Assembly (NCBI GenBank): GCA_902777275.1
Contig: CACYTI010000028.1
Location: forward strand, 1-62,816
Origin: an uncultured Ruminococcus sp.
GTDB lineage: Bacteria > Bacillota > Clostridia > Oscillospirales > Acutalibacteraceae
Length of the DNA stretch: 62,816 nucleotides
Reading direction: 5' to 3'
The position numbers and the translations under genes were made by a program. The first letter of the stretch is position 1. Each line of letters begins with the position of its first letter. The notes beneath the pieces were generated by a model, which was not told the DNA's origin, ran no database searches, and saw nothing but the letters and a program-made list of their open reading frames with translations. Below are positions 1 to 62,816 of the stretch, piece after piece.

Positions 1-55
1 TTTCCTACAACTGCTTTTCAAATTACCACAAATGAGCCGCAGTCATATGTACTAA

Positions 56-1093
56 GGTAGTAGAAACTACCCTTTACATAATAGCTCTCACAATCATATC
101 GTCGTAAATAGTGTATCGTTTCGCACCGGACGGAAGTTTGAAAACCATATTTCCGACCATTACAAGCTGCGTGAGATTTCCGACGAGATCTGTCGTGAAT
201 ATGGAAAATCCGTGATCGAAAACGCTCCGTTCTACGGCGGCGATAAAGCGTATTGGGTACGCAAGAACGGACGAATACCACACAAGGATATGCTGCGGCA
301 CGATGTTGATGAAGCGCTCGCCAATACCTGTAACCCGGTGGACTTTGAAGTGTATCTGCGTTCTCTCGGTTATATGTTTGTGAGGAACTTCAAATACGAA
401 CATCCGTCGGTTATTGCTCCCGATTGGCAAAAGCCTGTGAGGATAAGCAGTCTGGGTAAGGATTATACAAGACAAGCTATCTTAACTCGGCTGCGCACAC
501 AACACGATGACAGATACTTTATGGATTTCTACACGCCGAGACCTGTAGTCCGCAGAACGCCGTTGATTTTGGTTATACGAGATTATGAAAAGGAGCATAC
601 GCCCGATCTGATTACCTCGCTGTTTGAACTGATTATCACTATCGCCAAAATCTGCACGGGCTCAAATATCAAGAAGGCGGATTACCGTCCATTGTCGCCT
701 GAACTGAGAGCAGAAATTATAAACCTTGACCGAACTCTCGAAGAATACCATTTCCTCTGCGATCAATTCATTAACTCTGCGGAAGATTTTGTAGAGTGCA
801 AAACAGAGATTGTTGGGAAAATTGAGAGTTATGAAACCGAGCGGCAGCATATCCGTAACCGAATACGCAGAGCGAAAACACCCGAAGAAGATTATTCTTT
901 AAAAGAACAATGCAGAGAAATCACAAAGAAGCTAACGCCCTTGCGCCGGCAGCTTAAAATCTGCGAGCGCATTGAAAACAAAGTGCCTCGGCTCCGTGCT
1001 TTAATCGAACAGGAAAAGCAGCTGGAGCAAGGCAGATACAAGTACAATTATTATCAACAAACTAAATCAAAACAAAGGAGTTATGAACGATGA
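56..1093 (+). pseudogene. Relaxase/mobilization nuclease, 5'-truncated
   Basis: The frame is open from the stop at 53-55 to 1093. Codons from 89 read HNHIVVNSVSF, which resembles the metal-binding HxH...N motif of MobA/Rlx-type relaxases that nick the transfer origin. The N-terminal part with the catalytic tyrosine is absent: upstream of codon 89 the frame does not look like relaxase and soon meets a stop. The remainder, with a basic coiled-coil-rich C-terminus, looks intact, and its stop overlaps the ParB start as ATGA. An internal start at 212 would give 293 residues but would lack the HxH motif. It is probably non-functional as a nickase. Family confidence is good from context; exact subfamily is unknown. 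Confidence 0.65.
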
Positions 1094-1935
1094 CCAATAT
1101 ATCAATCAACAAATTACACGAATTCCGAGACCACCCGTATCAGGTGCTCGACAACGATGAAATGAACAGCCTCATTGAGAGCGTTCAGCAGCAAGGCATT
1201 ATGACGCCGCTGATCGTGCGCCCGTTAGAGGATACAACAGACGAATACGAAATCATATCGGGACACCGCCGTTTCCGTGCGGCACAGAAGGCAGGGCTTG
1301 CAGAAGTTCCTGCATTTATTCGTCCCGTCAGCCGTGACGAAGCGGCGATTATGGTGGTGGACAGCAATCTCCACAGGGAGCATCTTCTGCCATCAGAAAA
1401 GGCGTTTGCTTACAAATTGAAATATGACGCTCTGAAACGTCAGGGCAAGCGCACCGACTTAACTTCGTCCCAAGTTGGGACAAAGTTACGAACAGACAAA
1501 ATCATAGCGATTGAAGCCGGAGAAAGCCGCAATCAAATTCAGCGTTATATCCGCCTAACAAACCTTATCCCGGAACTGCTTGAATTAATGGACGAGGGCA
1601 AAATCGCTTTTTCCGTAGGCGTAGAACTGTCTTACCTCAGCGTTAATATGCAGTTTTACTTACTGGATATTATTGAGCGTGACGACTGCACGCCATCCTA
1701 TTCGCAGGCGTTCCATATGCACAAGGAAATGCACAACGGAACACTCACAATGCAGTATGTTGACAAGCTGATGGCTACAGAAAAGCCCAATCAGCGTGAA
1801 ATGCTGAAAATCCCAATGGACAAAGTTAGGAAATATGCTCCAAGAGTTACCGACAATCAGCTTGAGGATTTTGTCCTCAAAGCCTGCGATTATTACCAAC
1901 GCTATCTCAAGCGACAGCGTGACCGTGAAAGATGA
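1090..1935 (+). CDS. ParB/RepB/Spo0J-type DNA-binding protein
   Basis: The 281-residue product starts with a ParB N-terminal nuclease-like domain. Visible elements are a LIESVQQQGIMTPLIVRP segment and the GHRRFRAAQKAG box (ParB box II, CTP/DNA-binding in this family), followed by NLHREHLLPSEKAFAYK and a helix-turn-helix region near residues 135-185. It overlaps the relaxase stop by four bases, implying translational coupling. No ParA gene is visible nearby, so it more likely acts as an element-borne regulator or stabiliser than as a full partition system. The start is ATG with an AAGGAG box at 1075-1080. Confidence 0.85.
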   Translation: MTNISINKLHEFRDHPYQVLDNDEMNSLIESVQQQGIMTPLIVRPLEDTTDEYEIISGHRRFRAAQKAGLAEVPAFIRPVSRDEAAIMVVDSNLHREHLLPSEKAFAYKLKYDALKRQGKRTDLTSSQVGTKLRTDKIIAIEAGESRNQIQRYIRLTNLIPELLELMDEGKIAFSVGVELSYLSVNMQFYLLDIIERDDCTPSYSQAFHMHKEMHNGTLTMQYVDKLMATEKPNQREMLKIPMDKVRKYAPRVTDNQLEDFVLKACDYYQRYLKRQRDRER

Positions 1936-1945
1936 GGTGAGCCTA

Positions 1946-2116
1946 TTGAGCAACGAATTGCAAATAGCACAATACTCGGAAGAAGCATTGACGCTCCTCG
2001 CCAAAGCGTTTGTTCCTGACGTTATTGAGTTTTATAACAGCGAGTACGGCAAACAGTATTACGAGAAGTGGCTAAAGGCTCATCCCGAATATCAGGACGA
2101 GAAAAGGATTGCGTAA
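1946..2116 (+). CDS. Small element-borne protein, 56 aa
   Basis: A TTG start at 1946 follows a GAGGTG box at 1934-1939, just after the ParB stop, and gives 56 residues. The product is soluble, acidic-to-neutral and helical, with YSEEALTLLAKAF and a KQYYEKWLKAHPEYQ tail. I do not recognise a family with certainty; short proteins of this shape are common between ParB-like and recombinase genes in clostridial elements. Its frame is open further upstream inside parB, but no ribosome binding site supports an earlier start. Function unknown. Confidence 0.6.
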   Translation: MSNELQIAQYSEEALTLLAKAFVPDVIEFYNSEYGKQYYEKWLKAHPEYQDEKRIA

Positions 2117-2169
2117 ATTTGACACAATCGACTGTTTTCTACAAATCCTGTAAAATAAAAATCAATAAA

Positions 2170-2194
2170 GCTCTCCGTCGTTTCGGCGGAGAGC
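2170..2194 (+). promoter_or_regulatory. Hairpin just upstream of the recombinase ribosome binding site
   Basis: GCTCTCCG (2170-2177) pairs perfectly with CGGAGAGC (2187-2194) around a 9-nt loop. AAAGGAGG follows directly at 2195-2202. No T-run follows, so it is not a classical terminator. It could modulate access to the ribosome binding site. Confidence 0.5.
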
Positions 2195-2208
2195 AAAGGA
2201 GGTCAATT

Positions 2209-3723
2209 ATGAATGTAGTAATCTATGCCCGCTTTTCGAGCCATAGCCAGACAGAACAATCCATTGAAGGTCAGTTGAAGGTGTGCTACGAGTATGCGGA
2301 GCAGAATCATTATACAGTTGTCGGTGAGTACATAGACAGGGCTATGAGCGGTAAGTACGATAATCGAGCAGAGTTCCAACGTATGATTTCCGACAGCGAT
2401 AAACAAACATTTGAGGGAGTGTTGGTATATCAGCTTGACCGATTTGCCCGTAACCGCTACGACAGCGCAATTTATAAAGCAAAGCTGAAAAAGAATGGTG
2501 TTAGAGTGTTATCGGCAAAGGAGAACATTACTGATGACGCATCGGGTATTCTTGTCGAGGGCGTGTTAGAGAGTATGGCGGAGTATTATTCTGCCGAGCT
2601 TTCTCAGAAGATTCACCGAGGGATGGAGATCAACGCACAAAAGTGTTTATCCAACGGCAGCAATCCCGGTCTTGGATTTAAGGTGGATAAAGACAGACGG
2701 TTTTATGTAGATGAGGATGAAGCAAAAATCGTCCGTGAAATATTTGAGCGATACGCCAGCGGTGAAACAAAGGCAGAAATCGTAAAGGATTTGAAACGCC
2801 GCAAAGTCAAAACGTCTTTAGGTAACGATTTTACTTACAACAGTCTCAGCCGTATGTTGAGCAACAAGCGATATATAGGAGTTTATATGTATAAGGGGCA
2901 GGAAACGCCGGACGGTATGCCGAGGATTTTAGACGACGATTTATTCAACAAGGTTCAGGATATTCTGAACAAAAACAAAAAGGCTCCTGCCAGAACGCAC
3001 GGCGAGGGTGAGTATCTGCTAACGACAAAACTGTTTTGTGGTCATTGTAAGAATATGATGGTCGGTTACGGCGGTACGAGTAAAACCGGCAAGCAGTATC
3101 ACTACTACATCTGTAAGGAAGCCAGAAAGAAACGCTGTGACAAAACTATCGTTGGTAAGAAAATGATAGAGGATAGAGTAATTGCCGAGTGCCTAAAGCT
3201 GCTCACAGAGGACAATATCAAATTCATCGCTCAAAAGGTTGCGAAGGAATGCAGCAAAAGTCCCGACAATCTGACGGTCAAGCAGTTAAAGAAAGCTATC
3301 CGAGAAGCGGATATCGCCATAGAAAACCTGTGGAGAGGTATTGAGCAAGGACAGTCTGTTCCAATACTGACGGAACGCCTTAACAAACGTCAGGCTGAAA
3401 AAGATGCGCTTGAAGAACAGCTCGCAATTGAAGAAAACAAGTGGATATGCCTTTCGGAAGCACAGATACTCGCATTCCTCAATTTTATCTGCGAAATGCC
3501 GCTTGATGATGTCAACAAACGCAGAGCCATCATCAATATTCTTGTTCATTCGGTGTATCTTTACGATGACCGTTTTACACTGATAATCAACGCCAGTAAG
3601 AAACCTATGAGCGTCGATGACATACCGTTAGAGGAAATCGAAGAAGCCTTTAACTCCGATAAAACCTGCACGGAGCAGTGTTCAACTATGACATCGCCTG
3701 CTCCACCAGAAACGCCTCACTGA
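2209..3723 (+). CDS. Large serine recombinase (site-specific integrase)
   Basis: The 504-residue protein begins MNVVIYARFSS, with the catalytic serine at about residue 10 and the resolvase motif YQLDRFARNRYDS. A recombinase domain (about 150-260) and a zinc-ribbon segment LFCGHCKNMMVGYG ... CKEARKKRCDK (about 275-315) follow, then a coiled-coil-like region and C-terminal tail. This is the architecture of large serine integrases that insert and excise elements between attP and attB. ATG 2209 is chosen because AAAGGAGG lies 6 nt upstream; the longer open frame from 2068 is unsupported. Several such recombinases move mobilisable elements without other proteins, but whether this element is still active is unknown given the broken relaxase. 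Confidence 0.93.
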   Translation: MNVVIYARFSSHSQTEQSIEGQLKVCYEYAEQNHYTVVGEYIDRAMSGKYDNRAEFQRMISDSDKQTFEGVLVYQLDRFARNRYDSAIYKAKLKKNGVRVLSAKENITDDASGILVEGVLESMAEYYSAELSQKIHRGMEINAQKCLSNGSNPGLGFKVDKDRRFYVDEDEAKIVREIFERYASGETKAEIVKDLKRRKVKTSLGNDFTYNSLSRMLSNKRYIGVYMYKGQETPDGMPRILDDDLFNKVQDILNKNKKAPARTHGEGEYLLTTKLFCGHCKNMMVGYGGTSKTGKQYHYYICKEARKKRCDKTIVGKKMIEDRVIAECLKLLTEDNIKFIAQKVAKECSKSPDNLTVKQLKKAIREADIAIENLWRGIEQGQSVPILTERLNKRQAEKDALEEQLAIEENKWICLSEAQILAFLNFICEMPLDDVNKRRAIINILVHSVYLYDDRFTLIINASKKPMSVDDIPLEEIEEAFNSDKTCTEQCSTMTSPAPPETPH

Positions 3724-3730
3724 CGTGAAG

Positions 3731-3831
3731 CTCAACGAATAGAGAATAGAGAATAGTTAATAACAGATGTACCCTTAGGGCGTTTCCGGTGTATTATTCG
3801 TTATTATCTATTCACTATTCTTTATTCATTA
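3731..3831. repeat. Heptamer-built dyad repeat, copy A
   Basis: A 101-bp unit beginning CTCAACGAATAG. Three heptamers of the GAATAGA/T type form the left arm. A central block with CCCTTAGGGCGTTT is followed by a right arm of complementary CTATTC heptamers. It is nearly identical to 4385-4492 but has one heptamer fewer. It lies between the recombinase stop and the next small gene; the arms could form a long hairpin. Confidence 0.9.
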
Positions 3832-3916
3832 CCAAAAATGCGAGTAGTGTTTTCAGGGCGCATTTGGATAACTAATACTGATTAATGCGGAAAAAATTTG
3901 AAAAGGAGAGGAACTT

Positions 3917-4288
3917 ATGCTGTTTACTGTTGTCGGAATATGTTTATCAATTTGTGGAATGGTTTCAGGTATTGTCATGGGCATAACATTTGACAACTTC
4001 GGCTTTTGTCTATTGACTTGGATTTCTACATTTCTTTATGTGCTAATCTATTTTGGATTCGGTATTGTCATAAAGAACCAAAAAATGATTATTGATAAAG
4101 TTGATTCGATTGAGAATAAGATAAATCAAAAACATAATACCGTTCCTTTATATGTTGCACAAAGCAAAACAGATAGTAAAGATGCGACACAAAAAAACGA
4201 TATTGCTCACAAGTGGAGATGTCCGAATTGCAGTAATATGATTTCAGATCCAGTTTGTCCTTATTGCGGGAAAAACAGCAATGAATAA
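3917..4288 (+). CDS. Small membrane protein with C-terminal zinc ribbon
   Basis: The 123-residue product has two N-terminal hydrophobic helices (about residues 3-24 and 33-56), a charged linker, and a C-terminal CPNCSNMISDPVCPYC motif typical of a zinc ribbon. The ribbon would lie in the cytoplasm if the two helices form a hairpin. AAAAGGAGAGG at 3901-3911 supports the ATG. The gene is AT-rich compared with the chromosome further on. It sits between the two copies of the dyad repeat and is followed by a tail sequence that recurs after the next gene, suggesting accessory cargo. Function unknown. Confidence 0.7.
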   Translation: MLFTVVGICLSICGMVSGIVMGITFDNFGFCLLTWISTFLYVLIYFGFGIVIKNQKMIIDKVDSIENKINQKHNTVPLYVAQSKTDSKDATQKNDIAHKWRCPNCSNMISDPVCPYCGKNSNE

Positions 4289-4303
4289 GCAAATAAACTC
4301 ATA

Positions 4304-4362
4304 GGTTCAGTTCCCTACAGTGTTTTGGAGCAAATCCATCTTTTTTACTCACCTTTGACAGA
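4304..4362. repeat. Post-gene tail repeat, copy 1
   Basis: About 59 bp downstream of the zinc-ribbon gene, containing GGTTCA, CTACAG and AAATCCATCTTTTTT in order and ending near TTGACAGA. It aligns without gaps to 4945-5003 at roughly three-quarters identity by eye. Confidence 0.65.
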
Positions 4363-4384
4363 ACCGCCGGAACCGCCGTTCCGA

Positions 4385-4492
4385 CTCAACGAATAGTGAA
4401 TAGAGAATAGAGAATAGTGTATAACAGATGAACCCTTAGGGCGTTTCTGGTGTATTATTCGTTATTCTCTATTCACTATTCTTTATTCATTA
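4385..4492. repeat. Heptamer-built dyad repeat, copy B
   Basis: A 108-bp unit aligning along its whole length to 3731-3831. It has four left-arm heptamers (GAATAGT, GAATAGA, GAATAGA, GAATAGT) against three in copy A, which accounts exactly for the 7-bp length difference. It directly precedes the ribosome binding site of the next small gene. Confidence 0.9.
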
Positions 4493-4512
4493 AATAGGAG
4501 AATTTGATTATT

Positions 4513-4938
4513 ATGGCTTGGTATACAGAACAAATTTTTGCCGATTTTTTAAACCAAAACAACAATCATGCAGGAGCAGCAAAGGCGCTCTTGTCTATTT
4601 TGGATGAAAATGTTTTTCTTACAATTGGGAGTTCAAACTATCAAGGATCGAAGGATGTTTTAGAATACTTGGAACAAGTATTTGATGCAATTTCTTCAGA
4701 GCAAGGCTTTACAGCAAAACCTGTTTTTACAGTGGATTCAGAAGGAAACCGTAAAAAAGCAGTAGCATTATTCAGCAAACTTGAAGATTATATATCTTGG
4801 CTTTTTAGGATTTACAGCAGTATTGAAACATGGAAAATTGTTTCTATTATCGCAGAAAGACCGGACGGTTATGATATGTACTATGATTCATACATTGAAG
4901 GAAACTATGATGATGATGGAAATGCTGTAAGCTTATAA
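4513..4938 (+). CDS. Hypothetical accessory protein, 141 aa
   Basis: The product is soluble, acidic and without signal peptide or membrane segment. It starts MAWYTEQIFADFLNQNN and alternates helices and strands, ending in an acidic DDDGNAVSL tail. The overall shape could be an NTF2-like alpha+beta fold, but I do not recognise a signature. ATG 4513 is chosen; a TTG at 4504 would be too close to AGGAG at 4496-4500. The gene is AT-rich and lies in the same repeat-gene-tail arrangement as the preceding one, so it is probably element cargo. Function unknown. Confidence 0.55.
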   Translation: MAWYTEQIFADFLNQNNNHAGAAKALLSILDENVFLTIGSSNYQGSKDVLEYLEQVFDAISSEQGFTAKPVFTVDSEGNRKKAVALFSKLEDYISWLFRIYSSIETWKIVSIIAERPDGYDMYYDSYIEGNYDDDGNAVSL

Positions 4939-4944
4939 TACACG

Positions 4945-5003
4945 GGTTCACTACCCCACAGCACTTTTCCATAAATCCATCTTTTTTGCCTATCCTTGAC
5001 ATA
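4945..5003. repeat. Post-gene tail repeat, copy 2
   Basis: Second copy of the tail at 4304-4362, with the same AAATCCATCTTTTTT core and TTGACA end. Confidence 0.65.
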
Positions 5004-5020
5004 AAGGATATGCAAAAAAG
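4981..5020. repeat. Imperfect 17-bp inverted repeat
   Basis: Arms 4981-4997 and 5004-5020 are complementary at 16 of 17 positions (CTTTTTTGCCTATCCTT against its partner). It overlaps the tail repeat and may end transcription of the preceding gene or mark an element end. Confidence 0.6.
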
Positions 5021-5031
5021 ATATATCCCTG

Positions 5032-5058
5032 AAAAAGCCCGATTTTATCGGGTTTTTT
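5032..5058 (+). terminator. Rho-independent terminator
   Basis: CCCGAT / ATCGGG stem with a 3-nt loop, A-run before and T-run after. It serves the cargo gene ending at 4938 and is potentially bidirectional. Confidence 0.75.
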
Positions 5059-5170
5059 CACGTTTTAGGGGCGTGATATTTTTGTCACGAAATATGGATG
5101 TAAAACGGATTTTCCCAAGACTGACAGGAACTGAACTTCCGTAGAACAACAGAAAACAAAAATATGGTAA

Positions 5171-5201
5171 GCAGGCAACAGAAAATGTTGTCTGCTTTTT
5201 T
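5171..5201 (+). terminator. Rho-independent terminator
   Basis: GCAGGCAACA / TGTTGTCTGC stem with GAAAA-type loop followed by TTTTTT. No gene is recognised just upstream (5059-5170), so it may end a short untranslated transcript. Confidence 0.7.
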
Positions 5202-5240
5202 GAGCCGATCGTTTAGGAATAAGCGGTTGGCTCTTTTTTT
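5202..5240 (+). terminator. Second, adjacent terminator
   Basis: GAGCCGATCG pairs with CGGTTGGCTC (with G-U pairs), followed by TTTTTTT. It begins one base after the preceding terminator ends, giving a tandem pair. Confidence 0.65.
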
Positions 5241-5272
5241 ATTTCCAAAAAAATTTACAAGGAGTGAGAGAA

Positions 5273-5374
5273 GTGATATTTACCGAAAACCGGTATGACC
5301 GCAGCATGGAACAAATGATGAAGGGCATACCAAAGTTTTTTAGCGGCAGGCAATCTGTTTTAAGTTCATATTAG
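5273..5374 (+). CDS. 33-residue ORF, probable remnant of an element gene
   Basis: AAGGAG (5260-5265) precedes a GTG start giving MIFTENRYDRSMEQMMKGIP and a short unrelated-looking tail. The good ribosome binding site with a short, abruptly ending frame suggests the 5' end of a larger gene cut off at the element boundary. I do not recognise the family. Together with the terminators above, this is all I see in 4939-5418. Confidence 0.4.
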   Translation: MIFTENRYDRSMEQMMKGIPKFFSGRQSVLSSY

Positions 5375-5384
5375 GTTCGGCTTG

Positions 5385-5390
5385 TATAAT
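5385..5390 (+). promoter_or_regulatory. Candidate extended -10 box of the dehydratase-type operon
   Basis: TGTATAAT at 5383-5390, with AGGAGGT 14 nt further down before the first gene of the operon. No convincing -35 is visible. Confidence 0.5.
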
Positions 5391-5418
5391 ACAGCCATAC
5401 CACAGGAGGTGGCTTGAT

Positions 5419-5907
5419 ATGAGAGACAAGATCATCAAAAGATTTGCGGCGGGAACGATCGGCGTTTGCTTTGCTTACGCGCTGCTCCGTCAGCCGTTTG
5501 CGGTGATGAAGGATCCGGGTGAATTGATCACGCCGAACGGGAGCGTTGCAACGCAAAGCATGACACAGCCGACAACCGATTATTCGGTGACAACGGTTCC
5601 GCCGACATTGGCGGAGGAGCTGCCGACAGAAATCATGATGACAGACCCTCCGACGGAAGCGGTCACAGAGCCCTTGCAGGAGGAAATCATCGAGGATAGC
5701 GAAATCCCGGAAAACGAGTCCGACGAAGAGCTGCTGCCTCAGCAAAACGAGTCCGGCGGTGACGTGCCTTCTCTCACGCAATTTCTCTCAACGCTGATTT
5801 GCGGCGGCTGCCGACACAACTGCTCGCTTATCAGCCCAAGATGTATGAAAGGACGCGCAAAGGCAGAAAGCGCGACGGTGGAATATTATGAAACCTACGG
5901 AGCATAA
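5419..5907 (+). CDS. Anchored protein with C-terminal CxxCxxxC motif
   Basis: The 162-residue protein has one N-terminal hydrophobic segment (about residues 10-24, signal anchor). An extended Thr/Pro/Glu-rich linker of about 90 residues follows, then a compact C-terminus with CGGCRHNCSLISPRC. If the segment exports the rest, the four cysteines lie outside the membrane at the end of a flexible arm. The spacing suits metal or Fe-S binding or dithiol chemistry, but I do not recognise a named family. It opens a tightly packed operon and overlaps the next gene by 20 nt. AGGAGGTGGC is at the usual distance from the ATG. Linkage to an electron-transfer operon suggests a redox accessory role (inference). 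Confidence 0.6.
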   Translation: MRDKIIKRFAAGTIGVCFAYALLRQPFAVMKDPGELITPNGSVATQSMTQPTTDYSVTTVPPTLAEELPTEIMMTDPPTEAVTEPLQEEIIEDSEIPENESDEELLPQQNESGGDVPSLTQFLSTLICGGCRHNCSLISPRCMKGRAKAESATVEYYETYGA

Positions 5908-7147
5908 CGCCTTTTTGAACGAGGCGCTGGAAACACTCAACAGAATTTATAGCGAAAACAAGCATGTGACACAGCTCAGGTGGTTTTTGGAAATCGCGCT
6001 GCAGCGGTTCAACAAGGATTATCTGAACAGCAGAGCTCCGCGTGTGATCGTGCTCGGCGACGACATACCGGCGGAGGTTTTGTACGCGGTCTGCGACGAT
6101 CCGTTTTTTGTGCTCGGCGGAAGTCTCGGCACGGCGCATTGGGCGGACGAGCTTACGCCGCGAGACACCGACCCGTTCAGCCGTTCTTCGCTCGGGTGGC
6201 TGCTCAATCCCGCATTTGACCTGACAGAAAACGCCCTGATCGTGACGGCGGTCTCCTCCGACAGCAGGCGCAAGCTGATCTCGGTCTTACAGACCAATGG
6301 CAGGAAGGTCACCGCGTTGGATATTCCTCCGACCCGGTCTGCAAACGCCGTTCAATACTACAAAGAGCAGCTGACACAGCTTGCGGAGAAAATCGGCAAG
6401 CACACCGGCAAGCACTTTACAGGCGGCAATCTGAAACGCGCTGTCAAAAGAACCGATCACGCGCGCCGTGCAAGGTACCGCTTTTTCGCAACAGCGCGTT
6501 CGTCGGGCAGCGTTATTTCGGACGAGGCTATTCTTTTGGCGAATCAGTGTCTGTATTTTTCTGATGATTTGGAGGAATGGTGCGCGCATATCGCCGCGCT
6601 CGGCGAAGAACTTCAACAGCTTTGCAGGCGGTATGCATTCCCGAAAAAGGAGCAGCCGAACGTGATGATCCTCGGCTCACCGGTCGTTTTTCCGAATTAC
6701 AAAGTGCCGCAGCTCGTCACATCGGCAGGAATGAATATCACGGCGATCGCGGACAGCCTGTCGCTGGGAGCGTCCGTTGCGGTGCCGAAAATGAAAGCGT
6801 TTACGTCTGCCGGCAGCCTGCTGCAACAGATTGCCCAAACACATCTGAAAATGATCGCCTCCGGCGCGAGGGTGAACAACGAGGGCTTGTACGCCTACTT
6901 TATGCATCTTGTCAGGCAGCTTCACCCCGACGGGATCGTGTGCCATATCCTCAAGGGACAAATCGAGTATGACTTTGAGCTGCCGCGCATCGAAAAGGCG
7001 GCGGAGGAGCTGGATATTCCCGTGTTCCGTCTGGAAACCGACTATCAGTATCAGGATATGGAGCAATTGAGAATACGCATGGAAGCGTTCAGCGAAATGC
7101 TGACGCAGCGAAAAATCGTAAGCAATAAAAGGCGCAGAACAGCATAG
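5888..7147 (+). CDS. 2-hydroxyacyl-CoA dehydratase-fold protein lacking cluster cysteines
   Basis: The 419-residue protein aligns by eye along its length with the dehydratase-family protein at 8363-9667, sharing PRD-x-x-P, GSP-VFPN-K-P, the LxxD/E-DY block near residue 390 and the final LRIR-EAF. The cysteines that ligate the Fe-S cluster in this family are replaced: the C91, C110, C140, C142 and C373 equivalents of the partner are L76, D95, S124, S126 and Q358 here. Family members work as two-subunit enzymes fed electrons by an ATP-dependent activase. This copy may be a non-catalytic partner or scaffold subunit. It sits first of the two, 8 nt before the polyferredoxin gene. Confidence 0.8.
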   Translation: MKPTEHNAFLNEALETLNRIYSENKHVTQLRWFLEIALQRFNKDYLNSRAPRVIVLGDDIPAEVLYAVCDDPFFVLGGSLGTAHWADELTPRDTDPFSRSSLGWLLNPAFDLTENALIVTAVSSDSRRKLISVLQTNGRKVTALDIPPTRSANAVQYYKEQLTQLAEKIGKHTGKHFTGGNLKRAVKRTDHARRARYRFFATARSSGSVISDEAILLANQCLYFSDDLEEWCAHIAALGEELQQLCRRYAFPKKEQPNVMILGSPVVFPNYKVPQLVTSAGMNITAIADSLSLGASVAVPKMKAFTSAGSLLQQIAQTHLKMIASGARVNNEGLYAYFMHLVRQLHPDGIVCHILKGQIEYDFELPRIEKAAEELDIPVFRLETDYQYQDMEQLRIRMEAFSEMLTQRKIVSNKRRRTA

Positions 7148-7155
7148 GAGGGTGT

Positions 7156-8370
7156 ATGAATAAAAAAGTGATAAGAAAAATTCTGTTTGCCGTCTTTGCC
7201 GTCGCCCTTTGCGCGGCAGCGTATTTTGCCGCGGACATTCCTTTTTTTCAATTTGACGATTATGAATATCAGGATACAGGAGCCGCGCTTTTCAGCACGC
7301 AATGGCTGTTCGCAATGCTGCCGTTCGGTATCATCCTGCTGGTGTCAGCCGTATGTATCGCCCTTGACGTGCTGCTGCGCAAGCTGCTTTACAAAAAAGA
7401 AAAGCTGCCCGTCGGCAAAACCGGGATTATGGCGAGAGATAAGCGCAAAAAGCGCCTTGTGTTCGGCTTTGAGACCGTCCGATGGATCGTGATGATCCTC
7501 AGCTTTGCGCTGCTGATCTTTGGTGGTCGGATGACGGGAACGGTGTTCACCAACATTCACCTCCCCGTCTTTGCCTGTCCGTATAACCTCGACCAGCTCA
7601 CCAATGCCGGGTGTTTTTATTTCAGTCATTTGGACGTGCTGTTTCAGGAGGGCTGGCAGGAGATGGTCGCCTTCTTCGGTACCTTCATCGTCTGCGCGGT
7701 CTTGCTCGGACGCGTGCTGTGCGGCTTTGTCTGTCCGCTGGGCTTCATTCAGGACGTTGCCCATGAAGCAAGGCAAGTCCTGCATATCGAGGGTATCTCC
7801 CTCAATGAAAAACTGTATGCCGTTCTCCGCTTGGTGAAATGGGTCATGCTTATCATCTTCCTCGGCATCGGATTTGTCGGCGGCAATTTCTGCGACTTCT
7901 GTCCTGCCGCGGCGGTATCGCCTGCGCTTGCCGGTTTCAAGCTGAGCTTGGGGCTGAACGGATTTATTATGGTGATCGTGCTGGTCAGCGGCTTCTTCAA
8001 GCGCCGTTGCTTCTGCAACGTCTGTCCGCTGGGATTCATCCTCGGACTTACGCACAAGATATCGCTGTTCAAGCTGAAAAAGAACGCCGTCGCCTGCACC
8101 GAATGCGGCGCGTGTTATGAAGCCTGCCCGATGGGGATCAAATCCATCTTCACCGAACGCGAGGGCAAGGATATCCGCAAGATCGACGTGACGACCTCGG
8201 AGTGCATCCTTTGCGGCGAATGTGTGCGCCGCTGTCCCGAAAACAACGCGCTGGCGATCACCTTTTGCGGCAAGAAGATATTTAGCGCCGACCGTATGAA
8301 ATTTATGAAGCAGTACGCGCCGAAGGACAAATACGCGCCGTTCAGCGGAAAGGAAGATTTGGATGGATAA
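7156..8370 (+). CDS. NapH/MauN-type membrane polyferredoxin
   Basis: The 404-residue integral membrane protein has about six hydrophobic segments. Two CxxxCP-type motifs near membrane edges (CGFVCPLGF and CNVCPLGF) are followed by two ferredoxin [4Fe-4S] motifs at about 315 (CTECGACYEACP) and 350 (CILCGECVRRCP). Proteins of this type pass electrons between membrane or quinone donors and soluble acceptors. It lies between the two dehydratase-fold genes and overlaps the second by 8 nt, so it is a plausible electron donor to the activase. The start follows GGAGGGTGT. Substrate direction is unknown. Confidence 0.88.
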   Translation: MNKKVIRKILFAVFAVALCAAAYFAADIPFFQFDDYEYQDTGAALFSTQWLFAMLPFGIILLVSAVCIALDVLLRKLLYKKEKLPVGKTGIMARDKRKKRLVFGFETVRWIVMILSFALLIFGGRMTGTVFTNIHLPVFACPYNLDQLTNAGCFYFSHLDVLFQEGWQEMVAFFGTFIVCAVLLGRVLCGFVCPLGFIQDVAHEARQVLHIEGISLNEKLYAVLRLVKWVMLIIFLGIGFVGGNFCDFCPAAAVSPALAGFKLSLGLNGFIMVIVLVSGFFKRRCFCNVCPLGFILGLTHKISLFKLKKNAVACTECGACYEACPMGIKSIFTEREGKDIRKIDVTTSECILCGECVRRCPENNALAITFCGKKIFSADRMKFMKQYAPKDKYAPFSGKEDLDG

Positions 8371-9667
8371 CAGCAGAAAGGGAACACCCGAGGAACGCCG
8401 AAAGCAGCGGTTCCTCAACAAAAGCGCGGTGACGTCTGTGAAGTATCTCCGCAAAATCGACGAGCTGCTGCACAAGCCGGACGCGCTCGATCCGTTTTTG
8501 AATATTTTGAAGCATGTATTCGTCGATATGCAGGGCGCTGTCAAGCCGAAGGACACGCCGTCGATCGGCACCTACTGCGTGATGGTGCCGCCGGAGCTGA
8601 TCTACGCGGCAGGCGCTATGCCGGTCAAGCTCTGCGGCGGCAGCTACACGGCGTTCAACATCGGTGACGATATCGCGCCGCGTGACGCCTGTCCGCTCGT
8701 CAAGGCGGTCATGGGCTTTGAAAGCATCGGCGTGATGCCTGTCTATCAGGAGTGCCGGATGATGGCGGTACCGATCACCTGCGACTGCAAAAAGAAGCTG
8801 GCAGGCTGGCTCGGCGAACGCCGCAAAACTGTGACGCTCCACGTTCCCACAGGGCGCGACCGCGACGAGGATATGGAGCACTATGTCAAAGAGCTGTATC
8901 AGTTCAGCGAGGAGCTGACTAAAATAACCGGCAAACAACTCAGCTATGAGCGGCTTTCATGGGCGTGCGGATTGACAGCGGCAGCGCAGTATGAATTATC
9001 GCGCTTTATCGAGCTGCGCCGCAGGGCGCCGCTTGTGATAAAAGGTACGCACTATCTGGCGGCGCTGAATGCGCTGAGCTACACGCACGTTTCGATCTGG
9101 ACGCGATATATGCGCGCCCTCTGCGACGAAATAGAACAGCGTATCAAACGTAAAGAAATGGCTTCCAAGGAAAACCGTCCGCGCATTTTAGTCACAGGTT
9201 CGCCGATCGTATTTCCCAACTTCAAGCTGCCGCTGCTGATCGAAGAAATGGGCGGTGCGCTGGTGGCGGACGAAACCTGCATGGGTGAGCGCGGCGCATA
9301 CGATCCGCCTGCGATCGCCGACCAAAGCACCGACGGCATTATGCGCGCGCTTGCCAACAAGAGCACGCGCCCCTGTACCTGCCCGACCTTCACGAATAAC
9401 AAGCGCAGGGTTTACCGGATCATGCAGATGATCGAGGACTATCAGGTACAGGGCGTGATCTATCACGTTTTGCGCGGCTGTTTGGTTTACGACTACGAAT
9501 ACCGGGTGTTGGAGGAAGAGATGGGCAGGCTCGGCGTGCCGATCATCCGTGTGGAAAGTGACTACAACGAAGAGGACGTGGAACAGCTCAGAATCAGGGT
9601 TGAGGCGTTCATCGAGCTCATAAAATACGGTCGCGGCGGCGACTCCGCAATCCGCCTTCGGAAATGA
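8363..9667 (+). CDS. 2-hydroxyacyl-CoA dehydratase family protein (HgdB/BcrC-like)
   Basis: The 434-residue protein carries the family pattern: PPELIYAAGAMPVKLCGGS (C91), PRDACPLVK (C110), ITCDCKKK (C140, C142), GSPIVFPNFK, VADETCMG (C306) and RGCLVYDYE (C373), ending in ESDYNEEDVEQLRIRVEAF. In this family such cysteines hold a [4Fe-4S] or double-cubane [8Fe-9S] cluster. The reactions are dehydration of 2-hydroxyacyl-CoA, reduction of aromatic-CoA, or ATP-driven reduction of small molecules by double-cubane proteins. No CoA-transferase or acyl-CoA dehydrogenase gene is nearby, which favours a non-fermentation role (inference). An activase gene follows. Confidence 0.88.
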   Translation: MDNSRKGTPEERRKQRFLNKSAVTSVKYLRKIDELLHKPDALDPFLNILKHVFVDMQGAVKPKDTPSIGTYCVMVPPELIYAAGAMPVKLCGGSYTAFNIGDDIAPRDACPLVKAVMGFESIGVMPVYQECRMMAVPITCDCKKKLAGWLGERRKTVTLHVPTGRDRDEDMEHYVKELYQFSEELTKITGKQLSYERLSWACGLTAAAQYELSRFIELRRRAPLVIKGTHYLAALNALSYTHVSIWTRYMRALCDEIEQRIKRKEMASKENRPRILVTGSPIVFPNFKLPLLIEEMGGALVADETCMGERGAYDPPAIADQSTDGIMRALANKSTRPCTCPTFTNNKRRVYRIMQMIEDYQVQGVIYHVLRGCLVYDYEYRVLEEEMGRLGVPIIRVESDYNEEDVEQLRIRVEAFIELIKYGRGGDSAIRLRK

Positions 9668-9743
9668 CAGCGATAACAGAAACGCATCATTAACGGCGGG
9701 TCAATAACGTGGCATTATCTAAAAGCAATAAGGAGACTTTATA

Positions 9744-10523
9744 ATGAAGATATACGCAGGCTTGGACGGCGGCTCTACCTATCTGAAAGCCGCACTCATA
9801 GACGAACACAAGCGCGTGCTCCGCACGGGCGTTACCAACACCGGTATCGACAACAACGGCGCGGCAAAGCGGCTGCTCTCAAAGCTGATGAGCGACAGCG
9901 GCGTGAGCCGCATCCATTACACGATGGCGACGGGCTGCAGCCGCAAAATACTGGAGGTAGCGGACGACGACGTGAGCGAGATCACCGCCCACGCTTACGG
10001 TGTGCGCGTAACCGCTCCACGCGAATACCGCCCGGGAATGATCGTCGATATCGGCGGTCAGGACAGCAAGATCATCTATCTTGATTCAAATTACTCCGTC
10101 AAGAATTTCAGTATGAACGACAAATGCGCTGCCGGCACCGGCAAGTTCATGGAGGTCATCGCGCAGATACTCGAAACCACTATCGACCAAGTGGGACCTC
10201 TTTCTCTGGAAAGCACCGCGCCCTGCGACATCAACAGCACCTGTGTGGTGTTCGCGCAGTCGGAGGTCATCTCGCTGATCGCGCGAAAATATGACCGCCG
10301 CGACATTCTTTCGGGGATGCACCTTTCCATGGCGAAGCGCATAATCAAGATGATGAAAAAGAGCGAGAAGAACGGCGACGTGCTTATGACGGGCGGCGGT
10401 GCGCTTAATATAGGATTGAGAAAAGCGTTTGAGGATGAGCTGATGCGCGATGTGTTCGTGGCAAAGCATCCGCAGTTCAACGGCGCGATCGGCGCGGCGC
10501 TGCTCGCAAGCGAAAGGGGTTGA
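9744..10523 (+). CDS. ATP-dependent activase (HgdC/BadF/BcrA family)
   Basis: The 259-residue ASKHA-fold ATPase begins with YAGLDGGSTYLKAALID (phosphate-binding loop), has VDIGGQDSK, and the two family cysteines at C128 (NDKCAAGTGKF) and C167 (INSTCVVFAQSE). In homologues these bridge one [4Fe-4S] cluster across a homodimer. ATP hydrolysis drives a single low-potential electron into the dehydratase partner. C-terminal TGGGALNIGLRKAFE is the adenosine-binding loop. A 76-nt gap separates it from the upstream gene; AAGGAG precedes the ATG. Length is normal for the family. Confidence 0.93.
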   Translation: MKIYAGLDGGSTYLKAALIDEHKRVLRTGVTNTGIDNNGAAKRLLSKLMSDSGVSRIHYTMATGCSRKILEVADDDVSEITAHAYGVRVTAPREYRPGMIVDIGGQDSKIIYLDSNYSVKNFSMNDKCAAGTGKFMEVIAQILETTIDQVGPLSLESTAPCDINSTCVVFAQSEVISLIARKYDRRDILSGMHLSMAKRIIKMMKKSEKNGDVLMTGGGALNIGLRKAFEDELMRDVFVAKHPQFNGAIGAALLASERG

Positions 10524-10527
10524 GCGT

Positions 10528-11187
10528 ATGTTGGCAGAAGCATTGGCGGCTTCCGTATCTGTCGGTTTAGGCTGCGGCACCTGCTGCGGCTCGTCGGCTT
10601 CGTCATTTTTGGCGGTCTATATCCTCACCGAGGGAGGCGGCTTCAAATCGTCTCTAAAGCACGTCGGCGGTTATTTCTTCGGAAAAATCCTCGCTGTCTG
10701 TTCCATCACCGCGCTATGCTCTGTGATCGGCAAGGTGTTCATTGACGAAAACGGTTATATCGGCAGCTTCAATCTGCATCACGCCGTTTCGTGGGTCATG
10801 CTCGCTTCGGCGCTGTTTTTGATCTGGCGGTGGTTCAGAAGCCGCAGGCAGACATGCGAAAAATGCGGCGGCAAATGCCATTCCGATAACAAATCGCGGC
10901 TGATACCGTCCTTTACAGTCGGGCTTGCCTACGGCGCTTATCCCTGCGCGCCGCTGCTGATGGTGGCAGGCTACGCGATCACGCTGTCCTTGCCCGGCGC
11001 GGTTCTTCTCGGCGCGGTATTTGCGCTCGCAAGCTCGCTCTCGCCGATGCTCTTGATATTCGGGCTCTCGGGCATCCTCAGCGGAAAGATGCGCAAACAG
11101 CTCGGCAAAGCAATGCCGTGGATCCGGTTAGGCGTATATATTTTGTTTTTGATTCTTGCGGTGGTTTCTTTGTTCTGGTATAATTGA
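10528..11187 (+). CDS. DsbD/TauE-like membrane protein with Cys motifs
   Basis: The 219-residue product has about six membrane segments. A CGTCCGSS motif lies in the first, a cytosolic or external loop carries TCEKCGGKCHSDN (four Cys, one His), and a GAYPCAP motif follows. It resembles the UreH/DsbD_2 transmembrane group, which moves reducing equivalents or handles metals. ATG 10528 is preferred because GAAAGGGG lies upstream; the open frame to 10450 runs inside the activase. It starts 5 nt after the activase stop and closes the operon. A role in supplying thiols or metal to the Cys-rich partner proteins is an inference. Confidence 0.65.
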   Translation: MLAEALAASVSVGLGCGTCCGSSASSFLAVYILTEGGGFKSSLKHVGGYFFGKILAVCSITALCSVIGKVFIDENGYIGSFNLHHAVSWVMLASALFLIWRWFRSRRQTCEKCGGKCHSDNKSRLIPSFTVGLAYGAYPCAPLLMVAGYAITLSLPGAVLLGAVFALASSLSPMLLIFGLSGILSGKMRKQLGKAMPWIRLGVYILFLILAVVSLFWYN

Positions 11188-11194
11188 ATTAAGT

Positions 11195-11222
11195 GGTTAG
11201 TGATTAGTGGTTAGTGGTTAGC
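11195..11222. repeat. Left heptamer array, 4 units
   Basis: GGTTAGT, GATTAGT, GGTTAGT, GGTTAGC in tandem. Confidence 0.9.
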
Positions 11223-11246
11223 TTTCAGGTGAGAGGTGAGTACTGG

Positions 11247-11615
11247 ATGGTAAAAAGTTATAAAGATTTATTGGTATGGCAAAAATCAATGTCTTTAGTG
11301 TTTGAGGTTTATCGCATAATAAAGAATTTGCCAAAGGAAGAGCTATACGCTTTATCTTCTCAAATTCGACGTTCGGCTGTTTCCATTCCTTCCAATATAG
11401 CAGAGGGGCAACAAAGAAACTCTACAAAAGAGTTTATCAATTTTCTCTCAATAGCTAAAGGCTCTAATGCTGAATTGCAAACGCAACTGATGATTTGTGT
11501 AGGATTGAATTATCTTTCAAAAGAGGAAACAGAAACCGCAATGCAGCTGTCAAATGAAGTAGGAAAAATGCTAAATGCTTTAATAGACAAACTAAGGCAA
11601 ATTACTAACCACTAA
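11247..11615 (+). CDS. Four-helix-bundle protein (S23 / 23S rRNA-IVS family)
   Basis: The 122-residue protein matches the family that includes 23S rRNA intervening-sequence proteins and the Avd accessory protein of diversity-generating retroelements. Visible hallmarks are YKDLLVWQKS at the start, LSSQIRRSAVSIPSNIAEG in helix 2, and EFINFLSIAKGSNAELQTQL in helix 3. Members form pentameric barrels with basic surfaces that can bind nucleic acid; no biochemical role is settled for most. No rRNA or reverse transcriptase is nearby. ATG 11247 has GAGAGGTGAG upstream. The final residues QITNH are encoded by the first heptamers of the right array, so array and gene are physically fused. It is AT-richer than its neighbours. 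Confidence 0.9.
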   Translation: MVKSYKDLLVWQKSMSLVFEVYRIIKNLPKEELYALSSQIRRSAVSIPSNIAEGQQRNSTKEFINFLSIAKGSNAELQTQLMICVGLNYLSKEETETAMQLSNEVGKMLNALIDKLRQITNH

Positions 11616-11687
11616 CCACCAGCCACTAACCACTAACCACTAACCACTAACCACTAACCACTAACCACCAGCCACTAACCACTAAAA
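11604..11687. repeat. Right heptamer array, 12 units
   Basis: Units 1-2, 4-9 and 11 are ACTAACC, units 3 and 10 are ACCAGCC, and unit 12 is degenerate ACTAAAA. The variant recurs exactly seven units (49 bp) later, suggesting block duplication as well as single-unit slippage. Confidence 0.9.
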
Positions 11688-11703
11688 CCGGAGGTGATAA
11701 CTT

Positions 11704-12378
11704 ATGAGATTACTCTTTGCCGAGGATGACCGCGACATTTCAAAAGCGGTCAAAACGCTTTTAGAGCGTTCGGGTTATTCGGTCGACGTCGTTTTCAATG
11801 GGCAGGACGCGATAGATTATATTGAATCGGGCGAGTATGACGGCGTGATCCTTGACTGGATGATGCCCAAGCGCAGCGGCATCGAGGTACTGACGCAAAT
11901 GCGCGCTAAGGGCTTCTCTGCGCCCGTGCTCATACTCACCGCGCGCGATTCTGTTGATGACAGAGTAAAGGGACTTGACACCGGCGCGGATGATTATCTC
12001 CCCAAGCCTTTTGCCGCCTCGGAGCTCCTTGCGCGTATCCGCGCCATGCTCAGGCGCAAGGAGGATTACAAGCATGACGTGATCCGATTTGCCGATATCG
12101 AGCTCGACAAATCCGCTATGTCCATTACCTGCAACGGAAAAAGCGTCCGGCTGAACAACAAGGCTTTTCAGCTGATGGAAATGCTCGTCGAACACCCGGG
12201 AGCGGTTTTGAGCATCGATCAGATCATGGAACGCATTTGGGGCTGGGACAGCGACAGTGAAGTAAACGTTGTTTGGGTGAACATCTCATTCCTGCGCAAA
12301 AAGCTGACCGAGCTCGGCGCACACGCCAAGATCAAAGCCGTCCGCGGCGTCGGCTATTCACTGGAGAATACGTTATGA
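11704..12378 (+). CDS. OmpR/PhoB-family response regulator
   Basis: The 224-residue protein has a receiver domain with acidic pair E7-D8-D9, phosphoacceptor D51 in VILDWMMP, T/S in LILTAR and K in DDYLPKPF. A winged-helix DNA-binding domain (about 128-222, VWVNISFLRKKL and IKAVRGVGY) follows. Phosphorylation by the partner kinase should control its promoter binding. CCGGAGGTGATAA precedes the ATG directly after the right heptamer array, so the array ends close to its leader. It overlaps the kinase gene by 4 nt. Target genes are unknown. Confidence 0.95.
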   Translation: MRLLFAEDDRDISKAVKTLLERSGYSVDVVFNGQDAIDYIESGEYDGVILDWMMPKRSGIEVLTQMRAKGFSAPVLILTARDSVDDRVKGLDTGADDYLPKPFAASELLARIRAMLRRKEDYKHDVIRFADIELDKSAMSITCNGKSVRLNNKAFQLMEMLVEHPGAVLSIDQIMERIWGWDSDSEVNVVWVNISFLRKKLTELGAHAKIKAVRGVGYSLENTL

Positions 12379-13673
12379 TGAAACAGATACGGATACGCTT
12401 TATCAGGATCGCCCTGCTCGCGCTGTCACTCGCGATGCTGCTTGTCGCCGGCGCGATCAATGCGGTACACATCGTCAGCACCGTCAACGAACAGTACGAA
12501 ACGCTGCAATATCTTACAGAAAATCAAAACAACTTTTCCAAGAAAAAGCAGGGAGGCACCTTCGGCGGCGAAAACCAAAAGAAGGAGTTTTCGGCGACCG
12601 AGGACAGCTTTCAGCAGGGCGGCAAGAACAACCACAATCACCATATGCAGGCGGCGCTGGAGGAATCGCGGTATTTCATGGCGATCCAAAACACCGACGG
12701 CGACTTGCTCCTCGGAGCCGGCTCCAAGGAGACCGATTACACCGAGGAAGAATTGTTAGCCATTGCCGGGCGCGTCTTTGCGTCGGGTGACGAATCGGGA
12801 ACGATCGAAAACTACCTCTACCGTGTGACGGAGCGTGACGACGGCTTCAAAACCGCCGTATTCCTGAATTGCGAATCCAAGCGCAACGAGATCGTCTGGC
12901 TGGCGCTGATCTCGCTGCTCGCCTGTGCGATCGGTATTTTACTGGCATTGATCTTGGTTTCGCTGCTCAGCAAAAAGGCGATCCAGCCGATGACGGAAAA
13001 CATCGAACGCCAAAAGCAGTTTATCACAGACGCCGGTCACGAGCTCAAAACGCCGCTGACGGTCATCTCTGCAAATATGGACGTGCTCTCGATGGACATC
13101 GGGCAAAACGAGTGGGTGCAGGGAACGCAAAAGCAGGTCGCCAATATGCGCAAGCTGGTGAATGAGCTGGTCTACCTCTCGCGCATGGACGAAACGGATT
13201 CTCACCTTGAAAAGAGCGTTGTCGATCTTTCAAAAGCCGTGCAGGACGTCGCCGCTCCTTTTGAGGGTATGGCGGATTTCAACGGCAAGGCTTTGAACCT
13301 GCATATTGTTGAAAATATCACCGTCAGCGGTGACGAAGCGGCATTGAGAAGGCTCATCAGCACCCTTTGTGAAAACGCTGTCAAGCACGCGCCGGAGGAC
13401 AGCAATATTCAGATCTCCCTTACACAATCGGGAAAGAGCGTGGTATTTACAACCGAGAACGCGACGAAAGAGCCACTTAGCGAGGACGCACTGACTCACC
13501 TCTTTGACCGCTTCTACCGCGGCGACGAATCCCGCACAAAGGAAGAAAACAGCGGCTTCGGCATCGGTCTTTCCATCGCCCGCGCCATCACCGAGAAGCA
13601 CGGCGGCACTATCAAGGCGAAGATCGTTGACAGCAATAGGCTGCAAATCATTTGTCTCCTGCCGAAACGATGA
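12375..13673 (+). CDS. Sensor histidine kinase
   Basis: The 432-residue protein has TM1 (about 8-29) and an extracytoplasmic region of about 140 residues with a Lys/Asn/His-rich stretch (GKNNHNHHMQ) that might sense metal or pH (inference). TM2 lies at about 173-197. The HisKA box is ITDAGHELKTPLTVI with phospho-acceptor H222, and the HATPase has N (ENAVKHAPE) and G boxes (GFGIGLSIA). The start ATGATG overlaps the regulator stop; the open frame upstream to 12273 is inside the regulator gene. It forms a two-gene operon with the regulator. The giant adhesin ORF starts 10 nt after its stop. Confidence 0.93.
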   Translation: MMKQIRIRFIRIALLALSLAMLLVAGAINAVHIVSTVNEQYETLQYLTENQNNFSKKKQGGTFGGENQKKEFSATEDSFQQGGKNNHNHHMQAALEESRYFMAIQNTDGDLLLGAGSKETDYTEEELLAIAGRVFASGDESGTIENYLYRVTERDDGFKTAVFLNCESKRNEIVWLALISLLACAIGILLALILVSLLSKKAIQPMTENIERQKQFITDAGHELKTPLTVISANMDVLSMDIGQNEWVQGTQKQVANMRKLVNELVYLSRMDETDSHLEKSVVDLSKAVQDVAAPFEGMADFNGKALNLHIVENITVSGDEAALRRLISTLCENAVKHAPEDSNIQISLTQSGKSVVFTTENATKEPLSEDALTHLFDRFYRGDESRTKEENSGFGIGLSIARAITEKHGGTIKAKIVDSNRLQIICLLPKR

Positions 13674-13682
13674 AGAGTTTTA

Positions 13683-16600
13683 TTGAACTACCTGCTGAAA
13701 ATAGATATCAGCACTAACCTTGAGCTGGTTTTCCAGCGCGGCGGCGAGGAGGATCCCTCAAAGACTGTGTTCAAGCATTTTACGGATTTTGCGGACAATT
13801 CAAGTATTCCGGGCGGATATGTTAATCCATGGTATGTTGAGGATCCGAGTAATACAAGCAGCACGAACTACCACTCCAATATTGTGGTTGTTGACATCAA
13901 AGATAAAATCGCTCCCAAATATATGAATGGTTGGTTTATGTATATGAACAACCTGAAAAGCGAGAATTTTAAGAATATTGCAAACTTAGACACGACCGAG
14001 TGTATAAAAATGAATATGCTGTTCAATTATGACAGCGGTTTTACCTCACTTGATCTTAGTGCATGGAGTTTTCCTGCGTTAACGGAAGCGTCTTCTGTGT
14101 TTTCTCGCTGCAGTAATCTTACCAGCTTGGATATTTCATCGTGGAGTATGCCGAAATGCACTTACATCCCCGGTATGTTCAGTGATTGCACGAAGCTTGA
14201 AACCATTGATATTTCAGGCTTTAACATGAATAGTCCCAGATATTTCAGCGGTTTATTCTCAAATTGTAAGAGCCTGAAAAATGTAAATCTGGGCACACTT
14301 GTATTCCCCAATGAATCACAGCTGTCTACGGTTTTCAAGAACTGTTCCAGCCTTGAGGAAGTGGATTTGAGCGGTTGGACTGTAAAAAAGCCGGGTATCT
14401 TTAAGGAAATGTTCTCAGGATGTACTTCTTTGAAGAGCGTTGATTTCGGTCCTGCCGATCACTGGGGAAATACTCCGAACTATTGGAGCTATAACGGTAA
14501 TCTCGAACAAGCTTATGAGTCTATGTTCGAAAACTGTACATCACTCGAAAGTCTTAACCTTACCTGCGTTCAGGGCGCTTTGATTTGTTCCTCAATGTTC
14601 AAGGGCTGTACAAGTCTAAAAGAAGTTGATCTCAGTTATGCGGGAAAGGGCAGAGAAAGCAGAAAAGGTTATACTCCGGGCGCTCCGGTCGATCCTAATC
14701 TAACAGGAAAAGCTAATATATTCGAGGACTGCAGCGAGCTTGCTTGGGTAAAGCTCAGCGCGGAAGGCTGGCCTTCAAGCGGCAACGCCGGAACGAGTAT
14801 GCCGTCTAAAAACGCATGGCGTAAGATCGACGAGCCCAACAAGGATCTACGTTTGACCAACGACGAGCTGTTTTTGAATTTTCAGGCAGAATACGCCGGA
14901 ACATGGATAGCCGATTCCTTTATCACTTTCCGCGGAAACGGCGGTACGCCGAATTTTCAAACTGTGGACGGCAATAAGGGTGTGGAGCTGACCTTTGACG
15001 AAAATGCGCTTGTCGTAACGCGCAACGGATATGATTTTGCCGGCTGGTGGACAGAGACAACAGGCGGCACACAGATCCATTCACCCCTGATACCCGAGCA
15101 GTGGAGCTATTACGCACACTGGAACGAACATCATTACAAGCTGAAATTAAACGGCAACGGCGGTACAAACGCCGATGATGAAAGCGAGTATTTAGCAGCG
15201 GATAATCTCGGCTATACCGAGTTTTACGAGTTGAGCAATACGCTGTTTACACGCAACGGCTATGTGCTGTCAAGCTGGAACACGCGCCCCAACGGTATGG
15301 GAACGGACTTTTCCGCCAATGACTCAGTCAATAAACTGACTGAGGCTGACGGCGCCGAAGTAACGCTTTACGCACAATGGCATAAACCTGATGTTATTAT
15401 CAAATTTGATTCGCACGGCGGTTCGGCGGTGGGTGATAAGCACTATACGTTGGTAACGGGACAAACCGTGCTCTACGGCGATTTGAGCGATGCTTTCAGA
15501 GCTCCCGACGAAGCTTCTCCCGCGGGCTATACGTTCTTGGGTTGGTTTACTGAGGAGAACGGCGGCGATAAGATCACAGCTGAGTCCGAGGTAAGCGTTT
15601 CCCGGACGCTGCACGCTCATTGGCAAAAGAACCTGAGCGTCACCTTTGACGCGAACAGCGGCTGCTTTGATAGCGATCCGGCGAAAACGATTACTACCAA
15701 GGTTAGCAAATACGGCCACAAGCTCGGTGTGCTTCCTACTCCCGAAAACAACAATGCAACCTTTAAAGGCTGGTTTACCGCGCAGACAGGCGGTACACAG
15801 ATCACTTCAAATACAGTTGTCACAGCGGATGCAACATACTATGCACAGTGGGGGTATCAGCCCGAATTTGAGTCAAACGGCGGCATCTTTACCTCGTATC
15901 CGAGCGGCGGTTATCCCCTTCAGAATGATCCGGCATATGTTATCACGGAGCTTCCGGTGGTCACAAAAGACAACAGCAGATTTTTATACTGGAAATTCGG
16001 CGAGCGCAATCTCAATGAGGAGCTGAGTGCTTCATCGGGAGATCCCAAAAGCATTACGATCGATCTGTCCGAAGGCAACTCCATTGAAGCGGTTTGGGAA
16101 GATAAACCGCAGTACACCGTCACCTTTGATCCCAACGGCGGAACAGGTTCCGCTGTCTCGATCAAGGTATATGAGGGCGGAAAAGCTGTCGGCGAACCAA
16201 CCTTTCAAAAAGACGGCTATGCGTTTGGCGGATGGTTTACCAACCCCGACGGAACAGGTGAGGAATTTGACCCGTCCGCTGCTGTCACAGCAACCAAAAC
16301 CTATTACGCAAAATGGATACAGAAGGATTGCACGCTGACCTTTAATCCGTCAGGCGGTACGATGTACGACAGCGCGACAGTCAAGATCGTCAACGGCGAA
16401 ACGATCCCGGAGCTTCCCGGTGTAAATCGCGCAGGCTACGAATTTGCAGGCTGGTGGACCGAACCGGATGGCACCGGAACACACCTGACCACGGAAACTG
16501 TTATCAACGGAGATCAGACATATTACGCCAAATGGATTCCGCAGACCCTTTCGGCGGATATATATAATTACTCGATACGGTGGACGCAGGATTCCGACAG

Positions 16601-19600
16601 CAACGTCACCAATACAGGAGATGATCTGATCCTCCATCCGACGCTCGGCAGTGATATCAGCGCCGTGCTTCTGCTCAGCTTCGGAATAGACAGTCATTAT
16701 AAGGATAAAACCATTCCTGCCGGACAGGTTCAAATCACTATCCCGAAAAGTATGTTCCATGAAAACGGTGTTGCTCTCGACAGAAATAATATTGATTTGA
16801 TCAGCACAGATACCTATACGTATACCGAGGTCGGGGACAACTATGTTTTCACGAATACGGTTGAATTAAATGAAGGAAACAGAATAGAGTTTACTTATAC
16901 CTGCAAGGTGTCTCCCAGAAAGGTAAAAGGCGGCTATACGGACGAAAACGGCTACTATCAGGGAGATTATTACCAAACAAGCTTTACGCCGAGTATTGTG
17001 GTCAATAACAGCGAAAATCCTCTCAGCTACAGCAGAACGCTCGGGCTGGAAACCCACACGAAGGTACTGACGACGGTTAGCAAGGAACGGTCAAGCATTG
17101 CGCTTGAATGGAATGACAGCTGGGGAAACAAGCCCTCCGATGCGGACGACTATTTCTATGTCGTCTGGCATCTCAACGCAAAAGGCTCCGACGCTTCCAG
17201 TCAGAAATACAATTTATCGTGGAGCGAGGAAACGGCGCATGACGGCACAGTCGTTTACAGCTCACCGACGCTCGGCACCAAATCGGGAATACAGTCTTAC
17301 GGAACGTTTAATTCCACTGTTGTTACCAAGCATCTCAGAAAAGAAGTGGAAGGCGAGCTTACCACTGTACACAATGAAGCGATACTTAATGTAGAGTGGG
17401 CTTCCGGCTATGTAGAGCATAAAAGAGTCTCAAATTCAACAAGGGTATATATTCCTGCAGATGATAGCGGCTCGCGTCCGTTTGTAAAAGCGGTTCCTAA
17501 TTATACCCAAATGGATTCCCACTATAAAAACGGCGGTCAGGAGCTGATTCTGTCAGGCGACGAGGTGGTGTTGCCCTACAACATCAATTATGCCGAGCAC
17601 AAAAATGACAGCGCTCCGGTTTGGAACACGGTCACAGAAAAGTATACCGCCAAACGCCGCGACTATATTTTGACAGACGGTATAAAGGGCGACGCGGTGA
17701 TTTCCACGGCTTCGGGAAACAGCAGCTACAACTGGGGACACGCTTCCGAAAAATCTCTCAACGACAGTGATTACTATTTTGACTCACTCAACATTATTTT
17801 GACTGAGTACGACGCTGTTTGTCTCGGCACTGTTTGGTCTGACCCGTATGTGCACAGTTTATATTCCGACTACGACGATGTGGAAATTTGGGTCAGAACA
17901 GAAGGAAGCGACAGCTTTTCTCTCTTCAAAACGATTTCCGAGACTTCGGAAATCAGTGTGAACCTTCCTGAAAAAACAGTCGGATATATGGTCAAGCACA
18001 GCTCCGAGTTCTATACAACCTCTTTCAGTGTCAGCACAAATCTGCACCTGAAATCCTCCAACAGGGTGCTCTCGCTCGTTAAGGACGACGTCAGCGCAGG
18101 CGCGGCAACACTTGTCAAAAATAAGGCAGCGATCGAAAGAACCATGAACGGGGAGACCACCACGCTCCATACAAACAACGAAAGCAACGGCTGGATCAGC
18201 GCGTATGAGCTAAATATCGGTTCCAGTACCCTGTATGCGGCAAAGAACTGCTCCAATAACGACAGCAGCGTTGATATCAATCCGTCGACCTCTACCGAGA
18301 CTGTTCCGGTCGTTATCTCCGGCTGGGGCTATAACAATTCAGGCAACCTGAAGCTGATGAAGTCGGGCGTTTTCTATGATTTGCTTCCGATCGAGTTTTC
18401 AGTTGACAAGAACACGGTATTTGTCAGACCGAGAACGGACAACAGAACGGGACGGAACACCGATGCGGACAACTATAATTCGCAGTATAAAAAGACAGAT
18501 AAATTTTCATCGGGTTATTATTCTGTTGAGTTTACAGATAACTGGATGGGTACCGGCAGAACTTTGATGACTGTCCGGGTTACCGTACCCGACAGCGTAA
18601 AAGCGACCGGCTTAGATGTTTACTATAAGATGAAAACCTCGTTTGTCAACCTCTGCACCAACGGTCTTAACCAATCCAACTATGTCGCGTTTGAGGATAC
18701 GACAGAAGGACAGGGCGTTCCGAACAACAGAAGCGGTCTGCTCAGCCTGATCGACAGCAAATTCCGTCCGGCGTATGAAACCGTTGACGGCAAGTTTACC
18801 GCCTATGCGCAGGATACGACAAACTGCATTCTTCCCCTTACTTATGAGCACGGTATCCGCTCTGTTATCAAAACCGAAGGCGTATACAAAACAAGAAACG
18901 AAACTGTCGGATTAAACAGCGACTACGCTTACTTTGTTTCGTATGCCGGAAGCTCGGGAGCCCACACAAGAGACCTTGTGTTCTTTGATGTGCTCGAGAA
19001 CAGATTTGGCGGTCCGGAGTCCGAGTGGTACGGTAAGTTTGAGAACGTCGATGTTTCGGGAGTAAGAGGTATCGAAAGCTCAACGGCGTCCGACGGAACC
19101 TGTGCACCCGTTGTCTATTACGCAACAAAGCCAAGATCTGCTTATACCCAGACGGATTTCGACCTGTCAAGGACTGATATATGGACAACCGAAATGCCTG
19201 CCGATAAATCAACGGTGACGGCTATCGCGGTAGACTGCTCAAAAACTAATCTTGGTAAAGACTTTGTTCTGGATCCGAGAAGTCAGGTTAGCATCAATAT
19301 TAATATGAAATCTCCCGAATCCGCTCCGAGAAATGACATAGTGGCTTATAATGAATCCTATATCAAGGCAAAGAATCAGGAGCTTGAGCATGGTATCGAG
19401 GAGATGACGCGCACCAGCGTAATGCTTCACTTTACACCGCCGGAATTAAGCAAATCGGCATTCCCCGAGCCGGGAACGCTGGATGAGAACAATAAGGTGG
19501 TGAACGGAGAGGTCGCAAAGGGAAGCACCATCAACTATTATCTCAACATCAGCAATCCCGATGATACTTTGACCGTTTACGATATCGCGGTGGAGGATAC

Positions 19601-21275
19601 CTTGCAGGCACAACTCGCTCTGAATAATCCCGTAACCGTAAGCATGGGTAGCGGTGAATCCATTTCAATTGACACCAGCCAGAGGATCAGCAGCTACAGC
19701 ATCACCGAGTCGGGCGGTCAGGTGAAGTTTGTCGCCAGAATCGTATCTCTCGCCCCGGGAGAAAGCCTGACTATTTCGATCCCGGCTACTGTCAATGCGG
19801 AGAAAGACACCGTGATAACAAACACATCTACCATTACGGGTTATAACGGTATCGTGTTTGAGCCAAAGGATTACATTGTAAGCGACGCCACCTATCATGT
19901 CGTAACCGATATCAAGGTGAAAATCAAAAAGGTCAATTCCAAGGGAGAAGGATTGCCCGGAGCAACGCTTCAGATACTCAATGAGGATAAATCACAGGTT
20001 GTTGAAGATAACTTCACTTCCACTGACGATGTGATGACCTTTAACATTCAGCCCGGAGATTATTATCTGCATGAGGTTAGCACACCGTCTGATGTTTATA
20101 AAACCGCAGCGGATATACCGTTTACCATTGACATCGAGGGAATCTGTCACGTTGACGGCCAAATGGTCAATTACGTTGAAATGATTGACCAGCCAAAGTA
20201 TAAAATCATCTTCCATGAAAACAAGCCCAACGGTACCACTGAAGAAAAGCAAAAAATATTCAGGATTTATGAACCGTCAGACTTAACCGAGAACAAGATC
20301 GTTCATTTCTATGATATTCCCGAATGGGCGGGTGACGAGTATGTTTTCGCGGGATGGTACAGCAATGATAAATATGATTACCTTTCAAGAATAACAAACG
20401 ACAGCACCACAGCAAAAATTCCGCTTGACTTTGAGGGTAAAACCTTTACCCAAGCCCGTTCAGGCAGTGATCCTGATTATCATTTATACGCCAAGTGGAT
20501 CGAAGTCGGTACGGTGGCTCAGGATGAGGCTGATACCAACGTATATAACGGTACATACCGCGGCTTTGGACTTGTCGGCGTTCAGATCCGTCCCCAGCCG
20601 GGTAAGGTTTTCAATGAAGAAACGGGTGAGTGGGAAGATGCAACGATGTACGATCCCAATATCCGCGATGAGGGCATATCCGGCGAAGATTACAACGATT
20701 CAGCCAAGCCTACTCCCGAGGGAATGCGGTTTGTCACCTCGTTGAGCGAGACGCTTCTCAGCAGTATAAACGGTATCGGCAAAATTGAAGCCGCGACGAA
20801 CGCAGCCAAAACCTTTGGTGTAGAGTACGGATATGTTGTCGGTACAGAGGCGAACATCAACATCTTCACCAATCACTATCAGGTAAACGATCCTGCCAAT
20901 TATCTGCTTCAATACAAGGGCGAAAACGTCAACGGCAAGAATACGACCGGTACTGTCAGAGAGGTCGATAAGGATTTCCGATTTATCACAAATGTTGATT
21001 GTACCTCAAAAGAGGGCTACGGAACCAAAAACAACAACACGGGTGTCGTCAAGTGGGATCACCGTAACTTTGATGCTTACAGACTATACACACTTGTTGT
21101 GACTTACGAAGGCGATTCGGCTTCCTACAAAGGCGATAAAATCGCCGCGAGATCCTATATCCGCTACTACGATGCCAACGGCAAGCTCAGAGTGTTCTAT
21201 AACATTTACAAAAAATCCATGTACGGCGGCTGTATGTGCAGCTTCAACCAAGCATACGCAGCGATGTACGTATAA
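13683..21275 (+). CDS. Giant BspA/Listeria-repeat surface protein without signal peptide
   Basis: The 2530-residue frame has BspA-type (DUF285) leucine-rich repeats at about 55-340 (MFSDCTKLETIDISG type). Seven consecutive Listeria-Bacteroides (InlB B) repeats lie at about 410-955, each ending YYAKW-like. A long beta-rich region spans about 955-1900. A DUF11-like stretch at about 1920-2060, a SpaA-like prealbumin domain at about 2075-2155, an eighth Listeria repeat and a C-terminal domain without LPxTG follow. Such proteins are exported adhesins. Here the frame is closed by the histidine kinase stop only four codons above the TTG start, and the first residues NYLLKIDISTNLELVFQ are not a signal peptide. 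The 5' end therefore looks lost or the junction is artificial. Confidence 0.8.
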   Translation: MNYLLKIDISTNLELVFQRGGEEDPSKTVFKHFTDFADNSSIPGGYVNPWYVEDPSNTSSTNYHSNIVVVDIKDKIAPKYMNGWFMYMNNLKSENFKNIANLDTTECIKMNMLFNYDSGFTSLDLSAWSFPALTEASSVFSRCSNLTSLDISSWSMPKCTYIPGMFSDCTKLETIDISGFNMNSPRYFSGLFSNCKSLKNVNLGTLVFPNESQLSTVFKNCSSLEEVDLSGWTVKKPGIFKEMFSGCTSLKSVDFGPADHWGNTPNYWSYNGNLEQAYESMFENCTSLESLNLTCVQGALICSSMFKGCTSLKEVDLSYAGKGRESRKGYTPGAPVDPNLTGKANIFEDCSELAWVKLSAEGWPSSGNAGTSMPSKNAWRKIDEPNKDLRLTNDELFLNFQAEYAGTWIADSFITFRGNGGTPNFQTVDGNKGVELTFDENALVVTRNGYDFAGWWTETTGGTQIHSPLIPEQWSYYAHWNEHHYKLKLNGNGGTNADDESEYLAADNLGYTEFYELSNTLFTRNGYVLSSWNTRPNGMGTDFSANDSVNKLTEADGAEVTLYAQWHKPDVIIKFDSHGGSAVGDKHYTLVTGQTVLYGDLSDAFRAPDEASPAGYTFLGWFTEENGGDKITAESEVSVSRTLHAHWQKNLSVTFDANSGCFDSDPAKTITTKVSKYGHKLGVLPTPENNNATFKGWFTAQTGGTQITSNTVVTADATYYAQWGYQPEFESNGGIFTSYPSGGYPLQNDPAYVITELPVVTKDNSRFLYWKFGERNLNEELSASSGDPKSITIDLSEGNSIEAVWEDKPQYTVTFDPNGGTGSAVSIKVYEGGKAVGEPTFQKDGYAFGGWFTNPDGTGEEFDPSAAVTATKTYYAKWIQKDCTLTFNPSGGTMYDSATVKIVNGETIPELPGVNRAGYEFAGWWTEPDGTGTHLTTETVINGDQTYYAKWIPQTLSADIYNYSIRWTQDSDSNVTNTGDDLILHPTLGSDISAVLLLSFGIDSHYKDKTIPAGQVQITIPKSMFHENGVALDRNNIDLISTDTYTYTEVGDNYVFTNTVELNEGNRIEFTYTCKVSPRKVKGGYTDENGYYQGDYYQTSFTPSIVVNNSENPLSYSRTLGLETHTKVLTTVSKERSSIALEWNDSWGNKPSDADDYFYVVWHLNAKGSDASSQKYNLSWSEETAHDGTVVYSSPTLGTKSGIQSYGTFNSTVVTKHLRKEVEGELTTVHNEAILNVEWASGYVEHKRVSNSTRVYIPADDSGSRPFVKAVPNYTQMDSHYKNGGQELILSGDEVVLPYNINYAEHKNDSAPVWNTVTEKYTAKRRDYILTDGIKGDAVISTASGNSSYNWGHASEKSLNDSDYYFDSLNIILTEYDAVCLGTVWSDPYVHSLYSDYDDVEIWVRTEGSDSFSLFKTISETSEISVNLPEKTVGYMVKHSSEFYTTSFSVSTNLHLKSSNRVLSLVKDDVSAGAATLVKNKAAIERTMNGETTTLHTNNESNGWISAYELNIGSSTLYAAKNCSNNDSSVDINPSTSTETVPVVISGWGYNNSGNLKLMKSGVFYDLLPIEFSVDKNTVFVRPRTDNRTGRNTDADNYNSQYKKTDKFSSGYYSVEFTDNWMGTGRTLMTVRVTVPDSVKATGLDVYYKMKTSFVNLCTNGLNQSNYVAFEDTTEGQGVPNNRSGLLSLIDSKFRPAYETVDGKFTAYAQDTTNCILPLTYEHGIRSVIKTEGVYKTRNETVGLNSDYAYFVSYAGSSGAHTRDLVFFDVLENRFGGPESEWYGKFENVDVSGVRGIESSTASDGTCAPVVYYATKPRSAYTQTDFDLSRTDIWTTEMPADKSTVTAIAVDCSKTNLGKDFVLDPRSQVSININMKSPESAPRNDIVAYNESYIKAKNQELEHGIEEMTRTSVMLHFTPPELSKSAFPEPGTLDENNKVVNGEVAKGSTINYYLNISNPDDTLTVYDIAVEDTLQAQLALNNPVTVSMGSGESISIDTSQRISSYSITESGGQVKFVARIVSLAPGESLTISIPATVNAEKDTVITNTSTITGYNGIVFEPKDYIVSDATYHVVTDIKVKIKKVNSKGEGLPGATLQILNEDKSQVVEDNFTSTDDVMTFNIQPGDYYLHEVSTPSDVYKTAADIPFTIDIEGICHVDGQMVNYVEMIDQPKYKIIFHENKPNGTTEEKQKIFRIYEPSDLTENKIVHFYDIPEWAGDEYVFAGWYSNDKYDYLSRITNDSTTAKIPLDFEGKTFTQARSGSDPDYHLYAKWIEVGTVAQDEADTNVYNGTYRGFGLVGVQIRPQPGKVFNEETGEWEDATMYDPNIRDEGISGEDYNDSAKPTPEGMRFVTSLSETLLSSINGIGKIEAATNAAKTFGVEYGYVVGTEANINIFTNHYQVNDPANYLLQYKGENVNGKNTTGTVREVDKDFRFITNVDCTSKEGYGTKNNNTGVVKWDHRNFDAYRLYTLVVTYEGDSASYKGDKIAARSYIRYYDANGKLRVFYNIYKKSMYGGCMCSFNQAYAAMYV

Positions 21276-21371
21276 GCATTTGCGGGGTATGGTCAAAATC
21301 AGCACCGAATTAAACAAAGGCTCTCTGTCAATAGTTGGGTAAACCCGAATAAAAGAGAATAAGAGAATGAG

Positions 21372-21402
21372 ACAAGCGATGGCTGAAAAAGCTGTCGCTT
21401 GT
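21372..21402 (+). terminator. Hairpin downstream of the giant surface gene
   Basis: ACAAGCGATGGC / GCTGTCGCTTGT stem with a GAAAAA loop. The T-run is poor (TTTGCG), so termination is only probable. Nothing else is evident in 21276-21504. Confidence 0.5.
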
Positions 21403-21504
21403 TTGCGTGCTAAACAAATTGATTAGAAAAGATTAAGATTTATGACGAGGGGTAGATTTACTTGATTTTCGATGGGGGAGACAGATTTGAAATTTGAGTT
21501 GAAA

Positions 21505-22315
21505 TAAATCAAAAAATCATTTCTGTTTTATTGACAACCGCGTTGACGGCGGCGCTGTTCACGGCGTGCGGCTCGGAGCAAACACAAACACAAACACAGG
21601 ATACGCAACAAACCGCTGACGCTACAAAGGATACTGCGGAAAAGGCGGCGAAGTACCCCGATACGCACACTCTGTATTTTAAGGACAGCGCAAAAAGCGG
21701 AAAAGCGGTCGCCACCTTTTTTAACAGCGTAAGCGGCAAAAGCGAGGACGTAGAGATGAAGAAGATGAGCGAGGATAAGACTTCCGTTACCTTCTCATGC
21801 GAAGGAAAGTGTTCCGAATACAACATGGCTTCGACAGCATGGATGGCACGCAATTCGCGGATTTTGTCGCAAATACGCTTGTGCCGTATGTGCAGCAGCA
21901 CTATAATGTTTATACCGACACAGTGCACACCGCGATCGTCGGCGCTTCTCTCGGCGGAGGGGAGTCCTTCTATATCGCCATGGAATATCCGGAGGTGTTC
22001 GGCACAGGCGGAGCGCTGTCCCCGTCCTTCTGGACATTTGAATCGAAGGTGTGGGATGAATATATCGGTAAAAAGAGCTTTGATGATAACAGCCCGTTTA
22101 TTTACCTTTACACGGGATCCGATGACAATGACGTGGACCCCGGCGTCAAGGAGATGTATGACCGCTTGATAAAAATGGGTTATCCCGAAGAAAAGCTTGC
22201 GTTCCATTATAACGAGAACGGAGCTCACGGCGGTATATTCTGGCGCGGTGTTTTCTCCTAGTTCCTGACCGCAATGGTCTTCCGCGGGGTTGAACCGCTG
22301 CAGCGAATTGTTTAA
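21505..22315 (+). pseudogene. Decayed copy of the esterase lipoprotein at 25224
   Basis: The fragment aligns with the intact esterase. The start codon region reads ATC and an A-run is one base short, so the lipoprotein leader (LFTACGSEQ) is out of frame. About 155 codons are missing between the residue-100 and residue-256 equivalents, with a frame change at about 21820. The catalytic GASLGG motif survives, but a TAG at 22259-22261 replaces a Glu codon, with recognisable sequence (FLTAMVF, GVEPLQ) continuing to TAA at 22313. No functional product is expected. The repetitive Gln/Thr codons after the lipobox also differ from the intact gene. Confidence 0.9.
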
Positions 22316-22323
22316 TCTGTACA

Positions 22324-22352
22324 TTGACAAAACGGCGGAAACCGTATATAAT
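22324..22352 (+). promoter_or_regulatory. Consensus sigma-A promoter
   Basis: TTGACA (22324-22329), 17-nt spacer, TATAAT (22347-22352). It is a perfect match at both hexamers and reads toward the short leader ORF and the Mor-like regulator gene. Confidence 0.85.
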
Positions 22353-22375
22353 CATTGCGACAGGAGGGCTGTGTT

Positions 22376-22402
22376 TTGAAAAGATATGTTATTGCCAAAT
22401 AA
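22376..22402 (+). promoter_or_regulatory. Eight-codon leader ORF with following hairpin
   Basis: AGGAGGG precedes a TTG start for an 8-codon frame MKRYVIAK. A GCCAAA/TTTGGC hairpin (22394-22410) overlaps its stop. It lies 80 nt above the Mor-like gene and could be a leader peptide or the stub of a lost gene. Confidence 0.4.
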
Positions 22403-22482
22403 GCTTTGGCTGTTTGGTATCGTTTGAATATTATTATAGCCATTGCTTACCGTAAAGCATTTTAGATTTTCAGGAGGCAACA

Positions 22483-22764
22483 ATGAGCTATATCAAGGCA
22501 GAGGAGGTTCTGCCGCAGAATATAATTAAAATAATTCAGCAGTATATCGACGGGGAAAATATCTATATTCCCAAAAAAGAAAACGCCCGCGTCCGTTGGG
22601 GCGAAAAAACGGGCGCAAGGCAGGAGCTTAAACGCCGCAATACTTTGATCTACCGTGATTTTCTGAACGGTGAAAAGATTTCGGTGCTCGCCGGTCGATA
22701 TTACTTATCCGATAAAACTATTCAGCGGATAATCCGCGATATGAGAGTCAATGAGTCTGCATAG
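22483..22764 (+). CDS. Mor-like transcriptional regulator (CD3324 family)
   Basis: The 93-residue protein has the CD3324-type pattern: YIKAEEVLPQNIIKIIQQYI, DGENIYIPKK, WGEKTGARQELKRRN and a C-terminal helix-turn-helix LAGRYYLSDKTIQRIIRDM. It belongs to the Mor transcription activator superfamily, found as small stand-alone regulators in Clostridia. AGGAGG lies upstream of the ATG. A consensus promoter and short leader precede it. Targets are unknown; adjacent GNAT and esterase genes are candidates only by proximity. Confidence 0.85.
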   Translation: MSYIKAEEVLPQNIIKIIQQYIDGENIYIPKKENARVRWGEKTGARQELKRRNTLIYRDFLNGEKISVLAGRYYLSDKTIQRIIRDMRVNESA

Positions 22765-22860
22765 CGCAGGCTCATGCTTTTTTATAACCGTTTATGAGGT
22801 GGACTTTTTCAAAATATATGATATAATATAAGCAAATCAACGCAAAAGGAAGTGCAAAAA

Positions 22861-23370
22861 ATGTTATTGGAAACAGAAAGACTTATCATAACGGAATTTA
22901 CTCCCGATATGGCGCAGGCGGTCCATGAAAATTCGCTTGACAAGGATAACCGCCGCTTCGTGCCCGATGAGGTGTTTGAAACCGTAGAGGAGGCTGCCGA
23001 AACGATTGATTTTCTGATGTCGCGGTACGGCGGCAGCGAGGGTCCGTTCGTATATCCCGTGCTGACAAAGGACGGCTCGAACATCGGCTATGTTCAGGCT
23101 GTGCCCCTCGGCGACGGCGTTTGGGAGGTCGGTTATCACATCGGCGCTGCCTACACCAAAAAAGGCTACGCCACCGAAGCGGTCAGGGCTTTTCTGCCCG
23201 TCATAATGAAAAATATCGGCATCGACAAAATGGCGGGAGTCTGCCTTGCCGATAACATTGCCTCGCGCAAGGTAATGGAGAAATGCGGTTTTGTTAAGGA
23301 GTTTGAGGGTATCGGCGATTATCAGGGAGAAAAAAGAAATATTTGCAGATACTGTTATTCTCTCGGTTGA
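22861..23370 (+). CDS. GNAT N-acetyltransferase (RimJ/RimL-like)
   Basis: The 169-residue product begins LLETERLIITEFTPD and has VWEVGYHIGAAYTKKGYATEAVRAF (acetyl-CoA pyrophosphate-binding region) and NIASRKVMEKCGF near the end, as in RimJ/RimL-type acetyltransferases. These transfer acetyl groups to protein N-termini or small amines; the substrate here is unknown. ATG 22861 is chosen over GTG 22852 because AAAAGGA at 22844-22850 is better spaced. A TATAAT lies at about 22820. Confidence 0.9.
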   Translation: MLLETERLIITEFTPDMAQAVHENSLDKDNRRFVPDEVFETVEEAAETIDFLMSRYGGSEGPFVYPVLTKDGSNIGYVQAVPLGDGVWEVGYHIGAAYTKKGYATEAVRAFLPVIMKNIGIDKMAGVCLADNIASRKVMEKCGFVKEFEGIGDYQGEKRNICRYCYSLG

Positions 23371-23429
23371 GTGAAGCTGCGCCCTGCCGCGAAAGCAGCT
23401 TTATCAGCAATGAAAACAATAGTTTATAA

Positions 23430-23448
23430 ACTAAACCAATGGTTTAGT
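23430..23448. promoter_or_regulatory. Perfect palindrome, candidate operator
   Basis: ACTAAACC-AAT-GGTTTAGT: 8-bp perfect arms around 3 bp, 18 bp upstream of the -35 box of the tannase-like gene. The shape suits a dimeric repressor; no matching regulator gene is adjacent. Confidence 0.55.
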
Positions 23449-23466
23449 AACTCTAATAAGAGTCGC

Positions 23467-23495
23467 TTGCTTTCAGGCGGCGCTTTTGTTATAAT
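23467..23495 (+). promoter_or_regulatory. Promoter of the tannase-like gene
   Basis: TTGCTT (23467-23472), 17-nt spacer, TATAAT (23490-23495). Confidence 0.65.
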
Positions 23496-23543
23496 GATTA
23501 CAGTAAGAATAAACGCTGAATCAAAAAAACGGAGGTTTTGAAA

Positions 23544-25199
23544 ATGAAAAAGCTTATGGGTATTCTGCTGGCTGCCGCGATGATCAGCTCGCTTACAGCC
23601 TGCGCATCGCAGACAAATCAACAGAACGGTTCACAGTCCGGCGAAAAGGAAACTTCGTCGAGTGAAAAGGAAACTAAGCCGGAAGCGGTTGTCACAACAA
23701 ATCTGTCAAAGCCGGATATGTCAAAGTGGCAGTATAACGCGGGCGAGGACTTTTACTATCAGCTCGGCATCGACTACTGTGAGAAGCCCGCCGATGAAAG
23801 CTATGAAAAGGTCGCGTTTTTTGTTCCCGGAAAATACATGGACGGCACGAAGAACAGCGACGGTACCTTTACCTGTAAGCTGAATGAAAGCGCGGAGATT
23901 GAAGGCTATAAGGCAGCAGACGCTCCGATAGTTATGCCGATCAGAACAGAGGGCTATTACGCCGCAGAGGCGCTGAACGAAGAAATGGTGGCAAACATTC
24001 CGATGATAGCGGAAGATATAGCTCAATACACCTCTCAGGGGTTTGTATATGTTCAAGCGGGCTGCCGAGGCATTGACGAGGGCGCTCCCACAGGCGTTAC
24101 CGACCTGAAGGCCGCCGTCCGTTATGTCCGCTACTGCGACGACGTTATCGCGGGCGACGCGGAGAGCATATATGTATTCGGCATGAGTGCCGGCGGAGCT
24201 CAGGCGGCTATCCTCGGCGCGGCGGGGGACAGCGAGCTTTACGACCCGTACTTAAAGGAGATCGGCGCGGTTCAGGGAGTGTCCGACGCGGTTGAGGGCT
24301 CTATGGATTGGTGCCCTATCACCGACCTCGACACAGCCAACGCGGAATATGAGTGGATGATGGGCTGCACACGCACCGGACGTTCCAAGGAAGAGCAGGC
24401 CATCTCCGATAATCTCGCGAAAGCGTTTGTCGAGTATCTCAACAAAGCCGGTTTTACCGACAAGGACGGCAACGCTCTGACACTCACGGAATCCAAAGAG
24501 GGGATTTACCAAGCCGGAAGCTATTACGACTATATCAAAAAAGTGATCGAAGAGTCGCTCAACCACTATCTTTCCGACACACAATTTTCAGGCGCCGACA
24601 TTCACAACAGCTACGGCAGTGCGGAAAACTATATCAACGAGCTTAACAAGGATAAAAAATGGGTCACCTATGACAAAAGCACGAACACGGCAACTATCAC
24701 AAGCGTAGCGGACTTCGCCAAGGCTTGCAAAACCGCCTTGCCGTATTTGGTAGCCTTCGACCAACCAACGGGAGAGAACAACCTTTTCGGTTACGGCGAC
24801 GGCAAGAGGGCGCACTTTGACAAGATCCTTGCCGGTGTTCTCACGGATCTGAACAGTGAATACGCCGACGACTACAATTCCGATTTGGCAAAGAAGGATG
24901 CCTTAGGCTATACGGTCGAGCAGCGCGTGAATATGTATACCCCGCTCTACTATCTTATGGAGAGCCGCGAGGGTTACGGAAAATCCACAGTCGCGAAATA
25001 TTGGCGGATCCGCACCGGCATCGAGCAGAAAAACACCTCGCTTACGACCGAGGTAAACCTCGCTTTAGCTCTTGAGCACTGCGACGACGTTAAAAGCGTG
25101 GACTTTGAAACGGTATGGGCGCAGGGTCACGATGAAGCCGAGCGAAAAGGCGAAAGCACCGAGAACTTTATTAAATGGGTAAACGCCTGTATGAAATAA
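23544..25199 (+). CDS. Secreted lipoprotein alpha/beta hydrolase, tannase subtype B-like
   Basis: The 551-residue precursor has a lipoprotein signal (LAAAMISSLTAC) and a Ser/Glu/Lys-rich linker. An alpha/beta hydrolase core follows with GCRGIDEGAPTGVTDLKAAVRYVRYC and nucleophile motif GMSAGGAQ (Ser at about residue 215). Similar proteins are subtype B tannases and feruloyl-type esterases that cut ester bonds of plant polyphenols at the cell surface. The insert between motifs and the late WRIRTGIEQ segment also fit that group. ATG 23544 is chosen because GGAGG lies 8 nt upstream. A second esterase lipoprotein follows 24 nt later, so they are probably co-transcribed. Exact substrate unknown. 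Confidence 0.8.
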   Translation: MKKLMGILLAAAMISSLTACASQTNQQNGSQSGEKETSSSEKETKPEAVVTTNLSKPDMSKWQYNAGEDFYYQLGIDYCEKPADESYEKVAFFVPGKYMDGTKNSDGTFTCKLNESAEIEGYKAADAPIVMPIRTEGYYAAEALNEEMVANIPMIAEDIAQYTSQGFVYVQAGCRGIDEGAPTGVTDLKAAVRYVRYCDDVIAGDAESIYVFGMSAGGAQAAILGAAGDSELYDPYLKEIGAVQGVSDAVEGSMDWCPITDLDTANAEYEWMMGCTRTGRSKEEQAISDNLAKAFVEYLNKAGFTDKDGNALTLTESKEGIYQAGSYYDYIKKVIEESLNHYLSDTQFSGADIHNSYGSAENYINELNKDKKWVTYDKSTNTATITSVADFAKACKTALPYLVAFDQPTGENNLFGYGDGKRAHFDKILAGVLTDLNSEYADDYNSDLAKKDALGYTVEQRVNMYTPLYYLMESREGYGKSTVAKYWRIRTGIEQKNTSLTTEVNLALALEHCDDVKSVDFETVWAQGHDEAERKGESTENFIKWVNACMK

Positions 25200-25223
25200 T
25201 TTTACGGGAACGGAGGGGCTAAG

Positions 25224-26453
25224 ATGAAAAAAATTATTTCTGTTGTTTTGGCAGCCGCGATGTCGGCGACGCTGTTCACGGCTTGCGGAGCGGAACAGAC
25301 GCCGCTCAAGACTGAAAGCTCATCCGCTTCTCCCGACACTGCGCGGGCAAAGGATCACGGAGATTTTCACGTGCTGTATTTCAGAGACGGCTCAAAAAGC
25401 AAAAAGGCATCGGCGACATTTTTGAACAGCTTCACCGGAAAGAGCGAAGAGGTTGAAATGGTCAGGTGCGGAGAGGACGCGTCTGCTTACACCTTTTCGT
25501 GCGAGGGCAACGTCAGGGATTACAACGTCGTTTATTTTACTTATGACGGCAAAAAAACAAAAGCCGTCGCTTTCAACAGATGTGTCAGCGGCTGGCAGAA
25601 AACAAGCGACGGATTTACGCCGTATACGCAGGGCGCGGAGACGGATTATTTGCCGTCTTTTGAAAAAATAACGCTCGACTGCAACGGCTATGAAAAGGAT
25701 ATCTATGTATGGACGCCCGAGGATTACGACGCAGCTTCCGATGAAAAGTACGCAACGATCTATGTCCTCGACGGAGATGACGAGGTAAATACTCAAAACC
25801 CGGGCGCACGGCCCGACGGATGCCTGTATATTCCGGATCAGGTAAGGAGCATGGCGGCTGAAACGGGATACAAAGCGATAGTTGTGGGGGTCAGCACCTA
25901 CGGCGACATGAATGAATATATGCGCGACGACGAGCTGGTTCCCGACTTGGGAGAGTTAGCGGAGAAAGAATACAAAAGCAAGAAGAAGGGCGGAGATTTA
26001 GCGCGTTTTATGGCGGAAACGCTTGCCCCGTACATACGTCAGCACTACAACGTCTGTACCGACGCGCTCCACACATCCGTAACGGGAGCTTCCCTCGGCG
26101 GTCTGGAGACATTCTATATCACAATGGAATATCCCGAAATATTCGGTACGGCAGGCGTTCTGTCGCCGTCCTTCTGGACTTATGATGACGAGGCGTGGAA
26201 AAGCTATCTCGGCAAAAAGGATTTTAACGTCAATACTCCGTTTATATATTTGTATACGGGACCCGCAGGCGGCGACACGGATCCGTATGTTACCGAAATG
26301 TATAACCGTATGAAGGATATGGGCTATCCCGCGGACAAAATTGCGTTACATTACAACGAGGACGGCGCTCATTACCCCAACTCATGGTGCGTTTACTTTT
26401 CGGAATTCCTGTCAGCCATGGCGTTTCAGCGTGTTGAGCCCTTGCAAAATTAA
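25224..26453 (+). CDS. Secreted esterase lipoprotein (PF00756, Fes/esterase D-like)
   Basis: The 409-residue precursor has lipobox LFTAC (Cys21). The N-terminal domain (about 45-140) contains FTYDGKKTKAVAFNRC, resembling small starch/carbohydrate-associated folds. The C-terminal esterase domain has ATIYVLDGDDE, nucleophile GASLGG (S290), FIYLYTG, and a terminal GAHYPNSW that supplies the histidine. Related enzymes are feruloyl or acetyl esterases and enterochelin esterases. It is likely to act at the cell surface together with the tannase-like enzyme upstream. A decayed paralogue lies at 21505-22315. It ends before a strong hairpin. Confidence 0.85.
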   Translation: MKKIISVVLAAAMSATLFTACGAEQTPLKTESSSASPDTARAKDHGDFHVLYFRDGSKSKKASATFLNSFTGKSEEVEMVRCGEDASAYTFSCEGNVRDYNVVYFTYDGKKTKAVAFNRCVSGWQKTSDGFTPYTQGAETDYLPSFEKITLDCNGYEKDIYVWTPEDYDAASDEKYATIYVLDGDDEVNTQNPGARPDGCLYIPDQVRSMAAETGYKAIVVGVSTYGDMNEYMRDDELVPDLGELAEKEYKSKKKGGDLARFMAETLAPYIRQHYNVCTDALHTSVTGASLGGLETFYITMEYPEIFGTAGVLSPSFWTYDDEAWKSYLGKKDFNVNTPFIYLYTGPAGGDTDPYVTEMYNRMKDMGYPADKIALHYNEDGAHYPNSWCVYFSEFLSAMAFQRVEPLQN

Positions 26454-26466
26454 AGGACTATTTATA

Positions 26467-26499
26467 GGCAACACCGCACAAGCCGAGTGCGGTGTTGCC
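26467..26499. terminator. Convergent terminator carrying the MITE-type inverted repeat
   Basis: GGCAACACCGCA (26467-26478) pairs perfectly with TGCGGTGTTGCC (26488-26499) over a 9-nt loop. It serves genes ending at 26453 (+) and 26502 (-). The same 12-mer forms the ends of the MITE-like element at 60734-60895. Confidence 0.8.
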
Positions 26500-26501
26500 C
26501 T

Positions 26502-27164
26502 TTATACTAATACGATATCTCTGAGGTGGTGCGCTGTGTGCGCGGTTATCACTTTGCCGGATACTGTCACGTGCTCGCCGACCTTGTCTTTGTATTCGGA
26601 GCCAATCTGCACCGAGTCGATCGTGTAAAGCTTGGTGCCGTCGTAATTTTTTCCTTTGATGTAGCAGTTGAACGACCTGTCAAGAATAAGGATCGCCTGA
26701 GTATTCGATTGATTTGGCGTGGAGTTGTCCTCCTCTACCGCTACGGTCCCCGAAAGCTCTATAGTATCGCCCTCCGCTATCTGCACGGCTTCGTCCGTGT
26801 CAGCGTTCTCGAATTCCTCGATAATGCTCTCAGCTTGGTCGATGAAGCTCTCGGGCTTTTCGATGACAGTCTCGGGCTTATCGGCTGCTTCTTCGGCGTT
26901 TTCGCTGGCAGCCCCGTTCTTTTGGGTGACAGCCATGGTTTCCTTCTCCCGGTTCTCTGTGGAAGCGGAAGTTTTATTTTCTGACGCCGCTTTCGACGCG
27001 CTCTTTGAGGGCTTTTCGGCTGAGGAGCCGCTGACCGCTGCGGCGCTGTCTGTCGCGGAGCTTTGAGCGGAGCCGCTGCCCGAGGCTTTTTTGCTATCGC
27101 CGCAAGCTGTAAACAAAGCGGCTATAACTGCCGTTATCAGCAGGATACCGACTCTTTTTTTCAT
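26502..27164 (-). CDS. Lipoprotein with C-terminal OB-fold-like domain
   Basis: The 220-residue precursor begins at 27164 after GGGAGGTTG and has lipobox LFTACGDSK. A Ser/Ala/Lys/Glu-rich low-complexity linker runs to about residue 120. The C-terminal domain GDTIELSGTVAVEEDNS ... IGSEYKDKVGEHVTVSGKV looks like a tRNA_anti-like/OB-fold ligand domain of secreted proteins. No enzyme motif is seen. It is read alone, toward the convergent terminator at 26467. Function unknown; membrane-anchored binding protein is an inference. Confidence 0.65.
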   Translation of the reverse strand: MKKRVGILLITAVIAALFTACGDSKKASGSGSAQSSATDSAAAVSGSSAEKPSKSASKAASENKTSASTENREKETMAVTQKNGAASENAEEAADKPETVIEKPESFIDQAESIIEEFENADTDEAVQIAEGDTIELSGTVAVEEDNSTPNQSNTQAILILDRSFNCYIKGKNYDGTKLYTIDSVQIGSEYKDKVGEHVTVSGKVITAHTAHHLRDIVLV

Positions 27165-27242
27165 AAAAACAACCTCCCGGATGATGTGGTGTATACAGTA
27201 TAACACATCAAAAAGGAGGTTGTCTATATTTGGATCAAATAT

Positions 27243-28978
27243 TTAGTACCGCTCTATGTCGGACAGTATTTCATCTTTTGATTTGTAATCCGGCGCGTCG
27301 CTGCCGCTTGACTCGATCTCTGCCACCATCGCGTCATAGGTCGCCTGATCGACCTCTTTTTCGTCAACAGTGAAGTCATCGTTGGTTTGCCCGTAATTTC
27401 TTGCTTCATGCAATAATTCGATTTTACCGTTTTCCATAGTGTACTCATAGTGTATTATTCTGCCCATTGCCATATAAGTCCACCAATATTTTCCTCCTCT
27501 TTTATTATAGCGTAGGCTGTCTGTTCCGCCCGATCCGGCGGGCTCCGTTTTCACTTCGTTTCCGTCGATCCAGCACAGGTGCTTTCCCGCGGGATTTGTC
27601 CATCCGTTTATGATAAGCTCGGGAATACCGTCGTCGTCGATTTCGACAAGCGCGTAGGTCGATTGGAAAACCATGTCGCCTCCCTGCATACCCAATTTGT
27701 TTTCGTTTATGAAATCGGTGTAAAGCTTTTTCCAGTCGCTCTGCGGCGCGGTGGTTTCCTCTGTCGTTGACGGTACCGTTTCGGGAGGAGCTGTTGTCTC
27801 GGGAACAGTCGTTTCGGCGACAGTCGTTTGAGTCTGCGGCTGAGTTGTTTCGGTCTGAGAAGCCTGAGAGATTTGAGATGATGCGGTCGTCGCGTCGGTT
27901 TTTTCCTGCGGCGTTTTATCGTCGGGCTTCGGCTCGATCACATACTCCTTTTCGGTTTCGTCAATGTAAACAACGGTTTCCTCTTTGACGATTTCCTCCG
28001 TGCCTTCCTTTAGCTCGGCAAGCTCTTTGAGCGAGGAGTCCTGATCCGCGTCCGGTTCTACGGTCATAATGCTTACTGCGGCAATTTTTGCCGCCTCTTC
28101 GCTGTCGGTGGAGCCGACCTTTATGCTCTTGATTTTTTGGCTGTCCTTGTCAAGATCGAGCTCGATTTTATAGCCGTCGTCAATATAAGCGGCGTTCGCT
28201 TCGGTTATCTTCCACTTGTCCTCTTTCAGCTTGTTCTCGCCCATTATCCGGTTCATTTCGGCGGTGTACTGCGAACAGGTCATATCAAAGGTTTTGGCTT
28301 TTGCGTTGCTTTTGCCTAAAAACAGAATTAAAAACACTATGCCGAGCACGACTGCCACGCCTATCAGACTGAAAAGAACGATCAAAAGAGGTTTACGTGA
28401 GTTCTTTTTCGGAGGCTCCTGCTGAGGCGGCACTCTCTGCGGCTGCTGTTGAGGGAACATCTCCTGCGGCGGCTGCGGCTGAGGGAACACTTCCTGCGGA
28501 GATTGAGGAGTGAACTGGGGCTGTATGCGGGGCGTTCCCTGCGGCGCTTGATACGAAAACATGGGTTGCCGGGGTGAAACCACCTCAAACTCCTGAGATG
28601 CGTACTGAGTTTTTTGTTCCGGAATTTCCTCCTGAGGCAGAGAGACGGTCTGCTCCTGAGCCGGTGCTTCCTGCGGCTGAGAAACGGTCTGCTCCTGAGC
28701 CGGTGCTTCCTGCGGCTGAGAAACGGTCTGCTCCTGAGCCGGTGCTTCCTGCGGCTGAGAAACGGTCTGCTCCTGAGCTGCGGCTGAGAAACGGTCTGCT
28801 CCTGAGCCGGTACTTCCCGAGGCTGGGAAGCGGACTGCTCCGGGGGCGTCGGTGAAAACCGGTGCTGCCGCGGAGTTACAGCCGGAGATCGCTTTGGCGG
28901 GTCACATTTTGTTCCGCAGAAGGGGCAGAACTTTGTGCCGTCTTCGAGCTTTTTTCCGCATTTTTTGCAGTAATTCAT
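27243..28978 (-). pseudogene. Zinc-ribbon membrane protein, frameshifted in a 39-nt repeat
   Basis: The start MNYCKKCGKKLEDGTKFCPFCG (28978, after AAAGGAAG) is a zinc ribbon. A Pro/Gln-rich 13-residue repeat (QTVSQPQEAPAQE) follows. At about 28778 a repeat unit is 29 nt instead of 39, shifting the frame. The rest continues in another frame open from the repeat to 27243: PQQ-rich linker, one membrane helix (LLIVLFSLIGVAVVLGIVFL), a long Thr/Glu-rich extracellular linker and a C-terminal domain with DDDGIPELIINGW. Restoring 10 nt gives 1746 nt, exactly 582 codons. It is either a recent inactivation, a phase-off state or a sequence error. Confidence 0.8.
28646..28830. repeat. 39-nt coding tandem repeat with one 29-nt unit
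   Basis: Units begin CGGTCTGCTCCTGAGC at 28646, 28685, 28724, 28763 and 28792. The first three are full identical-length units, the fourth is 10 nt short, and the fifth is degenerate. Confidence 0.9.
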
Positions 28979-29188
28979 TGATTTCTTCCTTTCAAATGGG
29001 GTATATACATCACCAGTATAACGCGATTCGACAAAAATGTCTATGCTTATCAATAATTTTTATTGAAAACTTGTAGACAACGGGATAACGTAAGCAGCAA
29101 CAAACAGCAATATACCGTGCAATCCTTGGCAATAGTTGCGCTTTTGCTTCAAAATTAAGCTTTCATGGAAAAATTAACGGCTCGGCAG

Positions 29189-29217
29189 TTGAATTTGCGA
29201 ATATATTATGGTATACT
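29189..29217 (+). promoter_or_regulatory. Promoter of the asparagine synthetase gene
   Basis: TTGAAT (29189-29194), 17-nt spacer, TATACT (29212-29217), followed by GAAAGGAG and the start at 29257. Confidence 0.7.
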
Positions 29218-29256
29218 ATAATAGATTAGAAATATCCTTTGAAAGGAGTTTATTAT

Positions 29257-32200
29257 ATGTGTGGTATTTGTGGCTTTACCGGAAAGCCTGAAAACCGTGA
29301 AGATGTTATTCGCCGCATGACTGATGTCATAACCCATCGCGGTCCCGATTCCGAGGGCTTTTACAGCGATGACTTTATTTCAATGGGATTTCGCCGTTTG
29401 TCTATTATAGACCTTCAGGCGGGTCATCAGCCCATTTATAATGAAGACAAAACGCTCGTGCTCACCTTTAACGGAGAGATTTACAACTATAAGGCGCTCA
29501 AAAAGGAGCTTGTCGAAAAGGGTCACACTTTTGTCACCGAATCTGACAGCGAGGTGCTTGTCCACGGCTTTGAGGAATGGCATGAGGATCTGCTGCCGCG
29601 TCTGCGCGGAATGTTCGGCTTTGCCATTTACAACACAAAGGATAAATCCATTTTCATAGCCCGCGACTTCTTCGGAATAAAGCCGATGCACTATGCTATG
29701 GTCGGAGACGATTTCGTTTACGCCAGCGAGATCAAGAGCATTCTGGAGCACCCGAATTATGAAAAGCGCTTTAACAAGCGCGCGCTCGACACCTATCTTT
29801 CGTTCCAGTATGCGGTGCCGCCGGAAACATTTTTCGTGGATATATTGTGCCTGCTGCCCGGTCATTATCTTTGGTACAAGGACGGTGTCGTTGAAACGAC
29901 CCGCTACTTTGAGCCGCGTTTCAGACCAAAGCAAAGCATGACCGAGGACGAAGCGGTCAACAAAATTGAAAAGGTGTTTGAAAACTCGGTAAACGCTCAC
30001 AAAATCGCGGACGTAGAGGTCGGCTGCTTCCTGTCGTCGGGCGTCGATTCAAGCTATGTTTCCACATATTTTGCCGATCAGAAAACCTTTACCGTCGGCT
30101 TTGACTTCGGCGAAAAATACAACGAGATAAGCTGGGCTGAAAACCTGAGCAAGCTTATCGGAGTTGAGCACCACACCCACCTTATTTCGAGCGAGGAATT
30201 CTGGGACGCCGTGCCCACGGTTCAGTACTACATGGATCAGCCGCTTGCCGACCCGTCGTGCGTTGCGCTGTATTTTGTGTCAAGACTCGCCTCAAACTAT
30301 GTTAAGGTAGTGCTCTCGGGCGAGGGCGCCGATGAGCTTTTCGGCGGCTACACCTGCTACAACGACCCCAGAGTTTTCAAGCTCTATCAAAAGATCGTCC
30401 CTCATTTTCTCAGAAAGGGTCTGCGCGCAATTGCGCAGAAGCTCCCCGATATAAAGGGAAGGGATTTTGTTATCCGCGCCTGCGACAAGCTTGAAGAACG
30501 CTACATCGGCAACGCGTATATGTACGACCTGAAACAGAAGCAGAAGCTTTTAAAGGAGCCCTCGATCGCAACGGCTCCGAACCGCATAACCCGCAGACAT
30601 TACTACCGCTGCCGCCGCTATGACGACGTTACCAAAATGCAGTATCTCGACATAAATATGTGGATGACGGGCGATATCCTGCTTAAAGCCGACCGCATGA
30701 GCATGGCTAACTCGCTTGAGCTGCGCGTGCCTTTCCTCGACAAAGAGGTGTTCAAGGTCGCGGCAACTCTGCCGACCTCGCTCAGGGTCAACAAAGAAAA
30801 CACTAAGTATGCCATGCGCAAGGCGGCTGCGCGCCATATGCCCGAAACCACCGCCGAAAAAGAGAAGCTCGGCTTCCCTGTGCCGACTCGCGTATGGTTG
30901 AAGGATGAAAAATATTACAATATAGTCAAAGAAAAATTCAAAAGCGAAACTGCCGAAAAGTTCTTCAACACCGACGCGCTTGTCCGTTGGCTTGACCAGC
31001 ATTTCAAGGGCAAGGAGGACAACAGCCGCCGCGTCTGGACGATTTATGTTTTCCTTGTATGGTACGATATTTACTTCAACGAGAAGAATCCGCACCCCGA
31101 AAAGCCCGAGAACCATCTTGACGAGCTCAAAGCCGCTGCCAAGGCAAAGCGCGGTAGGAAGATAAATGCATCCGAAGACATCATTAAGGCGGCAGCGGAG
31201 TCCGTCGGCAATAAGGAAGTACTGATAGCCGACGACGAAGAGAAGGTGTCCGAAGCTCCTGAAAAATCCGAAAAACCCGGAGTCGAGAGTTCAGAACCCG
31301 AAGTGACAGAGAAACCGGAAGACGCGGTTAAGGAGCCCGAAAAAGCCGAGAAGCCCGAAAGCGAGGCTGAGGGATCCGAAAAAGCCGAGAAGTCCGAAGG
31401 CGAGGCTGAGGAAGCCAAGGAAGCTGAACAATCCGAAGACGCGGCAGAGGAATTCGAAAAAGCCGAGAAGCCCGAAGACGCGGCTGAGAAACCCAAGGAA
31501 GCTGAAAAATCCGAAGACGAAGATAAGGAACCCAAGGAAGCCGAAAAATCCGAAGGCGAGGCTGAGGAAGCCAAGGAAGCCGAAAAATCCGAAGACGCGG
31601 CTGAGGAAGCCAAGGAAGCCGAGAAGCCCGAGGACGCGGCTGAGGAACCCGAGGAATCCGAAAAATCCGAGGGCGCGGCTGAGGAACCCGAGGAAGCCGC
31701 ACAACCCGGAGACAAGGCTCCCGATCCCGTGGAAGAAATGCAGCCCTTGTATGTGATCCAGCAACCCGCAGAAGCAGAAAAAAGCGCTCCCGAAGCCCGT
31801 AAAGAAAGCGCCCGTAAAGACAACAAGCTGCATGGTGTGCTTAAATCCAACGTTCCTGCAATTGAGGACGAGCCTGTAAATCCGGAAGATTTCGATGATC
31901 TCGTCAACCTTTTCCGGTCGGATTCACTTGACGACGATTTCTTCTACGATGAAGAGGGTTACGAGGATGATATCGAAGACTATGATACCTCGGAGTTATA
32001 TGACGTTCCCGAGGTTGAAGAGCTTGCGGATGTATATGATGTTACCGAAATCGAAGAGCATGATGACATATTCGACTCTCCCGTAATCGAAGAGCACGGT
32101 GATATATTCGACTCTCCCGTAATCGAAGAGCCTGATGATATATATGACGTTCCCGAGGTCGAAGAGCCTGATGATATATATGACGTTCCCGAAATCGAAG

Positions 32201-32637
32201 CGCCTGTGAAAAAAGCGGCGGCTCCCAAGGCTAAGGAGCGCGACGACATAATGGGAATGTCCGACGTCGAAGCGTTTTTCGGTGATGACGACGACGAAGC
32301 GATAAGCCTTGACGGAATAAATTCTGTCGGGACAGAAGCCGCGGCTCCCGAAGAAGAGCCTGTAGACGACGGCAGCGAGCCGGCTCTTATCGAAAACGGC
32401 GACGATGTGGTCGAAGAAGAGTCTCCCGAGGAATACATCAATATTTCAAATCCGGACGACAAAAATGTTTATGCCGCGCCTCGGAAGCCTGCCACGCATC
32501 AGGAAAAAATGCAAATGGCACTTGACAGCATTGAGCGCCGCGCCAAGTATCTGGACGAGCCGAACGTTATCAGCGACGAAGCGGTAAGCGACATCGTAAG
32601 CCAAATCAGTTTTTATGACGAGGAAGAAGACAAGTAA
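29257..32637 (+). CDS. asnB: Asparagine synthetase (AsnB type) with long acidic repeat tail
   Basis: The first 620 or so residues are a complete glutamine-hydrolysing asparagine synthetase. MCGICGF carries nucleophile Cys2, RRLSIIDLQAG and FNGEIYNY belong to the glutaminase domain, and FLSSGVDSS (about 258-266) is the ATP pyrophosphate loop. The enzyme makes Asn from Asp, ATP and Gln. The remaining roughly 495 residues are unusual: 13-residue E/K/A/S repeats such as AKEAEKSEDAAEE (about 700-825), then 12-residue acidic repeats such as IEEHDDIFDSPV (about 930-985), and a final short helical segment. Family members normally end near residue 530-630. There is no stop between enzyme and tail. GAAAGGAG supports the ATG at 29257. 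Confidence 0.9.
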   Translation: MCGICGFTGKPENREDVIRRMTDVITHRGPDSEGFYSDDFISMGFRRLSIIDLQAGHQPIYNEDKTLVLTFNGEIYNYKALKKELVEKGHTFVTESDSEVLVHGFEEWHEDLLPRLRGMFGFAIYNTKDKSIFIARDFFGIKPMHYAMVGDDFVYASEIKSILEHPNYEKRFNKRALDTYLSFQYAVPPETFFVDILCLLPGHYLWYKDGVVETTRYFEPRFRPKQSMTEDEAVNKIEKVFENSVNAHKIADVEVGCFLSSGVDSSYVSTYFADQKTFTVGFDFGEKYNEISWAENLSKLIGVEHHTHLISSEEFWDAVPTVQYYMDQPLADPSCVALYFVSRLASNYVKVVLSGEGADELFGGYTCYNDPRVFKLYQKIVPHFLRKGLRAIAQKLPDIKGRDFVIRACDKLEERYIGNAYMYDLKQKQKLLKEPSIATAPNRITRRHYYRCRRYDDVTKMQYLDINMWMTGDILLKADRMSMANSLELRVPFLDKEVFKVAATLPTSLRVNKENTKYAMRKAAARHMPETTAEKEKLGFPVPTRVWLKDEKYYNIVKEKFKSETAEKFFNTDALVRWLDQHFKGKEDNSRRVWTIYVFLVWYDIYFNEKNPHPEKPENHLDELKAAAKAKRGRKINASEDIIKAAAESVGNKEVLIADDEEKVSEAPEKSEKPGVESSEPEVTEKPEDAVKEPEKAEKPESEAEGSEKAEKSEGEAEEAKEAEQSEDAAEEFEKAEKPEDAAEKPKEAEKSEDEDKEPKEAEKSEGEAEEAKEAEKSEDAAEEAKEAEKPEDAAEEPEESEKSEGAAEEPEEAAQPGDKAPDPVEEMQPLYVIQQPAEAEKSAPEARKESARKDNKLHGVLKSNVPAIEDEPVNPEDFDDLVNLFRSDSLDDDFFYDEEGYEDDIEDYDTSELYDVPEVEELADVYDVTEIEEHDDIFDSPVIEEHGDIFDSPVIEEPDDIYDVPEVEEPDDIYDVPEIEAPVKKAAAPKAKERDDIMGMSDVEAFFGDDDDEAISLDGINSVGTEAAAPEEEPVDDGSEPALIENGDDVVEEESPEEYINISNPDDKNVYAAPRKPATHQEKMQMALDSIERRAKYLDEPNVISDEAVSDIVSQISFYDEEEDK

Positions 32638-32812
32638 ACCAAACGTTTATCCGCCGTTTTCGGATGACAGGATACGGGCAAAATAATATCAACAAAATAA
32701 TAACAAAACTATGCTCACGGCTGTGCAGCGCCGCCACGCAATAAAAGCGATGCGACCCGCACAGCCTCGTCAGCGCTATGCGGCGCGCCGCAAAACCCTT
32801 TCGGAGGTAAAT

Positions 32813-33358
32813 ATGTTATTGACAGAAAAAACACTTTCAAGCAAGGATATATTCAACGGCAGGATTTTACACGTTATCCACGACGAGGTGGAGCTTGAGG
32901 ACGGCACTACCTCGCTGCGGGAAGTCGTAAGGCACCCGGGCGGCGTGTGCGTTGCGGCTATCGACGAGAACGGCTGCCTGCTGTTTGTGCGCCAGTTCCG
33001 TTATCCGTACGGCGAGGTCGTGCTTGAGCTGCCTGCGGGCAAGCTTGAAAAAGGAAGCACTCCGCTCGAAAACGGAAAGCGTGAGCTGCTTGAGGAAACG
33101 GGAGCCGTCGGGTATTCGTACATCTCGCTCGGACAGGTATATCCATCTCCGGGCTACACCGATGAAATAATCCACCTTTACGCCTGCCGCGTGCGCTCGG
33201 TCGGTGAGGCGCGCCCCGACGAGGGCGAGTTCCTCAACGTGGAGCGCATACCGATTATAAAAGCGGCGGAAATGGTGCTTAACAACCGCGTTTTTGACGC
33301 AAAAACTCAAATTGCGGTGCTCAAAGCCGCCGCCCTGCTGCAAAGCGGGAAGATTTAA
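32813..33358 (+). CDS. Nudix hydrolase, ADP-ribose pyrophosphatase type
   Basis: The 181-residue protein has the ADP-ribose pyrophosphatase layout: HPGGVCVAAI, FVRQFRYPYGEVVLELPAGK, Nudix box G-x5-S-x7-REL-x-EETG and GYTDEIIHLY. The usual first Glu of the Nudix box is Ser here, while the REx2EE core that binds metal is intact. It should hydrolyse ADP-ribose or similar nucleotide sugars in the cytoplasm. CGGAGG at 32802-32807 decides ATG 32813 over the longer frame from 32711. Confidence 0.9.
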   Translation: MLLTEKTLSSKDIFNGRILHVIHDEVELEDGTTSLREVVRHPGGVCVAAIDENGCLLFVRQFRYPYGEVVLELPAGKLEKGSTPLENGKRELLEETGAVGYSYISLGQVYPSPGYTDEIIHLYACRVRSVGEARPDEGEFLNVERIPIIKAAEMVLNNRVFDAKTQIAVLKAAALLQSGKI

Positions 33359-33392
33359 GTTTAACGGACAAACCTCGGGGAAGTGTACGTCG

Positions 33393-33440
33393 TGTATGTT
33401 AGTGTATGTTTATGAGCTTACACATACACTAACATACACC
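33393..33440. repeat. Perfect 18-bp inverted repeat
   Basis: GTGTATGTTAGTGTATGT at 33393-33410 and its exact complement at 33423-33440 around 12 nt. Each arm contains a 10-bp internal repeat. It lacks a T-run, so it is not an ordinary terminator. Confidence 0.8.
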
Positions 33441-33596
33441 CGGTCGGTAGCTTGAAGCTGCACCCAGTCCGCGGTCGGCTGAGCCGACGGGCAGTCCGCG
33501 CTTCCTGCCGTTGCATTTTTGCAGATGTTTTGCGCCCGTGTTTTATGTTTGGCATTAAAGGTGAAATTCATAGTAAACATCACCTTGACATCGTAG

Positions 33597-33640
33597 GGGC
33601 GACCATTGTGTCGCCCGTGCACCGACGTGTGCACCGACGT
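33597..33640. repeat. REP-like hairpin plus 12-bp tandem repeat
   Basis: GGGCGAC / GTCGCCC stem (33597-33616) followed by two copies of GTGCACCGACGT (33617-33640). With the palindrome above and the heptamers below, this is all I see in 33359-33759. No FMN riboswitch is evident. Confidence 0.6.
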
Positions 33641-33720
33641 TTGTTTCCCGTCCGGTTTTTGATAGAAACACAAACGTTTTGTTCAGCGCCCACGAACACG
33701 AGGTCAAGTTCACAGTCAAC

Positions 33721-33736
33721 TCTACTCTCCACTCTC
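33721..33736. repeat. Single-arm heptamer run upstream of ribF
   Basis: TCTACTC and TCCACTC in tandem plus a partial unit. It is the same family as 41921-41941 upstream of thiI. Confidence 0.6.
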
Positions 33737-33759
33737 AAAATAAAAAGGAATGCTTTATT

Positions 33760-34689
33760 ATGCGGACTTTTTTGACAATATCACACGAAAAGCAGCCTTC
33801 CGCCGTGGCGTTGGGCTTTTTTGACGGAGTTCATATGGGACACCGAAGGGTTCTTGGGGGCGCGGCAGCGCAGCGCTCCAACGGGCTGACTCCCGTTTGC
33901 CTCACCTTTTCCCAAAGCCCGAAGAGCATTATTTCGGGCAGGGACTCCGCTTTTTTAATGACTCGCGCCGACAAGCTTAAGGCGCTTGAAGCGATCGGCA
34001 TAGAGCACGTTTACTTTGCCGATTTCCGCTCGGTCATGCACCTGAGCGCGCGCGACTTTTTCACTCAAATACTCACGGGCACGCTTAACGCAAAAGCATT
34101 GTTCTGCGGCTTTAACTACCGCTTCGGCTGGAAAGCCGAGGGCGATATCAAGCTGCTCCAAAGGCTCTGTGTCGAGCACGGAGTCAGGCTCGTTGTGGCT
34201 CCTCCCCAAACGGACAACGGCGAGGTGGTTTGCTCCACTCTTATCAAACGCCTCATCTCGGAGGGGAACATCGAACGCGCCAACAGGCTTCTCTGCGGAC
34301 GCTTCGGCATACGCGAGATAATCCGCAGCGGCAGGCGGCTCGGACGCAGCATGGGAACGCCCACGCTCAACCAGCAGCTCACAAAGGGCTTGACTCAGCC
34401 GAAGCTCGGCGTTTACGCGAGCATTGTAACTCTTGAAAGCGGCAAGACCTTCTGCGGCGTTACAAACATCGGAATAAGACCGACAGTGGGCGGAGGTGAT
34501 CCGCTTTGGGAGACATGGATGCCCGAATACAGCGGCGGCGAGATCTACGGACAGACCGCCGACGTGCGCCTGATAGCCTTCATCCGCGACGAGCGCAAAT
34601 TTGACAGCCTCGAAGCGCTGAAAGCCGAAATCGTCAGAAACGGCGCTCAGGCTCTTGAAATATATAGCTCCAAAATAAACAGCTTATAA
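33760..34689 (+). CDS. ribF: Bifunctional riboflavin kinase/FAD synthetase
   Basis: The 309-residue protein has the N-terminal FAD synthetase nucleotidyltransferase domain (ALGFFDGVHMGHRRVL with the GxH motif; CGFNYRFG). The C-terminal riboflavin kinase domain follows (GRRLGRSMGTPTLN, GVTNIGIRPTVGG). It converts riboflavin to FMN and then FAD in the cytoplasm. ATG 33760 follows AAAAAGGA at 33743-33748. It lies 29 nt before htpG and may be read with it. Length is normal. Confidence 0.93.
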   Translation: MRTFLTISHEKQPSAVALGFFDGVHMGHRRVLGGAAAQRSNGLTPVCLTFSQSPKSIISGRDSAFLMTRADKLKALEAIGIEHVYFADFRSVMHLSARDFFTQILTGTLNAKALFCGFNYRFGWKAEGDIKLLQRLCVEHGVRLVVAPPQTDNGEVVCSTLIKRLISEGNIERANRLLCGRFGIREIIRSGRRLGRSMGTPTLNQQLTKGLTQPKLGVYASIVTLESGKTFCGVTNIGIRPTVGGGDPLWETWMPEYSGGEIYGQTADVRLIAFIRDERKFDSLEALKAEIVRNGAQALEIYSSKINSL

Positions 34690-34718
34690 AATATTTACAT
34701 AAAAAGGAAGTAATCAAC

Positions 34719-36563
34719 ATGGCAAAAATGGAATTCAAATCAGAATCAAAGCGTCTGCTCGATTTGATGATCAACTCTATCTACACGCACAAGGAGATTT
34801 TCCTGCGCGAGATCATCTCGAACGCCAGCGACGCTATCGACAAGCTTTGCTTTATCGCCCTTACCGACGACAAGTTGGGAATGACGCGCTCCGATTTCAA
34901 AATTGAGATCAAGCCCGACAAGGATGCGCGCACCCTGACGGTCTCCGACAACGGTATCGGCATGGACAAGGACGATTTGGAAAACAACCTCGGCACCATA
35001 GCCTCCTCCGGCTCCTACAAATTCAAGCAGGAGCAGCTTGCGCAGAGCGAAAACGCTCAGGACGACATCGACATCATCGGTCAGTTCGGCGTAGGCTTCT
35101 ACTCCGCTTTTATGGTAGCCAAGGAAATCACCGTCATCACCAAAAAGTACGGCAGCGACGTCGCTTACAAATGGAGCTCCTCGGGTGCGGACGGCTATGA
35201 GATCGAGGAATGCGAAAAGGACGCTCCCGGCACCGAGATCATCATCACGCTCAAGGACAACACCGAGGACGAGAACTACGACGAGTTTTTGGAGCAGTAC
35301 CGCATTCAGAGCCTTGTAAAGCGTTACTCCGATTATATCCGCTATCCGATCAATATGGAGATGAAGAAGAGCCGCCCCAAGGAAAAGGAAAACGAGAGCG
35401 ACAAAACCGAGTATGAGGAATACTACGAAACCGAAACGCTCAACAGCATGATCCCGATTTGGCAGCGCCCGAAAAAGGACGTAAGCCAGGAGGAATACGA
35501 TAAATTCTACAGCGAAAAGTTCATGGCTATGGACAAGCCCGTAAAGACGATCGTCACCTCGGTAGAGGGCGTTGTTACCTACAAGGCTTTGCTGTTCATT
35601 CCCTCGGCGACTCCCTACGACTACTACACAAAGGATTACAAAAAGGGCTTGCAGCTCTATTCAAGCGGCGTGCTTATCACCGACAGCTGCGAGGAGCTTG
35701 TGCCCGAGCATTTCAGATTTGTAAAGGGAGTCGTTGACACCGCCGATCTGTCGCTCAACATCTCGCGCGAAATGCTGCAGCACGACCGTCATCTGATAAC
35801 TATCGCCCAGAACATCGAGAAGAAAATCCGCAGAGAGCTGACCTCAATGCTCGGCTCCGACCGCGAAAATTACGAGAAATTCTTCAAGGCGTTCGGCAGA
35901 CAGCTCAAATACGGCGTTGTTGCCGACTACGGTATGCACAAGGACGAGCTTCAGGATCTGCTGCTGTTCTATTCCTCGACCGAGAAGAAGCTTGTGACCC
36001 TCTCCGAGTACGTTGACCGCATGAAGGAGGATCAGAAGTTCATCTACTTTGCCACGGGCGAGAACGCCGCTGCTATCGACGCCCTGCCCCAGACCGAGCT
36101 TCTGCGCTCAAAGGGCTTTGAGATCCTTTACTGCACCGAGGACGTTGACGAATTCACCCTGCAAAGCCTTATGATGTACAAGGAAAAGCGCTTCTGCTCC
36201 GCGACTAACGACGACCTCGGAATAGAGAACGACGAAACAAAAGAGGAGGAGAAGGACAGCTCCGCGCTGCTCACCTTTGTAAAGGAAACCCTGGGCGACA
36301 AGGTAGCCGAGGTCACCGCCTCCAAAAAGCTTGTTTCTCACCCCGTTTGCCTCACCGCGAAGGGCGGGATATCGTTTGAAATGGAAAAATACTTTAACTC
36401 GGTTCAGCCGGATTCGGGTATGAAGGCTCAGCGCGTGCTCGAACTCAACATGGGTCACCAAGCAGTTAAGACGATGGAAAGCCTCATTCAGACCGACATC
36501 GACAAGGCAAGAAAGTACGCCGAGGTGCTCTACTGTCAGGCGCTCCTATGGTTTGCTCGCTGA
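34719..36563 (+). CDS. htpG: Hsp90-type chaperone HtpG, altered C-terminus
   Basis: The 614-residue protein has the GHKL ATPase domain (EIISNASDAIDKL, DNGIGM, GTIASSGS, IGQFGVGFYSAF), a middle domain with ISREMLQHDR and a C-terminal dimerisation domain. It is the bacterial Hsp90. The last residues, CQALLWFAR, depart from the usual longer clostridial ending; about 20 residues seem missing after YAEVLYCQALL. A 160-bp near-copy of this end lies at 39820-39979 and diverges at exactly the same base, so recombination at this end is likely. AAAAAGGAAG precedes the ATG. Confidence 0.93.
   Translation: MAKMEFKSESKRLLDLMINSIYTHKEIFLREIISNASDAIDKLCFIALTDDKLGMTRSDFKIEIKPDKDARTLTVSDNGIGMDKDDLENNLGTIASSGSYKFKQEQLAQSENAQDDIDIIGQFGVGFYSAFMVAKEITVITKKYGSDVAYKWSSSGADGYEIEECEKDAPGTEIIITLKDNTEDENYDEFLEQYRIQSLVKRYSDYIRYPINMEMKKSRPKEKENESDKTEYEEYYETETLNSMIPIWQRPKKDVSQEEYDKFYSEKFMAMDKPVKTIVTSVEGVVTYKALLFIPSATPYDYYTKDYKKGLQLYSSGVLITDSCEELVPEHFRFVKGVVDTADLSLNISREMLQHDRHLITIAQNIEKKIRRELTSMLGSDRENYEKFFKAFGRQLKYGVVADYGMHKDELQDLLLFYSSTEKKLVTLSEYVDRMKEDQKFIYFATGENAAAIDALPQTELLRSKGFEILYCTEDVDEFTLQSLMMYKEKRFCSATNDDLGIENDETKEEEKDSSALLTFVKETLGDKVAEVTASKKLVSHPVCLTAKGGISFEMEKYFNSVQPDSGMKAQRVLELNMGHQAVKTMESLIQTDIDKARKYAEVLYCQALLWFAR
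36389..36548 (+). repeat. 160-bp direct repeat, copy inside htpG
   Basis: Identical in length to 39820-39979 with three differences, all third-position C/T changes that leave the protein unchanged. The two copies diverge directly after GCGCTCCTA. Confidence 0.95.
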
Positions 36564-36641
36564 TTTAAGTCCGCCTTTAAAAGCTTTTATCCTTCCAAAC
36601 CTCATCATCGGAGAGATAAAAATACAGTTTTATGACGAAAA

Positions 36642-36690
36642 AAGCGCAGCCGATCCGCACTTAAACGGATCGGCTGCGCTTGTTTTTATT
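36642..36690. terminator. Bidirectional terminator between htpG and the dockerin gene
   Basis: 16-bp perfect stem AAGCGCAGCCGATCCG (36642-36657) / 36666-36681 with 8-nt loop, T-rich on both sides. Confidence 0.85.
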
Positions 36691-36718
36691 TTATGAATGA
36701 ATTAATTTATGAATATAT

Positions 36719-39607
36719 TTATTGCCTTCCCATTACAACATCAAATTCGGCAAGAAATTCCTGCAAAACCGTAGCGTCGTTAATATCAACTGCGCCGTTG
36801 CCGTCGGTATCTGCGTCATACAGCGATGTACCCGTAATAAATTCGGTTTCGGCTGCGTTGCGCTGAATTGCTGTTACGTCACGGATATCAACAACACCGT
36901 CATTGTTTGCGTCTCCGAGCAGCAAATCATACTCGCATATGACCATGCAGTTTTCAATTGAGAAAAGAGTAGCTATGTTGTGTATGTTTGCGGTATCATT
37001 CCAACATCCTGCCGTCTGATCAAGTCCAATGTCAAACGAAAGCATTTGGGCGTAAAGTCCGTTCGCGCCACCGCCGGGCTTGCCGGGAGCCCAGTTTGTA
37101 TAATCAAACTCTTCGTCTGTAATCCATTCCCAATTTTCGGTGTCGGTGTTCAGCTTTGCGCCAAGCCATGCTGTACAGCAATTACCCGCTATAAGTGAAG
37201 CCACCATGTCGTTTTCCTCACTGCTGTTTATTGTAGGAAGATGACCGCCCTTTGCTTCACAGAATTCTTTTGCTTCCTCCCATGTCATGTCGTTGTCATA
37301 AATCTCGAATCTTTTGTTTCCTTTCATTAATATAGCCAGCGGAGTATCCGAATTGTTCTTTTGCCAATGGGCGTAAACCGTTGTGGTATAGTCCGCAACG
37401 TTTGTGTTAGTGGTTATTTGAGTGCCGCCGTTTGCCTGAGTGAACCAGCCGAGGAAGGTGTAGCCGTCTCTTTCGGGCTGAGGAAGCGAGGTGTATTTTC
37501 CGCCGCGCACATAAGCCTGTTCATAGGGCAGGCTTTCGGTTTCCATACGGAAGTTGTCCTGCGCTGCCGAAGCTCCGTCAACCAAGGTGATATCGTTAAG
37601 CCAAACGGTACCGGGTGTGTCGATATACGGGTGCATATTTCTGCCGCAGTTGACATTTTTGTTCATCGGAATGGTGTAAAATTGCCAGTCTGTTGTTAAA
37701 GTGACGCTCCTGTATTCTGACTGATAACCCCAGCGGAAATACATTTTTGTTCCGTTTGTGCTTGCTTTTGCCCAAAAGCTCATGGTCATATTCTTGTTGT
37801 CGCCCGCGTAATCAAACGCACCGTTGGAGCCTTCAAAGCGTCCGCTATTGGTAGAAGTGCAGAAAACCATATCTTGCAAGTAGGTGCCCACAGCAGATGA
37901 CTCGATTTTAAGACTGTTCTGATTATTGAGCTTTTCGGTTTCGTCAACCGAGATCGTGTAAATATCGTCAGTGCTCCGGTCTATAAAGTAGGAGCCGTAA
38001 TCGTCGCCGAGGTTGCTTCCGCGCATATAATTACATCCGCTGTAGTTATTGTAAAAAAACAGCTTGGGATTATTTGGCAGCCAAATCGGATAGAATGTAT
38101 ATGTACAGCCGTTGGCGGCGCCGTTTGTCCATGGTCCTCCAAAATTATATGTGCTGCCTGCGTTATAATGATACTTGGTGTAGCCGCTGTGCATAATAAC
38201 GCTGTTTGAGAGCCATTGGTTTACTCCTGCGGCATACCATGTGCTGTCTGTGCTGCGGTAAACGTTATATCCGCCAAAGGTGTAGCCGCTTCTTGTAAAG
38301 CCGCACGCCGCGATATTAAGCTTACCGTTGACCGCTACGGTAGAAGAAGCCATAGTTCCCGTGCCGCCGTTAGCGTTATAGGCTATGTTGTAATTTCCGA
38401 TTTTGCTTATCGTAAAACGCTGGGCGTTGCTTTGGTTCCGTTTATACAGTTCAATATTTGTTCCGTTAGCAAGGGTACCGCCTGTAATATCCATTGCTGA
38501 GGTCGTAACCAATCTCGGAACAAGAACATAGCCCGAACCGTCCTTCACAATGAACCATCGCTGATTGTCATGGTCATTATTGGGGTAAACTTGAATGTTG
38601 GTTCCGTTGGCTGTTTTTGCGCCTGCTACATCAATGCAAAGCTTGCTTTTGGCATTGGTTATTCTGTATGACTTATCCTTATCGCGCTCAAACAGCCATT
38701 TTTGGTTATCAATATAGCTTTTGTTCGCAAGAATCACATTGTTGCTGTCATTTGCCGCCACCGCAAAGTTGGTGTTGGCAGTGGAGAAGATATTGGCATA
38801 AAAGCCTGTGCCGAGATCCTGATAAGCACTTTGTTCGGTATACCCTGACGGATAAGCAAGCTGTTGAATTTTTCCGGAACCAAGATATGACAGCCACGAT
38901 TTAAGTGTGACATAGCAACTAAGTGAGGAACCGGAGCCTGTATCTGTTTGAGGTTTATTAGAATAAGAATTATATTCTCCGGCGCTGTTACTCCACCATA
39001 CATAATTGTATCCTGAGCTTGAGGTTCCCGTGTTTCTTTTAACTTCCATGATTGTAAATCCGGCAGGATCAAGCGTTGAGGAAGATCCGTTATACGCAAT
39101 AACAACACTTGCATGGTTAAAACTTGAACCAAGAGCATAAACAACAACAGGTCTTCCAAGCTTTAATTGGTTGTAAATTTTTTGGTAAGTATCAGCATTG
39201 TTGCCTACACCGTTGTAATAGCTCATTTTAACCGGATAATCGGAATACGAGTTGGCATATACGCTCATTTGCGGCTTAAGTCTTTTTGAAATGGCATTAT
39301 TGCCGTCAATGGAATTGTAGTCTGTTCCTGCTTTGCGATAATTAGTAGTTACTCCTCCGTATGTGTAAGAATTCAAACAATAACCCTGAACAGTCATCAT
39401 AGAACTCCAATAACAGTCGCTTCCGGAGTTCGGCTGATATACTCTTGAAATCTTAAGAGCAGATATTGCAGGATATGCTCCGACGGATCCCGAGTCGTCA
39501 ACATACGCTCCAACAGATTCACCATCAGCCGTGACCGCCTGTGACGGAATAATCATTGCGGCGGATAACAAAATAATCGCCAGCAAAACAGATAAGCTTT
39601 TTTTCAT
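36719..39607 (-). CDS. Secreted cysteine-protease-like/ricin/C-type lectin/dockerin protein
   Basis: The 962-residue precursor has a signal peptide (MKKSLSVLLAIILLSAAM). A C39/papain-like domain at about 45-240 has GSDCYWSSMMTVQGYC (Cys), FNHASVVIAYNG (His) and an Asp in LDPAG. A ricin-type beta-trefoil lies at about 270-405 (DNQRWFIVKDGSGYVLV). A Listeria-Bacteroides repeat, a jelly-roll-like region (about 540-690), a second such repeat (GYTFLGWFTQANGGTQI), a C-type lectin-like domain at about 765-890 (TWEEAKEFCEAKGGHLP) and a type I dockerin (GDANNDGVVDIRDV, DADTDGNGAVDINDA) follow. It should be exported and docked to a cohesin scaffold, binding glycans. It is transcribed alone and lies between the two htpG repeat copies. 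Confidence 0.85.
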   Translation of the reverse strand: MKKSLSVLLAIILLSAAMIIPSQAVTADGESVGAYVDDSGSVGAYPAISALKISRVYQPNSGSDCYWSSMMTVQGYCLNSYTYGGVTTNYRKAGTDYNSIDGNNAISKRLKPQMSVYANSYSDYPVKMSYYNGVGNNADTYQKIYNQLKLGRPVVVYALGSSFNHASVVIAYNGSSSTLDPAGFTIMEVKRNTGTSSSGYNYVWWSNSAGEYNSYSNKPQTDTGSGSSLSCYVTLKSWLSYLGSGKIQQLAYPSGYTEQSAYQDLGTGFYANIFSTANTNFAVAANDSNNVILANKSYIDNQKWLFERDKDKSYRITNAKSKLCIDVAGAKTANGTNIQVYPNNDHDNQRWFIVKDGSGYVLVPRLVTTSAMDITGGTLANGTNIELYKRNQSNAQRFTISKIGNYNIAYNANGGTGTMASSTVAVNGKLNIAACGFTRSGYTFGGYNVYRSTDSTWYAAGVNQWLSNSVIMHSGYTKYHYNAGSTYNFGGPWTNGAANGCTYTFYPIWLPNNPKLFFYNNYSGCNYMRGSNLGDDYGSYFIDRSTDDIYTISVDETEKLNNQNSLKIESSAVGTYLQDMVFCTSTNSGRFEGSNGAFDYAGDNKNMTMSFWAKASTNGTKMYFRWGYQSEYRSVTLTTDWQFYTIPMNKNVNCGRNMHPYIDTPGTVWLNDITLVDGASAAQDNFRMETESLPYEQAYVRGGKYTSLPQPERDGYTFLGWFTQANGGTQITTNTNVADYTTTVYAHWQKNNSDTPLAILMKGNKRFEIYDNDMTWEEAKEFCEAKGGHLPTINSSEENDMVASLIAGNCCTAWLGAKLNTDTENWEWITDEEFDYTNWAPGKPGGGANGLYAQMLSFDIGLDQTAGCWNDTANIHNIATLFSIENCMVICEYDLLLGDANNDGVVDIRDVTAIQRNAAETEFITGTSLYDADTDGNGAVDINDATVLQEFLAEFDVVMGRQ

Positions 39608-39819
39608 TATTGTTCACTCCCGTATACTTAATTTACTTATAATTTTACCATAGAATCACTGAAGACGCAATCCAAAAATCGCCCTTTAGTTTTAGCAACA
39701 ATGCACAAAAAAGCAAAACGTGTATATAATAAAGCGTTATTGGTCAAAAAATTGACTTAAAAGACAAAAGATGAACTTCTTTCAAATAATTAGCAATGTA
39801 AAAAATTCCCGAATCAAAC

Positions 39820-39979
39820 ATACTTCAACTCGGTTCAGCCGGATTCGGGCATGAAGGCTCAGCGCGTGCTCGAACTCAATATGGGTCACCAAGCAGTTAA
39901 GACGATGGAAAGCCTCATTCAGACCGACATCGACAAGGCAAGAAAGTACGCCGAGGTGCTCTACTGTCAGGCGCTCCTA
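39820..39979 (+). repeat. 160-bp direct repeat, displaced copy of the htpG 3' end
   Basis: 157 of 160 bases match 36389-36548. In frame it would read the HtpG C-terminus up to CQALL, then an unrelated VATAA and a stop. Upstream sequence is not htpG, so it is a gene fragment. 39608-39819 holds only the upstream region of the dockerin gene. Confidence 0.95.
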
Positions 39980-40031
39980 GTTGCCACGGCAGCGTGACGC
40001 TGCACCTAATCCGCGCATCTAAATAACATAA

Positions 40032-40084
40032 AAAACCTTCCTTTAGCACACGCGTTGAAACGCGCCGTTGAAGGAAGGCTTTTA
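40032..40084 (-). terminator. Terminator of spoVAC
   Basis: CCTTCCTT / AAGGAAGG outer stem enclosing a GCGTTGAAACGC hairpin, with a T-run on the reverse strand. Confidence 0.7.
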
Positions 40085-40168
40085 TTTCATCAATGCGTTT
40101 TAATAGGCACCCTGCCCCGTCGTGGCAACGACTGTGTACTTTTTTCGGCACACGGGGCGGATTTTTTC

Positions 40169-40621
40169 TTAAAACAGCGTTATCCCGAACAGGTGGAGCG
40201 TCCATAGTATTATTCCGTAGAGCACCGAGGCGGATATGCCGCAGACCAGCACGGGACCCGCAATGACGAACATTTTTGTGCCGACACCGGTTATAAAGCC
40301 CTCGGTTTTGAACTCTATCGCGGCGGCGGACATCGCGTTGGCAAAGCCTGTTATCGGCACAAGCGTTCCCGCTCCCGCCTTCCGCGCTATTTTGTCGTAT
40401 ACTCCCAAGGCGGTGAGAAGCGCTCCGATAAAAATCAAAGTGACAGAGGTCAGCGTTTTTGACGATTCGTCGTCCCAGCCCCAAAGCCTGTAAAGCTCCA
40501 AAATCAATTGCCCGACCGCGCAGATGCCGCCGCCGAACAGAAAGGCGCGCAGGCAGTTCGGCGCGGTCCTGCTTTTGGGCGAATTCCTTTTCACTATTTC
40601 AGCGTATTGCTTTGACGTCAT
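40169..40621 (-). CDS. spoVAC: Stage V sporulation protein AC
   Basis: The 150-residue membrane protein matches SpoVAC: an N-terminal YAEIVKRNSPKSRTAPNCLRAF, several hydrophobic helices, LGVYDKIARKAGAGTLVPITGFANAM and VGTKMFVIAGPV. SpoVA proteins form the spore channel for dipicolinic acid. SpoVAC usually sits with spoVAD and spoVAE; here it stands alone. GGAAGGAGTA lies just upstream of the ATG. It implies a sporulation-capable or formerly sporulating lineage. Confidence 0.9.
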   Translation of the reverse strand: MTSKQYAEIVKRNSPKSRTAPNCLRAFLFGGGICAVGQLILELYRLWGWDDESSKTLTSVTLIFIGALLTALGVYDKIARKAGAGTLVPITGFANAMSAAAIEFKTEGFITGVGTKMFVIAGPVLVCGISASVLYGIILWTLHLFGITLF

Positions 40622-40735
40622 ATTCTACTCCTTCCGGACAGCTTTTCGTCCGTTATTAACTTTGATACTAATAATCTTCTCAGAAAAAACCGAATTATGT
40701 TTATTTTTTCACTTTATTTTTTTTCGCGTATGTTG

Positions 40736-40741
40736 TATAAT
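40736..40741 (+). promoter_or_regulatory. -10 box of the cysteine desulfurase gene
   Basis: TATAAT; the expected transcription start near 40748 leaves a 5' leader of only about 8 to 23 nt depending on the start codon used. Confidence 0.5.
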
Positions 40742-40770
40742 AATACAAATATAAAATGGGGGCGACAGGC

Positions 40771-41898
40771 TTGGAACATTATCTTGATAACAGCGGTACG
40801 ACCGCGGTGTCAAAGGCGGCTGCGGACAAGGCATATCAGATAATGACGGAGGTCTACGGCAACCCATCTTCGCTGCATTCCAAGGGAATGCAGGCGGAAA
40901 ACGAGCTGAAAAAAGCGAGAAAGTCCGTCGCGGCGCGTCTGCGCGTCAGCGAAGGCGAAATATTTTTCACAAGCGGAGGCACCGAGGCGAACAACCTTGC
41001 GCTGTTCGGCGCGGCGTATGCCTACGCTCGCGAGAGGAAAAAAATAGTGATTTCCGCCGTGGAGCACAGCAGCGTCACCGAGGCGGCGAAAAGACTTGAA
41101 GCCGAGGGCTTTGAGACGGTTGTTGTCGCGCCCCGAAGCGACGGAAAAATCCACCCGGAGGACGTCGCCGCCGAAACGGACGGCAATACGTCTTTGGTTT
41201 CGGTCATGCTCGTCAACAACGAAACGGGCGCGATAATGCCTGTTTCGGATATTTTTGCCGCAGTCAAAGAAAAGAACGTCAAAACGCTCTGCCACACCGA
41301 CGCTGTTCAGGCGTTCGGCAAGCTTGAAATAAAAGCCGCCGCGCTCGGCGCTGATTTGATAAGCGTCAGCGGTCATAAGGTCCACGCTCCGAAGGGAGTC
41401 GGCGCGCTTTATGTAAAAAGAGGCGTGCGGCTCATTCCCCGTCAGCGTGGCGGAGAGCAGGAAAAACGTATCCGTCCGGGAACAGAAAATCTGCCTGCGA
41501 TCGCGGCTTTCGGAGTCGCGTGCGGAGAATTTGACATACAAAAGGGGCTCGCCCGAGCGGAGGAGCTTAACAAATACGCGAAGGATCGGCTTTCAGCCAT
41601 TGAAGGTGTTGTGCTGAACTCGCCTGTGGATGCACTGCCCTACGTGCTGAATTTTTCGGCGGGAAGGGTGCGCAGCGAAACAATGCTCCACTTTTTGGAG
41701 GAGCGCGAAATATATGTTTCGTCGGGAAGCGCCTGCGCCAAGGGCAAGCCGAGCCACGTTCTGAGCGCGCTCGGTCTGCCTAAAGAACGCGCCGACAGCG
41801 CCCTGCGCGTGAGCTTTTGCAAATATAACACCAAATCCGACATAGACGCGCTCTGCGAGGGAATAGAGTTGGGGTTAAAGGTGCTGGCGCACAGGTAA
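40771..41898 (+). CDS. Cysteine desulfurase (NifS/IscS family)
   Basis: The 375-residue PLP enzyme begins with YLDNSGTTAVS, has TSGGTEANNLA, HSSVTEA, LVNNETGAI, the PLP lysine in VSGHKVHAPKG and the catalytic cysteine in SSGSACAKG. It moves sulfur from cysteine to a carrier. The thiI gene follows directly, so its sulfur probably serves 4-thiouridine in tRNA. A TTG at 40771 preceded by GGGGGCG is preferred; an in-frame ATG at 40756 lies in a block also found before the GH13 gene, so the start is uncertain by five codons. Confidence 0.9.
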   Translation: MEHYLDNSGTTAVSKAAADKAYQIMTEVYGNPSSLHSKGMQAENELKKARKSVAARLRVSEGEIFFTSGGTEANNLALFGAAYAYARERKKIVISAVEHSSVTEAAKRLEAEGFETVVVAPRSDGKIHPEDVAAETDGNTSLVSVMLVNNETGAIMPVSDIFAAVKEKNVKTLCHTDAVQAFGKLEIKAAALGADLISVSGHKVHAPKGVGALYVKRGVRLIPRQRGGEQEKRIRPGTENLPAIAAFGVACGEFDIQKGLARAEELNKYAKDRLSAIEGVVLNSPVDALPYVLNFSAGRVRSETMLHFLEEREIYVSSGSACAKGKPSHVLSALGLPKERADSALRVSFCKYNTKSDIDALCEGIELGLKVLAHR

Positions 41899-41920
41899 AT
41901 AAATGGGTATAGTGTACAAC

Positions 41921-41941
41921 TCTACTCTCCAAACTCCACTC
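41921..41941. repeat. Single-arm heptamer run upstream of thiI
   Basis: TCTACTC, TCCAAAC, TCCACTC in tandem, the same family as 33721-33736. Confidence 0.6.
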
Positions 41942-41959
41942 TGAATTTAAAGAGGTATT

Positions 41960-43141
41960 ATGAAAGAGCTTTTACTGTTGAAGAACGGCGAGATCGTCTT
42001 GAAGGGACTTAACCGCCGTCAGTTTGAGGACGCCCTCAAAAAGAACATCAAAATCGCCCTTAATCCGTTGGGCAGGTTTGAGATCGCTTCGGCTCAGTCG
42101 GCCATAACCGTCAAGCCGCTGAGCGACGGCATTGACCTTGATGAGGTGTGCGAGCGTGTATCGCACATATTCGGCATAGTCAGCTTTTCACGCGCCGCAC
42201 TCTGCGAGGAAAAAACCATGGAGGCGGTGCTCTCCACAGCTCCCGACTATCTTGAACAGAAGCTGAGGGCGGCAAAAACCTTTAAGGTCGAGGCTAAGCG
42301 CAGCGACAAAAAATTTCCGCTCAAATCTCCCGAGATCTGTGCCGAGCTTGGCGGTGAGATCTTATCAAGATTCCCGCACCTGAAGGTTGACGTCCATAAG
42401 CCCGATGTCACGGTTTATGTTGAGATACGCGACTTCGGAGCTTATATACACGCCGATCCCGTTCGCGGCGCGGGAGGAATGCCCGTCGGCACCGGCGGCA
42501 AGGCGGTCATACTGATAAGCGGAGGCATAGATTCGCCCGTTGCGGCTTATATGATGGCAAAGCGCGGCCTGCGGCTTACGGCGGTTCATTTCGCAAGCCC
42601 GCCCTACACAAGCGCGCGCGCCGAGGACAAGGTGGTTCGCCTGCTTCAAAAGGTCAGCCGCTACGCGGGACCAATGACGATGTACACGGTGCCGTTTACC
42701 CGTATTCAGGAAAAACTCCGCGACGACTGCCCCGAGGAGCTGTTCACGATCATTATGCGCAGGCTGATGATGGAGATATCTCAGCGGATAGCGCGAATGA
42801 ACGACTGCGCGGCGCTGATCACGGGCGAAAGTCTGGGGCAGGTCGCAAGTCAGACTATCGGCGCTCTCAACTGCACAAACGAAGCCGCCGATATGATAGT
42901 TTTCCGTCCGCTGATAGGCATGGACAAGCAGGAAATCATCGACATTTCCTATAAAATAGATACCTACGAAACTTCAATTGAGCCGTATGAGGATTGCTGC
43001 ACGGTGTTCACTCCGCGCCATCCCCGAACAAAGCCGAGGCTGAAATTTGTCAAGGAAGCGCAGCAAAAGGCGGATTTCGCGCCGCTTATCGAAGAAGCGC
43101 TCCAAAATTTGAAAGTCACCACGATTTACCCCGAAGAATAA
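41960..43141 (+). CDS. thiI: tRNA 4-thiouridine synthetase
   Basis: The 393-residue protein has an N-terminal ferredoxin-like region (LLLKNGEIVLKGLNRRQFE), a THUMP domain (about 60-165) and a PP-loop ATPase domain with ILISGGIDSPVAAYMM. The ending EPYEDCCTVFTPRHPRTKP is typical of ThiI. It adenylates and thiolates U8 of tRNA. It has no C-terminal rhodanese domain, as is usual in Firmicutes, where a dedicated cysteine desulfurase delivers the sulfur; that gene is immediately upstream. AAGAGG lies before the ATG. Confidence 0.95.
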   Translation: MKELLLLKNGEIVLKGLNRRQFEDALKKNIKIALNPLGRFEIASAQSAITVKPLSDGIDLDEVCERVSHIFGIVSFSRAALCEEKTMEAVLSTAPDYLEQKLRAAKTFKVEAKRSDKKFPLKSPEICAELGGEILSRFPHLKVDVHKPDVTVYVEIRDFGAYIHADPVRGAGGMPVGTGGKAVILISGGIDSPVAAYMMAKRGLRLTAVHFASPPYTSARAEDKVVRLLQKVSRYAGPMTMYTVPFTRIQEKLRDDCPEELFTIIMRRLMMEISQRIARMNDCAALITGESLGQVASQTIGALNCTNEAADMIVFRPLIGMDKQEIIDISYKIDTYETSIEPYEDCCTVFTPRHPRTKPRLKFVKEAQQKADFAPLIEEALQNLKVTTIYPEE

Positions 43142-43163
43142 CGCACGAAAGGAAGATAACGGC

Positions 43164-45125
43164 GTGTTGATAGAAATTTTATCTGTCTGCAAAAAAAATG
43201 GAACCGATTCGGTTTCATGGAACGAGGAACCGCTGAAAAAAAGCCTTGGCGAAAGAGGCTATACGCTCACGGGCGTTAAAAAGACCATTTTGCAGGCTTC
43301 AGCCATTAAAGCGGCGCTTACCTCAATTTCCAAACGCTCCGACAAGCCCGACATTTTGATCGTAACGGGCGCGCTGAAAACAAAGGACAACACATCCTTT
43401 AAGAAATACTTTGTAGAAAGCGTCGTGGCGTCAGAGCGCTCCGTAAACGAGCCGCCGCCTAAGGATTACTGGAAAAAGCGCAACGCGGCAATGAAGGAGG
43501 CGCGCCAAAAGAAGCTTAGCAAGGAAGAGATCAGGGAGCTCGAAAAGGAATGGGAGCTCACCCGCAAAAAGGCGAAGATTTTCTCACTGGGTGATTTCGG
43601 CAACGGCTACAAGGGCTACGCGTTCATTTTTAACGACGTGCGGGTTGCCGCGGTGCCCAAGGCTGAGCTTGCGGGCAAGCCCTTTGATGAAATAGCGGCC
43701 GCCGCCGCGCTGAGAACGACCGAGGTTTTTGAAAACGGCAAAAACGATTTTCCCGACGGTTTTTCCGAACAGACATATGTGCCCGAAAAAAATGGCTTTG
43801 CGAACCGCTTTATTCCTTTGCCGGGCGACGACAAAAAAGAAGTGGCGCGCAAGTGCGTCGTCATAGCTTCCGCTTTGGTGTTCTTAGGCGCTCTCGGCGT
43901 GCTGTTTTACAACATGGTGTTCCTAAGCGTGCAGAACTCTCAGCTTAACGGTGAGATACAAAAGATAGCCCACGGCTCGGACGACGCCGGTGGTACAAGC
44001 GGAGGAGGCGGAAAGCCTTCAAAGGGCAAGGGCAGCTCTATAAACTGGGACGAGCTCAAAAAAATCAACAATGAAATCGAAGCATGGATCCAGATAAAGG
44101 ACACCCAAATCGACTACCCTGTGCTGTGGCACAAGGGCGATGACGCCAGCGACCAGTACTATCTCAATCACAACTACAAGAGCGAGTATGACTCCTATGG
44201 CTGTATTTTCCTCGATTACCGTTGCACAAACGGAATGGACAGCAAAAATATTGTGCTGCACGGTCATCACATGAACGACGGCTCGATGTTCGGCGATTTA
44301 ATGGAGTACGGCGGCACCGAGGGCAATCTCGATTTCTATAAAGAACACCCCACGGTCGTGTTTGACACACCTCAGGGCGACGGAATGTACAAGATCATCT
44401 CTGTATATAAAACAAACACCCTTTCCGCTCACGGCGAGTTCTTCAACTATATGGTCGGCGACTTCCAGAACGAAAAGGATTTTATGAACTACGTTTACAA
44501 CGTGCGGATCCGCTCGCTTATCAATTGTCCCGTTGACGTCAACGAGGACGACGAGCTTCTCACGCTTTCTACCTGCTCTTATGAGTATACGAATTTCCGC
44601 ACCGTTGTTGTCGCCCGCAGAGTGCGGATAGGCGAGGACGCGAAGGTTGACACCGGCAAGGCGAGCCTAAACAGTGAAGCCGTATGGCCTGAGGTTTACT
44701 ACTCCTCGCGCGGCGGCACCCGTCCCGAAGTTACCGATTTTTGCACAGCGTATGAGAAAAAGCAGATAGACTGGTACGACGGCAACTACGACTTTAAGGA
44801 TCAGAAGGTTTCTGTTCCGACAACGGCGGGCTCGACCTCCGAAACAAAGAAGAGCAAAAGTACAGCCAACGATGTACCGACAACCGAGCCTATTGTGCTG
44901 TGCAGCGTTACGTTTATCAATTACGACGGCTCCTTCATTGAGAACCAGACGATTGAATACGGCAAGGCTGCGAAGGCTCCCGAGGATCCCGTCAAGCCCA
45001 GCGACCAATATTACGATTATAAATTCAAGGGTTGGGGACTCGACTTCTCCAAGGTCACCACCGACATGACCATAGCTCCCGTGTTCGAGCCGATACTAAA
45101 GCCCGAATACACCAATGCGCAGTAG
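43164..45125 (+). CDS. Class B sortase fused to a CinA/MoaB-like cytosolic domain
   Basis: The 653-residue protein starts at GTG (AAAGGAAG upstream). Residues 1-220 resemble a molybdopterin-binding/CinA-like domain (IKAALTSI, PDILIVTGAL) but lack its GGLGPT signature. One membrane helix (about 230-255) and a Gly/Lys-rich linker follow. The sortase B domain (about 293-490) has HGHHM (H368), TLSTC (C471) and NFRT (R479). The extracellular tail ends in a Listeria-repeat-like module (FKGWGLDFSKVTTDMTIAPVF). Sortase B attaches proteins to the wall, often haem or pilin substrates. No NPQTN-type substrate gene is evident nearby. A stand-alone CinA-like gene follows 11 nt later. Confidence 0.85.
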   Translation: MLIEILSVCKKNGTDSVSWNEEPLKKSLGERGYTLTGVKKTILQASAIKAALTSISKRSDKPDILIVTGALKTKDNTSFKKYFVESVVASERSVNEPPPKDYWKKRNAAMKEARQKKLSKEEIRELEKEWELTRKKAKIFSLGDFGNGYKGYAFIFNDVRVAAVPKAELAGKPFDEIAAAAALRTTEVFENGKNDFPDGFSEQTYVPEKNGFANRFIPLPGDDKKEVARKCVVIASALVFLGALGVLFYNMVFLSVQNSQLNGEIQKIAHGSDDAGGTSGGGGKPSKGKGSSINWDELKKINNEIEAWIQIKDTQIDYPVLWHKGDDASDQYYLNHNYKSEYDSYGCIFLDYRCTNGMDSKNIVLHGHHMNDGSMFGDLMEYGGTEGNLDFYKEHPTVVFDTPQGDGMYKIISVYKTNTLSAHGEFFNYMVGDFQNEKDFMNYVYNVRIRSLINCPVDVNEDDELLTLSTCSYEYTNFRTVVVARRVRIGEDAKVDTGKASLNSEAVWPEVYYSSRGGTRPEVTDFCTAYEKKQIDWYDGNYDFKDQKVSVPTTAGSTSETKKSKSTANDVPTTEPIVLCSVTFINYDGSFIENQTIEYGKAAKAPEDPVKPSDQYYDYKFKGWGLDFSKVTTDMTIAPVFEPILKPEYTNAQ

Positions 45126-45136
45126 GGGGCAAGGGC

Positions 45137-45541
45137 ATGGAGTGCAGCATTGTTTACTACTCGGCGCGAAAAACCTCCTACTGTGAAAAAGTGTTGAAAA
45201 AAAGCTTCTCCGAACTGGGGCTGAATCTCGGCACGGCGGTTTTTGCGACCGGACGGGAGGATTTAGGCGAGTTGCTGACGCGTGAATTCAAGACCTCCGA
45301 CGCCGTGTTCACGGTTGGCGGACTGGCTTTTGAGGACAGCCGCGGCATACGCGACACAGTTTCGCAGGCTGCGGCGGGCAGCAGCCCCGGGCTTTGCCGC
45401 AGGCTGAAAAATCCTCAGGGAAACGACGGCTTTTTGATCCGCGCGGGCAGTCAGATTTTGGTTATGCTCCCCGACGAGCCGTCGCAGATAGAAGAAATAA
45501 TGCGCGGAGGGCTTGCGGAGTACATCAGAACTATTCGCTGA
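45137..45541 (+). CDS. Small CinA/molybdopterin-binding-domain protein
   Basis: The 134-residue product has DAVFTVGGLAFEDSRGIRDT in place of the GGLGPT-type ligand loop and LPDEPSQIEEIMRGGL near the end, as in CinA N-terminal and MoaB/MogA-like folds. Known members bind molybdopterin or nucleotides; catalytic function here is unclear. Its fold resembles the N-terminal region of the sortase gene immediately upstream, suggesting the two work together or arose by duplication. ATG 45137 follows GGGGGCAAGGG. Confidence 0.7.
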   Translation: MECSIVYYSARKTSYCEKVLKKSFSELGLNLGTAVFATGREDLGELLTREFKTSDAVFTVGGLAFEDSRGIRDTVSQAAAGSSPGLCRRLKNPQGNDGFLIRAGSQILVMLPDEPSQIEEIMRGGLAEYIRTIR

Positions 45542-45584
45542 GTAATCGGGAAGAATCATTATTGTAAAGCGAGGTATATTGAAA

Positions 45585-46841
45585 ATGAATACAAGCACGT
45601 TTGAAAAATATGAGTCCGAGGTGCGTTCCTATTGCAGGCATTTTCCCAAGGTGTTCACCGATGCAAAGGGAGCTGTTCTCACCGACGAGGACGGAAATAA
45701 ATATATCGACTTTTTCTGCGGCGCGGGCGCAGTAAACTACGGTCACAACAACCCGTACATCAAGCAAAAGGTTTTGGATTATCTTGCCTCCGACGGCATA
45801 ATTCACGCTCTCGATATGTACACGGGTCCCAAGCGCGAGTTTATCGAATCGCTTGAAAAGAAAATCATCGAGCCGCGCGGTCTTAATTATAAAATACAGT
45901 TCTGCGGCCCCACCGGCACAAACGCTATCGAGGCGGCTTTAAAGCTTGCCAGAAAGAAAACCGGCAGAAGAAACGTGTTCGCGTTTATGGGCTGCTTCCA
46001 CGGCATGACTCTCGGCGCTCTGTCGCTCACCTCCGAGATGTACGCCCGCAACGGCTGCGGTGCAAGCCTGAACGACGTTACTCACATTCCCGCTCCCTAT
46101 ATGTTCGAGGGGCTCGATGTGATAGAATATATGCAGACGCTTATCGACGACGACCACTCGGCGATCGACAAGCCCGCCGCGCTGGTTATGGAGACTCTTC
46201 AGGCTGAGGGCGGTATCCGTCCGTTCAGCGACGAGTTCTTGCGCGCCGTCCGCGTTTTCTGCGACAAAAACGACATTCTGCTCATAATCGACGACGTTCA
46301 GGTAGGCTGCTGCCGCACAGGAACATTTTTCTCGTTCGAGCGCGCCGGGATCATTCCCGACATGGTCGTCATGTCAAAGTCGATCGGCGGAATGGGAATG
46401 CCGTTGGCTATCGTGCTTCTCAAAGAGGAGCTTGACTGTTGGAAGCCCGGCGAGCACAACGGCACCTTCCGCGGTAACCAGCTCAGCTTTGTAGCGGGCG
46501 CTGCGTCATTCGATTATCTGCTCGAAAACAATGTCGAGGCTGAAACGCGCCGCAAGGGAGAGCTTGTAAAGTCCTTCCTTGAAAAAGAGGTGCTTCCGCT
46601 TGACGAACGCCTTGAGGTTCGCGGAATGGGTCTTATATGGGGAATCGACTTCGGCAAAATAGACCCTGCTCTCAGTGAGGAAGTAATCGAGAAATGCTTT
46701 GATGAAAAGGTTATCTGCGAGTGCGCAGGCAGAAACGGCGCTGTGTTCAAAATTATGCCTCCGCTTGTTATTGAGGACGAGCTTCTGCAAAAGGGTCTTG
46801 AAACCGTAGCCAAGGCTGTAAGGGAAGCCCTGAAAAAATAA
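45585..46841 (+). CDS. Class III aminotransferase, diaminobutyrate transaminase (EctB)-like
   Basis: The 418-residue protein resembles EctB closely in motif order: VRSYCRHFPKVF, YIDFFCGAGAVNYGHNNP, GPTGTNAIEAALKLAR, FHGMTLGALSLTS, IIDDVQVGCCRTGTFFSFE, PLP lysine in MSKSIGGMGMP, and WKPGEHNGTFRGNQ. EctB makes 2,4-diaminobutyrate from aspartate semialdehyde with glutamate as donor. No ectA or ectC is nearby, so ectoine synthesis is unlikely here; diaminobutyrate for a peptide or polyamine route is possible (inference). ATG 45585 is preferred over TTG 45579; AAAGCGAGG lies upstream. Two hairpins follow the stop. Confidence 0.85.
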   Translation: MNTSTFEKYESEVRSYCRHFPKVFTDAKGAVLTDEDGNKYIDFFCGAGAVNYGHNNPYIKQKVLDYLASDGIIHALDMYTGPKREFIESLEKKIIEPRGLNYKIQFCGPTGTNAIEAALKLARKKTGRRNVFAFMGCFHGMTLGALSLTSEMYARNGCGASLNDVTHIPAPYMFEGLDVIEYMQTLIDDDHSAIDKPAALVMETLQAEGGIRPFSDEFLRAVRVFCDKNDILLIIDDVQVGCCRTGTFFSFERAGIIPDMVVMSKSIGGMGMPLAIVLLKEELDCWKPGEHNGTFRGNQLSFVAGAASFDYLLENNVEAETRRKGELVKSFLEKEVLPLDERLEVRGMGLIWGIDFGKIDPALSEEVIEKCFDEKVICECAGRNGAVFKIMPPLVIEDELLQKGLETVAKAVREALKK

Positions 46842-46863
46842 TGAAATATTAATCATAAAAATC

Positions 46864-46894
46864 ACCGCCGTATGCAAAAGACGCATACGGCGGT
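46864..46894. terminator. Hairpin after the aminotransferase gene
   Basis: 12-bp perfect stem ACCGCCGTATGC / GCATACGGCGGT with 7-nt loop; the T-run is weak on the plus strand. Confidence 0.6.
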
Positions 46895-46907
46895 AATTGA
46901 TATTGCC

Positions 46908-46940
46908 CGCTCAGTTGCGCCATTCGTGCGCAACTGAGCG
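46908..46940. repeat. 13-bp perfect inverted repeat
   Basis: CGCTCAGTTGCGC (46908-46920) and its complement (46928-46940) around 7 nt. It sits between two other hairpins. Confidence 0.7.
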
Positions 46941-46945
46941 ATGGC

Positions 46946-46983
46946 TGAAAAAAGCGCACGCACAGTGTGCGCACGCTTTTTTA
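46946..46983 (-). terminator. Bidirectional terminator of the convergent pair
   Basis: AAAAAAGCG ... CGCTTTTTT outer stem with an inner CGCAC/GTGCG stem. It serves the reverse-strand gene ending at 47013. Confidence 0.65.
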
Positions 46984-47012
46984 TATGTTGATTATAACAC
47001 ATTGTTTTGATT

Positions 47013-47927
47013 TTAGTAATAATATCTGATGGTAGTTACAGCCCTGACGTTCATAACAAACAGACCGCGGTAGAGCAGGAAATAGAGAGCTACAAAAGTA
47101 CCGATCATCAAGCCTGCCATAAGGAGTCTTAAAAAACCGTTTCCTTTGGGATCAAAATCATCCTTGATTTCCAAAAGACCTGCTGCAATGTACCAAACGG
47201 TAGCAAGTGCGAAGAACATATATGCCAGCATACTGGTAGCCATGTAGAACAGACCGCCTATGAGCATAACTCCCATGGGGATAATGGAATTCACACCAAA
47301 AGAAATAAACGAGCCGAGCATTATGTCGCCGGCGTTAACAGGTTTTTTGCCGCAGACAATCAAGATAAGAAATCTTGAGATCACATACGCCACGCAGAGC
47401 GCAATAACAGAAATAAAAGATGCTAAAACTACAAAACCGAAGTTATAGTCAATGTAAGGTTTTCCCTTAACAGCCTCAGTGCCATAAATGCAGTTGGACA
47501 CGCCGAGCACCACAAAGAAAAGAACAGAGATATAAATAAGGGGAGTAAGAAAGTCCTTATCGTTGATCCTGTTTTTAACCGCCTTGGTGGGATCCTTAAA
47601 ATAAATGGTGAACGGCTCGATAAGCTTTTGTCCGAAGTTCTTTCGGGGAGGATTAGGCTGATAACCGCCGGGCTGTTGGGGATAGCCTCCGGTCTGAGGA
47701 TAACCGCCGGGTTGCTGAGGATAGCCTCCGGTTTGAGGATAAGTGCCGGCAGGTTGCTGCTGTTGCTGCTGTTGCTGCTGCGGATAGCCTCCTGTTCTGG
47801 GGTAACTGCCGGCGGGCGGTTGCTGGCGGACGACGTTTTGCGCCGCCTGACGCTCGGCTACGGCATCGGGACAATTGCAAACAGCGTTATCCGGAATCTG
47901 ACTGCCGCAATGCTTACAATATTTCAT
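47013..47927 (-). CDS. Zinc-ribbon, PGGYPQ-repeat, Yip1-like membrane protein
   Basis: The 304-residue protein begins with a zinc-ribbon-like MKYCKHCGSQIPDNAVCNCP, followed by a Gln/Pro/Gly/Tyr-rich linker with a poly-Gln run and PQTGGYPQQPGGY repeats. A C-terminal region of five hydrophobic helices resembles Yip1-domain proteins. The linker should be cytosolic. No enzyme motif is seen. AAAAGGAG precedes the ATG. It has the same design (zinc ribbon, low-complexity linker, membrane part) as the gene at 27243-28978 and the three kinases. Confidence 0.75.
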   Translation of the reverse strand: MKYCKHCGSQIPDNAVCNCPDAVAERQAAQNVVRQQPPAGSYPRTGGYPQQQQQQQQQPAGTYPQTGGYPQQPGGYPQTGGYPQQPGGYQPNPPRKNFGQKLIEPFTIYFKDPTKAVKNRINDKDFLTPLIYISVLFFVVLGVSNCIYGTEAVKGKPYIDYNFGFVVLASFISVIALCVAYVISRFLILIVCGKKPVNAGDIMLGSFISFGVNSIIPMGVMLIGGLFYMATSMLAYMFFALATVWYIAAGLLEIKDDFDPKGNGFLRLLMAGLMIGTFVALYFLLYRGLFVMNVRAVTTIRYYY

Positions 47928-48104
47928 AATCCAATCTCCTTTTTAAAAAATATAAAACAAATCGATCCTTGGAATTTTGCTTTGTTGATAAACAGTTCCT
48001 TAACGGCAAAATCCATCTGTACATATTTTACCAAAACGAACAAGTTATGTCAAGTGAATATTGAATTTTCAGCAATAAAGTCAATTGAGGAAATTTTTAG
48101 AGGT

Positions 48105-49034
48105 TCACTTGAATATTTTTTTGATTTTTGTTTCGTTCAATCCGTCTCCTATAACGATAACAATGTCCTGACCGTGTTCGATCGGGCGAATATCGGTTTG
48201 CTTCCCTGTCGCGTTGAACTCCAGCCAGCCGCCGTCGTGTTTGACAAAGCCTTTGACGCGGAATATCCTTCCGCATTCGTCCGAGCCGAACGCTGCCCTT
48301 GCCTTTTCGGAAAGCTCCTCAACAGTATAGGCTTTATTGATCAGATACAGCGAACGGAACCCGCTGTCATCCGAAACGCCGCGCTTTACAAAATCGGCGC
48401 AGTCATATCCGCTGTTCATCACGCGCTCAAAGTCCTTGTCCGTCAGCTCAGCCCAGTCCTTAGCTAAAATATTACCGCTCAGACGCTTGTCACAGCGCAC
48501 GCTTTTTAATGCGCGTTCTATGTGGGCAAGGGTGCTTTGCTTTTGTGCTTCGGTCGCTGTCTGAGTTTTGCTCAGCACCACAACGCCCGCGCCCGCGATC
48601 TGTGAAGCCAGGTAATAATCAGCCGCTTCCGACAAATCGTCGTCGAGGTCTGCGTCAGCCACAGCGATAACGCTGCCCGCCTCAAAAAAGCGGTCGAGCG
48701 GCTCCTCGTATAAAGTATCAAAGAATTCGTCCGTGTCAAACACGCCCGAGGGTTCTATGAGCACGCGGTCGTAGCCGCTCATTCCCAACGCGATAAGCTT
48801 TGTTTTGAAACGCCGCTTGTGGCAGTCAGCGTCGCAAGCGCCCGCCACCATTTCAAGTCCGCAGCGGTCGCTTTCAAGCTCGCGAAGCAGGAGCATATCG
48901 ACGTTCACCGCGCCGTAATCGTTTTCGAGAATTCCGATCCTCATGCCTTTGCCGAGCAGGTAACGCGCGTAAAGCTTCAAAAACGTCGTCTTACCCGAGC
49001 CGAGAAAGCCCGTGATCAAATCTATCTTAGCCAT
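48105..49034 (-). CDS. COG0523/CobW-family GTPase
   Basis: The 309-residue protein has Walker A GFLGSGKTTF, ENDYGAVNVD, a switch region LIEPSGVFD and a NKxD-like VVLSKT. A short CobW C-terminal domain ends in GGWLEFNATG. COG0523 proteins are metal-delivering GTPases. The usual CxCC metal motif is replaced by GACDADCHKRR. It is probably a metallochaperone, metal unknown. It overlaps the flavodoxin gene upstream by 8 nt, so the pair is one operon. Confidence 0.85.
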   Translation of the reverse strand: MAKIDLITGFLGSGKTTFLKLYARYLLGKGMRIGILENDYGAVNVDMLLLRELESDRCGLEMVAGACDADCHKRRFKTKLIALGMSGYDRVLIEPSGVFDTDEFFDTLYEEPLDRFFEAGSVIAVADADLDDDLSEAADYYLASQIAGAGVVVLSKTQTATEAQKQSTLAHIERALKSVRCDKRLSGNILAKDWAELTDKDFERVMNSGYDCADFVKRGVSDDSGFRSLYLINKAYTVEELSEKARAAFGSDECGRIFRVKGFVKHDGGWLEFNATGKQTDIRPIEHGQDIVIVIGDGLNETKIKKIFK

Positions 49035-49524
49035 TTTTCTTTTTCAGCTCACTGCAAAATCTGCCGATTTCAGCTTCGTTCTCCTCGCGCGATTTATCCT
49101 TAGGTTCAATAAGCGCTAACTCCGCCTCAAAGCTCTCGACCCCGAGGGCTTTTTTCAGCTTGTTAAGAGATTTTTTGTCGCCGCTGCCCATGAAGCACAC
49201 GAAAGCCGCCAACCGCTTTCCTGCGAGCGCACCGCGGTTTTCCTCTATAAAGCTGCGCAGGGGAGGGGTGAAGCTGGCAGCCCACACGGGAGAGCCGAAA
49301 ATGACAGTGTCGTACCTTTCGGCGTCGAAAATATACGGCTGCAGCTTCGGCTTATCGCCCATAAGCGCGCTTTTTCCGCCCCACAGAAACTTTTTTGCGC
49401 CTTTGTCGGGATAAGCCTTTACGGGATGCAGCGCCAGTAAGTCCGCTCCGGTTTTTTCGGCTATCATTTCAGCCGTCTGTTTAACGTTGCCGTTCATTGA
49501 GTAGTAAACTATGATCGCTTTCAT
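49027..49524 (-). CDS. Flavodoxin
   Basis: The 165-residue protein begins AIIVYYSMNGNVKQTAEMIA, the FMN phosphate-binding loop pattern, and has DTVIFGSPVWAASFTPPLRSFI, the second flavin loop. It is a small cytosolic electron carrier or flavodoxin-like oxidoreductase. Start 49524 follows AGGAGGTATTTTTAC; the longer frame to 49572 has no such support. Overlap with the COG0523 gene suggests a joint role in metal or Fe-S chemistry (inference). Confidence 0.9.
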   Translation of the reverse strand: MKAIIVYYSMNGNVKQTAEMIAEKTGADLLALHPVKAYPDKGAKKFLWGGKSALMGDKPKLQPYIFDAERYDTVIFGSPVWAASFTPPLRSFIEENRGALAGKRLAAFVCFMGSGDKKSLNKLKKALGVESFEAELALIEPKDKSREENEAEIGRFCSELKKKNG

Positions 49525-49663
49525 GTAAAAATACCTCCTGAAAAACAGTTTTAGTAAATTTATATACATCATTATATATGAATTTGCCGGAAAAGTAAAC
49601 CGTTGAAAAGACTGCCGGACGAAATTATTAATGATGTGAAACTATTTTGTTATTCGCTTTTCA

Positions 49664-49692
49664 TTGACAAAATTCGCAAAAAAGCTTACAAT
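49664..49692 (+). promoter_or_regulatory. Promoter of the PASTA/kinase cluster
   Basis: TTGACA (49664-49669), 17-nt spacer, TACAAT (49687-49692). Its position rules out translation from 49664 and supports the ATG at 49730. Confidence 0.8.
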
Positions 49693-49729
49693 TACAATCG
49701 GGAGAATGCAGTTTTCAGGAGTTGATAAA

Positions 49730-51100
49730 ATGAACAGCGAAAAAGACAAGCTCAGCAGGTCTGACGTTAGTCAAATTTCCCCCGTCTCCGCTAAAACACA
49801 ACAAAGCAAAGAAAACAATGCGGCGTCGCCCGTTCCAAAGCGGCGCAGACATTACTATACGGCTTTCCCCGGCGAAAAAGCTCCGGAAGTGACGGGAGCT
49901 TTCGTTGAATCGAAGCCCGAAGAGAAAAAAACCGAAGAAAAGAAGACTACAGAAAAAAAGCCCGCAGAGCAAAAGCCCACAGAGCAAAAGCCAGTAGAGC
50001 AAAAACCTGTAGAGCAGAAGCCCGCAGAGAAAAAGAAGCCTGTAGAGCAGAAGCCTGCGGAGCAAAAGCCTGCGGAGCAGAAGCCCGCAGAGAAAAAGTC
50101 TGCAGATCAAAAGCCTGCGGAGCAGAAGCCCGCAGAGAAAAAGTCTGCAGATCAAAAGCCTGCGGAGCAGAAGCCCACAGAGAAAAAGAAGCCTGTAGAG
50201 CAAAAGCCCGCAAAGCAAAAACCCTCAAAGCAGATATCCGCGAAACAACTGTCGGAGGACTTTAAACCGGCGGGACCTACAGAGCCTGAGGAGTCCGGCG
50301 ACGATTACTATTACCCCGACGACTACAATCCGGATCCGCCCAATAAAAAGGCCATGACCGCAGCGGTTGCGGCGGCTTCCGTGATAGCGGCGGCAGTGTT
50401 AGGATTTTTGATTTTTCTGATTATTTCAAACATGATCAGCGAAAAGTCAGAGGTTTCTACCGCCGATTCTGCCGTTGACTCCACTGCGGCGGCTTCAACT
50501 CAGACTTTGACAGAAAACTCGGCGGCGAAAACCGTGATCATGCCTGATCTCAGCGGAATGAGCGAGGCGGAAGCCTACCGGATCTTGAATGATGCGGGCA
50601 TAAAATATAAGGTCGCAAGGGTATTCAGCGAATCCGTTGCTTTTAACCGCGTCGTTTCACAGTTCCCTGTTTCGGGTACGGAGGTATCCCTCAAAGAGGA
50701 AGCGACCTTGTATCTTTCAAAGGGCAAAGAGAACGAAATAATTGAATCGAACACCAAACCCGGCACGACAAGCGCGACTGAGCCGAGAACGACCGAGCAG
50801 AAAAGCACCGCGTCAAGCTACGACGGAGATTATATTCTCTCCGATTCGGCGAGCCGCAAGCTGACCCTGAGCGATATCAGTGATTTGGACCGGGATACGC
50901 TCAATCTCGCGCTCAATGAGATTTTTGCCCGTCACGGCAGGAAATTCACCGACCCCGATATCAGCGCTTACTTCAAATCAAAAAGCTGGTACAACGGCAC
51001 CATTGCCTCCAAGGATTTTGATATGAGCATTTTAAATAAATACGAAACCTATAACGTCAACTTTATCTCAAATTATCAGACAGAGAAGGGATACAGATAA
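49730..51100 (+). CDS. Membrane protein with KPAEQ repeats, PASTA and YARHG domains
   Basis: The 456-residue protein has a long cytosolic Lys/Pro/Glu/Gln repeat region (about 60-165; KPAEQ, KPAEKKSADQ units). An acidic linker and one membrane helix (about 208-232) follow. The extracellular part holds a PASTA domain (about 270-340; MPDLSGMSEAEAYRILNDAGI, VVSQFP) and a C-terminal YARHG domain (LNLALNEIFARHGRKF). PASTA domains bind muropeptides and are usually part of Ser/Thr kinases; here one is on a kinase-less protein directly ahead of three kinase genes. AGGAG precedes the ATG. It may be the sensing partner or substrate of those kinases (inference). Confidence 0.85.
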   Translation: MNSEKDKLSRSDVSQISPVSAKTQQSKENNAASPVPKRRRHYYTAFPGEKAPEVTGAFVESKPEEKKTEEKKTTEKKPAEQKPTEQKPVEQKPVEQKPAEKKKPVEQKPAEQKPAEQKPAEKKSADQKPAEQKPAEKKSADQKPAEQKPTEKKKPVEQKPAKQKPSKQISAKQLSEDFKPAGPTEPEESGDDYYYPDDYNPDPPNKKAMTAAVAAASVIAAAVLGFLIFLIISNMISEKSEVSTADSAVDSTAAASTQTLTENSAAKTVIMPDLSGMSEAEAYRILNDAGIKYKVARVFSESVAFNRVVSQFPVSGTEVSLKEEATLYLSKGKENEIIESNTKPGTTSATEPRTTEQKSTASSYDGDYILSDSASRKLTLSDISDLDRDTLNLALNEIFARHGRKFTDPDISAYFKSKSWYNGTIASKDFDMSILNKYETYNVNFISNYQTEKGYR

Positions 51101-51147
51101 ACGGACGTACCGCGCCGTTACGGGTGCAGAAATAAGGATGATATTAA

Positions 51148-53097
51148 ATGCAAAACTACTGTATAAAATGTATGAGAGAGCTCGAAAGCTCTCCTGTCTG
51201 CCGCTTTTGCGGCAGGGATAACAGCAAGCCGTCTCTTGCCGAGCCGTATCACCTTAAGCCCGGCACGCTTCTTTGCGGCAGGTACCTTGTGGGCGAGGCG
51301 ATAGGCGAGGGCGGCTTCGGCATTACATATATAGGACTCCACACCACCCTTTCAAAACGCGTGGCGATAAAGGAGTTTTATCCGTCGGGCGCGGCTAACC
51401 GCACAAACGCTGTTTCCGAGGAAATCATAATCACAAGAGATAAGCAGGCGTTTTTCCGAAAGGGCGTTGAGAGCTTTTTGCAGGAGGCGAAGAACATCGC
51501 CTCTTTTCCCGACGAGGACGGCATTGTAGATGTTATCGACTACTTTCAGGAAAACAACACGGCATATATAGTCATGGAATACCTTGACGGGCTTACGCTG
51601 AAGGATTATACAAATAAATACGGGCTTTTCGATTGTGAAAAATTGATTGAAATCATGCTTCCGATGATAAAGTCCCTGGGAGTTATACATTCACACGGAG
51701 TGGTTCACCGCGATATAAGCCCCGACAATATAATGTATAACAAAAACGGCAAGCTAAAGCTGATGGACTTCGGCTCGGCGCGTTATTTCACCAATGAGGA
51801 CAGGCAGATGTCCATAATCCTCAAGCAGGGCTTCGCGCCCGAGGAGCAGTATCGCGCCAACGGAAAACAGGGACCCTACACCGATATTTACGCGCTTTGC
51901 GCCACGATTTACACCTGCATAACAGGCAGAGTTCCCGAAAGCAGCCTTGACCGACTTTCGCGTGACACTTTGGTACCGCCGTCACGGTTAGGTGTTCAGA
52001 TAAAGCCTTACATGGAAAACGCGCTCATGCACGGACTTGCCGTGAGAGCTGCCGACCGCACTCCCGACGTTGATACCTTGCTGAGGGAGATGACACCTCC
52101 GCAGCCGCATACCGCGCCTAATATGCAGAATCAGCCGGTAAATCCTAATCAGAACGTTGTTCCTCCGGTCACGCCGGTTCCTTCGGGATACCCAACCTCA
52201 GACAATTCAAAATTTTACGCAAACAATCACACGCCGCTGCGCGATCAAACCGCTTGGCAGCAGCAAAACACAGGTTACGGGCAGAACCGCGCAGTTCCGA
52301 ACGGTGGACAGCGCAGCTATCCCGCTCAGAACCGCGGTCAGCAGACTTTTACCAATCAAAACCAACAGCGGAAATACACTGCCCCTAAGAAGTCGCCTCT
52401 GCCTTTGATTTTAGGAATAACTATACCGCTTACGCTTTTTATCGCGGCGGCTGTAATTCTTATTATCATATTCGCGGGCGGCATGAAAAACTCCGGCGGC
52501 AGCGCTTCCTCTTATCCGTCGGCGGTCATAAGCTTTTCGGCGGTTGAGTCTTCATCAAGAGCGGAGTCGTCAAAGAAAGAATCCTCTAAGAAGGAATCCT
52601 CGAAAAAAGAATCATCTAAAACAGAGTCATCGAAAAAAGAATCCTCAAAAACAGAGTCCTCAAAAACAGAGTCCTCAAAAACAGAGTCCTCAAAAGCGGA
52701 GTCTTCAAAAGCCGTATCGGGTTCCCTGAGCGGATTTTCGGCTGAGGACACGGCAAAATACAGCGATCAAATCATTTCTTGCATTCAGCCGAAAATCGTT
52801 GGTAAGGACGACATGGCGAAACCCGACGATAAAATTGAAATTCAAAATATATATTACGTCAGCAAAAAGGACGGCTCGTATAACCGAATTGTTTTTGTTT
52901 ATTACAACTCGACATCTATGTATTACCGTACAATTATGATCGCGCCCGAGTCCCTGACGCTCAGCGGCGGCAAGGTGAATTATGAATCAAGTTACTTTGC
53001 CGTGTATAAAGCAGGCGCAACAAAGCAGGAAGCGATCAAAAATAACTGGCTTCTCAACTCAACAACCGGCAACTTCACCACTACAACTATACTCTGA
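51148..53097 (+). CDS. Zinc-ribbon Ser/Thr protein kinase 1
   Basis: The 649-residue protein has an N-terminal zinc ribbon (CIKCMRELESSPVCRFC). The kinase domain (about 45-310) has GEGGFGITY, VAIKEFYPSG (K75), E in LQEAKNIASF, HRDISPDN (D189), DFGSARYFT (D207) and GFAPEEQY. An Asn/Gln-rich linker, one membrane helix (about 413-440), SSKKE/SSKTE repeats and an extracellular C-terminal domain follow. HRDISPDN replaces the common HRDLKPxN. Kinases of this type phosphorylate Ser/Thr in response to signals sensed outside. The repeats are 15-nt units at about 52550-52715. Substrates are unknown. Confidence 0.92.
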   Translation: MQNYCIKCMRELESSPVCRFCGRDNSKPSLAEPYHLKPGTLLCGRYLVGEAIGEGGFGITYIGLHTTLSKRVAIKEFYPSGAANRTNAVSEEIIITRDKQAFFRKGVESFLQEAKNIASFPDEDGIVDVIDYFQENNTAYIVMEYLDGLTLKDYTNKYGLFDCEKLIEIMLPMIKSLGVIHSHGVVHRDISPDNIMYNKNGKLKLMDFGSARYFTNEDRQMSIILKQGFAPEEQYRANGKQGPYTDIYALCATIYTCITGRVPESSLDRLSRDTLVPPSRLGVQIKPYMENALMHGLAVRAADRTPDVDTLLREMTPPQPHTAPNMQNQPVNPNQNVVPPVTPVPSGYPTSDNSKFYANNHTPLRDQTAWQQQNTGYGQNRAVPNGGQRSYPAQNRGQQTFTNQNQQRKYTAPKKSPLPLILGITIPLTLFIAAAVILIIIFAGGMKNSGGSASSYPSAVISFSAVESSSRAESSKKESSKKESSKKESSKTESSKKESSKTESSKTESSKTESSKAESSKAVSGSLSGFSAEDTAKYSDQIISCIQPKIVGKDDMAKPDDKIEIQNIYYVSKKDGSYNRIVFVYYNSTSMYYRTIMIAPESLTLSGGKVNYESSYFAVYKAGATKQEAIKNNWLLNSTTGNFTTTTIL

Positions 53098-53197
53098 GAA
53101 AACGCCTTTAATCTAAAGGGAACCTCTAAAAATTCCCTAAATTATCGTTATAAGCTTGCGGCGGTTTCTCTCACGATGATTTAACGGGTTAATTTCT

Positions 53198-54928
53198 ATG
53201 CAAAAATATTGTTTTAATTGTATGCAGCCTCTTGGCAAAGCTTCATATTGCGAACACTGCGGAGTTGATAACGCCGCGTTTTCCGCTGCTAAGCCATATC
53301 ACCTTACTCCCGGTACCGTGCTCTTCGGACGGTATGTCGTCGGCAAAGTGCTCGGCGAGGGTGGCTTCGGCATAACTTATATAGGCATTGACCAAAAGCT
53401 TTCAAAGCGTGTAGCTGTGAAGGAGTATTATCCGTCGGGAACAGCGCGCCGCGACAATTCGGGTTCGCCCGACGTGACCGTTTCATCCGATATGATGAAA
53501 TGGTTTGAAAAGGGCGTTGAACGTTTCCTTTTTGAGGCAAAGAGCGCGGCGGCGTTTTCGGACGAGGACGGGATAGTAAACGTTCAGGACTACTTCCGCC
53601 AAAACAAAACTGCCTATATAGTGATGGATTATCTCAACGGAGAAAATCTTAAGGAATATGTAAAAAATAACGGCGCCATGCCGTTCGATGTGATTATCAG
53701 GCTAATGGTGCCTGTGATCAGGGCGCTTAAGGATATGCACGCAAAGGGCATAATCCACCGCGACATAAGCCCCGACAACATTATGCTGACAAAGAAGGGC
53801 ACGCTAAAGCTTACCGACTTCGGCTCGGCAAAATACTACACAAGCGACGAGCGGCAAAAGGCGATAATTCTCAAGCCCGGCTACGCGCCCGAGGAGCAGT
53901 ACCGCAGCAACAGCGAGCAGGGTCCGTTCACCGACGTTTACGCGCTTTGCGCCACGATTTACACCTGTATTACGGGCAAGGTGCCTTTGGCGGGACCCGA
54001 ACGCGCCAAGAACGATACGCTGAAAACGCCCTCGCAGCTCGGAGCGGATATCCGCCCCAGTCAGGAAAAAGCGCTCATGCGAGGAATGGCGGTGCTTGCC
54101 AAGAACCGCACGCCCGACATGGACACGCTGTTCAGAGAGCTTACCGGCAGAAGCTTCCCCGTGAGTCAGCCTAAGCGGGAACCCGTCAAAAAAAAGGCGG
54201 TAAAAAAAGAACCTCCCGCAAGCCCCGACGAATATCCGGATGCGCGAAAAAATACCGAGGATATTTCAAAGCTGCCTACAAAGGGCTATAAAAAGAACTC
54301 CGCAAAAGGGCTGCGGTTTCCGGTCCCTGTAATTTTAGCGGTTGTTATTCCGACTGTGCTGGTGCTTGCGCTTGTTGTCTGCCTGGTTTTTTTCGCCGGA
54401 AAGGTTCCGAAAAAGGCGGACACTTCAAGCCTGTCACGGGTATCCGAGTCAAGTCTTAATATAAGCGAGCTGCTTTCGGGCATAGATTCCCGCCCGAGCG
54501 TTCCCCCGACCACCCAAGGAACGACGTCTGTTCCCCAAACCACATCGCCACTGAGACCCCTTACCTTGACTCAGGCGCAGACTCATGTTGACGAGCTTAA
54601 AAGCTTTTTCTTTGACAATGTTATTTACAACGACAGCGAGGCGCGTTACGGCAATACATTTCAGCTGCGCAGAATTTATTTCTGCGAGAACAATAACGAT
54701 CCCATGTCAAAGTATGTAGCCTATGTTTACCGCAACGAAAACGGCAATTACTACAGAGTGATGTATATTGACGCGTCCTGCTTTTCGATAAAGGACGGCA
54801 AGCTTGTGAGCAGCACAACGCTTATGACCCCGTGCCTTTCCGCGTCAACTCAAAGCGACGCCGTAAAAAACTGTTGGTTCCTCGAAGATACATATCGCGA
54901 TCAGTTTACAAAAACCTTTATATTATAG
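53198..54928 (+). CDS. Zinc-ribbon Ser/Thr protein kinase 2
   Basis: The 576-residue paralogue has the same order: zinc ribbon (CFNCMQPLGKASYCEHC), kinase domain with GEGGFGITYIG, VAVKEYYPSG, HRDISPDN, DFGSAKYYT and GYAPEEQY, a Lys-rich linker and a membrane helix (LAVVIPTVLVLALVVCLVFF). An extracellular domain of about 110 residues is unlike that of kinase 1 in its linker but similar in its ending (AVKNCWFLEDT versus AIKNNWLLNST). It lies 100 nt after kinase 1 with no clear terminator between; its ribosome binding site is weak. Differing external domains suggest different cues. Confidence 0.92.
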   Translation: MQKYCFNCMQPLGKASYCEHCGVDNAAFSAAKPYHLTPGTVLFGRYVVGKVLGEGGFGITYIGIDQKLSKRVAVKEYYPSGTARRDNSGSPDVTVSSDMMKWFEKGVERFLFEAKSAAAFSDEDGIVNVQDYFRQNKTAYIVMDYLNGENLKEYVKNNGAMPFDVIIRLMVPVIRALKDMHAKGIIHRDISPDNIMLTKKGTLKLTDFGSAKYYTSDERQKAIILKPGYAPEEQYRSNSEQGPFTDVYALCATIYTCITGKVPLAGPERAKNDTLKTPSQLGADIRPSQEKALMRGMAVLAKNRTPDMDTLFRELTGRSFPVSQPKREPVKKKAVKKEPPASPDEYPDARKNTEDISKLPTKGYKKNSAKGLRFPVPVILAVVIPTVLVLALVVCLVFFAGKVPKKADTSSLSRVSESSLNISELLSGIDSRPSVPPTTQGTTSVPQTTSPLRPLTLTQAQTHVDELKSFFFDNVIYNDSEARYGNTFQLRRIYFCENNNDPMSKYVAYVYRNENGNYYRVMYIDASCFSIKDGKLVSSTTLMTPCLSASTQSDAVKNCWFLEDTYRDQFTKTFIL

Positions 54929-54937
54929 GAGGATTAA

Positions 54938-56737
54938 ATGCAAGCGTATTGTTATCACTGTATGAAGCCTCTGAACGGTTCCTCGGTTTGTCCCCATTGC
55001 CATCGCAATATAATGTTTGCCGTCTCCGCGCCTTATCACCTGAAAGCGGGTACGGTTTTGGCTGACCGTTATCTTGTGGGCGAATCAATAGGTGAGGGCG
55101 GCTTCGGCATAACATATATCGGTCTTGACCAAACTCTCTCAAAGCGCGTCGCTATCAAGGAGTTTTATCCTTCGGGCGCAGCCAACCGGACAGGTGAATT
55201 ATCCGACGGAGTTGTCATTACACGCGGCAGGGAAGGCTTTTTTCAAAAGGGAGTGGAGCGCTTTCTGGTTGAAGCAAAAAGCGTGGCGGCGTTCTCGGAA
55301 GAGGACGGCATTGTGGACGTTCTTGACCATTTCAGAGCGAACAACACCGCTTACATAGTAATGGAATACCTGGACGGCGAAAACCTCAGAGATTACATCA
55401 ATCACCACGGCAGGTTCAGATCGGGCGACCTTATTTCCCTGATGATGCCTGTGATGAAATCGCTCAGAACGATACACGCCGAGGGCATTATCCACCGCGA
55501 TATCAGCCCCGACAATATTATGTTCACCAAAAACGGAAAGCTGAAGCTTATGGATTTCGGCTCGGCGCGCTACTATACAAATGAAGAGCGCCATATGTCA
55601 GTTGTTCTTAAAAAGGGCTACGCGCCCGAGGAGCAGTACGGAAGCAACACCGAACAGGGACCGTATACCGACGTTTACGCGCTGTGCGCCACGATTTACA
55701 CCTGTATAACGGGCAGAGAGCCTGCCGACAGCCTTGACCGTCTGAGATACGACAGTCTTACGCCCCCCTCAAGTTTAGGTATAAGCATATCCCCTGTGCA
55801 TGAACAGGCGCTTATGCACGGGCTTGCGGTCAGGGCAGAGAACCGCTGCCGAGATATGGATCAACTGATCAAGGAGTTTTCGGGAACCGTACCGGTGGAA
55901 AGAACCGTATCGGCAGAAATACTCTACACAGGTAACTCCGGAGGCAGCGGCTGGCAAAACAATAACAATCAGCAATACAACGGCGGAGAATATCAGGATC
56001 GGAACGGCTACGGAGATCAGCAGTACTATTATACTCAGCCGAAAAAGTCAAATTCTCCGATCGTTATAGCGATCATAATTTCCGCGGTCGCTATTTTGGC
56101 GGTGGGCGGCGTGATCGCTTATCTCCTCATTACGCGCGGCGGTTCTTCCGAAAATGATCCGTCAAGCTCGCGCGTGTCGATTTCCCGGATCTCCATACCG
56201 GACACATCATCCTCGGAAGCCGCAGAGGCGGAATCATCTGAAAGCTCCTATTCCGAGCCGTCGGAAGAAAGCAGTGAAGCTGAGAGCAGTGAAATCGAAA
56301 GCAGCTATTCCGAAAGCAAATCTACTCTGTCCGAATCGGAGATCAATCAGATAGTTACCAATCAGATAGTTCCAAGGTATGTTGCAGATGTTGACGACAA
56401 CAGGCGCATGAATGAAGTCAGAAGCGGCAGCAAATACGACTATGCCTTGTGTCCCGACAACAGGATTTGGGTCGGAACAAAAGGATCCTTCCACGATGAC
56501 AGCCAGATAAAAAGGTGGTATTTCTTTGACGAAAACCACAATCTGTATTTTGCCTATGAGCGCACGGCTGAAACCGAGCTCCGTTACTATGTGTACAACG
56601 ACGAGGTCATCAAGCTTACCGTCGGCATACATGATGTTGAAACCCAGAGAAAATATTATCAGGGAGATTCAGCGATCGACAGCTCTGTCCAACAAATCGT
56701 AAGCGATTCTTATCAGGCTTTGAGCACTATTCCCTGA
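54938..56737 (+). CDS. Zinc-ribbon Ser/Thr protein kinase 3
   Basis: The 599-residue paralogue begins with zinc ribbon CYHCMKPLNGSSVCPHC. The kinase domain has GEGGFGITYIG, VAIKEFYPSG, HRDISPDN, DFGSARYYT and GYAPEEQYGS. An Asn/Gly/Tyr-rich linker, a membrane helix (SPIVIAIIISAVAILAVGGV), an SSESS/SEPSEESSE extracellular stretch and an unrelated C-terminal domain follow. AGGAGG at 54929-54934 lies directly after the stop of kinase 2, so the two are coupled. It ends the operon; a strong hairpin follows. Catalytic residues look complete. Confidence 0.92.
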   Translation: MQAYCYHCMKPLNGSSVCPHCHRNIMFAVSAPYHLKAGTVLADRYLVGESIGEGGFGITYIGLDQTLSKRVAIKEFYPSGAANRTGELSDGVVITRGREGFFQKGVERFLVEAKSVAAFSEEDGIVDVLDHFRANNTAYIVMEYLDGENLRDYINHHGRFRSGDLISLMMPVMKSLRTIHAEGIIHRDISPDNIMFTKNGKLKLMDFGSARYYTNEERHMSVVLKKGYAPEEQYGSNTEQGPYTDVYALCATIYTCITGREPADSLDRLRYDSLTPPSSLGISISPVHEQALMHGLAVRAENRCRDMDQLIKEFSGTVPVERTVSAEILYTGNSGGSGWQNNNNQQYNGGEYQDRNGYGDQQYYYTQPKKSNSPIVIAIIISAVAILAVGGVIAYLLITRGGSSENDPSSSRVSISRISIPDTSSSEAAEAESSESSYSEPSEESSEAESSEIESSYSESKSTLSESEINQIVTNQIVPRYVADVDDNRRMNEVRSGSKYDYALCPDNRIWVGTKGSFHDDSQIKRWYFFDENHNLYFAYERTAETELRYYVYNDEVIKLTVGIHDVETQRKYYQGDSAIDSSVQQIVSDSYQALSTIP

Positions 56738-56740
56738 AAC

Positions 56741-56778
56741 AAAACCTCCGCCGTATTTTCAAGGCGGAGGTTTTAAGC
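56741..56778. terminator. Terminator of the kinase cluster
   Basis: AAAACCTCCGCC (56741-56752) pairs with GGCGGAGGTTTT (56763-56774) over a 10-nt loop. It can also serve the reverse gene at 56817. Confidence 0.85.
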
Positions 56779-56816
56779 TTTATTATAAACATTTTATGCA
56801 TTAAAAGAGGACTGTT

Positions 56817-57122
56817 TTATTGCCAAAAGCCGTTAACGGATGTGCCGATAAGCGATTTGTCGTTGGTTTGTTTATCCTTGTACTTTACAGTTACTACCGC
56901 CGTGTTGTTGTGCGCTTTGCTGTAGCTGTCGGCGAGCGAGGTAACTATAAGCGCCGCGGCGCCCGAAACTATCAGAGCCAGCAAAAGCACCAGAGCTATT
57001 GCCTTTGCCTGTGCGATCACATATTTCCTTTCGCGTTTTTCGGGGCTCGGCGCGAAGAAATCGCTTTCCTTAAAAACGCTTTCGCCTGCCGCGTACTGAG
57101 TGATGATCTTTTTTTCTTTCAT
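56817..57122 (-). CDS. Small single-pass membrane protein
   Basis: The 101-residue product has a charged N-terminus (MKEKKIITQYAAGESVFKESDFF), one strong membrane helix (AIALVLLLALIVSGAAALIV, about 42-61) and a 40-residue external tail. AAAGGAGCTG precedes the ATG. No family is recognised. It is read convergently toward the kinase cluster and could be a regulator or a substrate by location only. Confidence 0.65.
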   Translation of the reverse strand: MKEKKIITQYAAGESVFKESDFFAPSPEKRERKYVIAQAKAIALVLLLALIVSGAAALIVTSLADSYSKAHNNTAVVTVKYKDKQTNDKSLIGTSVNGFWQ

Positions 57123-57173
57123 AGTAACAGCTCCTTTCTGTTTTTGACTGTTTTACTGTATTAATTGAAATAG

Positions 57174-57205
57174 ATGGTAAAGCGCGGGAATGGTAAAGCG
57201 CGGGA
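57174..57205. repeat. Perfect 16-bp tandem duplication
   Basis: ATGGTAAAGCGCGGGA occurs twice back to back in the leader region of the reverse gene. Confidence 0.85.
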
Positions 57206-57374
57206 TAAATAAAGAAGGTTATGTTTCTTTATTTCATCTGCATTATAACACCGGTACCATGACAAAATACTGACAAATTACCGCGCAATGCAAAAATATT
57301 GCATTTTTTCAGACCTCAGGACGGCTGTTTCGAAAATTGCTCTGTTTTAGCCGGGGTAAAATTTATTATTTTGG

Positions 57375-57403
57375 TTGAATCTTTAAGAAATCTGTGGTAA
57401 AAT
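57375..57403 (+). promoter_or_regulatory. Promoter of the GH13 gene
   Basis: TTGAAT (57375-57380), 17-nt spacer, TAAAAT (57398-57403). Confidence 0.65.
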
Positions 57404-57447
57404 TATTAATAAACGCCAAAATATATGTAAAAATGGGGGCGACATAT

Positions 57448-59331
57448 ATGCCAACACCTTTTAATTCACAAGAAACCTATTACCGCTCACCGTTCGGCGC
57501 GGTCGAGCAGGACACACGCATACGGTTCAGAGCCTTGGCGCCGCGTTCTTTCCGTTCAAGGCAGGTTGACCTTTGCGTTAAATATGATTACGACAGCGGC
57601 TGGAAGTACGCAAGAATGGCGTGGTGCGGAACCTATGACGAAGAATCCGAGATTTGGGAGTGCGGTTTCACACCCTCGCGCGTCGGTCTTTACTGGTATA
57701 TGTTCCGAATGCACACACGCTACGGTATGCGCTACATAGTGCCGAGCGACCCGTATAAAATCAGCGAGGTTTTGGAGCATCCCGGCAGAAGCTGGCAGAT
57801 AACCTGCTACAAAAAGGGCTTCAAAACTCCGGAATGGCCCGAGGGCGGAGTTATGTATCAAATCTTCCCCGACCGCTTCAATTTCAGCGGGGAAGAGAAG
57901 CAGCTTAAGCGCACCGATTTCAAGCGAAATGAGGATTGGTACGCTCTTCCCGTGTGGCAGCCGAACGAGAACGGCGAGATCACAAACAGCGACTTCTTTA
58001 TGGGCGACCTCAAGGGCATAACCAAAAAGTTAGGCTATCTGAAAAAGTTAGGCGTAAGCTGTATCTATCTTAACCCGATAGTGGAGGCGTACTCGAACCA
58101 CCGCTACGACACGGGCGACTACTCGCACATCGATCCCATTCTTGGAACCGAGGACGACTTCCGCAAGCTGTGCGCCAAGGCTAAGGCGCGCGGCATCCGT
58201 ATTATAAACGACGGCGTATTCTCACATACCGGCGCCGACAGCGTTTACTTCAACCGCTCGGGACGCTACGGCGAGGGCGGCGCTTACCGCGACCGCAATT
58301 CTCCCTACTATAGCTGGTACAAATTCTACGAATGGCCGGACAATTATCACAGCTGGTGGGGCTTCTACACCCTGCCCGAGGTCATCGAGACCGACCCTGC
58401 CTTCAACGAGTATATAAACGGCAAAAACGGAATAATCCGCAAATATATGCGCATGGGCAATTCGGGCTGGCGGCTTGACGTCGCGGACGAGCTTCCCGAC
58501 GAGTTCCTTGAAAAGCTCCGCAAGTCGGTCAAGGAGGAGGACCCCGAGGCTATAATCGTCGGAGAGGTCTGGGAGGACGCCAGCAACAAGGAAAGCTACG
58601 GGGCGCGCCGCAGGTTCCTTTTGGGCGACCAGCTTGATACCGTTATGAACTACGTGTTCAGGGACGCTATTCTGAACTATTGCCGCGGACAGGACGCACA
58701 ATACACCATGGCTGCTATCATGAGCGTTGTTGAAAACTATCCCCGACCCGTTCTGCGCGTTCTTATGAATTCGCTTTCCACACACGATACCGAACGCGCT
58801 CTCACCGTTATCGCGGGCGAGCCTCTCGACGGACGCGACCGCAACTGGCAGGCAAATCAGAGATTGAGCCCCGACCAGCGCGAGCGCGGCATAAAGCTGT
58901 TCAAGGTCGCAGTCGCAATGCAGTATACGCTTCCGGGCTTCCCCTGCGTTTACTACGGTGACGAGGCAGGCATGGAGGGCTATCGCGACCCGTTCAACCG
59001 CTGCTGCTATCCGTGGGGCAGAGAGGACAGAAGACTTATCAAATGGCACCAAAGCCTCGGCGCTCTCCGCGCGAAATGCTCTGCTTTGCGCGACGGCGAA
59101 TTTATAAACGCTTTCACACGCGACAGAAGGCTCGCGTATATCCGTCAGGACAAGAGAATGTCGCTTTACTGCGCGTTCAACCTTTTGGACAGGGAAGGAG
59201 AATTTGAGCTTCCCGACGGATATTCAAAGGCGCACGTTTTAATGGGCAGCAAAATGGAAGGCAACAAGCTTTATCTAAAGCCGTTGAGCTGCGAGTTCCT
59301 GATAATCGGCACAGAGGCGCTCAATGCTTAA
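57448..59331 (+). CDS. Cytoplasmic GH13 enzyme (neopullulanase/cyclomaltodextrinase-like)
   Basis: The 627-residue protein has an N-terminal beta domain (about 10-125) as in maltogenic amylase/neopullulanase types. The catalytic barrel starts GVMYQIFPDRF, has YLNPIVEAYSNHRYDTGDY, GWRLDVADE (nucleophile Asp), GEVWED (acid/base Glu) and STHDTERAL (third Asp). A C-terminal beta domain follows. There is no signal peptide, so it acts on imported maltodextrins. ATG 57448 is supported by GGGGGCG upstream; an in-frame ATG at 57433 is the alternative. It overlaps the following phosphatase gene by 8 nt, suggesting coupled glucose-phosphate metabolism. Confidence 0.93.
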   Translation: MPTPFNSQETYYRSPFGAVEQDTRIRFRALAPRSFRSRQVDLCVKYDYDSGWKYARMAWCGTYDEESEIWECGFTPSRVGLYWYMFRMHTRYGMRYIVPSDPYKISEVLEHPGRSWQITCYKKGFKTPEWPEGGVMYQIFPDRFNFSGEEKQLKRTDFKRNEDWYALPVWQPNENGEITNSDFFMGDLKGITKKLGYLKKLGVSCIYLNPIVEAYSNHRYDTGDYSHIDPILGTEDDFRKLCAKAKARGIRIINDGVFSHTGADSVYFNRSGRYGEGGAYRDRNSPYYSWYKFYEWPDNYHSWWGFYTLPEVIETDPAFNEYINGKNGIIRKYMRMGNSGWRLDVADELPDEFLEKLRKSVKEEDPEAIIVGEVWEDASNKESYGARRRFLLGDQLDTVMNYVFRDAILNYCRGQDAQYTMAAIMSVVENYPRPVLRVLMNSLSTHDTERALTVIAGEPLDGRDRNWQANQRLSPDQRERGIKLFKVAVAMQYTLPGFPCVYYGDEAGMEGYRDPFNRCCYPWGREDRRLIKWHQSLGALRAKCSALRDGEFINAFTRDRRLAYIRQDKRMSLYCAFNLLDREGEFELPDGYSKAHVLMGSKMEGNKLYLKPLSCEFLIIGTEALNA

Positions 59332-59986
59332 AGGCGCGGTTTTTGATATGGACGGGCTGATGTTCGACACCGAGCGGCTGGTTTATGACAACTGGCAGCG
59401 CATGATGGACGAATACGGCTACCCGTATGACATAGAGTTTTTTAAACAGACCATAGGAAAAAGAAAAGCAGAGGTTCAAAATATATACCGTTCGCGTTTC
59501 GGAGATGATTTCCCGTACTGGAGCTTTGCCGACGAGGGCAAGGCGCGTTATATCGAGCAGGTGGATCGCGACGGCATCCCCGTAAAAAAGGGGCTGTATG
59601 ACATTCTTGACTTTTGCAGGGAAAACGGCGTGAAAATCGCCCTGGCTACCTCAACCTCGCGCCAAACAACGGAGTTCAATCTCCGTTCTGCCGGAGTGAG
59701 CGATTATTTCGACGCGCTTGTCTGCGGCGAGGAGGTCAAAAACGGCAAGCCTCACCCCGAGGTGTTTCTCACCGCCGCGAAAAAGTTGGGGCTTTCCCCC
59801 GAAAGCTGCGCGGCGTTTGAGGACAGCATAAGCGGAATAAAATCCGCGCACGCGGCGGGCATGATAACCGTAATGGTGCCGGATTTTTTGGATCCGACGG
59901 AGGAAATCCTGCCGATGATCTCATATCTCTGCCGCGACCTGACCGAGGCGAAGGCATATCTTACTCCGCTCCTGCATAGCATTTAA
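59324..59986 (+). CDS. HAD-family phosphatase/beta-phosphoglucomutase-like
   Basis: The 220-residue protein has FDMDGLMFDTE (nucleophile Asp, acid/base Asp), TSTSRQTTEF (Thr/Ser motif II), GKPHPEVF (Lys motif III) and FEDSISGIKSAHAAGM (motif IV). It belongs to the beta-phosphoglucomutase/phosphatase subclass of HAD enzymes. Overlap with the GH13 gene makes beta-glucose-1-phosphate or another sugar phosphate a sensible substrate, though the family is promiscuous. Confidence 0.9.
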   Translation: MLKGAVFDMDGLMFDTERLVYDNWQRMMDEYGYPYDIEFFKQTIGKRKAEVQNIYRSRFGDDFPYWSFADEGKARYIEQVDRDGIPVKKGLYDILDFCRENGVKIALATSTSRQTTEFNLRSAGVSDYFDALVCGEEVKNGKPHPEVFLTAAKKLGLSPESCAAFEDSISGIKSAHAAGMITVMVPDFLDPTEEILPMISYLCRDLTEAKAYLTPLLHSI

Positions 59987-60009
59987 AAAAACCACAAGGC
60001 GGTTGTTAT

Positions 60010-60444
60010 ATGTTCAGGGAAATCACACCCGATGACAGAGAGCTTTATTATCGGTATGTAGATATTTTTTATCACTCCGACGCGGTCGAAGCGCCCGTGC
60101 CGCGAAAAAATTACGAGGTCACGTTCAACGAGCTTATGCGCTCCTCCGATTATCTAAAATGCTATATTTTTGAGGACGGCGGCAAGCCCTGCGGCTTCGC
60201 GCTGCTGTCAAAGACGTTTTCGCAAGAGGCGGGCGGCGTGTCCGTCACTATCGAGGAAATCTATATAGACAAAGAATACCGCGGCAGGGGAATGGCGACA
60301 GGATTTTTTGAATATTTAAATAGTATAGAGGGCATTGCCCGTCTGCGGATCGAGGTTGAGGACAGCAACGAGGGAGCAAAAAGGCTTTACGAGCGAATGG
60401 GCTTCAAGCTTCTGCCTTATCTGCAAATGGTAACAGACAGATAA
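60010..60444 (+). CDS. GNAT N-acetyltransferase
   Basis: The 144-residue protein has IEEIYIDKEYRGRGMATGFFEYL, the acetyl-CoA-binding Q/RxxGxG/A motif, and a final EVEDSNEGAKRLYERMGFKLLPY typical of GNATs. Substrate unknown. It lies 23 nt after the phosphatase gene and may be read with it. A heptamer-built hairpin follows the stop. Confidence 0.9.
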   Translation: MFREITPDDRELYYRYVDIFYHSDAVEAPVPRKNYEVTFNELMRSSDYLKCYIFEDGGKPCGFALLSKTFSQEAGGVSVTIEEIYIDKEYRGRGMATGFFEYLNSIEGIARLRIEVEDSNEGAKRLYERMGFKLLPYLQMVTDR

Positions 60445-60448
60445 ATAA

Positions 60449-60495
60449 GGAATGCGGAGTGCGGAATGTTGAGTTCCGTATTCCGCATTATTTTT
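60449..60495 (+). terminator. Heptamer-built hairpin acting as terminator
   Basis: GGAATGC, GGAGTGC, GGAATGT (60449-60469) face TTCCGTA, TTCCGCA (60474-60487), then TTATTTTT. The arms are themselves 7-bp tandem repeats. Confidence 0.7.
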
Positions 60496-60696
60496 ATCCT
60501 TATAGGAAATTTCTCCGTCCCGCCGTTGACGGAAGCGTTGTCAGGATTTATTATTTCAAAAGACGGGAGAGAGCGCCCGCCGGCGCATTTTATAAAAAGC
60601 CATGGCAATGATCATGCCGCAAATCGGCATGGATCGAGCGCCTTGCCGCTCATGTTTTTTTTGAAAATTGATTTTTGTGTAAAAAGCCGTCATCTC

Positions 60697-60725
60697 TTGA
60701 CAATCATAACAAAATATGGGAAAAT
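60697..60725 (+). promoter_or_regulatory. Candidate promoter upstream of the MITE
   Basis: TTGACA (60697-60702), 17-nt spacer, GAAAAT (60720-60725, four of six consensus bases). It reads toward the membrane-protein gene through the element at 60734. Confidence 0.45.
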
Positions 60726-60733
60726 AACTATAA

Positions 60734-60895
60734 AGGCAACACCGCACAATTTACGGCGCACGGCTTGCTTGAATCTTGTTCCGTCAGCTTGCCCAAAAAA
60801 TCTCAGCAAGGCGACAGCCTTACCTCAATTTTTTGTACAACCTGACGAAAAATCTTACAACGCAATCCGCACACCTGAATTATGCGGTGTTGCCT
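60734..60895. mobile_element. MITE-like element, 162 bp
   Basis: AGGCAACACCGCA (60734-60746) is the exact complement of TGCGGTGTTGCCT (60883-60895), and the match extends to 17 of 18 bases. No transposase is encoded. No clear target duplication is seen. It fills the gap between a candidate promoter and the next gene. 60496-60696 holds nothing further that I recognise. Confidence 0.7.
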
Positions 60896-60996
60896 AAATA
60901 ATGTCAAATTTGATTCGGATTCAGAACAAAGTTTGTCGATATGCTTTATTTGCTTGGCTTTACGCCAAAATAAATCTAAAAAAAGAAGGAATGACT

Positions 60997-61686
60997 GTGA
61001 AAGAAATCAATTATGAATACAGAATGCCGAAATTAATTGTTAATCTCTTGACGACGCTGATGTTCGCGGCTTTTACGGCGTATCAGGTTTATTTGTACTT
61101 TGAAATAGAAGAGCAAAGACTGGGCAGGCTGTTCGGAATAGGCATCTTTGTATGCTTGTTCCTCGCTTCGGCTTTTTCGCTGATTCGCTTTGACTGGGCA
61201 AGAGTGATCTTTCGGGTATTGCTTATAGCGGGGTTGATCGCGTACTTCCTTTTAAAGCTGCTCAGTATAAATACGATATTCAGCAAGCTTGATTTCAGCA
61301 ATATCCCGACTGTCCTTAACTGCGCGATATTTATTTTTGCGGAGCTTGCGCTGTTGATTTTGGTGGTCTATTATCTGGCACTGCGCCCGAATATATACTT
61401 AAGAGTTAAGCGGAAGCCTACCGTCATTTTAATGTCCGTCGTGATCGCGCTCTTTGTTTCGTGCCTTGTTATGGAGTGTATTCTTATACTCGGATTCGGC
61501 ATGAACATCGAACTAAAACTGAGATACACATTGATAAGCAGATTTTTTTACTGCTTTGCCTTTGTAGGCTTGGCGGTCGGCTTTATGATCCCGGTGTCGT
61601 TGCCGGGGAATATGATCAAAGAAATCGAGGACAAGAAGATGCAGGAGTTTGCGCCGGGAGAGGTTGACGATGATTTTATCTTTTGA
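60997..61686 (+). CDS. Polytopic membrane protein, function unknown
   Basis: The 229-residue product has about six hydrophobic helices (LIVNLLTTLMFAAF, FVCLFLASAFSLI, VIFRVLLIAGLIAYFLL, CAIFIFAELALLILVVYYLA, MSVVIALFVSCLVMECILIL, CFAFVGLAVGFMIP) and an acidic C-terminal tail GEVDDDFIF. I do not recognise a family. GTG 60997 is preferred because AGAAGGA ends 6 nt upstream; an ATG at 60991 is too close, and the frame open to 60901 begins right at the MITE end and looks fortuitous. Confidence 0.6.
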   Translation: MKEINYEYRMPKLIVNLLTTLMFAAFTAYQVYLYFEIEEQRLGRLFGIGIFVCLFLASAFSLIRFDWARVIFRVLLIAGLIAYFLLKLLSINTIFSKLDFSNIPTVLNCAIFIFAELALLILVVYYLALRPNIYLRVKRKPTVILMSVVIALFVSCLVMECILILGFGMNIELKLRYTLISRFFYCFAFVGLAVGFMIPVSLPGNMIKEIEDKKMQEFAPGEVDDDFIF

Positions 61687-61881
61687 CGGCTCTTGCCTGC
61701 TGTTGCTTTTCCGATAAACCTGAATAAGGATCGCGGCGGCGCTTTTTGCTGCGGTTTTTGATGATTTGGAACTTTTTGTGCCGGTTGTATAAAAAATGCG
61801 ATTTTGTTCATTATAAAAGACAAAAGAGTTGGATTTTCTTACAAAAGAGCCGTTTCATTCTGTAACACCCCCCTTTGAAAT

Positions 61882-62796
61882 TTGTCTGAAAATGCGGTCT
61901 ATACGGCTGACATCAAAAAACTCTTTGTCGGTCACTCCGTCACCCTCGGCGGCGACATCGGCGTGAACTTCTTTATCGATTCCAACGTCGCAGGCGTAAA
62001 GGACGCTGAGACGGCTGTCGTAAAATTCGCTTGGGACGGCGGCAAGTATATCAAAGAAGTCAACCTCAAAGACATGACTCCCGACAACAACGGAATTTAC
62101 AAGGTGACCATCAACGTCGTAGCCGCGCAGATGGCACACACTATCGAAGCTGTGGCTTTTATCAACGGCAATATGTTCTATACGGTCGACATGTTCAGCG
62201 TGCAGGAATACGCCGAGGAGGTTTATGCAAATCCCGAAAAGTACGATACCAAGGGCAAGCCCAATCAGCTCAAGGCGCTTGCCGCGGCGCTGCTCAACTA
62301 CGGCAGTGAAGCTCAGACCGTGTTCGCTGACGCTCTGCAAGTGCATCCCGACCGTGCGGATAAAAACGTAGGTCAGTCCGATTACTCCGGCGTTACCGCC
62401 GCCGCGGTCGCCGCCAAGATCAACGGTGCGGCTTCCGATCTGGACGAGATCGCTTCTCAGCTTGACGCGGAATTCTACACCAGCTCCCTGATCTATCTGC
62501 AAAACAACACCCTGCGCCTCTACTTCACGCCCGAGTCAAAGACGATCGGCGCGCTGAACGGTATGGGCTTTACCGGCGCTCTGTCTGAATATTACTACTA
62601 CGCAGACCACGCGAACATCCCCGCGGCTGAACTGGACGATCAGCAGAGCTTCACCGTAAACGGCGTTGAGTTCACCTACTCTCCGCTCGATTATGTCGTG
62701 GCTGTATTGAACAGCGGCAGCATGACCGATACGCAGAAGAACCTTGCAAAGTCGCTGTTCCTCTACAATCAGGCGGCGAACGCATACTTTGATTGA
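61882..62796 (+). pseudogene. Headless fragment of a surface-protein C-terminal domain
   Basis: The 304-residue frame begins after an in-frame TGA at 61876 with only a TTG and no ribosome binding site or signal peptide. The protein part (LFVGHSVTLGGDIGVNFFID ... LKALAAALLNYGSEAQTVF) resembles a domain I know at the C-termini of Ruminococcus-type secreted proteins. Normal members carry a signal peptide and further domains before it. The front of the gene is probably lost. The frame itself is uninterrupted to TGA at 62794. Confidence 0.65.
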
Positions 62797-62811
62797 TAGG
62801 AAAGGACGTGC

Positions 62812-62816
62812 ATGAA
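62812..62816 (+). CDS. Start of a following gene, cut by the window edge
   Basis: AGGAAAGGA at 62798-62806 precedes ATG at 62812. Nothing more can be read. Confidence 0.35.

Follow-up and report, generated by a model that had tools for sequence, protein, structure and literature searches.

The DNA window analysed here, a stretch of 62,816 nucleotides from an uncultured Ruminococcus sp., probably carries a mobile, transposase-free selfish element that consists of one S23 gene between complementary heptamer arms and represents an intergenic form of the intervening sequence (IVS) of 23S rRNA. The inverted heptamer layout is general across several bacterial phyla, where it surrounds most of the S23 genes sampled, and suggests a widespread mobile element hitherto known chiefly from ribosomal RNA genes. 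This design was not found described in the literature searched: among the matches listed, no title or abstract of an open paper ties S23 genes generally to inverted heptamer arrays, subscription papers and preprints lying outside the scope.

The S23 gene and its arms in the window

The element is bounded at about 11192-11685, and its arms are inverted heptamers, AGTGGTT on the left and AACCACT on the right (Table 1). The initial annotation had described a lone S23/Avd-like gene bracketed by such arrays, which is borne out by the arrays detected with TRF and by matches of the gene product to PF05635 (1.1e-42, 145 bits with a cut-off of 33.8) and TIGR02436 (5.6e-41). The left array reads AGTGGTT, AGTGATT, AGTGGTT, AGTGGTT and AG. 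The right array is composed of two ACTAACC units, ACCAGCC, six ACTAACC units, ACCAGCC, ACTAACC and ACTAA, so that the variants lie 49 bp from each other at units 3 and 10, where they had been placed before; the last codons of the gene (T-N-H-stop) lie inside this array, also as annotated. The 30-nt left arm is 97% complementary to the right array, giving the element the complementary termini of an S23-type IVS. S23 is the sole ORF of at least 60 aa between the arms, and no transposase gene is present inside the element. In the 2.59-Mb genome of the window, all 12 matches to three GGTTAGT units (20 nt, with up to 3 mismatches) fall within this element, and the reversed control pattern has 0 matches. 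In a sister species (L018/L173) the left array is identical, and the right array is 61 bp as against 82 bp in the window (21 bp, or three units, shorter). No variant is present there at unit 3, and the position of unit 10 is occupied by a single related one, ACTAGCC. The shorter array with its single variant fits unit slippage or block duplication, as had been proposed for the right array. The two-component genes are followed downstream by an ORF of 2530 aa (window 13683-21275) that has both Listeria-Bacteroides repeats and leucine-rich repeats of the BspA type.

Table 1. Positions of the element, its neighbours and two gene-less hairpins in the window
Feature	Position	Strand	Remarks
Left (5') arm	11192..11221	+	4.3 heptamers AGTGGTT; TRF period 7, score 53
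Leader	11222..11246	+	Shine-Dalgarno-like GAGGTGAG (assigned by eye in the sequence) ahead of ATG 11247
S23 / four-helix-bundle gene, 122 aa	11247..11615	+	PF05635, TIGR02436; bAvd above cut-off
Right (3') arm	11604..11685	+	11.7 heptamers ACTAACC, two ACCAGCC variants; TRF period 7, score 136
Upstream host gene, DsbD_2-like	10528..11187	+	Stops 4 nt before left arm; left border of empty site
Downstream host gene, response regulator	11704..12378	+	Right border of empty site
Gene-less heptamer hairpin (GAATAGA / TCTATTC)	3737..3831	.	TRF; possible non-autonomous relative
Second copy of GAATAGA hairpin, 95% identical	4386..4494	.	TRF

At E <= 0.001 the Pfam hits of the S23 protein are PF05635 and bAvd only, with no Y1/HUH transposase; it passes the Pfam cut-off for bAvd (43.2 vs 40 bits) and misses the NCBIfam equivalog cut-off for DivGenRetAVD (44.4 vs 80 bits). 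In the structures of two relatives, 2rld and 2gsc, a single sequence is present in five chains, and the Xanthomonas structure is termed a homopentamer in the available text of PMC4990558. The S23 gene is under purifying selection, with a dN/dS of 0.065 against L018, 0.014 against L015 at saturated synonymous sites, and 0.012-0.168 across 11 pairs, some with common members; thirteen pairs had been named, of which one is missing, L111/L119 has almost no differences and L001/L015 is saturated at synonymous sites. The same genome has a second S23 gene (L002), bracketed by inverted heptamers that belong to a different unit: TTGACAG/TTGACAA in one flank, TTGTCCA in the opposite flank. A tblastn search with the window protein against 50,697 phage records gave no hit at E 1e-3.

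Heptamer arms around S23 genes of other bacteria

S23 was found in 42 of 60 genomes of the genus, and 31 loci were taken from 30 of them, one from each and two from the genome of the window. TRF detected period-7 arrays at these loci, the unit of which varies between loci; where the flanks were readable (n=27), an array lies to the left of 25 genes and to the right of 23. In a set extended to the phylum and to other phyla, 167 S23 hits were reduced to 156 without repeats, to 134 of full length with 300-bp flanks and to 130 with 800-bp flanks. Period-7 arrays lie to the left of 87 of these 130 genes, to the right of 92 and on both sides of 73, as compared with 2 left and 5 right in distal windows and 0 and 0 in dinucleotide shuffles, so that the predicted link of S23 homologues to heptamer arrays beyond chance was upheld. 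The other periods from 4 to 13 were found 0-4 times, and period 14, a harmonic, 59 times on the left and 66 on the right. The two flanks of a locus are complementary (score of at least 16) at 96/130 genes, compared with 1/130 for cross-locus pairs, 0/130 for distal windows and 0/130 for shuffled sequences.

The final set was reduced from 211 S23 hits to 183 and then to 159 genes, with some locus sets left out. Here the period is 7 at 118 genes (three of these calls, L247, L249 and L254, have N runs nearby and may be false), 11 at three, 13 at three (apparently 7+6 by eye), 8 at one and 6 at one; the other 33 divide into 15 with complementary arms and 18 with neither array nor arms. Complementary arms occur at 127/159 genes (genus, 22/27; phylum, 35/51; genome contigs, 61/72; plasmids, 9/9). 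Among control ORFs of at least 120 aa, taken from these loci at a distance from S23, a period-7 array lies to the left of 10/202 and to the right of 10/202, with arrays on both sides in two, one of which is an N run, and complementary arms in 0/202; when other S23 genes of the same loci are included, the ORF control gives arrays at 16 and 19 of 141, arrays on both sides at 9 and complementary arms at 7. Since the 159 genes include orthologues, they were clustered by protein identity: 90 of the 103 clusters at 70% and 20 of the 25 clusters at 50% have arrays or arms. Most of the sampled loci are from unnamed or metagenome-assembled genomes, and one sample, the best 80 of 148 by similarity to the window protein, leans to its subfamily. 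The plasmid loci are from complete records, of which 36 have an S23 hit, 10 were taken and nine are distinct; seven cyanobacterial loci and one flavobacterial locus, the latter with a weak left array, have heptamers, and one from Gemmatirosa has octamers. Octamer arrays are clear in this last locus (L229) and, as read by eye, weak in L116.

In elements with both arms readable, the two arms agree at six or more of seven positions in 75/91 cases, compared with 6% between elements. The similarity of the unit rises from 3.54/7 at a protein identity below 25% to 5.42/7 above 75% (26 pairs), among 6847 pairs of elements without detectable flank homology (blastn and tblastx, both flanks); the trend was also seen with a weaker flank filter and is unchanged under this one. 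Because the unit varies from one locus to another, is alike in the two arms of an element and drifts along with the protein, it travels with the element, and both arms of an S23 element drift together. The best-phased consensus over 108 distinct units is A-R-T-K-N-N-N, whose information content of 3.69 bits is modestly above the null of 3.11 (20 shuffles, maximum 3.24). Among stem pairs of 137 elements, G-C outnumbers C-G by 1271 to 474, the left arm being far richer in G, so that polarity is tied to the S23 gene. Arm mismatches include 177 G.U and 222 A.C, a slight trend opposite to a G.U excess (p 0.03). Selection on the stem at the RNA level was rejected because no G.U excess was found in these mismatches; RNA pairing is thus not visibly selected.

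In a tree of the 159 proteins, the three with period 11 form one clade (100/96), five without arrays form a separate clade (100/98), and heptamers occur on either side of the midpoint split. Other array-less proteins are scattered over the tree, the three with period 13 do not group, and L233, which among the proteins sampled is closest to the 11-period clade, has no array. The tree, built from a short alignment of few columns with bootstrap values that had not settled and many open forks, is only suggestive of a repeat period that would follow the lineage of the S23 protein. In the 11-period clade (L059, L061 and L082), 11-bp near-palindromic repeats of the AACGATAGTTA type replace the heptamers.

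Insertion sites and signs of movement

Between co-directional ORFs, 83 of 119 elements with arrays have the sense orientation and 2 the antisense orientation (p 2e-22); nine others are between opposed ORFs and 25 have a neighbour missing, genes being taken for these counts as ORFs of at least 300 nt and not from annotations. The left arm begins a median of 5 nt after the upstream stop codon, and a median of 19.5 nt separates the right arm from the gene that follows. Selection favouring the expression of a promoterless gene would account for this sense bias, and so would targeting. In contrast to the window copy, which lies between two protein genes, the element is inside 23S rRNA at ten loci of five genomes (L055, L060, L067, L073-L075, L077-L079 and L087) and at two loci of two genomes (L062 and L064) it interrupts an apical loop of RNase P RNA, following model position 136; these 12 of 34 loci scanned with Rfam are not a rate, because the 34 were partly picked for alike copies. 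From sequence context, we take the rRNA site of one genome (G115) to be helix 45 and the RNase P site to be P12. Helix 45 is named as the site of the Coxiella intervening sequence in the available text of PMC4990558. In Anabaena sp. 90, an S23 element separates cas6 from cas4 (L223), and in Nostoc edaphicum another is found between two ribonucleotide reductase genes, in the direction opposite to its neighbours (L222). At L132 4696-5572, a non-S23 ORF is placed between heptamer arrays (CTACCAA / TAGGTAT) just under the complementarity threshold.

The site of the window element was searched in 150 genomes of the genus, 45 of which gave some match; 19 loci were inspected, and both neighbour genes are readable in 17. 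Three are filled (the window, L173 and L174), three have remnants and 11 are without the element. One remnant (L176) consists of the same heptamers in a mini hairpin that has no gene, and two (L179 and L180) have the right array only. The comparison of sisters proposed at the outset thus gave both a right array of different length and species without the element. The close sister L175, whose response regulator is 96% identical, is without the element while the more distant species L174 holds it, so that some absences may be losses. In L183, another of the 11, an unrelated heptamer-less hairpin insert (ATAAGCAACCGAG...CTCGTTGCTTAT) lies between the DsbD_2-like and response regulator genes.

Contig L119 has two elements at a distance of 2.7 kb; they share 84.7% identity over 438 bp, and the matching stretch starts and ends within 3 bp of the array edges. 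The flanks of the L020 and L119 elements do not match. Another contig (L117, 3.9 kb) has two S23 elements with genes 94.7% identical and further repeated blocks on the right side. The six 23S rRNA genes of G115 comprise three with an S23 element, one of them with a shortened ORF, and three with identical gene-less hairpins of 119 nt at the same site; the inner heptamers of hairpins and elements are the same, and the outermost units are changed on both arms with pairing preserved. G240, in which the S23 genes are fragmentary, has two full-length 23S genes; a heptamer hairpin in one of them takes the place of a native 16-nt hairpin in the other. Over 78 bp it is a 77% match to the end of a broken S23 element that lies elsewhere in the 23S rRNA of this genome. 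Comparison of these sequences provides good evidence for the mobility of S23 elements, and supports their movement as a unit bounded by the arrays, on account of the paralogous copies and the G240 hairpin. The initial annotation had suggested a new kind of mobile unit: mobility is supported by the L119 paralogues and the G240 hairpin, whereas novelty is diminished by the precedent of the S23-coding 23S IVS in the available text of PMC4990558.

Target-site duplication was judged on 91 elements together, the empty sites of the window copy being diverged, and none was found beyond the level of shuffled pairs: the longest string shared by the two flanks is 3.27, as against 3.52 in such pairs. Complementary host flanks immediately outside the arms, which would have marked hairpins as targets, were not found either (3.44 vs 3.44).

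The near-identical GAATAGA hairpins are found at four places of the genome, two in the window (Table 1) and two elsewhere (L264 and L265), with a common core, as well as in one partial match; those in the window bracket a small ORF at 3917-4288. They are possible non-autonomous relatives of S23 elements. Heptamer arrays of 13-27 units at L197, L200 and L201 have no S23 gene within the 3-kb locus. Gene-less hairpins and such solo arrays may be deletion products of the S23 element.

Mechanism, alternatives and known systems

Apparently without a promoter of its own, the S23 element sits mostly in sense direction in transcribed units and would owe its expression to the host transcript. A long hairpin can form from its arms, and S23, as a homologue of pentameric proteins, may read the fixed arm spacing in the hairpin form with a loose sequence demand, A-R-T-K-N-N-N; the spacing would be hard to hold at 7 while the sequence changes freely, suggesting that it is set by the protein. 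Fold-back templating and slippage at the DNA level, which are favoured by arms that stay complementary while drifting and show no G.U excess, would keep the arm copies alike. The hairpin form would then enter new sites without target duplication. The absence of target duplication speaks against a classical DNA transposon, as does the lack of a transposase ORF in the window copy; as S23 is the only ORF of at least 60 aa in that copy, the catalytic step would be borrowed unless S23 performs it.

An alternative is that the element is an operon-regulating cassette spread by ordinary recombination, the arms of which form an mRNA hairpin that is cut by RNase III or bound by S23, with S23 regulating the operon. 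The sense orientation of 83:2 and the short gaps to neighbours would suit such a cassette, as would the RNA fold of the window element, 5.6 sd more stable than shuffles, and the excision by RNase III known for the rRNA cases (available text of PMC4990558). We nevertheless regard it as unlikely, given that a close sister and other species are without the element at the window site, that homology of the L119 paralogues ends at the arms, that the element is also inside rRNA and RNase P RNA, and that the arms are without G.U bias. The sense bias would also be accommodated by RNA-mediated mobility, in which the transcript is copied by a resident reverse transcriptase (RT) with the Avd-like S23 as a partner, in the manner of a diversity-generating retroelement (DGR); the bAvd score of the window protein, insertion into RNA hairpin loops (23S rRNA of G240 and RNase P RNA) and the target duplication that was not found are in line with this. 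A hit to RT (PF00078 only) is, however, present in 14/42 genus genomes with S23 and 7/18 without it (Fisher p 0.77), and G046 (99% complete) and G039 (100%, five S23 matches) have no RT hit. This lack of association argues against a resident retro-mechanism, which appears quite improbable.

The S23 gene could also be a passive passenger that merely lies inside heptamer arrays arising as ordinary slippage repeats or as the ends of another transposon. Long arrays do occur without S23 within the 3-kb locus in the genus (L197, L200 and L201), a period-7 array is also seen on a given side of 10/202 control ORFs, and heptameric repeats are over-represented in some bacteria (available text of PMC4692102). 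Such an origin is at odds with the fixed inverted layout, the polarity and the arm matching around S23, with complementary arms at 0/202 control ORFs and with purifying selection on the gene, and we give it little credence. The preferred reading, a mobile one-gene S23 element, may be extended, in a form that we put forward tentatively and hold to be possible rather than probable: S23 would be the spacing-reading factor for maintenance and mobility of transposase-free elements that cross phyla, each lineage would set its period (7, 11 in one clade, rarely 8) with arms drifting in concert, and the rRNA IVS, the RNase P heptamer inserts, the gene-less hairpins and much of the so far unexplained excess of heptamers in bacteria would be footprints of these elements.

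The S23 family, whose sole annotation is 'four helix bundle protein', thereby gains a genomic context and a testable substrate. The S23 rRNA IVS, the heptamer inserts of RNase P RNA and over-represented heptameric repeats may be united as one element, and the nature of rRNA intervening sequences and the role of S23 become directly testable with one protein and one hairpin. If S23 sets the period and upkeep of the arms, this would be a repeat-maintaining and mobility mechanism of which, to our knowledge, there is no counterpart.

In the REPIN/RAYT system, a single protein family is tied to short hairpin repeats that are also found without the gene. Its arms are REP palindromes, whereas the S23 element has long heptamer arms, and the window S23 protein differs in having no hit to a Y1/HUH transposase. 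The STRR heptamers of heterocystous cyanobacteria are also present inside RNase P RNA. S23 elements resemble them in their heptamer arrays and in the insertions into RNase P RNA at L062 and L064, and differ in the S23 gene between the arrays, which makes them a candidate source for such repeats. Heptamer excess has been described in Xanthomonas and Nostoc, and is not tied to S23 in the available text (PMC4692102); TAACTGA repeats are found in Beggiatoaceae in a report whose available text has no occurrence of S23 (PMC4679880). DGR Avd (bAvd, PF22296) is a homologous four-helix bundle, and a resemblance of PF05635 to Avd is noted in the available text of PMC10053308. Unlike DGR Avd, the window S23 gene has no adjacent RT, the only PF00078 hit of the genome being on another contig (C13).

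The closest known system is the S23-type 23S IVS. According to the available text of PMC4990558, the ends of a 428-nt helix-45 IVS in one 23S rRNA are inverted, and its S23 ORF is preceded by two or three heptamers that vary among strains; these heptamers are treated there as a feature of that locus, and the authors judged the S23 protein of the rRNA IVS probably not to be made in vivo. As far as that text describes it, such an IVS shares with the window element an S23/PF05635 ORF, a length of about 0.4-0.5 kb, complementary ends in a long stem and heptamers of variable copy number, which in the IVS are upstream of the ORF. By the same account, the window element differs from it in its intergenic position in an apparent operon, its longer arrays on both sides, its lineage-specific unit and a protein under purifying selection.
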